Below are positions 1 to 38,483 of a DNA stretch of 38,483 nucleotides, piece after piece. Position numbers and translations under genes: made by a program. This DNA is from Thermoanaerobaculia bacterium (GTDB lineage Bacteria > Acidobacteriota > Thermoanaerobaculia > Gp7-AA8). Location of the stretch: contig JADGNY010000063.1 of NCBI GenBank assembly GCA_017883235.1, forward strand, positions 1 to 38,483, given 5' to 3'. Each line of letters starts with the position of its first letter. Position 1 is the stretch's first letter. The notes under the pieces were generated by a model. That model saw only the letters and a list, made by a program, of their open reading frames with translations, was not told the DNA's origin and searched no databases.

Positions 1-1
1 G

Positions 2-97
2 GCGCCGCGGTTTGCCGAGCGCGCCCTCTTCCGTGCAGCCGGATTCTTCGAGCACGAGACGGGATACTGGCGTGAACGGCCGCCGGTCTGCGCGTAG
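2..97 (+). CDS. C-terminal fragment of an unknown protein (cut by window edge)
   Basis: The reading frame starting at base 2 is open for 31 codons and ends at TAG 95-97. Its third codon positions are almost all G or C, as in the genes around it, so it looks like the tail of a real gene that begins left of the window. The visible peptide is rich in Arg and Phe and contains FFEHETGYW. I do not recognise the family and assign no function. Confidence 0.4.
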   Translation, partial: APRFAERALFRAAGFFEHETGYWRERPPVCA

Positions 98-113
98 TAA
101 CGAACGACATGAG

Positions 114-190
114 CTCACGCGGAGGCGCGGAGACGCGGAGGAGAAGACGAGGAACTTCTTTCTCCGCGCACTTCCGCGCCTCCGCGTGAG
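114..190. repeat. Long inverted repeat (hairpin element)
   Basis: An 18-bp arm at 114-131 (CTCACGCGGAGGCGCGGA) is matched exactly by its reverse complement at 173-190. The 41 nt between them carry a weaker second dyad (GCGGAGGAGAAG against CTTCTTTCTCCGC). The element sits just after the left-edge gene fragment and could act as a bidirectional terminator or mRNA-stabilising hairpin. No T-tract follows either arm, so an intrinsic terminator is not shown. A dispersed repeat of the REP type is the likelier description. Confidence 0.75.
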
Positions 191-321
191 TCCCGCAGTC
201 CCCTTGCGCGACTTCTGGAAAGGACGGTGAAAGTCACGCGTTGATCGGCGCGTAACCAGCGCGCCACGCAGAGAACGTCCTCTTTCGAGGACGAAAACTG
301 TCTCGGGAAGCATGGGCGCAC

Positions 322-697
322 CGTGACACGGCCAGTGTGCACGGTTACACGGCTCATGTATACGGGTACATTGCTCATGTATACAGGTACACGGCTCATG
401 TACATAGGTACATAGCTCATGTGCACAGTTACACATCTCATGTGTATAGTTACATAGTTCATGTGTATAGTTATGCAGCCAATGCGCATGGTGACATAGC
501 TCATGTGCACAGTTACATAGCTCATGCGCATCGCGACATGAACAGTGTGCACAGTTACATAGTTCATGTGCACAGTTACAGAGCTCATGTACGCCGTTAC
601 GCGACTCGTGTGCGCAGTTACGCAACCTGCGCGCATGGTCACACTACACGAGCACCGTCACACGGCTCGCGCGCACGGTGACATAGCCCGTGCGCAT
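322..697. repeat. 21-bp tandem array, 18 degenerate units
   Basis: Eighteen head-to-tail units follow the consensus AGTTACATAGCT then CATGTGCAC. All are 21 bp except the sixteenth, which is 19 bp. Units differ mostly by transitions, so the purine/pyrimidine pattern is kept: in 17 of 18 units the last 8 positions strictly alternate purine and pyrimidine. Base composition drifts from AT-rich (TGTATAC) on the left to GC-rich (CGCGCGCAC) on the right. Twenty-one bp equals two helical turns. The array is open in one frame on each strand, giving heptad peptides such as SYIAHVH and YVTVHMS, but neither looks like a gene. Confidence 0.9.
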
Positions 698-795
698 GGT
701 GGTCCGGCGTGGAGACTTCTCTCGGCGTGTCTGCGCGGTGAACCAGCGGCGTAACCGCGAAACCCCCCGACGCCAGGCAATCCGCGCCGATGCTA

Positions 796-2061
796 TTAGC
801 GGACCGCGTGCGATCGCGACTCGAACGTCACGAAACGTCCCGCGATACGGCGTTCGGTGGCGGAATCGATCTTCTCGTAAGCGACGAGAAACGTGCCGCT
901 CCCCAGCGCGATCACCGAGGGGTCTTTCTCGTCCGATGTCGTCGTGGCGATCGAGAACGGGATGACATTGCCGCTCCGATTAATGGACGCTCCTTCGATG
1001 TCGTAGCTTCTCCTATCCGGCGATAAGGCGCGCCAGACCACGACGAAGCGCTCTCCATCGGCTGCGATGTCGGGACGCATCTGACCTGAGTCGGGCGCGA
1101 AGGTTCCCAGGACGCGAACCTCCTGCAAGGCTTTCGGAAAGTCGAACGTTGACGTATCCAGCCGGGTTGCCACGACCGCGCCGCCGCTCGACTCCGCTCC
1201 CTGGAACCAGGCGATCAACACATCGCGGCCGTCGTTGCCGATGGCCGGTGCCGCGTTACTGTCGTAGGAAAACGTTGTCGACGTCGACAGTGTGTATAAG
1301 GAAAGGAACTGCAGGCGGTACCCAAAGTGATTCGTCAGGTGGCAAGGGCCGACGATGTTGAAGAAACTTGATTGGCTTCCGCCGTCTGTGCCATCGAGCA
1401 AAGATCCGCATGTGACGCTGGTGATTACCCGTTGGCCAGAGACTACCTGGGGAAAGTCTGTGGCGACGGTCATGTCGCTTCCGGGCAAGCCGGCACTCAA
1501 AGGATTGCCTAGGGAGCCGTCTGCCTGAAGCTGCCAAATCTGGCTGCCCACGGTAATCCACGTTGTTCTTCCGGAGCGGACCATCGGCGGGGAACTGGCC
1601 ACGTTGTTGAAAAACGGCACGATGGAAGGTGCAGATGGGTTCAAATCCGCGTCCAATCGGCAATAGGCCGCAATCGGTGACGGGGGGGGACCTGAGACAG
1701 GAAGCTCCAGCCATGTGATCGTGAAGCCTTGTCCGGCAGCGGCGATCGAGGGAGCGGTCGCGGCGGTCGGATAGGGCGCAGCCAGCGGGATGACGCGAAC
1801 GGGCCCGTCAATGTGGCCGGTGGCATCCAGCCGGGCCACGGAGACCCGGTCGTAGCCTTCCGAGCCGGGCATGACCCAGGCGATCGCGACACCGCGTCGA
1901 TCCTTTGCCATGGCCACCGCGGGAGTGTTGAAGGAGACCTGCGCCGACGGCCGGCGAAGAAGGTCTGAAGAAACTTCTTCGCTGACCTTGACGCCGGGAA
2001 CCGGCTGAGCGAGCGCGGAGAGTGGATGAAGAATGAGAAGAGAAAAAAGGATTCCGCGCAT
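796..2061 (-). CDS. Secreted repeat protein, probable beta-propeller
   Basis: This 421-aa protein starts with a clear Sec signal peptide (residues 1-18, cleavage after LSALA). The mature part has imperfect repeats, each with an Ala/Ala-Asp-Gly turn, a hydrophobic strand ending in W, and a polar strand. Examples are GVAIAWVMPG, GQGFTITWLE, GRDVLIAWFQ, GERFVVVWRA and GTFLVAYEK. Repeats of this kind are common in large secreted proteins of Acidobacteriota and Myxococcota and probably form blades of a propeller. It is transcribed alone, divergently from the amidase gene. Function unknown; no catalytic motif is visible. Confidence 0.8.
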   Translation of the reverse strand: MRGILFSLLILHPLSALAQPVPGVKVSEEVSSDLLRRPSAQVSFNTPAVAMAKDRRGVAIAWVMPGSEGYDRVSVARLDATGHIDGPVRVIPLAAPYPTAATAPSIAAAGQGFTITWLELPVSGPPPSPIAAYCRLDADLNPSAPSIVPFFNNVASSPPMVRSGRTTWITVGSQIWQLQADGSLGNPLSAGLPGSDMTVATDFPQVVSGQRVITSVTCGSLLDGTDGGSQSSFFNIVGPCHLTNHFGYRLQFLSLYTLSTSTTFSYDSNAAPAIGNDGRDVLIAWFQGAESSGGAVVATRLDTSTFDFPKALQEVRVLGTFAPDSGQMRPDIAADGERFVVVWRALSPDRRSYDIEGASINRSGNVIPFSIATTTSDEKDPSVIALGSGTFLVAYEKIDSATERRIAGRFVTFESRSHAVR

Positions 2062-2208
2062 GATGGTGGTACGGCCCCGGAGCGCGAAACGTCCGATTCC
2101 TCGCCGCCAGCTTCTTCGAGCGTGACCGCTCAGCGGACGGCGTGCGAAACTCAGCGCTCCGACCGCGAACTGCTGAAGTTAAAGCACGTTGCGATCGTCA
2201 TCCGGTGC

Positions 2209-2214
2209 TACACT
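2209..2214 (+). promoter_or_regulatory. Putative -10 element of a leaderless promoter (amidase)
   Basis: TACACT lies 7 nt before the GTG at 2222, which would place the transcription start at or next to the start codon. There is no Shine-Dalgarno sequence before the GTG. No good -35 element is visible at the expected distance. Confidence 0.45.
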
Positions 2215-2221
2215 TTCGCTC

Positions 2222-4054
2222 GTGCGTAAGTGGTGGGTGGGCCTCCTCGGGGCGTTTCTTCCGGCGGCACTCGTCGCCGCGACTTCTTTCAAAGTAATCA
2301 CGCACGAACTGCGTGCGTCGCTCACCGCGGATTACACGATCGAAGTCGTGGTCACGCCGCATGACGGCGATGCCTGGAGCCGTCTGGCAAAACGCGTGAC
2401 CGGCGACGGCGACCGATGGAACGAGATCGCCGCGTTCAATCATGCCGGCGGCAATCTCACCACGGAGCAGCACGTCCGTATTCCGTTCAGCATCCTCCGC
2501 CCCAATCTGCAGCGCGACGTTGCAGCGGCGATCTTCCCCTCCGACAGTTACGCGGCCGCCGGATGGCGTCACGTCGTGGTCGGTAGCAGCGGCATCGAAG
2601 GGGAATCGCTCTGGAACATCGCCGAGTGGTTTACCGGCCGCGGCGAGAACTACGCCGCTATTCGCGCCGCGAACCCGTCGCAGGGGCTCTCGACCCGCAA
2701 AGGTGACGTGATCCTCATCCCGAAGGAGCTTCTCGCTGCGGCATTCCGCCGCGGCGAAATGGAGGAACGTAATGCACCGAAGACAGCCGAGGTTCGGAAA
2801 TCGGAGGACGATCCGGAAGAGCGTACGAGCGCGGATGCTCATGCTGCGGCAGCTTCGGTACCTGAGGCAGTGGCCGTCAGCGGTCAGCCGTCGCTGACGT
2901 ACGACCGGACCTCCGCCGAGCCGTTCGCGGTCTACAGGCTGCAAAAGGGCGAGGCGCTCTATTCATCGGTGGCCATCCGTTTCACCGGCCGCGTGTATGC
3001 GAAAGACGTCGGCGATGTGCTCGAGCGCATCGTGACCTTCAACGGCATCGACGACGTGGCCAGGATCCCGATCGGTTACCGCGTGAAGATCCCGATGTCG
3101 TTGCTGCTGCCGGAATATCTGCCGGCCGATGATCCGGCTCGCATGGCAAACGAGCAGGTGAAGCGCGAGAGCGCCAAGCTTGCCGTCCGCCCGCGCGCGA
3201 AAGGCCTTGCCGGCGTGCGCGTGATTCTCGATGCCGGCCACGGCGGACGCGACGCCGGCGCCACGTACGACGACGTCTGGGAATCGAACTACGTGTACGA
3301 CGTCATGTGCCGGCTCAAGCATCTCCTGGAGAAGAAATCGGGAGCTGCTGTTTCGGCGACGACCAAATCGGAGCTGGCCGGCTACGCCATCCCGGATGAT
3401 GACGAGCTGGAGGAGTCGACGGACCACATCGTCCTGACCTCGCCGAAGTACGTCATCGGCGATCCGGCGGTCGGCGTGCATCTGCGGTGGTATCTGGCCA
3501 ACTCGATCTTCCGCCGGGCCATGAAGCAGAGCGTGCCGCGTGAGAAGGTCGTTTTTCTTTCCATTCACGCCGACTCGCTCCATCCGGCGTTGCGCGGTGC
3601 GATGGCGTACATCCCGGGGCAACGGTATGTGACCGGGTCGTATGAGAAGAGCGATCAGGTGTATCTCGCGCGTGCCGAGGTGCGCGAGAGCCCGGTGGTG
3701 CGGCATTCGGAGAAGGAGTCGCTGGCCGCCGAGGGGCTGTCGCGCGATCTGGCGGATTCGATCATCGACGCCTTCCAGTCGGATGGATTGAAGGTCCATC
3801 CGTTCAACCCCGTGCGCGACAACGTCGTCCGCGGCGGCCGCGAGTGGGTGCCGGCGGTCATCCGCTACAACCTCATCCCCACCCGTGTTCTCCTCGAGAT
3901 CTGCAACCTCGGCAACGAGAAGGACCGCACGCTGATGAAGACGAAGTCGTATCGCCAGAAGGTGGCCGAAGCGATCTACGAGGGGCTGGTGAATTACTAC
4001 AACGATCGCGACGGCGAACAGCGTGCAGTGCCGTCGATCGCCAGCGGACGTTAA
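2222..4054 (+). CDS. LysM-domain N-acetylmuramoyl-L-alanine amidase (Amidase_3)
   Basis: A zinc amidase that cleaves the bond between MurNAc and the peptide stem of peptidoglycan in the cell envelope. The GTG at 2222 is preferred over the ATG at 2189 because it starts directly at a signal peptide (VRKWWVGLLGAFLPAALVAA); length is then 610 aa. Three LysM-like segments follow, ending near RIPFSIL, ILIPKELL and KIPMSLL. The C-terminal catalytic domain has zinc ligands H340 (DAGHGG), E354 (WESNYVYD) and H449 (SIHADS), and the catalytic glutamate E559 (LLEICNLGN). It is larger than typical AmiC (about 415 aa). It is monocistronic, ahead of a palindromic element. Family call is firm; a cell-division role is inferred. 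Confidence 0.92.
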   Translation: MRKWWVGLLGAFLPAALVAATSFKVITHELRASLTADYTIEVVVTPHDGDAWSRLAKRVTGDGDRWNEIAAFNHAGGNLTTEQHVRIPFSILRPNLQRDVAAAIFPSDSYAAAGWRHVVVGSSGIEGESLWNIAEWFTGRGENYAAIRAANPSQGLSTRKGDVILIPKELLAAAFRRGEMEERNAPKTAEVRKSEDDPEERTSADAHAAAASVPEAVAVSGQPSLTYDRTSAEPFAVYRLQKGEALYSSVAIRFTGRVYAKDVGDVLERIVTFNGIDDVARIPIGYRVKIPMSLLLPEYLPADDPARMANEQVKRESAKLAVRPRAKGLAGVRVILDAGHGGRDAGATYDDVWESNYVYDVMCRLKHLLEKKSGAAVSATTKSELAGYAIPDDDELEESTDHIVLTSPKYVIGDPAVGVHLRWYLANSIFRRAMKQSVPREKVVFLSIHADSLHPALRGAMAYIPGQRYVTGSYEKSDQVYLARAEVRESPVVRHSEKESLAAEGLSRDLADSIIDAFQSDGLKVHPFNPVRDNVVRGGREWVPAVIRYNLIPTRVLLEICNLGNEKDRTLMKTKSYRQKVAEAIYEGLVNYYNDRDGEQRAVPSIASGR

Positions 4055-4062
4055 CTGCGCTT

Positions 4063-4220
4063 CGCGCGTTGTCTGCGCCTGCGGCGCGTGGTCGGTTGTC
4101 TGCGCCGCGGCGCGTGGCCGGCTTAAACGTAGGTCGGACTAGAGAGTCCGACCTACGTTCGTCCACGCGCGCCGCGCGCGCAGACAACCGACAACGCGGC
4201 GAAGCCGCAGACAACGCGCG
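4063..4220. repeat. Nested three-tier palindromic element
   Basis: Three inverted repeats share nearly the same centre. The outer arms are 4063-4077 and 4206-4220 (CGCGCGTTGTCTGCG). The middle arms are 4091-4105 and 4178-4192 (GTCGGTTGTCTGCGC). The inner arms are 4126-4140 and 4145-4159 (AACGTAGGTCGGACT) with a 4-nt AGAG loop. All six arms are perfect 15-mers. The element fills the gap between the amidase and ribH genes and resembles a REP/BIME or a small non-autonomous mobile element. It could also end the amidase transcript. Confidence 0.85.
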
Positions 4221-4246
4221 CCGAAGGACGCGCAGCAAAGCGCGCA

Positions 4247-4252
4247 TATAAT
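4247..4252 (+). promoter_or_regulatory. -10 element upstream of ribH
   Basis: A perfect TATAAT lies 11 nt before the ribH ATG (4264), immediately right of the palindromic element. The predicted transcript would have a leader of only about 4-5 nt, and no Shine-Dalgarno is present. The -35 region is GC-rich and unlike TTGACA. Confidence 0.55.
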
Positions 4253-4263
4253 CCCCCGCCGCG

Positions 4264-4743
4264 ATGCCCCGCTCTTTTGAAGGCGATCACAACGCCGAAG
4301 GTTTGCGCTTTGCGCTGATCGCCAGCCGGTTCAACGACGAGATCGTCGATGGACTGCTGCATGGGGCGCTCGATTGTCTGACGCGGCATGGTGCGCCGGA
4401 CGACGCGGTCCGCGTTTATCGTGTCCCGGGGGCGTTCGAGATTCCCACGCTGGCGGCTACGCTCATCGCCGCCGGTGGGAGCGACGCCATCGTCACACTC
4501 GGCTGTCTCCTGCGCGGTGATACGCCCCACTTCGATTTCATCTCCGCGCAGGTGACGAACGATCTTTCGCGGGTGGCGATCGACGCGCGTTTCCCGGTCG
4601 CCTTCGGCGTCATCACCTGCAACACCCTCGAACAGGCAGTGGAGCGCTCATCGCCCGGCAGCGGCAACAAAGGGTGGGAGGCGGCGCTGGCGGCGATCGA
4701 GATGGCCAACCTGTGGCGCGCCCTTCGCAGCGAGGGAAAATAA
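4264..4743 (+). CDS. ribH: 6,7-dimethyl-8-ribityllumazine synthase
   Basis: Lumazine synthase joins 5-amino-6-ribitylamino-uracil with dihydroxybutanone phosphate in the penultimate step of riboflavin synthesis. At 159 aa it has the usual length. Family motifs are in order: SRFN (substrate aromatic-binding loop), VPGAFEIP, GCLLRGDTPHFD with the catalytic His, GVITCNTLEQAVER, and GNKGWEAALAAIEM near the C-terminus. The VIRG of most members is LLRG here. The TAA stop shares its last A with the ATG of nusB, a ribH-nusB coupling common in bacteria. Other rib genes are not in the window. Confidence 0.96.
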   Translation: MPRSFEGDHNAEGLRFALIASRFNDEIVDGLLHGALDCLTRHGAPDDAVRVYRVPGAFEIPTLAATLIAAGGSDAIVTLGCLLRGDTPHFDFISAQVTNDLSRVAIDARFPVAFGVITCNTLEQAVERSSPGSGNKGWEAALAAIEMANLWRALRSEGK

Positions 4744-5156
4744 TGGGAGCGCGTCGCAAGGCACGGGAGCTGGCGCTGCAGATGCTCTATCAGTTCGACC
4801 TCTCCGGCAACGGGCCGGACACGATCATCGAGACGTTCGAAGATCTGCAGAAAGCGAAGCCGAATACGCGCGAATTCGCCACGAAGATCTTTCGCGGGAC
4901 CGTCAGCTACATGGCCGACATCGACGGCATGATTCAGGCGCAGGCCGACAACTGGCGCCTCTCGCGCATGGCCGTCGTCGACCGCAACATCATCCGGATG
5001 TCGGTCTACGAGTTCCTGCACGAGCCCGGCACGCCGAAGCTCGTCGTCATCGACGAAGCGATCGAGATCGCCAAGAAGTTCGGCAACGACAAATCGTCGC
5101 AGTTCGTCAACGGAATCCTCGACGGGATACTGAAACGATACAATCTCGGATCGTGA
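4743..5156 (+). CDS. nusB: Transcription antitermination factor NusB
   Basis: NusB binds boxA RNA with NusE (ribosomal protein S10) in the antitermination complex on rRNA operons. The ATG at 4743 overlaps the ribH stop by one base and starts MGARRKARELALQMLYQFD, the typical NusB N-terminus with an Arg-rich RNA-binding helix. The C-terminal helices carry DRNIIRMSVYEF, VVIDEAIEIAKKFG and SSQFVNGILDGIL, all family signatures. Length is 137 aa, as usual. The gene ends directly before a very strong hairpin repeat (5159-5238), which may uncouple it from the chemosensory genes downstream. Confidence 0.96.
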   Translation: MGARRKARELALQMLYQFDLSGNGPDTIIETFEDLQKAKPNTREFATKIFRGTVSYMADIDGMIQAQADNWRLSRMAVVDRNIIRMSVYEFLHEPGTPKLVVIDEAIEIAKKFGNDKSSQFVNGILDGILKRYNLGS

Positions 5157-5158
5157 GT

Positions 5159-5238
5159 GAAAGGCAGAAGGCAGAAGGCAGAAGGCAGAAGTGGGCGGGC
5201 GGCCACTTCTGCCTTCTGCTTTCTGCCTTCTGCCTTTC
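5159..5238. repeat. Heptamer hairpin, family A (GGCAGAA)n
   Basis: The left arm at 5159-5194 is built of repeated AGGCAGA heptamers and ends AAGTGG. The right arm at 5203-5238 is its reverse complement over 36 bp with one mismatch, separated by an 8-nt loop (GCGGGCGG). It lies between nusB and the PATAN gene and ends just before that gene's Shine-Dalgarno. The same heptamer occurs in inverted form at 18049-18131. No T-tract follows. It may attenuate or punctuate transcription. Confidence 0.9.
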
Positions 5239-5250
5239 GGGGAGTCCCTC

Positions 5251-7140
5251 GTGAGCTTGCTCGGCCGCCTGGAGGACCTCTCTCTCACCGACATCGTTCA
5301 GATCGTCTATCTGAGCCGCCGGACGGGTGTGCTGGAGATCGTCGACGAACGCGGACGGCATACGGTGCTGTTCCGGCAGGGACTGGTCGTCAACGCCTCG
5401 TCGCCGGAACATCCGGACCTGCTGGCCTACCTGGTGGCGCGCGATCTGATCCCCCAGGCCGCGGTGCCGGGGCTGCGGCAGATGGAGGAGAACGGGATCC
5501 CGTACGGAACGGCCGCCGTGGAAATGAATGTGATCAGGGCGTCGGATCTTGGGAACGCCATCCACGAGCGGATCGTCAGCGTCGTTGCGCCGCTGATGCA
5601 AAGCCGCGAAGGGGAGTTCAACTTCATCCTCAGCGATCACATCGGTCCGCTCGACGTGGAGTACGACCCCGATGCGATTTTCAAAGAAGGCGGATTCCCG
5701 CCCCAGAAGATCGTCAGCACGGCCGACGGCGAGAAGCTCAAGCCGCTGCGCGGTCTCGAGGAGTCGTTGAAGGTCGGCAAAGCTCTGCTCCGTTCCGCTT
5801 CCGCACCCGAGGCTCCCTCGCCGACACTCGACCTCGGGCTCGGCCACGCCAGGCCTCCCGGGCTGGCGCTTGTGCCCGACGACAACGTTCTCCCGTTTCC
5901 CGCAATCGAGGAGCGTGACGGGCAGGCGTTCACGCCGGTTCCGGATGAGGAGCCATTCCCCAACGAGCCGAGGCCGGAGGAGCAAGGAAGGAGCGGAGAG
6001 CCGGTCCTGAGCGAGTCCGCCGTGAATGAGTCCGTCTCACGGGAGTCCGGTCTGGGTGAGTCTGTTTCCCGTGAGCCCGTTTCCCGAAAGTCCGGCCATT
6101 TCAAAGTCTCCGGCGGTCTGTTCGAAGTCGAATCGCCCGATGCCACGTATCGCAACGTTGTGCTGTTCGAGCGCAACCCGCTGATCCGGGTCGCGGCACG
6201 GCGCGCGTTCGGAAAGAACGGTGTGAAGATCGCCCAGTTCGGGACGATCGAAGACGCCCGCGCCGCGATCGGCGACTTCATCCGCGCGAATACGTTTTTC
6301 GTCACGTTCCTGGAGTTGGCCGGCAATGCTGATGTTCTGATGCAGCAGCTCAAACGAAAGAACCCGAAGCTTCCGGTGGTCGTCATCGACGCCGAGGCGG
6401 ACCTGCGGCGCCGTCACGATCTGCTGCGCCGTGGCGCCGACCTGTACCTGACCAAGCCTTCGCCCGCGCGCCTGCAGCCGGGGCTGGCCGAGGAGGAGCT
6501 GAACCTCTTCGCGGACGAACTGGTGCTCTTCGCGGAGCGCGCATTCCAGCAGTGGGAGCAGTACACCGGCGGCTTCGATCCGGACGCCGGCAAACGCTTT
6601 TACGAGACGGCGGAGAAAGAGAACATCGACCGGAGCTTCGGTCTGCTCAAACAACTGATCAACGAGCTGTCCAATCCGAACGACATCGGCGAGGTGTCGG
6701 CGACGATCCTGCGGCTGTCGGCCGAGTATCTCGACCGAGGTGCGCTTTTCATCGCCGGCGATGATGAGTTCACCGGCGTAGCGGGATTCGGCGTGACCGG
6801 GGGCGGCCAGCAGATGCCGGCGCGTGTGAAGTCGATGCACATCTCCCGCGCCATGCCTTCGATTCTCGGTGACGTGGCAGCCTCGGGCGAGGTCCATCGG
6901 GGCAAGATGCGCCGTACCGCAGCGAATGTGGAGCTGATCGAGGGCCTCGGCGGTCTGCTTCCGACGGAGGTCGTGGCGCTGCCGATCATGCACGCAAAGC
7001 GCACGATTGGTATTCTGTACGGCGACAACGCCGCGAATCGCGCTCCGATCGACACCATGACAGGACTCGAGATCTTCCTTTCCCAGGCCGGCTATGCGTT
7101 CGGCAACGCTGTCTTCGCGGCGGAGAAGGCCCGACGTTGA
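5251..7140 (+). CDS. PATAN (DUF4388) - pseudoreceiver - GAF regulatory protein
   Basis: This 629-aa cytoplasmic protein opens the chemosensory cluster. GTG 5251 is chosen because GGGGAG lies 6 nt upstream and because an earlier ATG (5191) would translate the hairpin repeat. Residues 1-190 form a PATAN/DUF4388 domain (LLGRLEDLSLTDIVQIVYLS), found in PatA-like response regulators. A low-complexity linker rich in Ser, Glu and Pro (about 230-290) has repeats such as VSREPVSRKSG. Residues 300-425 resemble a receiver domain but lack the acidic pair (FERN) and have FLEL where the phospho-Asp is expected, so it probably cannot be phosphorylated. The end (460-625) is GAF-like. It is coupled to cheY by a TTGA overlap. 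Confidence 0.82.
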   Translation: MSLLGRLEDLSLTDIVQIVYLSRRTGVLEIVDERGRHTVLFRQGLVVNASSPEHPDLLAYLVARDLIPQAAVPGLRQMEENGIPYGTAAVEMNVIRASDLGNAIHERIVSVVAPLMQSREGEFNFILSDHIGPLDVEYDPDAIFKEGGFPPQKIVSTADGEKLKPLRGLEESLKVGKALLRSASAPEAPSPTLDLGLGHARPPGLALVPDDNVLPFPAIEERDGQAFTPVPDEEPFPNEPRPEEQGRSGEPVLSESAVNESVSRESGLGESVSREPVSRKSGHFKVSGGLFEVESPDATYRNVVLFERNPLIRVAARRAFGKNGVKIAQFGTIEDARAAIGDFIRANTFFVTFLELAGNADVLMQQLKRKNPKLPVVVIDAEADLRRRHDLLRRGADLYLTKPSPARLQPGLAEEELNLFADELVLFAERAFQQWEQYTGGFDPDAGKRFYETAEKENIDRSFGLLKQLINELSNPNDIGEVSATILRLSAEYLDRGALFIAGDDEFTGVAGFGVTGGGQQMPARVKSMHISRAMPSILGDVAASGEVHRGKMRRTAANVELIEGLGGLLPTEVVALPIMHAKRTIGILYGDNAANRAPIDTMTGLEIFLSQAGYAFGNAVFAAEKARR

Positions 7141-7514
7141 AAGTCCTGGTCGTCGAAGATTCGAGCTCGATGCGCGCCTACCTCACCACGATCATCGAGG
7201 GGGGAACGGAGAGCTTCGATCTCGAGATCGTCGAAGCCGCCAGCGGTTTCGAAGCGCTGAAAACCCTGCCCCACCACAAGTTCGACGCCATCCTCACCGA
7301 CATCAACATGCCGGACATCAACGGTCTGGAGCTTGTGTCGTTCCTGAAGAACCACCCCGTCCATCGCGCCATCCCGATCATGGTGATCTCCACCGAGTCG
7401 CGCGAAGAAGACCGCAAACGCGCCGAAGCGTTGGGAGCCGAGGAGTACCTGGTCAAGCCGTTCCAGGCGCAGGATCTGATCGAGAAGCTGCGGCGGCTGC
7501 TGAAGGTGGCGTAG
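7137..7514 (+). CDS. CheY-like single-domain response regulator
   Basis: A 125-aa stand-alone receiver. The start is TTG 7137, overlapping the TGA of the PATAN gene, so translation is coupled. All receiver residues are present: acidic pocket E7/D8, phospho-acceptor D55 (LTDINMPD), S85 in the switch position and K107 (VKPF). It should accept phosphate from CheA encoded 500 bp downstream and diffuse to an output protein or motor. It is similar to but distinct from the second receiver at 17665, which suggests two outputs, or an output and a phosphate sink. Confidence 0.93.
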   Translation: MKVLVVEDSSSMRAYLTTIIEGGTESFDLEIVEAASGFEALKTLPHHKFDAILTDINMPDINGLELVSFLKNHPVHRAIPIMVISTESREEDRKRAEALGAEEYLVKPFQAQDLIEKLRRLLKVA

Positions 7515-7521
7515 GGGCGTC

Positions 7522-7698
7522 CTAGGAAATCTTGCGTGTCGTAGCGATAGGCCGCCTCGGCTCGCGGCTGACGACGCGATCCTTCATCTGCTCCTGCATC
7601 TTCTGCAGATGGGCAACATATCCATCGAGGCCACCGTGCTCTTCCAGAAGTTGCTCCCGAATCTTGTGGATTTCGTCGACGATAGGGTCGTCATGCAT
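7522..7698 (-). CDS. Small acidic/basic protein, probable partner of a PIN-type toxin
   Basis: A 58-aa ORF on the minus strand reads MHDDPIVDEIHKIREQLL and continues as a charged helical peptide ending with basic residues (SREPRRPIATTRKIS). Short proteins starting DPIVxEIxxIRE are often encoded next to PIN-domain genes and are assumed to be antitoxins or partners; that is from memory of the family. Its start overlaps by 8 bp the end of a PIN-like fragment (7691-7830). It is oriented against the surrounding chemosensory genes, as expected of an inserted module. The frame is intact, so it may still be expressed, but no promoter is evident. Confidence 0.62.
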   Translation of the reverse strand: MHDDPIVDEIHKIREQLLEEHGGLDGYVAHLQKMQEQMKDRVVSREPRRPIATTRKIS

Positions 7699-7830
7699 TT
7701 GGCAGCTCCTCGATCAGCTCCTGCGGCGTGCAGACCAGCGGCGCCTCGTATCCCGAAGCCCGGCAAACATTGTAAACACTGGGGAGTATGTTCGCGTTTG
7801 CGATGTGCCGGCAATTCCATGCTTGCTCAA
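7691..7830 (-). pseudogene. Remnant of a PIN-domain (VapC-like) toxin gene
   Basis: In the frame ending at TGA (7693-7691, minus strand) one can read AWNCRHIANANILPSVYN followed by SGYEAPLVCTPQELIEEL. This resembles the C-terminal end of a PIN-domain family in which WNCxHIANA carries conserved metal-site residues and ICTPEEL ends the protein. Upstream the frame runs into repeat sequence and meets a TAG inside a hairpin (7874-7893), with no start codon. About two thirds of the gene is missing. The PIN assignment rests on motif recall and needs a profile search. Confidence 0.5.
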
Positions 7831-7834
7831 CGCT

Positions 7835-7968
7835 ATGTCGCCGCTCCGCGGCTGGAGGAAGGGCGCATTGCTACCCACCGCTCACGCGGTGGGCTACGTA
7901 GATGTCGCCGCTCCGCGGCTGACACCGGATCTCGACTCGCCGCTCCGTCGCTGACACCGGAACCCGAC
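7835..7968. repeat. Repeat cluster: hairpin plus direct repeats
   Basis: A 20-bp sequence ATGTCGCCGCTCCGCGGCTG occurs at 7835-7854 and again at 7902-7921. Two tandem 32-bp units (7905-7936 and 7937-7968) begin TCGCCGCTCC and contain GCTGACACCGGA, differing at four positions. Between them lies a hairpin with 8-bp stem CCCACCGC/GCGGTGGG (7874-7893, loop TCAC). The cluster replaces the 5' part of the PIN-like gene and looks like REP-type repeats inserted into it. It also forms the region upstream of the cheA promoter. Confidence 0.75.
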
Positions 7969-8008
7969 GCTGCTGATCACCTGCCCCCGACGCCCGCCCC
8001 CTACCCAG

Positions 8009-8014
8009 TACAAT
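8009..8014 (+). promoter_or_regulatory. -10 element of a leaderless promoter (cheA)
   Basis: TACAAT lies 9 nt before the cheA ATG (8024). There is no Shine-Dalgarno sequence and the surroundings are C-rich. The start of transcription would fall within about 3 nt of the ATG. Confidence 0.5.
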
Positions 8015-8023
8015 GCCCCCCGA

Positions 8024-10060
8024 ATGACCAAAGAAGACGATCGGGCCAGGGATGAGTTCACCAGCGAGGCGGAGGAGCTGCTCGAGACGCTCTCGCGGGA
8101 CCTCGTCGAATTCGAGTCGCAGGGGCGGGATGTGCGGCCCGAGGTCGTCAACAAGATTTTTCGTGAAGTCCACTCGCTCAAAGGGCTGGCGGGGATGCTC
8201 GGCTTCGGGGAGATCTCCGAGCTGTCGCACAGCCTCGAGGACATGCTCGACCGGCTGCGGATGGGGAAGATCGAGATCACGAAGGAATTGATCGATCTTC
8301 TCTACGACGCGGTCGATTCGCTCAACCGGCTGGTCATCGGCATCAACGATCCGGCGATGGGCGGCCTCGTCGACATCACCGGGTTGACGCGGCGCATTCA
8401 TCAACTCGCGACCAATCAGCCGCACAGGACGAACGAAGATCCGTTTGCGGATCTGACGCTCGACGAGCAGACGAAAAAGTCGCTCACCGAGTACGAGGAG
8501 CATCGCCTCCTCGAGAACGTCAGGACGCGAAACCACATCCTGGCGGTCGAAGTCCGCTTCGACTTCGCCGATTTCGATGAACGATTGCGCGCGCTGACGG
8601 AAACGTTGAGCAAGGCCGGTGAGGTCATCTCCACGCTGCCGGCCATCGACGGCAGCGGCGGCACGGGGATCGCCTTCCGGCTTCTGTACGGGTCGATGCT
8701 CGGCGAGGAAGCCGTTGCCTTGCTCGTTCCGGCGGGGCAGGTGCTGTCGCTCAGGAAGCATGAAGTGCCGGCAGCGGGCGCATCCGAGGTCACCGCCGCC
8801 GAGGCTCCGGAGGAAGACCGATCGCTTCGCTCCATCTCGCAGACCGTGCGTGTCGACATCAGCAAGCTCGATCATGTGATGAACATCGTTGGGGAGCTGA
8901 TCATCGAGAAGACGCAGCTCGACTCGTTGACTCGGTCGCTCCATCAGGGCGAGGCGTTGCAGCAGGCGCGGGTCACCGCGCATGAGTTGACGAAAATCGC
9001 CCGCAACCTGGAGCGCAAGCTCAACGAGCTGCAGCGGTCGGTGATCGAGACGCGCATGGTTCCGGTCGGACAGATCTACTCGAAGCTTTCCCGCACGGTG
9101 CGCAAGGTGGCGCGTGAGCTGAACAAAGAGATCGAGCTCGTGCTGCGCGGCGAGGACACGGAGCTCGACAAGGTGATGGTCGAGGAGCTGACCGATCCGT
9201 TGATGCACATCATCCGCAACGCGCTCGACCACGGCATCGAGCCGGCGGAGGAGAGGGTCAGCCAAGGCAAGAATCCGATCGGCAAGGTGACGCTCACCGC
9301 GTATCAGCAGGGGAACTCCGTCGTCCTCGACGTCACCGACGACGGGCGAGGGATCGATTTGGATGTGGTGCGCAAGGCGGCGGTCAAGCGAAACCTCATC
9401 GCCCAGCACGAACCGTTCGACCAGCGGCGGGCCTACGAGACGCTCTTCACCCCCGGCTTCTCGACGGCGGCCGTGGTGACCGAGATCTCGGGCCGGGGAG
9501 TCGGGCTCGACGTCGTCAAGAGGAACCTGCAGGAGTTGAAAGGATCGATCGACATCCTTTCCGTCCCGGGCGAGGGAACGACCTTCCGGATCATGCTCCC
9601 GATCACGTTGGCCATCATCCAGGCGCTGATCGTGCGGGCGGCCGGCGAGCAGTTCGCCATTCCTCTGACATCAGTCGAGGAATCGCTGCGCATTTACTCG
9701 CGCGACATCCGCACCGTGGAGCGGCGTGAGGTCTTCACGCTGCGCGACTTCACACTCCCGCTGCTTCGCCTTTCGGATGCCTTCCACCTCGACAGCGACC
9801 GCGATGAGTCGCCGGACGCGAAGTGGTTCGTCGTCGTCACGCGCTCCGGAGAAAAGGTGGCCGGCATCCTCGTCGACGCGCTGGTGCGGCAGCAGGAAGT
9901 CGTGATCAAGTCGATCGGCGAGCGGCTGAAGACCATCCCCGGCATCGCCGGTGCGACGGAAGTAGGGGAGGGGGAGATCGTGCTGGTGATCGACGTAGGG
10001 ACGTTGATCGAGCAGTTCGGAGGAAAGGCGCGGGAGGCGCGGGCGGGGGTTCTGGTGTGA
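8024..10060 (+). CDS. cheA: Chemotaxis histidine kinase CheA
   Basis: A 678-aa hybrid signalling kinase core. The Hpt domain (1-110) has phospho-acceptor H50 in REVHSLKGLAG. Residues 130-250 form an alpha/beta segment with no obvious match to the E. coli P2 domain. The dimerisation domain starts at RVDISKLDHVMNIVGELI. The ATPase domain shows the N-box HIIRNALDHGIEP, DDGRGID and GRGVGLDVVKRN. The C-terminal 140 residues are a CheW-like coupling domain. It should phosphorylate the two CheY proteins and CheB of this locus. Its stop TGA shares one base with the ATG of the ATPase gene. No receiver domain is fused, unlike FrzE. Confidence 0.96.
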   Translation: MTKEDDRARDEFTSEAEELLETLSRDLVEFESQGRDVRPEVVNKIFREVHSLKGLAGMLGFGEISELSHSLEDMLDRLRMGKIEITKELIDLLYDAVDSLNRLVIGINDPAMGGLVDITGLTRRIHQLATNQPHRTNEDPFADLTLDEQTKKSLTEYEEHRLLENVRTRNHILAVEVRFDFADFDERLRALTETLSKAGEVISTLPAIDGSGGTGIAFRLLYGSMLGEEAVALLVPAGQVLSLRKHEVPAAGASEVTAAEAPEEDRSLRSISQTVRVDISKLDHVMNIVGELIIEKTQLDSLTRSLHQGEALQQARVTAHELTKIARNLERKLNELQRSVIETRMVPVGQIYSKLSRTVRKVARELNKEIELVLRGEDTELDKVMVEELTDPLMHIIRNALDHGIEPAEERVSQGKNPIGKVTLTAYQQGNSVVLDVTDDGRGIDLDVVRKAAVKRNLIAQHEPFDQRRAYETLFTPGFSTAAVVTEISGRGVGLDVVKRNLQELKGSIDILSVPGEGTTFRIMLPITLAIIQALIVRAAGEQFAIPLTSVEESLRIYSRDIRTVERREVFTLRDFTLPLLRLSDAFHLDSDRDESPDAKWFVVVTRSGEKVAGILVDALVRQQEVVIKSIGERLKTIPGIAGATEVGEGEIVLVIDVGTLIEQFGGKAREARAGVLV

Positions 10061-10896
10061 TGTTCGAGGAATTCTTCGGCTTCACCACCAAGCCCTTCGG
10101 CAAAACGCCCGATCCGGGGTTCCTGTACGAGAGCCCGCAGCATGGCGAGGCGCTGGCGAGGTTGGAGTATGCGGTCGAAGAAAAGGAGCTGTCGCTGCTC
10201 GTAGGGGAGATCGGATCGGGGAAGACGACGTTGTCACGCGCGCTGATCGACCGCATCGGCGAAGCGCGTCCGGTTATCCTGCTGATCAATCCGCGTCTGA
10301 CGCCGGCGCAACTCCTCCGTTCGATCGCCTCGGGGCTCGGTCTGCAGCCGGCGCGCTTCCGCAATGACCTTCTCGATCAGATCCACGCCAGACTCTTCGA
10401 GCTCTACGAAGAGGGCCGTGAGCCGGTGCTGATCATCGACGAGGCGCAATTGATCCCGGCAAAAGCAACGTTCGATGAGATCCGCCTGCTGACGAATTTC
10501 CAGCTCGACGATCAGAATCTGCTGTCTGTGCTGCTCATCGGCCAGCCGGAGCTGGAGACCCGTCTCGATCGTCCGCACTACGCGCCGCTGCGGCAGCGGA
10601 TCGGGATGCGCTACCGCCTCGGCCCCTTATCGCTCGAGGAGACGGAGCGTTATATCGAGCACCGCATCCGCGTCGCCGGCGGGTCGCGCAGTCCCTTCAC
10701 CGGTGAAGCCGTCCGCGCCATGTATGACGTCAGCGGTGGAATCCCGCGTCTGCTCAATACTCTCGCCACCACCGCGTTGCTCGATGCCTTTGGCGACGAT
10801 GCACGCACCATCGACCCCGCGCGGATCGCCGCCGCCGCGCGCGAGCATCGCCTCCGCGATGCCGCTACCGCGGTAGAAGGCCACATCCATGGTTGA
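10060..10896 (+). CDS. ExeA/GspA-like AAA ATPase
   Basis: A 278-aa AAA+ ATPase of the ExeA (GspA)/MshM family, starting with the typical FFGFTTKPFGKTPDPGFLY. Walker A is GEIGSGKTT (49-57) and Walker B is VLIIDEAQ (123-130). GQPELETRLDRP and PLSLEETERYIEHRI mark the sensor and lid regions. Such ATPases usually help build type II secretion or pilus structures through a membrane peptidoglycan-binding domain, which is missing here. Its position between cheA and cheW (1-nt and 8-nt overlaps) is unusual and suggests it is an effector or assembly factor for the array. Confidence 0.9.
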   Translation: MFEEFFGFTTKPFGKTPDPGFLYESPQHGEALARLEYAVEEKELSLLVGEIGSGKTTLSRALIDRIGEARPVILLINPRLTPAQLLRSIASGLGLQPARFRNDLLDQIHARLFELYEEGREPVLIIDEAQLIPAKATFDEIRLLTNFQLDDQNLLSVLLIGQPELETRLDRPHYAPLRQRIGMRYRLGPLSLEETERYIEHRIRVAGGSRSPFTGEAVRAMYDVSGGIPRLLNTLATTALLDAFGDDARTIDPARIAAAAREHRLRDAATAVEGHIHG

Positions 10897-11566
10897 TCTC
10901 GCGAAGATTCGGAAGAAGGCGAAAGCCGCGGGCCGGGGGTCGGGGGCCGGGAATCGGGAGTCGGAGCAGGCTCCGGCGCCGGCGTCGGAACCCGCGGTCA
11001 TTGTCGCTCCGGAACCGGCCCCCGCTCCCGCTCCGACCCCCGACCCCCGACCCCCGACCCCCGCTTCCGCCAAGCTCGACCAGTTCAAACAGATCGCCGG
11101 CAAGCGCCGCGAGGGCTTCGTCGAACAGAAAGCCGAAACCGCCTCGGCCGATCAGGTCGAACTGCTCAGTTTCATCATCGCCGGCGAGCAGTACGCGGTC
11201 TTGATCGATCACATCGTCGAAATCGTCACGCCGCGCGACGTCACGCGCGTGCCGAATGCCGATCCGACGATCGTCGGGATCATCTCCCTGCGCGGGACGA
11301 TCGTGACCATCATCGACGTCCGCCGCAAGCTGCGGCATCCCCCGTCCGAGGTTGGCAACGAAACGCGCATCATCGTCGCCGAGCGGGGCGGCGAGACTCT
11401 CGGATTCGAAGTCGACCGCGTTCTTCGGGTTCTGAAAGTCGAGTCGGCTGCCATCGAACCGCACCCTGTCGTGCACTCCAGCGAGTTGAGCGAGGCCGTC
11501 CGAGGCGTCTTCCGATACGCCAATGCGTTGACGATCCTGCTCGATTTGGACAAGCTACTGGCCTGA
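10889..11566 (+). CDS. cheW: CheW coupling protein with repeat-derived N-terminal extension
   Basis: The 225-aa protein ends in a CheW domain (about 85-220: LLSFIIAGEQYAVLIDHI, VVGI-like VGIISLRGTIVTIID), which couples receptors to CheA. Residues 14-60 are not part of the fold. They are translated from a GC-rich heptamer inverted repeat (10930-11064) and read as a Pro/Ala-rich linker including TPDPRPPTPAS. The start ATG overlaps the ATPase stop. Typical CheW has 150-170 aa, so the extension explains the extra length. Coupling function inferred from family. Confidence 0.9.
   Translation: MVDLAKIRKKAKAAGRGSGAGNRESEQAPAPASEPAVIVAPEPAPAPAPTPDPRPPTPASAKLDQFKQIAGKRREGFVEQKAETASADQVELLSFIIAGEQYAVLIDHIVEIVTPRDVTRVPNADPTIVGIISLRGTIVTIIDVRRKLRHPPSEVGNETRIIVAERGGETLGFEVDRVLRVLKVESAAIEPHPVVHSSELSEAVRGVFRYANALTILLDLDKLLA
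10930..11064. repeat. Heptamer inverted repeat, family B, inside cheW
   Basis: The left arm 10930-10967 consists of GTCGGGG/GCCGGGA-type heptamers. The right arm 11030-11064 consists of GACCCCC heptamers and is its imperfect reverse complement, with a 62-nt spacer. Both arms are in frame with cheW. The same family is seen at 19821-19900 and 22331-22422. Confidence 0.85.
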
Positions 11567-11575
11567 CCTGACCTC

Positions 11576-12439
11576 ATGGAGCTCACTTGCAAGCATTGTG
11601 GCGCGAGATTTCGCGCGGCGATTCCGGAGCCGTTTACACGGCCGGTACGCGTGGCCTGTCCATCGTGCAGCAGTCAGATGGTCCTCAAGCCGGCGGCGGA
11701 TGCGGCGCATCCCCGTCCGGTGGCGGCGCCGCCGGAACGTACGTCTGATCAAGCGGCTCAGGTGCCGAAACGGCGCCGTGTGGCTGCGATCGCTGATGAG
11801 CCTCGTCCTTTCCGCTCGTTCCTGGCCGAACATCTCCGCCGCCTCGGGTTCGATGTGAGCACGTTCGAGAGCGGCGAGGCAGCCTTTGATTTCATCCACC
11901 GCACGCGCGCCGACCTGGCCATCGTCAACGTCTATCTCAAGGGGCGGCTCGGAGTCGAAGTGACCGAAGACATCCGCGGCGACGCCACGCTCGAGCAGAC
12001 GCGGGTGATTCTCATCGGCGCGCTCTTCCGCGCCAACCGCTTCCGCGCCAATCCGACGAATCTCTACGGCGCCGACGAATACATCGAAGAGCAGATCCCG
12101 GAACGGGAGTTCCGGCAGATCATCCGCAGACTCTTCCCCGAGGTCGGTCACACCGACGAGTTTCCCCTCGAGCCGAAGGAATACGACGAAGCGCGGCGGC
12201 TGGCGCGGCTCATCCTCAGCGACATCGTGATCTACCACCTGGAGAAGGTTGAGGAAGGGATCCGCGACGACAACTTCTTCGAAGTGCTGAAGAACGAGAT
12301 CGCGGAAGGGCGGGCCTACTACGATTCGCGTGTCCCGCTGCGCGTGCGCCAGGACACGGAGATTTTCTCCGAAACGCTGCAGCAGTTCGTGCGGATGAAG
12401 CGCGAGGAGATCGAGCGCGTGATGACGGGGACGGATTGA
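11576..12439 (+). CDS. Zinc-ribbon - pseudoreceiver protein
   Basis: A 287-aa protein. Residues 1-35 form an MJ0042-type zinc ribbon with C5/C8 and C28/C31. Residues 67-190 resemble a receiver domain, but the phospho-acceptor position is N118 (ADLAIVNVYLKG) and the conserved Lys is replaced (YIEEQIPE), so phosphorylation is unlikely. The C-terminal 100 residues are helical and charged, containing ARLILSDIVIYHLEKVEEGI. It lies 9 bp after cheW in the same operon. It probably acts by protein interaction within the signalling complex; that is inference. I know no named homologue. Confidence 0.8.
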   Translation: MELTCKHCGARFRAAIPEPFTRPVRVACPSCSSQMVLKPAADAAHPRPVAAPPERTSDQAAQVPKRRRVAAIADEPRPFRSFLAEHLRRLGFDVSTFESGEAAFDFIHRTRADLAIVNVYLKGRLGVEVTEDIRGDATLEQTRVILIGALFRANRFRANPTNLYGADEYIEEQIPEREFRQIIRRLFPEVGHTDEFPLEPKEYDEARRLARLILSDIVIYHLEKVEEGIRDDNFFEVLKNEIAEGRAYYDSRVPLRVRQDTEIFSETLQQFVRMKREEIERVMTGTD

Positions 12440-12475
12440 TGAGGCCGCGCGCAACCGCGAGACCGAGGACATGAA

Positions 12476-14701
12476 ATGACCACCGCCGACCCCCAACTCA
12501 TCGAACAAGCCCGCTCAGCGGATCCGGATGCGCGGCAGAAGGCGGCGTATCTCGTCGCGCATACGGTCGACGAGCGCGACTACCCGCTGATGTTCGAGCT
12601 GCTCGGTGACAAAGACTGGCGCGTGCGCAAGACCATCGTCGATGGATTCGTGCGCGATCCACAGCCGGAGGTCGTGGCTGGACTGCTCAATGCGCTCGCG
12701 GACGCGGAGAACGCCGGCAAGCGCAATTCCTCCACCGAGGCACTGATCAGGATCGGCGAGGACGCCATCATCCCGATCGTGGAGCGATTGCGCGTCGAGA
12801 CCGACGTCGATGTCCGCCTTTCGCTGGTCAATCTCCTCGGCGATCTGCGCAGCAGCGACGCCTTCGACATTCTGGTCGAGTCGCTGGAAGGGGAGCCGGA
12901 CATCAACGTCTCCTCGTCCATCGTTTCCTCGCTGGGTAAGTACCGCGACGCGGCCGCGCTGCCGCACCTGTTGCGGGTTCTGCAGCGCGAGGATCTCTGG
13001 CTGAAGTTTCACGCCATCGAGGCGCTCGGCGAGATCGGCGACCGCGCGGCGCTGCCGGCCATCCTGGCGCTTTACAGGGAAAAATCGCTGCGCAAGCCGG
13101 TCCTCGAAGCGATCGGCAAGATCGCTGATGTCGGCACCGTGTCGTTCCTGCTGCGCATCATTTCCGCCGAGGACAAACTGAACCTCACCGCGTTGCGCGC
13201 GCTGGTCCGCATCGCCGAGGCGAGCAAACCGAGAATCGTGGAGCAGGCGGAGCGGCTGCTCATCCAGCGTAAGTTCCGCGAATCGTTCCCCGAATCGAAG
13301 ATCGATCCGCTCATCGAGCACCTTCACACCACCCCCAAGCGCGATGTGAAGGCCTTCATCCTCAAGTTCCTCGGCTGGTCGGGCGATGTGCGCGCGCTTC
13401 CGGAACTGATGGAATGCCTCGATCATCCGGACTCCGCCGAGACCGCTTCGCAGGCTCTGGTCGATTTCGGTCCCGGCGCCGTGCCGGCCATCCTCGAAGC
13501 GCTCCGCACGGCGGAAGAGGACGAGATCATCGCCCTGCTCCTGCGCGTGTTGAATGTGATCGGCGGAAGCGAGGCCGGCCCGAACATCCTGCCGCTCCTC
13601 GATCACGAGAATCCGATGATCCGCCGGCTGGCCATCGAAACGCTCGGCGAGATCGTCGATCCGCGCTCGATCGATTACCTCCTGGCCAAGCTCGATGACA
13701 CCGACGTGGCATCCCAGCAGGCGGCTGTCAACGCCATCCCGGCGCTCGTGGCCGCCTTTCCCGAGATGAAGGGCCCGGTGCTGACGAAGATCCGCAGACT
13801 GCTGCAAGACCCGTCGGTGCCGATGAAGCTCAACTCGCTCTCGGTGTTCGTCAACATCCAGGGAGAGGGATACCACGATGAGTTGTTGCTGGCGTCAAAA
13901 GACAGCGATGCGGTGATCCGTCAGAAGGCGGTCTCGCTGATGGGCAAGTTCAGCGAGGAGCGTTTCGCCGACGCGCTCGTGCTCTCGCTGGCCGATGAAG
14001 CGACGGCGGTCCGGCTCGCCGCGATCAACGCCATCGTGCGCCATCGTCCGGCACAGGGACTCGAGCCGCTGATCAGCTCACTGGAAGACTCCGACATCTG
14101 GATTCGCACGGCCGCCGCGCAGGCGCTCGGCGAGTACCGCCATCCCGCTGCCATCGAGCCGCTCGTGCACCATCTCGATACGGACCTGCCGCCCGTTCGC
14201 ATCGCGGCGATCGAAGCATTGGGTAAGTCGGGCGACGAGCGGGTGAAGGGGGTGCTTTTCAACTGCGCGCACGAGTCGGATCTGGAGGTGCGCCGCGCGG
14301 CCATCCTCTCCCTCGGGCGCGTGCCGGGCGAGGAGGTCTTCGACTACCTCATGTTCGCCACGACAGATGACGACTGGCGCATCCGCGCCGCCGCGGTGAC
14401 CGCGGTCGCGGTCCGCGGCGAACGGACGGCACTGCCGGCGCTCTACGCCGCGCTGCAGGATTCCGATACGTACGTGCAGCAGTCGGCCGTCCTGGCGCTC
14501 GACAAACTTCCCGACCGCGCGTCGTTTCCGTACCTGTTCCGGGCGCTCGAGAACAGCGCCATCCTCGACGAGGTCTCCGACCTCTTCGTCCGGCACAAAC
14601 AGCTTTATCGCGATCTTCTGGAGGAGGCGTGGCGCACGGCCGACAGCCGGCGCGAGATGGTGATCGCGGCGATTTTGCAGGCGATGAAAGAGAAGGGATG
14701 A
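12476..14701 (+). CDS. Large HEAT-repeat (PBS-lyase-like) scaffold protein
   Basis: The 741 residues are almost entirely HEAT repeats of about 31-33 aa with the pattern D.DW.VR...V..LG....p..v..L...L.D. Examples are DKDWRVRKTIVDGFV, DSDIWIRTAAAQALGEYR and DDDWRIRAAAVTAVAVRG. No signal peptide, membrane segment or catalytic motif is visible. It forms a long superhelical protein-binding surface. It sits between the zinc-ribbon protein and CheR, so it may organise kinase, coupling proteins and response regulators in place of a receptor array. The ATG at 12476 is used; an ATG 5 nt upstream gives only two codons. HEAT call is firm, role inferred. Confidence 0.9.
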   Translation: MTTADPQLIEQARSADPDARQKAAYLVAHTVDERDYPLMFELLGDKDWRVRKTIVDGFVRDPQPEVVAGLLNALADAENAGKRNSSTEALIRIGEDAIIPIVERLRVETDVDVRLSLVNLLGDLRSSDAFDILVESLEGEPDINVSSSIVSSLGKYRDAAALPHLLRVLQREDLWLKFHAIEALGEIGDRAALPAILALYREKSLRKPVLEAIGKIADVGTVSFLLRIISAEDKLNLTALRALVRIAEASKPRIVEQAERLLIQRKFRESFPESKIDPLIEHLHTTPKRDVKAFILKFLGWSGDVRALPELMECLDHPDSAETASQALVDFGPGAVPAILEALRTAEEDEIIALLLRVLNVIGGSEAGPNILPLLDHENPMIRRLAIETLGEIVDPRSIDYLLAKLDDTDVASQQAAVNAIPALVAAFPEMKGPVLTKIRRLLQDPSVPMKLNSLSVFVNIQGEGYHDELLLASKDSDAVIRQKAVSLMGKFSEERFADALVLSLADEATAVRLAAINAIVRHRPAQGLEPLISSLEDSDIWIRTAAAQALGEYRHPAAIEPLVHHLDTDLPPVRIAAIEALGKSGDERVKGVLFNCAHESDLEVRRAAILSLGRVPGEEVFDYLMFATTDDDWRIRAAAVTAVAVRGERTALPALYAALQDSDTYVQQSAVLALDKLPDRASFPYLFRALENSAILDEVSDLFVRHKQLYRDLLEEAWRTADSRREMVIAAILQAMKEKG

Positions 14702-14755
14702 GGGACGATGGGCGAGGGCCCATTCCCCTCGTCTATCATCCCTCATCCTTGCATT

Positions 14756-15607
14756 ATGTCCACATTCAATCTGTCCCTGAACCATCATCTCGATCTGCCT
14801 GACGACGTGTTCAGGCTGATGCGGGATCAGATCTACAGGCGGACGGGGATGTGGTTCTCGGATACATCGAAGTACCTTCTGCAGAAACGCCTCTCACCGC
14901 GGGCTCGGGAGCTGAACTTCGACTCGTTCCAGAAATACTTCTACTTTCTGCAGTACGACCCGCGCGCCGAGGCCGAATTCGACCAGATCTACGACCTCGT
15001 CACCACGAATGAGACCTACTTCTTCCGCGAGCCGGCGCAGCTTACGGCGTTCACCGACGAGATCGTTCCCGAGATCCTCGAGCGCAAGAGCGTGAAGAAG
15101 GTCCGCATCTGGTCGGCCGGATGCTCATCGGGGGAGGAACCGTATTCGATCGCCATGCTGCTGTCGGAATCGGGACACTACGCTCACGCTGCCTTCGAGA
15201 TTTTCGCCAGCGACATCAACCAGCAGGTCCTGGCCAAAGCGCGCAAGGGCCACTACCGCGAGAGCGCCTTCCGCGCCACCGACGTCCGTCTGCGCGAGAA
15301 ATACTTCACGCGTAACGACGATGGCTCCTGGCAGATCCACGACGACATCCGCAACCGCGTCTCCTTCGGCCGGCTAAATCTCTACGACGAGGCCCGCGTC
15401 TCGCTCCTCGGCCATCTCGACATCATCTTCTGCCGCAACGTCATCATCTATTTCGACGACCTTTCGAAGCGCGTGGTGGTGACGAATTTCTACAACCGCC
15501 TCGTCGACACCGGCTACCTCCTCCTCGGCCACAGCGAGTCGCTGATCTCGCTATCGACGCAGTTCAAGCTGCGGCATCTGAAGAACGACATGGTGTACCA
15601 GAAGTGA
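14756..15607 (+). CDS. cheR: Chemotaxis protein methyltransferase CheR
   Basis: A 283-aa SAM-dependent methyltransferase that methylates receptor glutamates. The N-terminal helical CheR domain is followed by TTNETYFFRE (83-92), the SAM motif SAGCSSGEEPYS (120-131), ASDIN (151-155) and DIIFCRNVIIYF (222-233), ending with LLGHSESL. Start ATG 14756 is preferred over upstream GTG/ATG codons, since 14708 would add residues unlike the family. A TATCAT hexamer at 14734-14739 may be a -10 element. No methyl-accepting receptor is encoded in the window, so its substrate is elsewhere or atypical. Confidence 0.95.
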   Translation: MSTFNLSLNHHLDLPDDVFRLMRDQIYRRTGMWFSDTSKYLLQKRLSPRARELNFDSFQKYFYFLQYDPRAEAEFDQIYDLVTTNETYFFREPAQLTAFTDEIVPEILERKSVKKVRIWSAGCSSGEEPYSIAMLLSESGHYAHAAFEIFASDINQQVLAKARKGHYRESAFRATDVRLREKYFTRNDDGSWQIHDDIRNRVSFGRLNLYDEARVSLLGHLDIIFCRNVIIYFDDLSKRVVVTNFYNRLVDTGYLLLGHSESLISLSTQFKLRHLKNDMVYQK

Positions 15608-15692
15608 ACATGCAGCGGCAACACGCTCATCATTTTCGCGCTGCCGGACGGGGCAGCAGTTCCTGATGCGTCATCACGTCACGCGGCGCTGG

Positions 15693-15698
15693 TAGGAT
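15693..15698 (+). promoter_or_regulatory. Possible -10 element before cheB
   Basis: TAGGAT ends 9 nt before the cheB ATG (15708). It fits the TANNNT pattern seen before other genes here, but it also contains AGGA at Shine-Dalgarno distance, so its role is ambiguous. Confidence 0.3.
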
Positions 15699-15707
15699 GC
15701 CGCGTCC

Positions 15708-16757
15708 ATGCTCCGTCCCCTTCGTGCCGTCGTTATCGATGATTCTGCCTACAACCGCGTGACCATCTCGCGGATGCTCGAGTCGTCTCCGAAAATCAAG
15801 GTCGTGGCCACGGCCGTCAACGGTGAAGACGGCATCAAGCAGGTCATGAAGCACAAGCCGGACGTGATCACGCTCGACCTGGAGATGCCGGTGATGGATG
15901 GCTTCGCCTTCCTGCGCTGGCTGATGGCGAACCTGCCCACTCCGGTGATCGCGGTTTCGTCACGTTCGAGCGACCGGAGTGTTTTCAAGGCGCTCGACCT
16001 CGGCGCGATCGACTTCATCGCCAAGCCCGGCGGGCGCGTCTCGCCCCGGCTCGAAGAAATCGAGCGCGACCTCGTCGCCAAGGTGCTGCAGGTCGCCGAG
16101 ATCCGGATGGAGAACCTGCGTCGGCGGATCACCGATCAGGAGGAGACCGCGCCGCGCGAAGCCGAGCCGCCGGCGGTTTGCGAAGGGGGCATCGAGCTCG
16201 TCGCCATCGGCTGCTCCACCGGCGGCCCGCCCGCGCTGCAGTACGTCTTCCAGAACCTGCCGATGTTGCCGATTCCGATCGTCGTGGCCCAGCACATGCC
16301 GCAGGCGTTCACACGTCTTTTCGCCGAGCGCGTCAACAAGCTCACCAGCTACACAGTGAAAGAGGGCGATGACGGCGAGATGCTCGAGAACGGAACGATC
16401 TACGTCGCTCCCGGCGGCACGCAGATGGAAGTGCGCCGCACCGCCGAGGGACTGCAGATCCGGACGTTCTCGGCGAAGGTCACCGACCTCTACGCGCCAT
16501 CCGTCGACCGTCTCATCATCTCTGCCGGCCAGGCATGCGGCGAGCGCCTCGTGGCCATCATCATGACCGGCATGGGCGACGACGGCGCGCAAGCCATCCG
16601 CCGCGTCCGCGAGCTCGGCGGGCGGACGATCGCCGAGTCTCCGCAGACCGCCATCATCTTCGGCATGCCGAACGAGGCCATCAAGACGGGATGCGTCGAT
16701 CAGGTTCTGCCGCTGGGGGAGATTCCGGGGGCGATTCAGAGATTGTGCACGGGGTAG
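15708..16757 (+). CDS. cheB: Protein-glutamate methylesterase/deamidase CheB
   Basis: The 349-aa protein has a receiver domain (D11/D12, phospho-acceptor D57, K106) and a C-terminal methylesterase domain. The catalytic triad is S170 (IGCSTGGPPAL), H196 (AQHMPQAFT) and D291 (MTGMGDDGA). It removes methyl groups added by CheR when phosphorylated by CheA. A linker of about 40 residues rich in Glu and Pro joins the domains. It is separated from cheR by 100 bp containing a possible promoter. A complete CheR/CheB pair implies that adaptation by methylation operates. Confidence 0.95.
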   Translation: MLRPLRAVVIDDSAYNRVTISRMLESSPKIKVVATAVNGEDGIKQVMKHKPDVITLDLEMPVMDGFAFLRWLMANLPTPVIAVSSRSSDRSVFKALDLGAIDFIAKPGGRVSPRLEEIERDLVAKVLQVAEIRMENLRRRITDQEETAPREAEPPAVCEGGIELVAIGCSTGGPPALQYVFQNLPMLPIPIVVAQHMPQAFTRLFAERVNKLTSYTVKEGDDGEMLENGTIYVAPGGTQMEVRRTAEGLQIRTFSAKVTDLYAPSVDRLIISAGQACGERLVAIIMTGMGDDGAQAIRRVRELGGRTIAESPQTAIIFGMPNEAIKTGCVDQVLPLGEIPGAIQRLCTG

Positions 16758-16844
16758 GCTTCGCGCGTTTCAACGGCCGGCCGCCCGTCCCACCGGCCAC
16801 TCCCGTGTGCTAATCTCCCATCGCGTCCGTCCGAGAGCGTCCCC

Positions 16845-17654
16845 ATGACCGAAGAAAGAGCTGAGAAGTTTCTCGAGCTGTTCAACAAGGGTAAGGAATT
16901 CACCGAGGAGTTACTTCGGGAAAACCAGCGCTTGCGGTATCGCGTCGCCTCGCTGGAAACAGAGTCGCCGGCCGGTCTCGACGAAGAGGTGCAGCGTCTG
17001 CGCGCCGAAGTCCAGCAGCTCACCGAGGAGAACCGCCGCATCGCGGAGAGGTTCAAGGAAGTCGAGGAAGAGAACAAAGACTTCGCCAACCGCTACATCG
17101 AAGTCGAAGAACAGAACAACAACCTCGCCAACCTCTACGTCGCCAGCTACCAGCTCCACTCCACGCTCGATTTCCGGGAAGTCATCCAGATCGTGCAGGA
17201 GATCGTCATCAACCTCATCGGCGCGGAATCGTTCGCCATTCTGCTGCTCGACGAGAAAACCAACGAGCTGAAGACGATTGCCTCGGAGGGTGAGGACGTC
17301 ATGCCCGGCATCGAGACCATCTCCACCCGCCTCGGCGACGGCGTTCTCGGCAGCGTGGCCAAGACCGGCGAGAGCTACTACATCAACCAGGACATGGAAG
17401 ACGGTGGCAAGGTGACGCTCGAAAAGCCGCTCGCCGCCGTGCCGCTCAAGATCAAGGAGCATGTCATCGGCTTGGTGGTCATCTACAGACTTCTCCAGCA
17501 GAAAGACTCGTTCTCGGCCGTCGACTACGAGCTCTTCTCGCTTCTTGCCGCGCATGCCGCGACGGCGATTTTCTCATCGAAACTCTACTCGCAGTCGGAG
17601 AGGAAGCTGAACACGATCCAGAGCTTCCTCGACCTGCTGACAACCACATCGTGA
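16845..17654 (+). CDS. Coiled-coil GAF-domain protein
   Basis: This 269-aa soluble protein starts with a long coiled coil (about 1-100, rich in Glu, Gln, Asn and Arg, for example LTEENRRIAERFKEVEEENK) followed by a GAF domain (105-260: ESFAILLLDEKTNELKTIAS, GDGVLGSVAKTGESYYI). GAF domains bind small ligands or mediate dimerisation. A coiled coil plus sensor domain mimics the geometry of a cytoplasmic chemoreceptor signalling helix, but the conserved receptor hairpin tip is absent. It lies between cheB and the second cheY. It is a candidate input module for the locus; that is inference. Confidence 0.85.
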   Translation: MTEERAEKFLELFNKGKEFTEELLRENQRLRYRVASLETESPAGLDEEVQRLRAEVQQLTEENRRIAERFKEVEEENKDFANRYIEVEEQNNNLANLYVASYQLHSTLDFREVIQIVQEIVINLIGAESFAILLLDEKTNELKTIASEGEDVMPGIETISTRLGDGVLGSVAKTGESYYINQDMEDGGKVTLEKPLAAVPLKIKEHVIGLVVIYRLLQQKDSFSAVDYELFSLLAAHAATAIFSSKLYSQSERKLNTIQSFLDLLTTTS

Positions 17655-17664
17655 GGGTCCGATA

Positions 17665-18048
17665 GTGCCACTTGAGAACGCGAACTTTTTGGTTGTCGAA
17701 GACTCGCCGACCATGCGTCAGCTGATCTCGTTCTCGCTCAAGCGGTTCAAGAACGCCAGGATCATCGAGGCGGTCGACGGCGTGGATGCGCTCAAGAAAC
17801 TCTCCGGTCCGGATAAGATCGATCTGATCCTGACCGACATCAACATGCCGGTGATGGACGGTCTCAAGCTCGTCTCGCTCGTACGCCAGAATGCGCAGCT
17901 TCGCAACATCCCGATCGTCATCATCACGACGGAAGGGGCCGAGGAAGACCGCGAGCGCGGACTGGCCCTCGGCGCGAACGCCTACATCTCCAAGCCGATC
18001 CAGTCGTCGCATCTGATCAAGACGATCTCGGAGCTGCTCGCGGTGTGA
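17665..18048 (+). CDS. cheY: CheY-like single-domain response regulator (second copy)
   Basis: A 127-aa receiver starting at GTG 17665, ten bp after the GAF gene. Key residues are complete: E12/D13, D58 (LTDINMPVMDG), T88/T89 and K110 (SKPI). It closely resembles CheY of motility systems and is expected to be phosphorylated by CheA. Its stop codon TGA overlaps the GTG start of the membrane protein gene downstream (GTGA), so the two are translationally coupled despite a heptamer repeat at the junction. Confidence 0.93.
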   Translation: MPLENANFLVVEDSPTMRQLISFSLKRFKNARIIEAVDGVDALKKLSGPDKIDLILTDINMPVMDGLKLVSLVRQNAQLRNIPIVIITTEGAEEDRERGLALGANAYISKPIQSSHLIKTISELLAV

Positions 18049-19334
18049 GAAAGGCAGAAGGCAGAAGGCAGAAGGCAGAAGGCACTCATCCTTCATCCTT
18101 CATCCTTCTGCCTTCTGCCTTCTGCCTTCTGACCTTCCTCGCCGCCCGCATTCCTCTCCTCGTTCTGCGCGCGCCGTTTTTCGACGAGCTGTTCACGCGC
18201 TGGATCGCCGGCAGGCCGTTCGCAGGGATTCTCTCCGCCCTACGGCACGACTCCGGCCCGCCGCTCTACTACTTCGCGGTCCATCTGCTGGGTGATCCGC
18301 CGGTCGAAGCAACGCGGGTTCTGTCGCTCGTCTGCGCGGCGATCGCGTTCATCGTGATCCTCTCGTGGAATCGCCTGCCCGCGGCGTTGCTAATGGCTGT
18401 GTTCCCACCCGCGGTGCTCATCGCTGCCGACGCTCGCGCCTACGCGTTGTGCGCGATGTTCGTGGCGCTCGCGATCCTGGCGATCGACCGGGACCGGCCG
18501 ATGCTTGCGGCTCTGCTGCTGGTCGCAGCGGCGTACAGCCACTACTACGGCGTCCTGTTTTTCCCGACGCTCCTTCTCGGGAGCACCAGCCCTGGCGCCA
18601 GCGGCCAGCCGCGGGCCCGGCGGCGGTTCTTCGCGCTGCTGCTCGCGGTCTTCCTCTACCTCCCCGGATTCTGGCTGGCCTTGCACCAACCCACCGAAGC
18701 GCGTGCGTGGATGACCATGAACTGGCCGGATGCGCTATTCGTTCGCCCGCCTCTCGTGCTGGCGATCATCGGCGCGGCCGCGCTCGTACTCTCCGTGCGC
18801 GTGAATCGCTACATGTTCATGGTGCTCGTCCCGTTGATCCTCGCCATCGCGCTACGCGTTTATGTTCCGATTCGATTCGAGTCGGTCATCGCCGCGCCAC
18901 TGGCGCTCTGGCTGGCCGAATCGCTGCGAAACAACCGCTTCCGCCTCGCCCTGACGACGGCGTTGATCGCGGTCGGTGCCTTCTGGACCGCGTTCGGTAT
19001 CATCGATCACGTCGTCCGCCCGCCCGACGCCTATCGTCAGGCAGCTCGATGGATCGCGGCCAACATCCCGGCGAACGAGACCGTCGTTGCCTCGGGTTAC
19101 TGCTATCTGGAGACGATGATGAACGGACATGAGCGCATCGCCGCTTTCCCGCCGGAGCAGGGCGAACATCCCGGCTGGCGAGCGCTGCCGCGGCCGGAAG
19201 TTCCGATCCCCAACGGCGCGTTCTACTGGACTGGTGAGCGCGGCGCGCCGGAGCTCGGCATCCTGATTCGGGAGCGCCGCATCGTCAAGCCACTCTTCAT
19301 CAACGACCGTGCGATGGTTGCACTGGTAAGGTAA
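18045..19334 (+). CDS. Polytopic glycosyltransferase-like membrane protein (GT39/GT83 type)
   Basis: A 429-aa protein with about 9-10 hydrophobic segments. Near its N-terminus it carries FFDELFTRWIAGRPF followed by HDSGPPLYYFAVHLL, the layout of lipid-linked sugar transferases of the dolichyl-phosphate-mannose/ArnT clan, where acidic residues in the first periplasmic loop are catalytic. The C-terminal 80 residues are periplasmic. The only usable start is GTG 18045, so the first 30 residues, including part of the first membrane helix (SSFILLPSAFCLLTFL), come from a heptamer repeat. No ATG or GTG follows the repeat within the conserved part. Substrate unknown. Confidence 0.75.
   Translation: MRKAEGRRQKAEGTHPSSFILLPSAFCLLTFLAARIPLLVLRAPFFDELFTRWIAGRPFAGILSALRHDSGPPLYYFAVHLLGDPPVEATRVLSLVCAAIAFIVILSWNRLPAALLMAVFPPAVLIAADARAYALCAMFVALAILAIDRDRPMLAALLLVAAAYSHYYGVLFFPTLLLGSTSPGASGQPRARRRFFALLLAVFLYLPGFWLALHQPTEARAWMTMNWPDALFVRPPLVLAIIGAAALVLSVRVNRYMFMVLVPLILAIALRVYVPIRFESVIAAPLALWLAESLRNNRFRLALTTALIAVGAFWTAFGIIDHVVRPPDAYRQAARWIAANIPANETVVASGYCYLETMMNGHERIAAFPPEQGEHPGWRALPRPEVPIPNGAFYWTGERGAPELGILIRERRIVKPLFINDRAMVALVR
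18049..18131. repeat. Heptamer hairpin, family A, in the 5' end of the glycosyltransferase gene
   Basis: GGCAGAA heptamers (18049-18083) are followed by CATCCTT heptamers and then by CTTCTGC heptamers (18104-18131) that pair with the left arm. It is the same family as 5159-5238. Here the element is translated as the N-terminus of the membrane protein. Confidence 0.88.
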
Positions 19335-19337
19335 ACT
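19332..19337 (+). promoter_or_regulatory. Possible -10 element before the ferredoxin gene
   Basis: TAAACT ends 8 nt before the ATG at 19346 and no Shine-Dalgarno is present. Its first three bases are also the stop codon of the preceding gene, so the match may be fortuitous. Confidence 0.3.
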
Positions 19338-19345
19338 CGCCCTCC

Positions 19346-19819
19346 ATGCCTCATTTCATCACTGACAAGTGTATTGGTTGCAGCGTCTGCGAGGTCAAGT
19401 GCCCCACGAACACCATCTGGGGCGCGGCCCGCGGCATGTACTACATCCACCCGGAGCGCTGCATCGACTGTTCGGTCTGCGGCATCTACTGCCCGGTCGA
19501 CGCCATCCAGAACCAGCACGGGGAGTTCATCCCACGCGTCAAGCCGAAAGAGATCCCGAAAGCCGAAGTCATCAAGGAGCTCTGCACCGGATGCGAGTTC
19601 TGCGTCGATATCTGCCCGTTCGAGTGCATCAAGATGATCGACCCGAACGACGAGACGGTGGCCAACCACTACAAGATCGCCTTCGTCGACGAGAAAAAGT
19701 GCGTGGCCTGCCGCCTCTGCGAATCGGTCTGCGATAAGGACGCCATCGTCGTCCCCGATGCGCCGACACAGCTCAAGACGTATCTGCCTGACTTCGTGGT
19801 GATGGGAACCGGCCGTTGA
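19346..19819 (+). CDS. Ferredoxin-like protein with four [4Fe-4S] motifs
   Basis: The 157-aa protein has four CxxCxxCxxxC motifs: C9-C19, C39-C49, C80-C90 and C119-C129, the first three followed by Pro. Two 8Fe-8S ferredoxin-like halves therefore seem to be joined. There is no signal peptide, so it should be cytoplasmic. The polyferredoxin layout suits electron wiring between an iron-sulfur enzyme and a membrane complex. It is coupled by a TTGA overlap to a membrane-anchored HEAT protein and lies just before the Rieske/cytochrome b genes. Partner enzyme unknown; no catalytic subunit is nearby. Confidence 0.88.
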   Translation: MPHFITDKCIGCSVCEVKCPTNTIWGAARGMYYIHPERCIDCSVCGIYCPVDAIQNQHGEFIPRVKPKEIPKAEVIKELCTGCEFCVDICPFECIKMIDPNDETVANHYKIAFVDEKKCVACRLCESVCDKDAIVVPDAPTQLKTYLPDFVVMGTGR

Positions 19820-20745
19820 GTAGGGAGCCGGGAATCGGGAGTCGGGAGCCGGAGACCGAATCCTCAAATACGACCCCCGACCCCCGACTCCCGACCCCCG
19901 CGTCCGCCGACATCCCCAAAGAATCGCCGAAAACGATCCTCTTCCAATTCGTCGTCTTCCCCCTAGGAATCGTTTTCATTGCCGTCCTGATTTTTTTCCT
20001 CTTCGGGAAGCTGGCGACGGACGAGCAGACCATCCCCGACTATCTCAACTCCATCCGTTCGGGAAGTTCGCACGAGCGGTGGCAGGCGGCCTATCAGCTC
20101 TCGAAGTCCCTCAAGCGCGGCGAGGCGAAGCGCTATCCGAACCTCGAGCAGAACGTGGCTACGTTGTACGCCAATTCAAAGACTGACGACCCGCGCATCC
20201 GCCGTTACCTCGGCATGGTGCTCGGAACGCTCGGCGACCGCCGGGCCACGCCGTTGCTGCTCGATGGGCTCAACGATCGCGACGTCGACAACCGCATCTA
20301 CGCCCTCATGGCTCTCGGCGAGCTCCGCGACCCGGCCGCGGTTCCGCGAATCGCACGGGCGGTTTCGGACGACGACAAGGATGTCCGCGCTACGGCGTAT
20401 TACACGCTCGGAGCGATCGGTGACGCCGGCGCCGTTCCGGTTCTCGTCAACGGCCTGCAGGAAGAGTCGCCCGATGTCCGCTGGAATGCCGCTATCGCCC
20501 TCGGCCGGCTCGGCGACAAGCGAGCCCTCGGTCCGCTGCGCGAGATCCTCGACCGTTCCCGTCTGAACCGCGTAGCCACCATGCGCGAAGATCAAAAGGA
20601 AGATGCCATGATCGTGGCGATGTCGGCATACGCGAGGCTGGCCGGCCATGATGCCGCTCCCGACCTGCAACGGATCGCCGCGAGCGATCCCAGCCTGTCC
20701 GTCCGCGCCGCGGCAAAGCAGGCGTTGGCGCAGATCGGAAAATGA
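19816..20745 (+). CDS. Membrane-anchored HEAT-repeat protein
   Basis: A 309-aa protein. The likely start is TTG 19816, overlapping the ferredoxin stop; no ATG occurs before the conserved part. Residues 2-32 are encoded by a family B heptamer repeat and include TPDPRLPTPAS, almost the same peptide as in CheW. A transmembrane helix follows (about 41-64, FVVFPLGIVFIAVLIFFLF). The remainder has about five HEAT repeats, such as DRDVDNRIYALMALGELRD and DVRATAYYTLGAIGD. Orientation of the repeats relative to the membrane is not certain. It may dock the ferredoxin or assist assembly of the neighbouring cytochrome complex; that is inference. Confidence 0.82.
   Translation: MSREPGIGSREPETESSNTTPDPRLPTPASADIPKESPKTILFQFVVFPLGIVFIAVLIFFLFGKLATDEQTIPDYLNSIRSGSSHERWQAAYQLSKSLKRGEAKRYPNLEQNVATLYANSKTDDPRIRRYLGMVLGTLGDRRATPLLLDGLNDRDVDNRIYALMALGELRDPAAVPRIARAVSDDDKDVRATAYYTLGAIGDAGAVPVLVNGLQEESPDVRWNAAIALGRLGDKRALGPLREILDRSRLNRVATMREDQKEDAMIVAMSAYARLAGHDAAPDLQRIAASDPSLSVRAAAKQALAQIGK
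19821..19900. repeat. Heptamer inverted repeat, family B, in the 5' end of the HEAT gene
   Basis: Left arm 19821-19854 (GGGAGCC, GGGAATC, GGGAGTC heptamers) and right arm 19871-19900 (GACCCCC and GACTCCC heptamers) are imperfect reverse complements around a 16-nt spacer. It is translated as the N-terminal region of the protein. Confidence 0.85.
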
Positions 20746-20836
20746 GGCCGTGTAACTTGCTGACTTGAGATGTTTTACCAAGCAACCAGGCACTCGGCAA
20801 CCATCCTCTGACCTTCCCTGCCTGTCACTTTTTTCG

Positions 20837-20866
20837 TTGACAGCGGTTGCCGAAAAGCAGATATTT
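20837..20866 (+). promoter_or_regulatory. Sigma70-type promoter for the respiratory block
   Basis: TTGACA at 20837-20842 is a perfect -35 element. A -10-like GATATT/ATATTT lies 17-18 bp downstream at 20860-20866. The predicted start of transcription near 20873 leaves a leader of about 40 nt before the Rieske ATG (20913). It is the best canonical promoter upstream of the cytochrome genes. Confidence 0.6.
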
Positions 20867-20912
20867 ACGCACGCGCCGGAGCGGGCTCAATTCGGCACCT
20901 TCAAAACCCCGG

Positions 20913-21485
20913 ATGTCTGACGAAATCACGCCATTTCATATGGTTCCGAAGACTCCCCTTGCGGGGAGCGCGGCTGCTGAGATCCGCGAACAGGGCGAGA
21001 TCTCGCGCCGCAGTTTCCCCGTTGTCCTGACCACGGCCTGGGTGGCCCTGGCCGCCGCGCTCGGGGGGCTGAGCGCCGTCCTTCTCCGCTTCCTCTTCCC
21101 CAACGTCCTCTTCGAGCCCGTCCAGAAGTTCAAGGCCGGTCTGCCGTCCGACTACTCGGTCGGAGAGGTCGACGAGCGCTGGAAGGACAAGTACGGCATC
21201 TGGATCGTCCGCACCGAGGAGATCGTCTACGCCCTGATCACGGTTTGCACCCACCTCGGGTGTACACCGAACTGGCTTCCGACGCAGAACAAATTCAAGT
21301 GCCCCTGCCACGGCAGCGGTTACTACAAGTCCGGCATCAATTTCGAGGGACCGACTCCGCGTCCGCTCGAACGGGCCAAGATCTTCATCGACATCGCTGA
21401 CGGGCAGATCGTGGTCGACAAATCGAAGCAATTTCATCAGGAGCGCGGGGAGTGGACTGACCCCGAGGCATTCATCAAGCTGTAG
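20913..21485 (+). CDS. qcrA: Rieske [2Fe-2S] protein of a bc/b6-type complex
   Basis: A 190-aa protein, anchored by an N-terminal helix (about 36-62). SRRSF before the helix is Tat-like, as Rieske proteins are exported folded. The cluster-binding boxes are CTHLGC (C112, H114, C117) and CPCHGS (C130, C132, H133, S135), with disulfide cysteines C117 and C132. It accepts electrons from quinol and passes them to a c-type cytochrome. ATG 20913 is chosen because the frame upstream has no further start near a binding site. First gene of the complex, followed by cytochrome b6. Confidence 0.95.
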   Translation: MSDEITPFHMVPKTPLAGSAAAEIREQGEISRRSFPVVLTTAWVALAAALGGLSAVLLRFLFPNVLFEPVQKFKAGLPSDYSVGEVDERWKDKYGIWIVRTEEIVYALITVCTHLGCTPNWLPTQNKFKCPCHGSGYYKSGINFEGPTPRPLERAKIFIDIADGQIVVDKSKQFHQERGEWTDPEAFIKL

Positions 21486-21524
21486 CTCCCGGCTCTCAGC
21501 CGGCGGCCGACAGCCGAGGAGACA

Positions 21525-22310
21525 ATGGCGAATCTACGAGGACTCCAGGAAGGCATCGTCAATTCGCAGATCTGGAAATCCGTTTTCCGGGTCGGCATCC
21601 CCAACACGAACCGCAAGCGCGTTCTGGCGGTGCTCGGGTCGCTGATTCTCCATCTCCATCCCGTCAAAGTCCGCCGCTCCGGCGTGCGCATGAGCTACAC
21701 CTGGTGCATGGGCGGAACCTCGTTCTTCCTTTTCCTCGTCGAGACCGTGACCGGCCTGCTGCTGATGTTCTACTACCGGCCGACCATCGAGTATGCCTTT
21801 ACCGACATCATGGACCTGCGCGAGCAGGCACCGTTCGGGATCATGCGCGAGATGCACCGCTGGGGCGCGCACGCCATGGTCATCGCGGTCTGGCTGCATA
21901 TGTTCCGTGTCTTCATGACCGGTTCGTACAAACCGCCGCGCGAGTTCAACTGGAATGTCGGCGTCATCCTCCTCGTGCTTACGCTGCTGCTCTCGTTCAC
22001 GGGATATCTGCTCCCGTGGGATCAGCTTGCGATCTGGGCCATCACCGTCGGTTCTTCGATGGCTCGCGCCTCTCCCGGTGCCGGTAATGAGGGGCCCATG
22101 TCGGGCCTGGTCAAGCTGGGGGATATACGACTTATTCATGCGGGTGACGATGCCCGCTTTGCGCTCATCGGCGGGCGGTCGATCGGGGCGGCGACGCTGC
22201 TGCGCTTCTATGTCCTGCACTGCGTGGTGATTCCTCTCGCGGCCGGCTTCCTGATGGCCATTCACTTCTGGCGAGTTCGAAAAGACGGAGGCATCTCGGG
22301 TCCGTTATGA
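21525..22310 (+). CDS. petB: Cytochrome b6-type subunit with heme c_i cysteine
   Basis: This 261-aa four-helix protein corresponds to the N-terminal half of cytochrome b. Heme b ligands are H111/H125 (MHRWGAH; VWLHMFRVF) and H222/H237 (LHCVV; MAIHFW). The 14- and 15-residue spacings match b6 proteins of the b6f and Gram-positive complexes. FYYRP, SFTGYLLPWDQ and RKDGGISGPL are also shared with b6. C61 in YTWCMGG sits where chloroplast b6 has the cysteine that covalently holds heme c_n/c_i. GAGGAGA precedes the ATG. It forms the quinol-oxidising core with the next gene. Confidence 0.93.
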   Translation: MANLRGLQEGIVNSQIWKSVFRVGIPNTNRKRVLAVLGSLILHLHPVKVRRSGVRMSYTWCMGGTSFFLFLVETVTGLLLMFYYRPTIEYAFTDIMDLREQAPFGIMREMHRWGAHAMVIAVWLHMFRVFMTGSYKPPREFNWNVGVILLVLTLLLSFTGYLLPWDQLAIWAITVGSSMARASPGAGNEGPMSGLVKLGDIRLIHAGDDARFALIGGRSIGAATLLRFYVLHCVVIPLAAGFLMAIHFWRVRKDGGISGPL

Positions 22311-22330
22311 GAAGGCCTTGTTTGTCGTTT

Positions 22331-22422
22331 AGTCGGGTGTCGGGAGTCGGGGGTCGGGTGCCGGAGCTCGCGCCGACGCGATCGTCGTTCTCCGACCCCC
22401 GACACGCGACACCCGGCTCCCG
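22331..22422. repeat. Heptamer inverted repeat, family B, between cytochrome b subunits; G-quadruplex-prone
   Basis: Left arm 22331-22366 (GTCGGGT, GTCGGGA, GTCGGGG heptamers) pairs imperfectly with right arm 22390-22422. The left arm has four GGG runs separated by 2-4 nt on the + strand, so the mRNA could also form a G-quadruplex. It occupies most of the 133-bp gap between two genes whose products must be equimolar. Confidence 0.82.
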
Positions 22423-22443
22423 CCTTCCGGAGGCCACGCGCTG

Positions 22444-23667
22444 ATGACTTTCATCAAGGATTTCATCAATGTACTGTCGGCGGGGTCGATCTCATTCACC
22501 CTGCTGACTTCGATTTTCGCGCTCATCGTCTATTTCAACCTGCTGGGCGGCCGGATCAAGGCTGTGGGCGGAATGGCCTTCATCGGCCTGGGCGTCTTCA
22601 TGCTGTTGATGGGGATTTTTGTGCCGCCGCTGCTCTATCTCGGCATCGCCTATCTCCTGATCCTTTTCGCGCTGGCCCGCCTGGGCGGACGGTTGTGGGA
22701 TACGAAGGTCGGTCTTCGACTGTTCGTCATCGGCGGGCTGGCGTTCGGCTTGTCGATGCTCGATCCGAATTTTTTCCTCATCGCGGCGAAGCCCGACAAC
22801 GTGCCCATCGTGGCGATGATCTTCCTCCTCGGCTTTTTTACCTGGGTGGCGCTGCGTAAGGCGTACCTCAACGACACCCAGATCGCCGTAGGCGGCATTC
22901 CGTGGGAGAAGACGGAGTCGGACGAGAAGCTCTTCACGTGGCCCGATCTCGTCTATACCGAATTGCTCTGCATGATCCTCCTGACGATCGTGATGATCGT
23001 CTGGTCGGTCGTTCTGCGCGCGCCGCTGGAAGAGGCGGCCAATCCGACGTCGTCTCCCAATCCTGCCAAGGCTCCCTGGTACTTCCTCGGCCTGCAGGAG
23101 ATGCTGGTCTATTTCGATCCCTGGCTGGCGGGCGTCGTACTGCCGACGCTGATCATCGTCGGTCTTATGGCCATCCCGTACATCGATACCAATCCAAAGG
23201 GGAACGGCTACTACTCCTTCCGCGAACGGAAGTGGGAGATCGGCGTTTTTCTTTACGGTTTTCTCGTGCTTTGGTCGTTCCTCATCATTACTGGAACGTT
23301 CCTGCGCGGCCCGAACTGGAACTTCTTCGGCCCCTTTGAATTCTGGGATCCGAACAAGCTCGTGCCGCTGGTGAACGTCGATCTGTCGGAGCTGATGTGG
23401 GTGAAGGTTCTGGGTACATCGCTGCCGAAACTCTGGATCATCCGTGAGATCTTCGGGCTTGGACTCATTGGTGCTTACCTCGGTCTTCCGCCGGTGATGG
23501 CGGCCGGACCGTTCCGCCGCTTCTATAACAAGATGGGGGCGGCCCGGTATTACGTCGGCGCCTATCTCTTCCTGATCATGATGTCGCTGCCGATCAAGAT
23601 GGTGCTGCGCTGGCTGTTCAATCTGAAATACATCCTTCATATCCAGGAGATTTTCTTCAACGTCTGA
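22444..23667 (+). CDS. Enlarged cytochrome b subunit IV-like protein
   Basis: At 407 aa this is more than twice the size of PetD (160 aa). The middle (about 200-290) matches subunit IV: an amphipathic stretch with NPTSSPNPAKAPWYF then LQEMLVYFDPWLAGVVLPT. The PEWY quinol-site motif reads APWY, so its Glu is missing at that position. Four extra hydrophobic helices precede it (1-150), and two or more follow it. The gene has GGAGG about ten bp upstream and is separated from petB by a repeat. It completes the cytochrome b core; the extra helices may contact the octaheme protein or the oxidase. Confidence 0.85.
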   Translation: MTFIKDFINVLSAGSISFTLLTSIFALIVYFNLLGGRIKAVGGMAFIGLGVFMLLMGIFVPPLLYLGIAYLLILFALARLGGRLWDTKVGLRLFVIGGLAFGLSMLDPNFFLIAAKPDNVPIVAMIFLLGFFTWVALRKAYLNDTQIAVGGIPWEKTESDEKLFTWPDLVYTELLCMILLTIVMIVWSVVLRAPLEEAANPTSSPNPAKAPWYFLGLQEMLVYFDPWLAGVVLPTLIIVGLMAIPYIDTNPKGNGYYSFRERKWEIGVFLYGFLVLWSFLIITGTFLRGPNWNFFGPFEFWDPNKLVPLVNVDLSELMWVKVLGTSLPKLWIIREIFGLGLIGAYLGLPPVMAAGPFRRFYNKMGAARYYVGAYLFLIMMSLPIKMVLRWLFNLKYILHIQEIFFNV

Positions 23668-23683
23668 GGGCGCCGTAGAACCG

Positions 23684-26600
23684 ATGAAGCCACAAGAGCC
23701 GATTCCTCACAATTACTCGATTCGCAGGCTGAATTGGATATTCGCCCTGTCGAGCCTCGGTTTGCTCGTGGTCACCGGTCTTATCGTCGGTTACGACTAC
23801 ATCCGTGGCTGGAAGTGGTTCCAGCTCGAGTTCATGCGCATGCAGCGCGAGCGCATCGTCCAGGAAGTGCAGCTCGCCAGCTCCGCGGAGAACAAGCAAC
23901 TGCTGGCGAACCTCGACGAGCAGACGCGCAGGAACAGCCTGGAGCTGGCGGCGCATCGCGACCAATATCTATCCGCGCAGAAGGCGTTCGACGCGATGGA
24001 AGGGGACCACTATCGCGCCGATCAGGACTATCGCTTCGCCAAGGCGAACCTCGACGCGCAGCGCTACATCGCTGAGGTTTCCATCGTTCAGCACCGATCC
24101 GACGCCGCCCAGCAGCAGACGGAATACGAACGCCAGACGAAGCATCTCGCTGACCTGCAGGTCCGCCTGCAGGAGGTGACGCGCCAGCGCGATGCCGCAA
24201 AGGCGAACGTCGACCAGTGGCTGAAGAAAATCAAGGATGCCGAGGATAAGAGAAAAGAGTTGACGGCTTCCGTCGACCTGCTCGACAAACAGTTGAACCT
24301 CGTCGACATGGACCGGTTCAGCACGAACTGGATTCTCAGCCAGCCGATGCTCGACTTCGTCAACCCGGTGATCAAGATCGATCAAGTCGTTCTGAACGAT
24401 CTGTCGATCGACATGAACTACATGAACGTTCCTCGGGTCGACCGCTGCCAGACCTGCCACCGCGCCATCGACACGCCGGGATGGGAGTCGAAGACGGAAG
24501 CAGCCCGGCTCTCCCAGGAGTTGCAGCAGAAGCTCGACGCGTATGACATTCCCCAGGAAAAGCGCAAGGAAACGGAAGGCCGCATCGCCGAGCTCAAGCG
24601 GATCCAGGATGCTCCGAGCGACATCCTCAATCCTTGGCGCACCCATCCGAAGCTCGATCTCTTCGTCGGCTCGGCGTCCGTGCATCCGCTTCTCGAGTAC
24701 GGATGCACTGTTTGCCACCGCGGCCAGGATCGGGCCACCGAATTCGGCCGCGCCGGCCATACGCCTGCCAGCCCGAGGATGGAACATCGCTGGGCGGAGC
24801 GGACCATGCTCACGGGCGGCTTCTTCCCGCTGCCGCGCGACTTTGAAAAACGCAATTGGGGATACGAAGAGAACGAGTTTGTCGAGACGCCGATGTATCC
24901 GCGGCATTACTACGAGGCAGGATGCATCAAGTGCCACTCCGGACAGATGAGCGTCGACCGCGGCGACGACATTACCAAGGCGACGCAGACCGTCGAGCTC
25001 TACGGCTGCTACGCCTGTCACAAGATCAACAACTGGCGCTTCTCGGATCTCCGCAAGCCTGGTCCTGACCTCGGCGGCATCGCGGAGAAGACCACGCCGG
25101 AGTGGGCATTCCGCTGGATCAGCGAGCCGCACGACTTCCGGTCGACGACGCGCATGCCGTCGTTTTTCTATCAGCGCAACATGGTTGACCCCAGTGTCGT
25201 GCCGCCGCAGGAACGCGCGCATAACATCAAGCTTCAGGAGGCCGAGATCCACGCTATTGTCAGCTACCTCTTCGACAAGTCCACGCATCGTTCCTGGTCG
25301 CCGCCTGGAGCCGGCGATGCCGCCCGTGGCAAACAGATCGTCGGCAGCGTCGGCTGTCTGGGCTGCCATGTCGATACCGAGCAGGTAAAGGACGAGAAAA
25401 CGGGCCGGATCCGCCTTGCCAAACGCGAGGACTTTCCGCTGGAGCGCAACTACGGCTTCAACTTCACCGGCGTAGGGACGAAGACAAACGCGGCTTGGAT
25501 CTACAACTGGATCAAGAACCCGAAGGCCTATTACACGGATGCGCCGATGCCGTCATTGCGGCTCACCGATCAGGAAGCGTCCGATGTAACCGCGTATCTG
25601 CTCACAATGCAGAAGCCGGGCTTCATGAATACTCCGATCCGTCCGCCGGACGCACAGGCCGTTCACGATCTGGCCAAGGGCTATCTGATCAACACGCTCA
25701 GCGACCGCGACGCAGAATTGAGATTGCGATCGATGTCGGGTCACGATCAGCTCGTCTACCTCGGGCATCGCTCCATTGAAAAGTACGGCTGCTATTCGTG
25801 TCACAACATCAAGGGCTTCGAAGGTCTGAAGCCGGTCGGTACCGAGCTGACGGTCGAGGGGTCGAAAGCGCTGCATCTCTTCGATTTCGGCTTCATGAAT
25901 GATCAGCAGTGGAAAAACGAGGACGGCGCGACGGAGCATGTCATCCATACCGTGCCGTCATGGGTCTACAACAAGCTGCGCAATCCGCGGATCTACGACG
26001 ACCGCCGCACGAAGGTCTACAACGACAAGTTGAAGATGCCGAACTTCCACCTCACTCCTGAAGAGGCTCGCCGTATCGCCATGGTGGTCGTCGGTCTTAC
26101 GAAGGAGAAGGTGGCCGAGAACCGGATGGCCGGGCTCGACGCCCGGACCCGGTTCATCGAAGAGGGCCGCAAGCGGGTCTCGCAGCACAATTGCCGCGCG
26201 TGTCACGTCGTCGACGGACGCGGGCGCGCCATCGCTTCCACGATCGCCGACGCCAACTTTTTCCCGCCGGACCTGTCGCCTGAAGGTGCGCGCGCGCAGT
26301 CTCCGTTTCTCTTCAACTTTCTCAAAGACCCGACGGTGATGAAGATCCGGCCGTGGGTCAGCGTACGCATGCCGACCTTCCATTTCAGCGATGAGGAGAC
26401 CAATACACTGGTCACCTTCTTCGCGCAGGAAGGGCAGCGTTCGCAATTCGATACGGCCCGCAACGTGAATCCAACGGCGCAGAACGTCATGATCGGCAAA
26501 CAGGTTTTCACGATGTTGCGCTGCGGGCAGTGCCACGTCACGACGCCGGTGCAGAACCCGGAGAATCCGCCGGTGCCGAATACGGCGGAAACGGCGTCGC

Positions 26601-27046
26601 TGGCCCCGAATCTGACGCTGGCGCGCCTGCGGCTTCGCCACGATTGGATCTCGGATTGGATCCGCCGTCCCAACGAGATGATTCCCGGCACGAGAATGCC
26701 GGCCAACTTCCCGCGCGATGCCGCGACGGGCGGTTTCCAGTCGCCGCTGGCCATGGCCATCGATACGCCGCAGTTCGCGCAGTACAAAGCGACGTTGCTG
26801 CCCCTGTTCAAGGGCGATGAGAAGGAACTGAAGCGAACCATGAGCGATGCGGTCGCGCTGACCGACTATCTGCGCGATTACATCTGGAGCATTGGTATTA
26901 TACAAATGCGCACGGCCTCGCCGGACGGGCAGGCGCCGTCGATGGCGATGCCGCAACCGTCGCTGCCCCCGGTGGCGGCGCCGGCCGCGAAATCGACGCG
27001 CAATCAGCGCGGCGCGCCGGCGGCAGGCAGCGGACCAGGACGTTAG
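23684..27046 (+). CDS. Membrane-anchored octaheme cytochrome c (1120 aa)
   Basis: It contains eight CxxCH heme sites at C255, C341, C414, C442, C558, C703, C837 and C947. An N-terminal helix (about 18-37) anchors it, with the rest in the periplasm. Residues 45-210 are a long coiled coil. MP motifs after the later hemes (M491, M622, M785, M896, M1005) look like distal Met ligands, so hemes 4-8 are in about five class I cytochrome c domains; hemes 1-3 form a different N-terminal group. It directly follows the cytochrome b genes and replaces cytochrome c1/f and probably the mobile carrier. The Pro/Ala-rich tail is disordered. Confidence 0.92.
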   Translation: MKPQEPIPHNYSIRRLNWIFALSSLGLLVVTGLIVGYDYIRGWKWFQLEFMRMQRERIVQEVQLASSAENKQLLANLDEQTRRNSLELAAHRDQYLSAQKAFDAMEGDHYRADQDYRFAKANLDAQRYIAEVSIVQHRSDAAQQQTEYERQTKHLADLQVRLQEVTRQRDAAKANVDQWLKKIKDAEDKRKELTASVDLLDKQLNLVDMDRFSTNWILSQPMLDFVNPVIKIDQVVLNDLSIDMNYMNVPRVDRCQTCHRAIDTPGWESKTEAARLSQELQQKLDAYDIPQEKRKETEGRIAELKRIQDAPSDILNPWRTHPKLDLFVGSASVHPLLEYGCTVCHRGQDRATEFGRAGHTPASPRMEHRWAERTMLTGGFFPLPRDFEKRNWGYEENEFVETPMYPRHYYEAGCIKCHSGQMSVDRGDDITKATQTVELYGCYACHKINNWRFSDLRKPGPDLGGIAEKTTPEWAFRWISEPHDFRSTTRMPSFFYQRNMVDPSVVPPQERAHNIKLQEAEIHAIVSYLFDKSTHRSWSPPGAGDAARGKQIVGSVGCLGCHVDTEQVKDEKTGRIRLAKREDFPLERNYGFNFTGVGTKTNAAWIYNWIKNPKAYYTDAPMPSLRLTDQEASDVTAYLLTMQKPGFMNTPIRPPDAQAVHDLAKGYLINTLSDRDAELRLRSMSGHDQLVYLGHRSIEKYGCYSCHNIKGFEGLKPVGTELTVEGSKALHLFDFGFMNDQQWKNEDGATEHVIHTVPSWVYNKLRNPRIYDDRRTKVYNDKLKMPNFHLTPEEARRIAMVVVGLTKEKVAENRMAGLDARTRFIEEGRKRVSQHNCRACHVVDGRGRAIASTIADANFFPPDLSPEGARAQSPFLFNFLKDPTVMKIRPWVSVRMPTFHFSDEETNTLVTFFAQEGQRSQFDTARNVNPTAQNVMIGKQVFTMLRCGQCHVTTPVQNPENPPVPNTAETASLAPNLTLARLRLRHDWISDWIRRPNEMIPGTRMPANFPRDAATGGFQSPLAMAIDTPQFAQYKATLLPLFKGDEKELKRTMSDAVALTDYLRDYIWSIGIIQMRTASPDGQAPSMAMPQPSLPPVAAPAAKSTRNQRGAPAAGSGPGR

Positions 27047-27066
27047 AAAATCAGGAGATAGGCTAA

Positions 27067-27891
27067 ATGACCATGAAAAAGTTCGTGACGATGTTGTTCG
27101 CAAGTACCCTTCTCTTCTCGATCGCCTGCGGCAAAGGCAAAGAGGCATCGAAGCAAGACCAGGGAGAAGATGACGAGACGCAGACCACCACCACCGCCGC
27201 CACTGCTTCTAACGCTCCCGCGGCGGCTCCCGCGGCCGCGCCGGTGTCGGCGGATGCGGCAACGCTTACAGGCCTCGTGAAGTTCGAAGGGGCCGCGCCG
27301 AAGATGAACACCATTCAGATGTCGGCCGACCCGTATTGCCAGTCACAGCATGGCGGTGCGCCGGCGACGGAAGAGGATGCGGTCGTCGGTCCGGCCGGCG
27401 AGCTTGCCAATGTCTTCGTCTACATCAAGGACATCAAGGGCAATTTCCCCACACCGTCGACCGCCGTGACGATCGAACAGAAGGGCTGCCAGTACCATCC
27501 GCACGTCAACGCCGTCATGGTCGGTCAGCCGCTGGCGATCAAGAATGACGACGCCACGCTGCACAATATCCATGCCATGCCCACGGCTAACTCGCAGTTC
27601 AACGAAGGACAGCCGATCCAGGGGATGGTCTCTACGAAGAAACTCGACAAGGTCGAAATGACACCGTTCAAGATCAAGTGCGACGTGCACGGTTGGATGA
27701 AGTCGTATATGGCCGTGATGCCGCATCCGTTCTTTGCGGTGTCTCAGACCAATGGCACGTTCACGATCTCCAATCTTCCGCCCGGCCAGTACACGGTTGT
27801 GGCGTGGCATGAGAAGTACGGACAACAGGAACAGCGGGTCACGGTCGGCGCCAAGGAGTCGAAGGCGCTGAGTTTCACGTTCAAGGGATAA
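27067..27891 (+). CDS. Cupredoxin-like lipoprotein
   Basis: The 274-aa protein has a short signal sequence ending in a lipobox-like FSIAC (C21) and an Ala/Thr-rich tether (30-65). The central domain contains NDDATLHNIHAMP with H166, then KCDVHGWM with C205, H208 and M211. The C-x2-H-x2-M arrangement plus an upstream His fits a type 1 copper site. The end (222-274, FTISNLPPGQYTVVAWHEKY) resembles a carboxypeptidase-regulatory-like fold. AGGAG lies 9 nt before the ATG. Between the octaheme protein and oxidase subunit I, it probably shuttles electrons or delivers copper. Start could also be the Met two codons later. Confidence 0.82.
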   Translation: MTMKKFVTMLFASTLLFSIACGKGKEASKQDQGEDDETQTTTTAATASNAPAAAPAAAPVSADAATLTGLVKFEGAAPKMNTIQMSADPYCQSQHGGAPATEEDAVVGPAGELANVFVYIKDIKGNFPTPSTAVTIEQKGCQYHPHVNAVMVGQPLAIKNDDATLHNIHAMPTANSQFNEGQPIQGMVSTKKLDKVEMTPFKIKCDVHGWMKSYMAVMPHPFFAVSQTNGTFTISNLPPGQYTVVAWHEKYGQQEQRVTVGAKESKALSFTFKG

Positions 27892-27901
27892 CGTTACGGA
27901 A

Positions 27902-27936
27902 AGCTAACAGCTAACAGCCAAGAGTTAAGAGCGAAG
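27902..27936 (+). repeat. Heptamer array, family C (AGCTAAC-like), upstream of ctaD
   Basis: Five consecutive heptamers read AGCTAAC, AGCTAAC, AGCCAAG, AGTTAAG, AGCGAAG and end 3 nt before the ctaD ATG. No inverted partner is obvious, and the array replaces a normal Shine-Dalgarno, though AAGAGCGAAG may serve weakly. Confidence 0.6.
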
Positions 27937-27939
27937 AAC

Positions 27940-29856
27940 ATGGCATTGAGACGACAGATCCGGGTAGGTTCGCAATGGATGTACGCGGACGAAGCGCACA
28001 AGGCGCTTCGCGAAGCGTTGCGCGTCATGGAAGATGAGAAGGGCGGCGAGCATGGTGGGCATCACCTGCCATGGATCCGGCGCTATGTGTTCTCGACGGA
28101 CCATAAGTGGATCGGTATCCAATACGGCTTCACGGCGTTGCTGTTCCTGCTGCTCGGTTTCTGCCTGATGATCCTGATGCGGCTGCAGCTCGGCTGGCCG
28201 GGAACCGCCTTCAGTGTCATGAAGGTGCTGGGCGAGACGCGCCAGTCAGGCGGCGTGCTCCTCCCCGAGGCCTACAACCAGCTCGGCGCCATGCACGGCA
28301 CGATCATGATCTTCCTCGGGATCGTGCCGCTGGCTGTCGGCGCCTTTGGCAATTACCTCGTTCCGCTGCAGATCGGCGCGCCCGACATGGCCTTCCCGAA
28401 GCTCAACATGATCAGCTACTGGTGCTATGCGCCGGGCGGATTGATCATGCTGGCCAGCTTCTTCGCTCCGGGTGGTACGGCACAGTCGGGCTGGACTTCC
28501 TATCCGCCGTTGTCAGTCATCGCGTCGCAAGGGCAGACCTGGTGGTTGGTAGGGATGGTCTTTCTCATCACCTCCTCGCTCCTCGGGTCGGTCAATTTCA
28601 TCGTGACGATCGTTCAGTTGCGCGCGAAGGGGCTGTCGTACATGCGCTTCCCCTTCTTCGTCCACGCGCAGTTCGTCACGTCGTTCCTGCTGCTGCTCGC
28701 TTTCCCGCCGCTCGAGGCGGCCGCGGTGCTGCAGCTCATGGACCGCGTGGCCGGCACCAGCTTCTTCATGCCGAGCGGCCTCGTCGTCAGCGGCCAGGCG
28801 CTCACGAATGCGGGCGGCGGCAATCCGCTTCTGTGGCAGCACCTGTTCTGGTTCCTTGCGCACCCCGAGGTCTACGTTCTGATTCTGCCCGCGATGGGAA
28901 TCGTGGCCGAGATCATCGCGAACGGAACGCGCAAGCCGCTGTGGGGCTACAAGTCGATGGTGTTCGCCACGGTCTTCCTCGGGTTCATGTCCTTCGTCGT
29001 ATGGGCGCACCACATGTTCCTTACGGGCATGGGGACGACGATCAGCGCCTTCTTCCAGACCACGACGATGATCATCTCGATCCCCTCGGTGATCATTCTC
29101 AGTTCGCTTTTCCTTTCTCTGTGGGGCGGCTCGATACGATTTACGACGCCGATGCTGTTCGCGCTGGCCTTTCTGCCGATGTTCGGCATTGGAGGACTGA
29201 CCGGCCTGCCGCTCGGGCTCGCCGCCACCGACATTCATCTGCACGACACGTATTACGTCATCGGCCACTTCCACTATGTCGTCGCGCCGGGGACGATCTT
29301 CGCCATGTTCGGCGGGATCTACTACTGGTTCCCGAAGGCGACGGGGCGCAAGCTTCATGAGGGCTGGGGGCGCGTACACTTCTGGATCTCGTTCGTCTGC
29401 ATCAACGGCATCTTCTTCCCGATGTTCGCGCAGGGTCTGGCAGGCGTGTCGCGGCGCCTTTATGACGGCGGTGCGCAGTACGCGCATGCGAAACAGATCG
29501 CGGCGCAGACGAATCCGTTCATGTCCGTCTGCGCGATCGGCCTGCTGGTTGCTCAGGTGCCGTTCATCTTCAACTTCCTCTGGAACGCCATCCGCGCGGC
29601 TCTTGGTCACCGTGACGAGGGGCTCGGTTCGAACCCGTGGGAAGCGACGACGATGGAGTGGGCGGCCACGACGTCGCCTCCGCTGGCGCACGGCAATTTC
29701 GAGGTTCTTCCGGTCGTCTACCGCGGACCCTATGAATACAACGTTCCCGGCGAGGCCGCCGAGTTCATTCCGCAGCACATGCCAACAGCGCCCGAGCCCG
29801 CGCCACGCGGCGGCAGCCTGCTGCCGTCGACGGCAGTGGCCATGAGGGAGAATTGA
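27940..29856 (+). CDS. ctaD: Cytochrome c oxidase subunit I (heme-copper oxidase, A-type fold)
   Basis: The 638-aa catalytic subunit has heme a ligands H119 (AMHGTIMIF) and H445, heme a3 ligand H443 (GHFHYV), and CuB ligands H308, H357 and H358 with the cross-linking Tyr Y312 (AHPEVY). The helix VI Glu (E310) and the D-channel Asp (D149, GAPDMAF) are present, so it is a genuine O2 reductase of A1 type. The K-channel lysine is missing: bovine IPTGVK corresponds to IPSVII (I386). N-terminal (1-45) and C-terminal extensions are longer than usual. It starts the oxidase operon and overlaps ctaE by one base. Confidence 0.96.
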   Translation: MALRRQIRVGSQWMYADEAHKALREALRVMEDEKGGEHGGHHLPWIRRYVFSTDHKWIGIQYGFTALLFLLLGFCLMILMRLQLGWPGTAFSVMKVLGETRQSGGVLLPEAYNQLGAMHGTIMIFLGIVPLAVGAFGNYLVPLQIGAPDMAFPKLNMISYWCYAPGGLIMLASFFAPGGTAQSGWTSYPPLSVIASQGQTWWLVGMVFLITSSLLGSVNFIVTIVQLRAKGLSYMRFPFFVHAQFVTSFLLLLAFPPLEAAAVLQLMDRVAGTSFFMPSGLVVSGQALTNAGGGNPLLWQHLFWFLAHPEVYVLILPAMGIVAEIIANGTRKPLWGYKSMVFATVFLGFMSFVVWAHHMFLTGMGTTISAFFQTTTMIISIPSVIILSSLFLSLWGGSIRFTTPMLFALAFLPMFGIGGLTGLPLGLAATDIHLHDTYYVIGHFHYVVAPGTIFAMFGGIYYWFPKATGRKLHEGWGRVHFWISFVCINGIFFPMFAQGLAGVSRRLYDGGAQYAHAKQIAAQTNPFMSVCAIGLLVAQVPFIFNFLWNAIRAALGHRDEGLGSNPWEATTMEWAATTSPPLAHGNFEVLPVVYRGPYEYNVPGEAAEFIPQHMPTAPEPAPRGGSLLPSTAVAMREN

Positions 29857-30479
29857 TGGACGCGCACGCTTCCGTGGGACACGCAGAGCTGGAGATCCCC
29901 TACAACGTTCATCCGCGTCCGGACACGGGCGTTTACAACGCCAAGCTCGGAATCTGGCTGTTTCTGGCCTCCGAGGTCATGCTGTTCGGCGCTCTCTTCT
30001 CGTCGCTGATCCTTCTGCGCACCGGCGCGGAGACATGGCCGCGCGGATACGAGATGCTGAACGTCCCCTTGGCTACGTTCAACACCTTCATCCTCATCGT
30101 GTCGAGCGTAACGGTCGTCATGGCCTGGTCTCAGTTGCGCCTCGGCAATCTCAAGAAAGGCCGCATCTACATTTCGGCGACGATCCTGTGCGCTCTGATC
30201 TTCCTCGTCAACAAGGCCTTCGAGTACGGTCACGAGTTTCGCGAGCACAACTTCCCGAAGACGAACAACTTTTTCGCGATCTACTTCACGTTGACCGGTT
30301 TGCATGGTCTGCACATCATCGGCGGAGTGATCGTCTTTCTCTATTTTCTCGGGCCGGGCGCGAAGATGTGGGCGCGCGATCCGGAGCGCTATACCAACCG
30401 GATCGAGGTCGTCGGCCTTTACTGGCATTTCGTCGACCTGGTCTGGATTTTCCTTTTCCCTGTTTTGTACCTCATGTAG
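29856..30479 (+). CDS. ctaE: Cytochrome c oxidase subunit III
   Basis: A 207-aa, five-helix protein. KLGIWLFLASEVMLFGALF, AEYGHEF-like AFEYGHEF, FFAIYFTLTGLHGLHIIGG and GLYWHFVDLVWIFLFPVLYL are standard subunit III signatures, and the His/Glu pair near the D-channel entry is retained. ATG 29856 overlaps the ctaD TGA by one base; a TTG three bases earlier is less likely. Two N-terminal helices of the seven-helix form are missing, as in many bacterial subunits. It stabilises subunit I and supports proton uptake. Confidence 0.95.
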   Translation: MDAHASVGHAELEIPYNVHPRPDTGVYNAKLGIWLFLASEVMLFGALFSSLILLRTGAETWPRGYEMLNVPLATFNTFILIVSSVTVVMAWSQLRLGNLKKGRIYISATILCALIFLVNKAFEYGHEFREHNFPKTNNFFAIYFTLTGLHGLHIIGGVIVFLYFLGPGAKMWARDPERYTNRIEVVGLYWHFVDLVWIFLFPVLYLM

Positions 30480-30491
30480 GAGGAGCACGAC

Positions 30492-30869
30492 GTGACCGAT
30501 CCCGCAGCCGCAGTGGAGCCAGGCGTCGACGTGCACGAGCACGCCGGCGTGGGTGACCCTAATGCTCACCATCACAGCCCGGAGCAGATCCGCTCGGAAA
30601 TGCGGGTCTATATAACGGTCTTCATCGGACTCGCCGTACTGACCGCCGTGACTGTCGGTGCCTGCTATGGACTGAAGCTGCCTGTCCATACCGCGATCAT
30701 CGTGGCCCTGATCATCGCCTCGATAAAAGGCTTTCTGGTTGCCGGCTTCTTCATGCACCTGCTATCGGAGAAGAAGGTCATCTACGGCGTGCTCATTCTC
30801 ACGGTCATCTTTTTCATCTTCCTGATGACGTTACCCATCAGTCATCACGCCAACCCATTCGGATCGTAA
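30492..30869 (+). CDS. ctaF: Cytochrome c oxidase subunit IV (prokaryotic type)
   Basis: A 125-aa protein with a His-rich N-terminus (HAGVGDPNAHHHSPEQ) and three hydrophobic helices. The helix pair around IASIKGFLVAGFFMHLL is the hallmark of the COX4_pro/CtaF family. GTG 30492 has a strong AGGAGG 8 nt upstream that overlaps the ctaE stop. It is an accessory subunit that stabilises the oxidase core. Confidence 0.88.
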   Translation: MTDPAAAVEPGVDVHEHAGVGDPNAHHHSPEQIRSEMRVYITVFIGLAVLTAVTVGACYGLKLPVHTAIIVALIIASIKGFLVAGFFMHLLSEKKVIYGVLILTVIFFIFLMTLPISHHANPFGS

Positions 30870-31070
30870 ATGTCTCTGCGTGTCTTTCACATCGTCTTCA
30901 TCACAGTGTCGGTCGCTCTGACGCTGTATCTCGCGGTGTGGGGTGTGCGCGAGTTCATGGTTTCGCGGAGCTCCCTCGCGGTTTCGATGATCATCTTCGG
31001 TGCCGTCGGTGGCGCAACGCTCATCTGGTACGGAAAGCGCATGTTTCATAAGCTGAAGGAACTGCCATGA
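30870..31070 (+). CDS. Small two-helix membrane protein in the oxidase operon
   Basis: A 66-aa protein with two hydrophobic helices (about 5-25 and 37-54) and a basic C-terminus (YGKRMFHKLKELP). Its ATG directly follows the ctaF TAA, and its own stop overlaps the next start (ATGA). It is not one of the known CtaC-G proteins. The tight coupling implies an assembly factor or minor subunit of the oxidase. Confidence 0.75.
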   Translation: MSLRVFHIVFITVSVALTLYLAVWGVREFMVSRSSLAVSMIIFGAVGGATLIWYGKRMFHKLKELP

Positions 31071-31330
31071 CGCGCCGTGCTCGATTCGTTGTAATTGCTC
31101 TGGCACTGTTGCTCGTTCCGGCCATTCTGTCGGCGTGCCCGGTCTGTTATGGAGCGCCGAATTCGCCGATGACGAAGAGCTCGAACAACGCCATCATTTT
31201 CATGCTCGGAATCATCGGCTTTGTCCAGGTCGGCTTCGTTGCCATGTTCTGGAGCTTCTGGCGGCGGGCCAGGGAGCTGCGCCGGCTGCGGGAGTCGTTC
31301 CATGTGATCGAGGGAGGAGCGGCGCACTAA
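31067..31330 (+). CDS. Small exported/membrane protein with CPVC motif
   Basis: The 87-aa protein has a signal-like helix followed by LSACPVCYG, a second helix (about 41-62) and a basic cytoplasmic tail (RRARELRRLRESF). LSAC fits a lipobox, making the first Cys a possible lipid anchor. Alternatively CPVC is a periplasmic metal or redox site, which would suit copper delivery to CuA or CuB. It lies between ctaF and ctaC with ATGA overlap on its left. Family not recognised by name. Confidence 0.72.
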   Translation: MTRRARFVVIALALLLVPAILSACPVCYGAPNSPMTKSSNNAIIFMLGIIGFVQVGFVAMFWSFWRRARELRRLRESFHVIEGGAAH

Positions 31331-31352
31331 CGCGCGCCGAAAGGGAATCGTC

Positions 31353-32132
31353 ATGGAAAAATTTCTTGCGCAGTTCATGCCGGTCGACGCCTCGGAGCAC
31401 GGTCCTTACCTGGATCGGCTTAGCGCGAACGTGCACTGGCTGATGCTCGTGTTGTTCGTCGGATGGGGCCTGTTCTTCGTCTATACACTGTGGCGCTATA
31501 ACGCCAAACGGAATCCGAAAGCGAGCTACCACGGCGTTCGGAGTCACTTCTCTACCTACAGCGAAGCCGGCGTGGCCGTCGTTGAAGTCATCCTCCTGGT
31601 CGGCTTCTCCATTCCGATGTGGTCCAAGTGGACGCACGTGCCGCCTGCGTCTTCAAATCCATTGGAGATGCGGGTCGTGGCCGAGCAGTTCGCCTGGAAC
31701 GTTCAGTATCCAGGACCGGATGGAATCTTCGGCAGGCGCGATATCAAGCTCGTCACCTCGTCGAACCCGCTCGGGCTCGATCTCACGGACCCTCACGCGA
31801 AAGACGATATCGTCACGCTCAACGACCTTCATCTCGAGGTCAACCGGCCGGTGATCATTCACGTTACGTCGAAAGACGTCATCCACAGTTTCAAACTGCC
31901 GGTCATGCGCGTCGAACAGGACGCTATCCCGGGCATGGAGATCACGATCCACTTCACTCCCGTCCTGACGAACGAGACAAATGCGGAGAGCGACAAGTGG
32001 GAGATCGCCTGTGCGCAGCTCTGCGGTCTGGGACACTATCGGATGCGCGGGCAGATGTTCGTCCACTCGAAAGACTCGTTCAAGAAGTGGCTGGCGGCCG
32101 CGCCGCCGGCGCAAACCAGCATCGGCTCCTAG
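31353..32132 (+). CDS. ctaC: Cytochrome c oxidase subunit II (CuA)
   Basis: A 259-aa protein with two transmembrane helices (28-48, 72-92) and a periplasmic cupredoxin domain. The CuA ligands are H168, C210, C214, H218 and M221 (CAQLCGLGHYRM). The electron-entry aromatic region is EQFAWNVQYPG. The second helix is odd: instead of ExxWTxxP it reads YSEAGVAVVEVILL, with Glu at 71 and 78. No heme c domain is fused, so electrons should come from the octaheme cytochrome or the cupredoxin. It is encoded after subunits I, III and IV, not before them. Confidence 0.95.
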   Translation: MEKFLAQFMPVDASEHGPYLDRLSANVHWLMLVLFVGWGLFFVYTLWRYNAKRNPKASYHGVRSHFSTYSEAGVAVVEVILLVGFSIPMWSKWTHVPPASSNPLEMRVVAEQFAWNVQYPGPDGIFGRRDIKLVTSSNPLGLDLTDPHAKDDIVTLNDLHLEVNRPVIIHVTSKDVIHSFKLPVMRVEQDAIPGMEITIHFTPVLTNETNAESDKWEIACAQLCGLGHYRMRGQMFVHSKDSFKKWLAAAPPAQTSIGS

Positions 32133-32135
32133 GAA

Positions 32136-33119
32136 ATGAGACCTTCTTTCGAAGCGTCACCCCAGGCATTGCGGCATTCCGACGAGACCCCGGTGTGGCT
32201 GCGGCACTTCACGAAGTTCGTCGCTGGCTCGACGCTCTTCCTCATTTTCGCTGGAGCGATGGTCACCTCGACCGGTTCCGGCCTGTCGGTTCCTGACTGG
32301 CCGCTTTCCTACGGGATGGTGATGCCGCCGATGGTCGGCGGGATCTTCTACGAGCACGGCCACCGCATGATCGCGGCTACCGTCGGCCTGCTGACGGTGA
32401 TTCAGGCGGTTTGGTTGCAACTGCGCGAACCGAAGCGCATAGCACGGATTCTCGGCTGGTGCTCGGTCGGCGCCGTCATCGCGCAGGGAGTCCTCGGCGG
32501 CGTGACGGTGCTCCTGCTGCTTCCGCACTCCGTCTCCATCGCCCACGCCGCTCTCGCCGAGATCTTCTTCTGCCTGAACACCTCCATCGCCTTTTTCACG
32601 TCGAGGTGGTTCCGGGCCTCCCGGACGCTGGAGAAGGGCGACGCACCGATCGGTCTGACGTCGTCGCTGGTCCTGGTCACTTACGCCCAGATCCTGATCG
32701 GGGCGACGATGCGGCACCTCGGCGCGGGACTGGCAATTCCTGATTTCCCGATGTCGTTTGGTCGTCTCGTGCCGCACTTCACCAGTCTGGAGATCGCCGT
32801 CAACTTCGCCCATCGCGCCGGCGGCGTTTGCATCGCGGCCCTGATCATCTACACCGCCATCCGTCTGCGGCGGTTCGAGTCGAGCCATCCGCTGCGGCAG
32901 CTCTCGAACCTGCTCGTGACCGTCGTGCTGATTCAGATCGTGCTCGGCGGCTACGTGGTCTGGAGCGGCAAGCAGCCGGTGGTCACCAGCGTCCACGTGA
33001 TGACGGGCGCGGCGACGCTGGCTCTCTCGCTCCTCACCGCGCTGACGGCGCGTACGATCGGCTGGCGGACAGGCAGGCAGGGCGCTCGCGCACTTCTTGT
33101 CACCGAGGTGCCGGCATGA
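32136..33119 (+). CDS. ctaA: Heme A synthase (COX15/CtaA)
   Basis: This 327-aa, eight-helix enzyme oxidises the C8 methyl group of heme O to make heme A. Conserved pieces are GAMVTSTGSGLSVPDWPL, the EHGHRMIA motif with a paired His, IAHAALAEIFF, and NFAHRAGG in the second half, which together provide the heme ligands. The gene starts three bases after the ctaC stop and overlaps ctaB by four (ATGA). It supplies the cofactor for the adjacent oxidase. Confidence 0.94.
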   Translation: MRPSFEASPQALRHSDETPVWLRHFTKFVAGSTLFLIFAGAMVTSTGSGLSVPDWPLSYGMVMPPMVGGIFYEHGHRMIAATVGLLTVIQAVWLQLREPKRIARILGWCSVGAVIAQGVLGGVTVLLLLPHSVSIAHAALAEIFFCLNTSIAFFTSRWFRASRTLEKGDAPIGLTSSLVLVTYAQILIGATMRHLGAGLAIPDFPMSFGRLVPHFTSLEIAVNFAHRAGGVCIAALIIYTAIRLRRFESSHPLRQLSNLLVTVVLIQIVLGGYVVWSGKQPVVTSVHVMTGAATLALSLLTALTARTIGWRTGRQGARALLVTEVPA

Positions 33120-34000
33120 GCGATGTACTGGCTCTGGCGCGGCCGGCGGGACTGGCCAGCATCTCGCGCGATTACCTCGAGCTGTCGAAGTCGCGCATCG
33201 TGATGATGGTGCTGATCACCACCGCGGCCGGCTATTTCTTCGCCGCGCCCCATATCGACTGGGCGCTTCTTGTCAACACGCTCGTCGGGACGGCGCTCGT
33301 CGCGGCAGGCACCAATGCTCTCAATCAGTATGTGGAGCGCGACCACGACGCGAAGATGCGGCGGACGCGGCTCCGCCCGCTGCCCGACGGTCGCATTTCT
33401 GCCCGCGCCGCACTCCTGTTTTCGGTCGCTATCGCTGTGATCGGTACCGGGTACCTCGGCGTCGCCGTGAACTGGCTCACCGCCGCGCTCGGAGCGTTTA
33501 CGCTCACGAGCTACATCTTCGTCTACACCCCGCTGAAACGGGTCTCGACGATCTGCACGCTCATCGGCGCGATCCCGGGCGCGATCCCGCCGCTGATGGG
33601 ATGGACGGCCGCGACCGGCTCGCTCGGCGCCGGCGGCTGGATCATCTTCGCCATCCTCTTCTTCTGGCAGCTCCCGCATTTCATGGCCATCAGCTGGATG
33701 TACCGCGATGATTACGCCCGCGGCGGCTTCGCCATGCTTGCTGTACGCGATGGGGACGGCCAGGCGACCGCGCGGCACGCGGTGCTCTACAGCTTCGCCC
33801 TTCTCGCCGTCAGCGTGCTGCCCCCGCTGTTCGGCCTCTCGACGTTCATTTATCTGGCCGGGGCCGTCATCGCCGGAACGGCCCTCACCTTTGCCAGTTT
33901 CGCCTTCCTGGCCTCCCGCACACCGGTTCGGGCGCGGCGGCTGTTCATGGCCTCGAACATTTACCTCATCGTCATGATGACGTTGCTGGTTTTGGCATAG
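33116..34000 (+). CDS. ctaB: Protoheme IX farnesyltransferase (heme O synthase)
   Basis: The 294-aa UbiA-family prenyltransferase adds a farnesyl group to heme B. ATG 33116 overlaps the ctaA stop. The two Asp-rich signatures are NALNQYVERDHDAKMRRT (binding farnesyl diphosphate through Mg2+) and YRDDYARGG. About eight or nine helices are predicted. Together with CtaA it makes heme A for CtaD. It ends the respiratory block; the next gene has its own promoter. Confidence 0.95.
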   Translation: MSDVLALARPAGLASISRDYLELSKSRIVMMVLITTAAGYFFAAPHIDWALLVNTLVGTALVAAGTNALNQYVERDHDAKMRRTRLRPLPDGRISARAALLFSVAIAVIGTGYLGVAVNWLTAALGAFTLTSYIFVYTPLKRVSTICTLIGAIPGAIPPLMGWTAATGSLGAGGWIIFAILFFWQLPHFMAISWMYRDDYARGGFAMLAVRDGDGQATARHAVLYSFALLAVSVLPPLFGLSTFIYLAGAVIAGTALTFASFAFLASRTPVRARRLFMASNIYLIVMMTLLVLA

Positions 34001-34054
34001 TCTTCACCCGTTTCTTGCTTCTGCAAACCCTTTGCGAATGGCAGGTTTGTCGCA

Positions 34055-34084
34055 TTGACTTGCCGAAACGCCGGACCCTATACT
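34055..34084 (+). promoter_or_regulatory. Sigma70-type promoter for ilvE
   Basis: TTGACT (34055-34060) and TATACT (34079-34084) are separated by 18 bp. Transcription would start near 34091, giving a leader of about 60 nt. Confidence 0.7.
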
Positions 34085-34140
34085 CCCGGCAACTTCACCC
34101 CCGGCGCGCGCTGCTTGCCCGTCCACCGCTGCCACCCATC

Positions 34141-34146
34141 AGGAGG
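34141..34146 (+). promoter_or_regulatory. Perfect Shine-Dalgarno of ilvE
   Basis: AGGAGG lies 5 nt before ATG 34152. It contrasts with the genes here that have no leader and no Shine-Dalgarno. Confidence 0.8.
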
Positions 34147-34151
34147 CTCCG

Positions 34152-35123
34152 ATGCCGTTCGAAGAAGTAAAAAAGATCTGGATGAACGGGCTCCTCGTCG
34201 ACTTCGCCGACGCGAAGATTCACGTCCTGACGCATGCCCTCCACTACGGCTCCGGCCTCTTCGAAGGGATCCGCTGCTACGACACGCGCAACCAGGGTCC
34301 GGCCATCTTCCGGCTCGACGATCACATCCGCCGGTTGTACGACAGCTGCCGCATCTATCGGATGGAGATTCCGTACACGCCTGACGAGTTCAAGAAAATC
34401 TGCGCCGACGTCGTCGCGGCCAATGATTTCCAGGACTGCTATCTCCGTCCCGTCGTCTATCGCGGCTTTCACTCTCTCGGCGTTTTTCCCGCTGCCTGCC
34501 CGGTCGACGTCGTCGTCGCCGCCTGGGTCTGGGGCAAGTACCTCGGCCCTGAGGCGATCGAGCACGGTGTCGATGTTCGCGTCTCGTCATGGAACCGCAT
34601 GGCCCCGAACACCTTCCCGGCCCTGGCAAAGGCGACGGGCAACTACATGAACTCGATCCTCATCCGCCAGGAAGCCGCGGCGGACGGCTACGCGGAAGGG
34701 ATCGCGCTCGACGTCAACGGTTACGTGAGCGAAGGTTCCGGCGAGAACGTCTTCGTCGTCCGCGACGGAAAGATCCTGACGCCGCCTCTCGGCGCCTCGA
34801 TTCTCGCCGGCATCACCCGCGCGAGTATCATCGAGATTGCCCGTGATCTCGGATTCGAAGTCGTCGAATCGCTCATTCCGCGCGAGCTGCTGTACGTCGC
34901 CGATGAAGTCTTTTTCACGGGTACCGCCGCCGAGGTGACACCGATTCGCAGCATCGACCGCGTCCCGGTCGGCAACGGCCGCCGCGGGCCGGTCACGGAG
35001 CGGATACAGAAAGAGTTCTTCGACTACATCGCCGGAGTCATCCCCGATCGCTATGACTGGTTCACGCCGGTTTATGCCGAGCGGGCCGCGACAGTGCGGA
35101 AGCCTGCGCTCGTGGCCGGGTGA
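34152..35123 (+). CDS. ilvE: Branched-chain amino acid aminotransferase
   Basis: A 323-aa fold-type IV PLP enzyme catalysing the last step of Ile, Leu and Val synthesis. It has HALHYGSGLFEGIRCY, the PLP lysine K160 (ALAKATGNYMNS), YVSEGSGENVFVV, GITRASIIEIA and DEVFFTGTAAEVTPI, all typical of IlvE class I. Length is close to the usual 305-310 aa. It is transcribed alone from its own promoter and not linked to other ilv genes. D-amino-acid transaminase is less likely given the conserved EGIRCY and GTAAEVTP motifs. Confidence 0.95.
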   Translation: MPFEEVKKIWMNGLLVDFADAKIHVLTHALHYGSGLFEGIRCYDTRNQGPAIFRLDDHIRRLYDSCRIYRMEIPYTPDEFKKICADVVAANDFQDCYLRPVVYRGFHSLGVFPAACPVDVVVAAWVWGKYLGPEAIEHGVDVRVSSWNRMAPNTFPALAKATGNYMNSILIRQEAAADGYAEGIALDVNGYVSEGSGENVFVVRDGKILTPPLGASILAGITRASIIEIARDLGFEVVESLIPRELLYVADEVFFTGTAAEVTPIRSIDRVPVGNGRRGPVTERIQKEFFDYIAGVIPDRYDWFTPVYAERAATVRKPALVAG

Positions 35124-35147
35124 ATCCGGGACGTCCGATCCCTTCTG

Positions 35148-35347
35148 ATGCTCACGCCGATTGCGCGTGGTCTCGCGCTGTTCCTTGGCGGATTCACTCT
35201 GCTGAATCTCGCTGGAGATCTCCGTTTCCGCCCTGGGGCAAACATCTGGTGGATCGACTTTCCACTCCTTCCGGCGAGGGTAGTCAAGTTCTACTCGCCC
35301 TGATCGCCGTGCTGCTCATCGCATACTACTTGCGCCGTTTGCGCTGA
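35148..35347 (+). pseudogene. Frameshifted small membrane ORF
   Basis: ATG 35148 opens 51 codons (MLTPIARGLALFLGGFTLLN then ANIWWIDFPLLPARVV) that end at TGA 35301. Shifting by one base near 35285-35288 continues with QVLLALIAVLLIAYYLRRLR to TGA 35345. Joined, the two parts would give a protein of about 66 aa with two helices around a WWID segment, which resembles the N-terminal module of some larger membrane or methyltransferase proteins (from memory). A one-base deletion or a sequencing error would explain the break. Its 3' end overlaps the radC stop on the opposite strand. Confidence 0.45.
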
Positions 35348-36021
35348 TCCTCAATCACGCCTCTCTGCTTCAGAGACGTGAACCCGTTGGTTCCGGCGAT
35401 CACGTGATCGATCAGTTGAATGTCGATCAGCCGTAGCGAGTCGCACATTCGCCTGGTGTACTTCAGGTCTTCTTCCGATGGCGATGGATCGCCGGAGGGA
35501 TGGTTGTGGTACAGGACGACACCGGTGGCGTTGGCGTCGAGGGCAAGGCGAACGACGTCGCGCGTGGAGACGAAAGCCTTGAAGGCCGTCCCGACGTAGA
35601 TTTCCCGCTCCCGCAGGATGCGGCGACGGGAATCGAGAAACAGCGCGCCGAGATGCTCCTGCCGCAACGACCTGCTGCGGGCGATGAATCCGCGCCCGAA
35701 GACATCGGCATCGAAGTGCGGCGGGTCGCCGGGTACATGCTTGGCGACGCGGCGGGCGATCTCGAACGAGGAAATGATGCGGGTCGCCTTCGCCATCCCG
35801 ATGCCGTTGCGCTTGGCAAGCTGCTCGGCATCGCTTCGAGCCAGCGAGCTGAAGCCGTCGTGCAGCAGTTCGCGTGCGAGCTCGATGGCATTCTTCCCTG
35901 GTACGCCTGAGCCAAGGAGAATGGCCAAAAGCTCCGCGTCGGAAAGGCTCTGCGCTCCGTGTGTGAGCATCCGCTCGCGGGGACGCTCGTCGATCGGCAT
36001 GTCGGCAATCAATTCGTGCAT
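35326..36021 (-). CDS. radC: RadC/JAB-domain protein
   Basis: A 231-aa protein with a helix-hairpin-helix-like N-terminus (LARSDAEQLAKRNGIGMAKA) and a C-terminal JAMM metalloprotease-like domain. The metal motif is HNHPSGDPSPSEED (H172, H174, D178). Its exact role is unresolved; the old DNA-repair name is not well supported in other bacteria. A TAACCT hexamer lies 6 nt before its ATG with no Shine-Dalgarno. It is a stand-alone gene convergent with the frameshifted ORF. Confidence 0.94.
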   Translation of the reverse strand: MHELIADMPIDERPRERMLTHGAQSLSDAELLAILLGSGVPGKNAIELARELLHDGFSSLARSDAEQLAKRNGIGMAKATRIISSFEIARRVAKHVPGDPPHFDADVFGRGFIARSRSLRQEHLGALFLDSRRRILREREIYVGTAFKAFVSTRDVVRLALDANATGVVLYHNHPSGDPSPSEEDLKYTRRMCDSLRLIDIQLIDHVIAGTNGFTSLKQRGVIEDQRKRRK

Positions 36022-36027
36022 GCGAAG

Positions 36028-36033
36028 AGGTTA
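36028..36033 (-). promoter_or_regulatory. -10 element of a leaderless promoter (radC)
   Basis: On the minus strand TAACCT ends 6 nt before the radC ATG (36021). TTGGGC lies about 20 bp further upstream as a possible weak -35 element. Confidence 0.45.
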
Positions 36034-36133
36034 GATCGCATGACACGTATGAGGCCCAAATTCTACGGAATCGGGGGATACACGTCTTCCCGAGGGCACA
36101 AAAACGTGTGCAACCGGCTACGGCCTGTAGAAC

Positions 36134-37108
36134 CTATGTCGTCGGGACGTACTGCTCGTTGATCTGGATGAAGGCGTCTTTGCGCAGCCGTTCGATGTAA
36201 GCCTTGTAATCGCGCTGCCAGGCGTCCTCGCTGGCATCTTTGCGGAGGCGGTCTTTGACCGACTCGAACGCCGGAACTTCGGAGGGGAGGCGCGACTCGA
36301 CCTTCAGGATGTGCCAGCCGGACTTCGACTCGATCGGGCCGAGAACCGTGCCGGCGGTAGCGTTGAAGACAGCCTTGTCGAGGTCGGGGAGGAGCTCGCC
36401 CCGGGTGACTTCACCCAGGTCGCCGCCCTTCTCTTTCGTGCCGGAGTCGGAGGAGGTCATTGCCAGCTTGGCGAAATCGCCGGTGCGGGCCTGGGCGGCG
36501 AGGTCGTTGGCGCGCTGGCGCGCGGCTTCGACCTTCGTCGGATTGTCGGGCTTGATCACGATGATCTCGCGCAGGCGGGCGCGTTCGGGAAGGCGGAAGC
36601 GCTCTTTTTCGCGGGCATAGCGCTCGCGCAGCTCGTTGTCGGCCAGATCCTCGCGCTGACGCAGCTCGCGGCCGAACACTTTGTTCATCAGGATCGTGTC
36701 ACGGAGGCGCGCTTCCATGTCGGCCCGGGACATGCCCGACTTGCGGAGCGATTCGTCGAAGTCCGCATCGCTCTTGATGCCGTACTGCTCCTTGAGGCGC
36801 GCCATCGCCTCTTTGATCTCGTCGGCGCTGACCGACAGGGCGAGGCGATCGGCGCGGTCTTTGATGAGCATCTCGGCGATCAAGTCGTTCGTGAGGCTCT
36901 TGCGCATCTCCTCTTTCTTCGAGGCGATGTCAGCCGGCAAGGTGTTGGTTTGCTCGATTTCGGTGAAGCCGTCTTTGAGCCGCTTCGCGTACTGCGTGCG
37001 CGTGACGACTCGGTCGCCGACGCGGATGACGATCGCTTCCACGAGCTGGGCGGCGGTGAGGGTGGCCGCCGAGGCGGTAAGGGCGAGTGCGAGAATCGTT
37101 TTCTTCAT
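36134..37108 (-). CDS. Periplasmic SurA-like peptidyl-prolyl isomerase
   Basis: Start at 37108 gives 324 aa with signal peptide MKKTILALALTASAATLTAA; a longer frame from 37162 would bury it. The N-terminal part (RVVTRTQYAKRLKDG to about 170) is the SurA-type chaperone helical region. The parvulin domain is about 180-285, with REIIVIKPDN, AKLAMTSSDSGTKEKGGDLG and GWHILKVESR. It should help outer-membrane or secreted proteins fold. It lies 72 bp after a second parvulin gene in the same direction, so the two probably form an operon. Confidence 0.9.
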   Translation of the reverse strand: MKKTILALALTASAATLTAAQLVEAIVIRVGDRVVTRTQYAKRLKDGFTEIEQTNTLPADIASKKEEMRKSLTNDLIAEMLIKDRADRLALSVSADEIKEAMARLKEQYGIKSDADFDESLRKSGMSRADMEARLRDTILMNKVFGRELRQREDLADNELRERYAREKERFRLPERARLREIIVIKPDNPTKVEAARQRANDLAAQARTGDFAKLAMTSSDSGTKEKGGDLGEVTRGELLPDLDKAVFNATAGTVLGPIESKSGWHILKVESRLPSEVPAFESVKDRLRKDASEDAWQRDYKAYIERLRKDAFIQINEQYVPTT

Positions 37109-37180
37109 GCGTGTCTTCTTTGACGAGGAAGTAGGGGTCCCGGTTGCTTTACGGACGGACAACGACAGTTTCAGGGCGGT

Positions 37181-38071
37181 TTATTCGTTCTCGGACTTCG
37201 GGAAGCCGCCCGTGTACTTGAAGGGGAGGCGTTTGGTCAGGACGGCGATCGGGAGCTCGGCGCGGGCGCGGCCGACGAGCTGAGCCATGCGCTCGCGGAT
37301 GGCGTCGTCCTTCAGCCGTTCCCGGATGACTGGCGAGGCGGTCTGCAGGTCGATCACACCGGGAGGGCGCCGGTCCTGAATCTTGAAGATGTGAAAGCTG
37401 GCATCGGTGCGGATGATGCCGCTGATGCTGCCCGGCTTGAGGGCGAAGATCTCGTCCTCGAACATCTTCGGCAACTCGCCCCGGCTGACGTAGCCGATCT
37501 CGCCCCCCTTCTTCGCGTTCGGCGCGAGGGAGTACTGGCTGGACAGCTCCTCGAAGGACGCGCCGGCGTGCAGCTTCTGGGCGATCTCGTTGGCGACCCC
37601 CTCGTCATGCACCAGGATCTGTTTGACATGCAGCTCTTCGCCGCTTCGGAACTCGTTCGGATGCTGCTCGTAGTAGGCGCGGATATCCGTGTCGGCCGGC
37701 ATGGCGATGTTCTCTGAAAGGTCGCCGATCAGCTTCTGGCGGCGCATCTCGTCCCGCTTCTCGATGACGGTGGCGCCGGCATCGTTGCGCACCGCGGAGG
37801 CGATCTTTTCCGCCGGGATCTCCACGCCATGAGCGGCCGCGTACTCGGAGAGGATTACCTCCTCGAGGTACTGGTCGGTCATGGCGCTGGCCACCTCGGG
37901 GCCCATCTGGGCGAGCTCGGTGCCGGTATTGCGGTCGAGGTAGCGCTTGAAATCGCCGAGCGTGACCATCCGATCGCCAACACGGGCGATGACGTCGGGG
38001 GGGACCGACGGTTTGCGATGGCAGGATGCTACCGCGAGAAGCGCGATAGCGAGGGCGACGAGGCGGCGCAC
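37181..38071 (-). CDS. Parvulin-type PPIase lipoprotein (PrsA/SurA-like)
   Basis: The 296-aa protein starts at GTG 38071 and has a lipoprotein signal (LLAVASC, lipidated C17). An N-terminal chaperone segment includes MVTLGDFKRYLDRN. The parvulin domain follows: ELHVKQILVHDEGVANEIA, SSQYSLAPNAKKGGEIGYVSRGELP and FHIFKIQDRRPPG. It is the first gene of the PPIase pair. A TACACT hexamer lies 11 nt before the GTG. It is divergent from the secreted protein at 38156, a possible client, though that link is only positional. Confidence 0.9.
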   Translation of the reverse strand: MRRLVALAIALLAVASCHRKPSVPPDVIARVGDRMVTLGDFKRYLDRNTGTELAQMGPEVASAMTDQYLEEVILSEYAAAHGVEIPAEKIASAVRNDAGATVIEKRDEMRRQKLIGDLSENIAMPADTDIRAYYEQHPNEFRSGEELHVKQILVHDEGVANEIAQKLHAGASFEELSSQYSLAPNAKKGGEIGYVSRGELPKMFEDEIFALKPGSISGIIRTDASFHIFKIQDRRPPGVIDLQTASPVIRERLKDDAIRERMAQLVGRARAELPIAVLTKRLPFKYTGGFPKSENE

Positions 38072-38082
38072 GGGGCGGGCGA

Positions 38083-38088
38083 AGTGTA
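38083..38088 (-). promoter_or_regulatory. -10 element of a short-leader promoter (PPIase pair)
   Basis: On the minus strand TACACT, the same hexamer as before the amidase gene, ends 11 nt before GTG 38071. No Shine-Dalgarno is seen in the intervening C-rich stretch. Confidence 0.45.
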
Positions 38089-38155
38089 GCCGATTCGCGT
38101 TTGCGCCGCGACCGGGTAGCCATCAGAATGGCAGCTTCTGGAGGTAGCCGCCATC

Positions 38156-38483
38156 ATGAAGAAAACAGCCCTCGTTCTCGCCCTCTTCGCACTCTCGCTT
38201 CCGATCTATGGCCGCAATCTGTCGCGCCTTTCGCGGATGAAGGCCGTCAACGCGGCATCGTTGACGGTTACGCCGGTCGATCCCGGCCTGCCGGCGCGCC
38301 TGCTCGGGCAACTGAAGGCACGCCGCCCGGCGGTGCACAACGGCGTGCGTGCGGCCGCTGTCGCGGATACCGTTTCCGCCCGCGCCCTGGTCTTCCCGGC
38401 GGCCGGCAGCCTGGCCGGCGGAGGCGGCTCGCTCTTCTTCCGCTCCGACGTCACCCTCGTCAACTATCGCGCCACGCCGCAGC
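38156..38483 (+). CDS. Secreted protein, N-terminal part (cut by window edge)
   Basis: The frame from ATG 38156 is open to the window end (109 codons). It starts with signal peptide MKKTALVLALFALSLPIYG. Near the end it reads LVFPAAGSLAGGGGSLFF then RSDVTLVNYRATPQ, a beta-strand segment seen in many secreted acidobacterial proteins of unknown function (from memory). GGAGG lies 11 nt before the ATG, so this gene has a normal Shine-Dalgarno. It is divergent from the PPIase pair. Total length and C-terminal domains cannot be seen. Confidence 0.72.
   Translation, partial: MKKTALVLALFALSLPIYGRNLSRLSRMKAVNAASLTVTPVDPGLPARLLGQLKARRPAVHNGVRAAAVADTVSARALVFPAAGSLAGGGGSLFFRSDVTLVNYRATPQ

Follow-up and report, generated by a model that had tools for sequence, protein, structure and literature searches.

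Absence of the K-channel lysine from a family A haem-copper oxygen reductase, and a candidate proton carrier in helix 2 of subunit II

The stretch of DNA analysed here (38,483 nucleotides; the window) encodes an enzyme that, as judged from its sequence, belongs to the family A haem-copper oxygen reductases but lacks their K-channel lysine. The reading that we favour, with a probability of roughly 0.63, is that two subunits now contribute to a rebuilt K-channel, such that E78, a carboxylate in helix 2 of subunit II, would replace the lysine as the mid-channel proton carrier to Y312 of subunit I. Among the relatives surveyed, loss of the lysine is nearly strictly associated with the buried acid and with Ser or Thr at position 380 of subunit I. 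Somewhat more cautiously, we also favour that the lysine, commonly regarded as essential in family A, was swapped in at least three lineages for a subunit II helix 2 carboxylate together with a change from Ala/Gly to Ser/Thr in helix VIII, i.e. a recurrent, charge-reversing rebuild of the channel across subunits in which subunit II would become an interior proton conductor.

The subunit I gene, its family and its neighbourhood

The gene and the channel and active-site residues of its product are the following.

27940 to 29856, + strand: subunit I (COX1/CtaD), 638 aa, K-channel lysine absent (PF00115, E 7e-136)
28384 to 28386, + strand: D149, D-channel entry (alignment)
28867 to 28875, + strand: E310 and Y312 of HPEVY, D-channel end and active-site Tyr (alignment)
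28906 to 28911, + strand: A323 and E324, the former at the site of the K-channel Ser in helix VI (alignment)
29077 to 29079, + strand: S380, Ala in Paracoccus (alignment, codon position)
29086 to 29088, + strand: S383, at the site of the K-channel Thr, Paracoccus T351 (alignment)
29095 to 29097, + strand: I386, codon ATT, at the site of Paracoccus K354 (gap-free alignment)

The top NCBI model for the window subunit I was TIGR02891, which matched over its full length but below threshold (565 bits; cut-off 671 bits). The best PDB match was subunit I of Paracoccus (1ar1_A; phmmer, E 6e-117), while ba3 subunit I matched at ~1e-5 only. From HPEVY through the HFHY haem ligands, the phmmer alignment with 1ar1_A contains zero gaps, and it places Paracoccus K354 (VPTGIK) on I386 (IPSVII), confirming the position that the sequence-only reading had proposed from a gap-free alignment. 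We take the I386 site to be that of bovine K319, and S255 and H256 to be the bovine counterparts in helix VI. Residues 376-392 of the window subunit I (the helix VIII stretch) contain no Lys. An alternative alignment that places another Lys at the site, which the sequence-only reading had named as the case against itself, was sought and none was found in helix VIII; the gap-free alignment and the fold agree.

Of the 80 loci that were kept, all 30 with 55-78% identity are lysine-less; among the other 50, this is true of L053 alone. Because the same loss is found in all 30 loci, and is thus conserved across the family, sequencing error or chance as its source is ruled out. According to their record titles, the 30 loci are from Acidobacteriota, Omnitrophota, Marinimicrobia, Planctomycetota, Verrucomicrobia, Hydrogenedentota, Elusimicrobia and a Deltaproteobacterium. 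On the same basis, lysine-less family A enzymes are spread over at least eight phyla.

For structural comparison, a protein consisting of subunit II and subunit I of L018, a relative of the window, was modelled with the stop between the two read through (mean pLDDT 87.5, pTM 0.88). The L018 subunit I is 65% identical to that of the window, and in the model it matched Rhodobacter over 521 residues with Z 48.8 and rmsd 2.1, and Paracoccus with Z 48.0. Because of the match to Rhodobacter at Z 48.8, we consider the fold to be the usual one.

The D-channel set of family A is present in the window (D149, N138, N156 and E310), as are all six haem and CuB histidines, so that the earlier statement that D149, E310, Y312 and the metal ligands are intact holds. 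The A-type K-channel is defined by Lys354, Thr351, Ser291 and Tyr280 (in part of PMC3084760), for which the window has I386, S383, A323 and Y312. Since the Lys and the helix VI Ser are absent, the enzyme is therefore placed in family A by similarity and by its D-channel, and not by its K-channel. The window genome additionally encodes a second A-type subunit I, which has the lysine (L001, HPAVY), and a COX1 fragment (L003).

The subunit I gene is part of a same-strand run that comprises genes for a 4Fe-4S protein (19346), a HEAT-repeat protein (19816), a Rieske protein, the two parts of cytochrome b, a cytochrome c, the oxidase genes, CtaA and a UbiA-type protein. From 27940, the order is subunits I, III and IV, a small protein, subunit II, CtaA and the UbiA-type gene.

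20847 to 21485, + strand: Rieske protein (PF00355)
21525 to 22310, + strand: cytochrome b, N-terminal part (PF00033)
22444 to 23667, + strand: cytochrome b, C-terminal part (PF00032)
23684 to 27046, + strand: cytochrome c, 1120 aa with eight CxxCH, between the cytochrome b and oxidase genes (PF00034, motif count)
from 27067, + strand: protein with a carboxypeptidase-regulatory-like domain, directly before subunit I
29853 to 30479, + strand: subunit III (COX3; PF00510, E 1e-19)
30492 to 30869, + strand: subunit IV (COX4_pro, caa3 subunit IV type; PF03626; TIGR02229 above cut-off)
31353 to 32132, + strand: subunit II (COX2/CtaC) with CuA motif CAQLCGLGHYRM (PF00116, E 3e-7)
32136 to 33119, + strand: haem A synthase CtaA/COX15 (PF02628, E 3e-31)
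32828 to 34000, + strand: open reading frame with a C-terminal UbiA domain, residues 128-374 (PF01040, E 3e-60), assigned to haem O synthase CtaB from its gene context

As described in part of PMC8407424, A1 oxidases of cultivated Acidobacteria adjoin bc1 genes in 'superoperons' in which the oxidase genes come first, and genes of one superoperon of strain KBS 83 are upregulated at nanomolar O2. The CuA motif of the window reads CAQLCG, and many of the lysine-bearing relatives aligned with it have CAELCG.

Residues associated with loss of the lysine

Relatives were collected in genome surveys of the window's phylum (297 genomes), around loci titled Planctomycetota, Spartobacteria, Gemmatimonadetes and Neomarinimicrobiota (199, 115, 121 and 80 genomes, respectively), and around L053, L058 and L044 (297, 198 and 199 genomes, many of those around L044 being shared with the window-phylum set, as judged by identical contig places). 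Rows from the last three surveys were kept out of the counts, and L251 and L252 are reported apart. Two fragments without HPEVY were dropped before counting. In a later reading by motif, eight Pseudomonadota rows were unreadable and were left out. Using a chosen part of the survey matches and merging duplicates, we obtained 213 distinct subunit I sequences, i.e. 116 lysine-less (among them L210, which was counted as such with its helix VIII cut off) and 97 lysine-bearing; because sequences close to the window, or close to the boundary separating the two types, were chosen preferentially, these proportions are uninformative about nature. The window's own group (group 1) supplies 92 of the 116 lysine-less rows. 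For 201 of the 213 rows, a same-strand subunit II gene lay no more than 6 kb away, and these rows make up the pair counts; the remaining rows, eight lysine-less and four lysine-bearing, stand outside these counts because a complete subunit II was not in reach.

Some genomes have more than one lysine-less enzyme: L207 and L208 belong to separate branches and lie a few kb apart in one genome, and the single-contig genome G562 (L217, L218, L244) has two lysine-less family A subunit I genes. For Methylacidiphilum fumariolicum SolV, one aa3 type is listed in the part of a review considered here (PMC8498564).

With L053 left out, two positions of subunit I separate the groups fully, 386 and 380. Position 380 is Ser or Thr in 115/115 lysine-less rows and Ala or Gly in 97/97 lysine-bearing rows. 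Position 323 is Ser in 96 of the 97 lysine-bearing rows and is relaxed in rows without the lysine, where it is mostly Ala, Gly, Phe or Ser. D149 is retained in 86/91 group 1 rows and in 23/23 of the remaining lysine-less rows. Four lysine-less rows, L026, L114, L115 and L116, have also lost D149 (to Gly, Gln, Gly and Glu, respectively) and have kept the buried subunit II acid. In L231 and L233, also lysine-less, subunit II has a buried Asp, and a Glu stands one residue before the lysine site of subunit I (ISVPIAEM).

The sequence-only reading had noted the altered helix VI and had suggested E324 as a compensating route. The first part stands, in that A323 occupies the Ser place with E324 next to it; the second does not, E324 being neither peculiar to the window nor coupled to the loss. 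The idea that E324 relays protons by water to Y312, with helix 2 of subunit II uninvolved, is favoured by its near-universal presence in lysine-less rows (Glu or Asp in 91/92 group 1 rows, with one X, and in 22/23 others). Nevertheless, Asp or Glu is also found at this position in 83 of the 97 lysine-bearing rows, and the residue may serve channel entry in either group; because it is common where the lysine is present, E324 does not answer the lysine loss, and we regard this route as decidedly improbable. The companion suggestion, that Glu residues of subunit II provide the route, was a good guess. A survey of relatives for co-variation, which had been recommended, bore out that the lysine loss recurs, and the residues that co-vary with it are two that had been missed, E78 of subunit II and S380.

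The two acids of subunit II helix 2 in the window are the following.

31563 to 31565, + strand: E71 of subunit II, probably at the site of the K-channel entry Glu, Rhodobacter E101 (alignments)
31584 to 31586, + strand: E78 of subunit II, buried helix 2 acid at E71 +7, the proposed stand-in for the lysine (alignments)

A first automatic reading of helix 2 gave 13 lysine-bearing rows with an acid and was rejected: in most of these rows the acid was the entry Glu, where the helix begins, and in L033, L049 and L227 wrong segments had been read. The helix 2 acids were recounted with two other anchors, the entry Glu and the QxxW motif after the helix. A buried Glu or Asp 29-38 residues before QxxW was detected in 106/107 readable lysine-less pairs versus 1/93 lysine-bearing pairs; with L205 added by tblastn across a frameshift, the lysine-less count is 107/108, and 106/107 without L210. 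The lone lysine-bearing row flagged by this anchor is L049, in which the acid lies after the helix. By the other anchor, the entry Glu is present in 93/93 lysine-bearing rows and an acid at +4 to +18 in 1/93, namely L232, with the acid at +17, at the helix end. The buried acid of lysine-less rows is Glu in 92, Asp in 9 and both in 5. A second acid lies 5-9 residues before it in 72/107 lysine-less rows, so that E71 is not universal. S380 and a buried Asp recur in L251, a further lysine-less type. In L205 and L245, the subunit II frame is apparently frameshifted and the helix 2 acid is still readable.

E71 pairs with the entry Glu in two alignments and is one residue off in the HMMER alignment and four off in another. 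The register of helix 2 is uncertain. Relative to the entry Glu, the buried acid is at +7 in three alignments, although one of these pairs E71 a residue out of step, and at +11 in a fourth; in group 2 (see below) it lies, by eye, about one residue nearer the periplasmic end. In the L018 model, helix 2 of subunit II spans residues 70-98, and the acid at 82 is well inside it. Helix 2 of subunit II lines one cavity at the K-channel entrance together with helices VII and VIII of subunit I (in part of PMC10095113). Moreover, among hydronium sites modelled by their distance from the Y288 CA (in part of PMC9687966), those at 23.4 and 19.1 Å flank E101 of subunit II, the one at 12.8 Å is just below K362 and the one at 10.4 Å is above K362. 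An acid 7-11 residues up the helix from E101 (about 10-16 Å) would be expected at the height of the lysine amine or from there towards the Tyr. In the reading favoured here, E78 would face the channel between the lysine height and the Tyr and would take part in proton transfer, and the enzyme would be capable of turnover and pumping.

Separate switches of the lysine state and the proposed proton path

Trees were quick, carried no bootstraps and, being unrooted, do not distinguish gain from loss; the alignments from which they were built excluded helix VIII and part of helix VI. On the tree of 97 rows, the lysine state requires five changes, four of them forced by starred branches, and this was repeated with 77 rows. 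Forcing the lysine-less rows (minus L053) into one clade was worse by 257 log-likelihood units (AU p 2e-67; 80 rows, quick tree), and a single origin of all lysine-less oxidases is rejected by this test. Three lysine-less lineages are seen, and in each the acid accompanies the loss: group 2 (IT.P types; L122, L125, L126, L128, L129, L131, L144, L153, L189-L191, L202, L203 and L205), the sister of which is L121 (98*); L206, which is nested in a lysine-bearing group (100*); and group 1 with the window. The placing of the L152-like rows, of L231, L233 and L251, and of group 1 is poorly resolved. On these quick trees, the lysine, the acid and S/T380 would have switched jointly at least three times.

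Another account is that the association reflects descent alone, the two traits occurring together in a few old lineages by chance and without a functional link. Only four independent pairs are available; the acid follows lysine loss in three and there is no difference in one, necessarily that of L053, so that a sign test is not significant (p 0.25), and the dominance of group 1 among the lysine-less rows points the same way. Against this account, the readable pairs include no lysine-bearing row with a helix-core acid, and the sole lysine-less row without the acid is L053, which has lost two CuB histidines; the acid persists although its letter varies; and L121, with the lysine and without the acid, differs in both traits from its sister group 2. 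We therefore consider descent alone improbable.

In L053 and its relative L252, the lysine is replaced by Val and Glu, respectively, position 380 is Ala, the buried acid is absent and two CuB histidines are lost (QPE, QH). Because both adjoin L249, which has the lysine, on the tree (100*), a separate functional change seems to have occurred in them, and this would be consistent with the acid being required wherever oxygen chemistry persists. The CuB His to Gln changes (QPEIY, WGQH) are found in L053 (7001-8656), L252 and L253, all with Val or Glu for the K-channel lysine, which perhaps have NO reductase or another new activity.

This class is what speaks for the notion that oxygen is no longer reduced in the usual way, e.g. 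by an NO reductase or a non-pumping oxidase. NO reductases have their CuB histidines replaced; by contrast, H308, H357 and H358 are present in the window. The lysine-less rows other than the L053 class likewise keep the haem and CuB histidines that they cover (partial rows leave one gap at H443/H445 and two at H119), and Y312 is present in 116/116 lysine-less rows. Moreover, the CuA motif is found in 95/104 subunit II sequences of lysine-less rows, the other nine being open reading frames cut by the locus end, and in the window the genes for haem A synthesis lie downstream of subunit II. Such a loss of the usual chemistry is very improbable.

In the path that we propose, protons of the reductive phase would enter from the cytoplasm and reach E78 via E71 of subunit II and/or E324 of subunit I. 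From E78, water together with S383 and S380 of subunit I would lead them on to Y312, at the binuclear centre; the hydroxyl of S380 in helix VIII is new, as is E78. The remaining protons would take the retained D-channel from D149 to E310, and the window oxidase is probably a proton pump.

Alternatively, the D-channel could deliver all protons, the K-channel having decayed and the subunit II acid serving assembly or contact with lipid or a small subunit. The retention of D149 in most lysine-less rows is compatible with this. On the other hand, the acid and S/T380 switch together with the lysine in separate lineages, and the four rows that lost D149 as well still have the buried acid. In addition, lysine-to-Met oxidase mutants barely turn over despite an intact D-channel. 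Delivery by the D-channel alone is thus unlikely.

If E78 acts as proposed, the lysine-less oxidases would be natural, convergent answers to what the K-channel lysine does: where a carboxylate of another subunit can substitute, neither a lysine nor a positive charge as such would be required, but a protonatable group near that depth. Which sites to exchange in Rhodobacter or Paracoccus can be read from the reciprocal pattern. Moreover, a residue that is used as a hallmark of family A is missing from a large natural group across many phyla.

Comparison with known oxygen reductases

Loss of the K-channel in family A is already in print and, as such, known: family A oxidases with an altered or lost K-channel, arising several times, are described in part of PMC8239418, and share with the window a loss within family A. 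A subunit II replacement for the lysine is not named in the main-text parts of that paper, its supplementary K-channel figure apart, and was not found in a targeted literature search with few subscription papers in reach.

With the canonical A1 oxidases of Paracoccus, Rhodobacter and bovine mitochondria, the window enzyme shares the fold, the metal ligands, the D-channel, E310, Y312, subunits I-III and a hydroxyl at the Thr place, here Ser. It differs from them in having Ile for the Lys, Ala for the helix VI Ser, Ser for the helix VIII Ala, and an extra buried Glu in subunit II.

Family B (ba3) enzymes resemble the window enzyme in the absence of the K-channel lysine and in the hydroxyl residues of helix VIII. 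As characterised in part of PMC3084760, they have no D-channel and have Thr, Ser and Tyr at the K-channel sites, whereas the window enzyme has retained the D-channel and shows Ile instead of Thr at the position of the Lys; moreover, the SoxB model gave 69 bits on the window subunit I against a cut-off of 700. Family C (cbb3) enzymes likewise have no Lys, and S383 of the window fits their Ser at the Thr place; by contrast, family C has Tyr at the place of the helix VI Ser and Tyr-II as the active-site Tyr (in the same part of PMC3084760), while the window enzyme has A323 and, as its active-site Tyr, Y312 in HPEVY.
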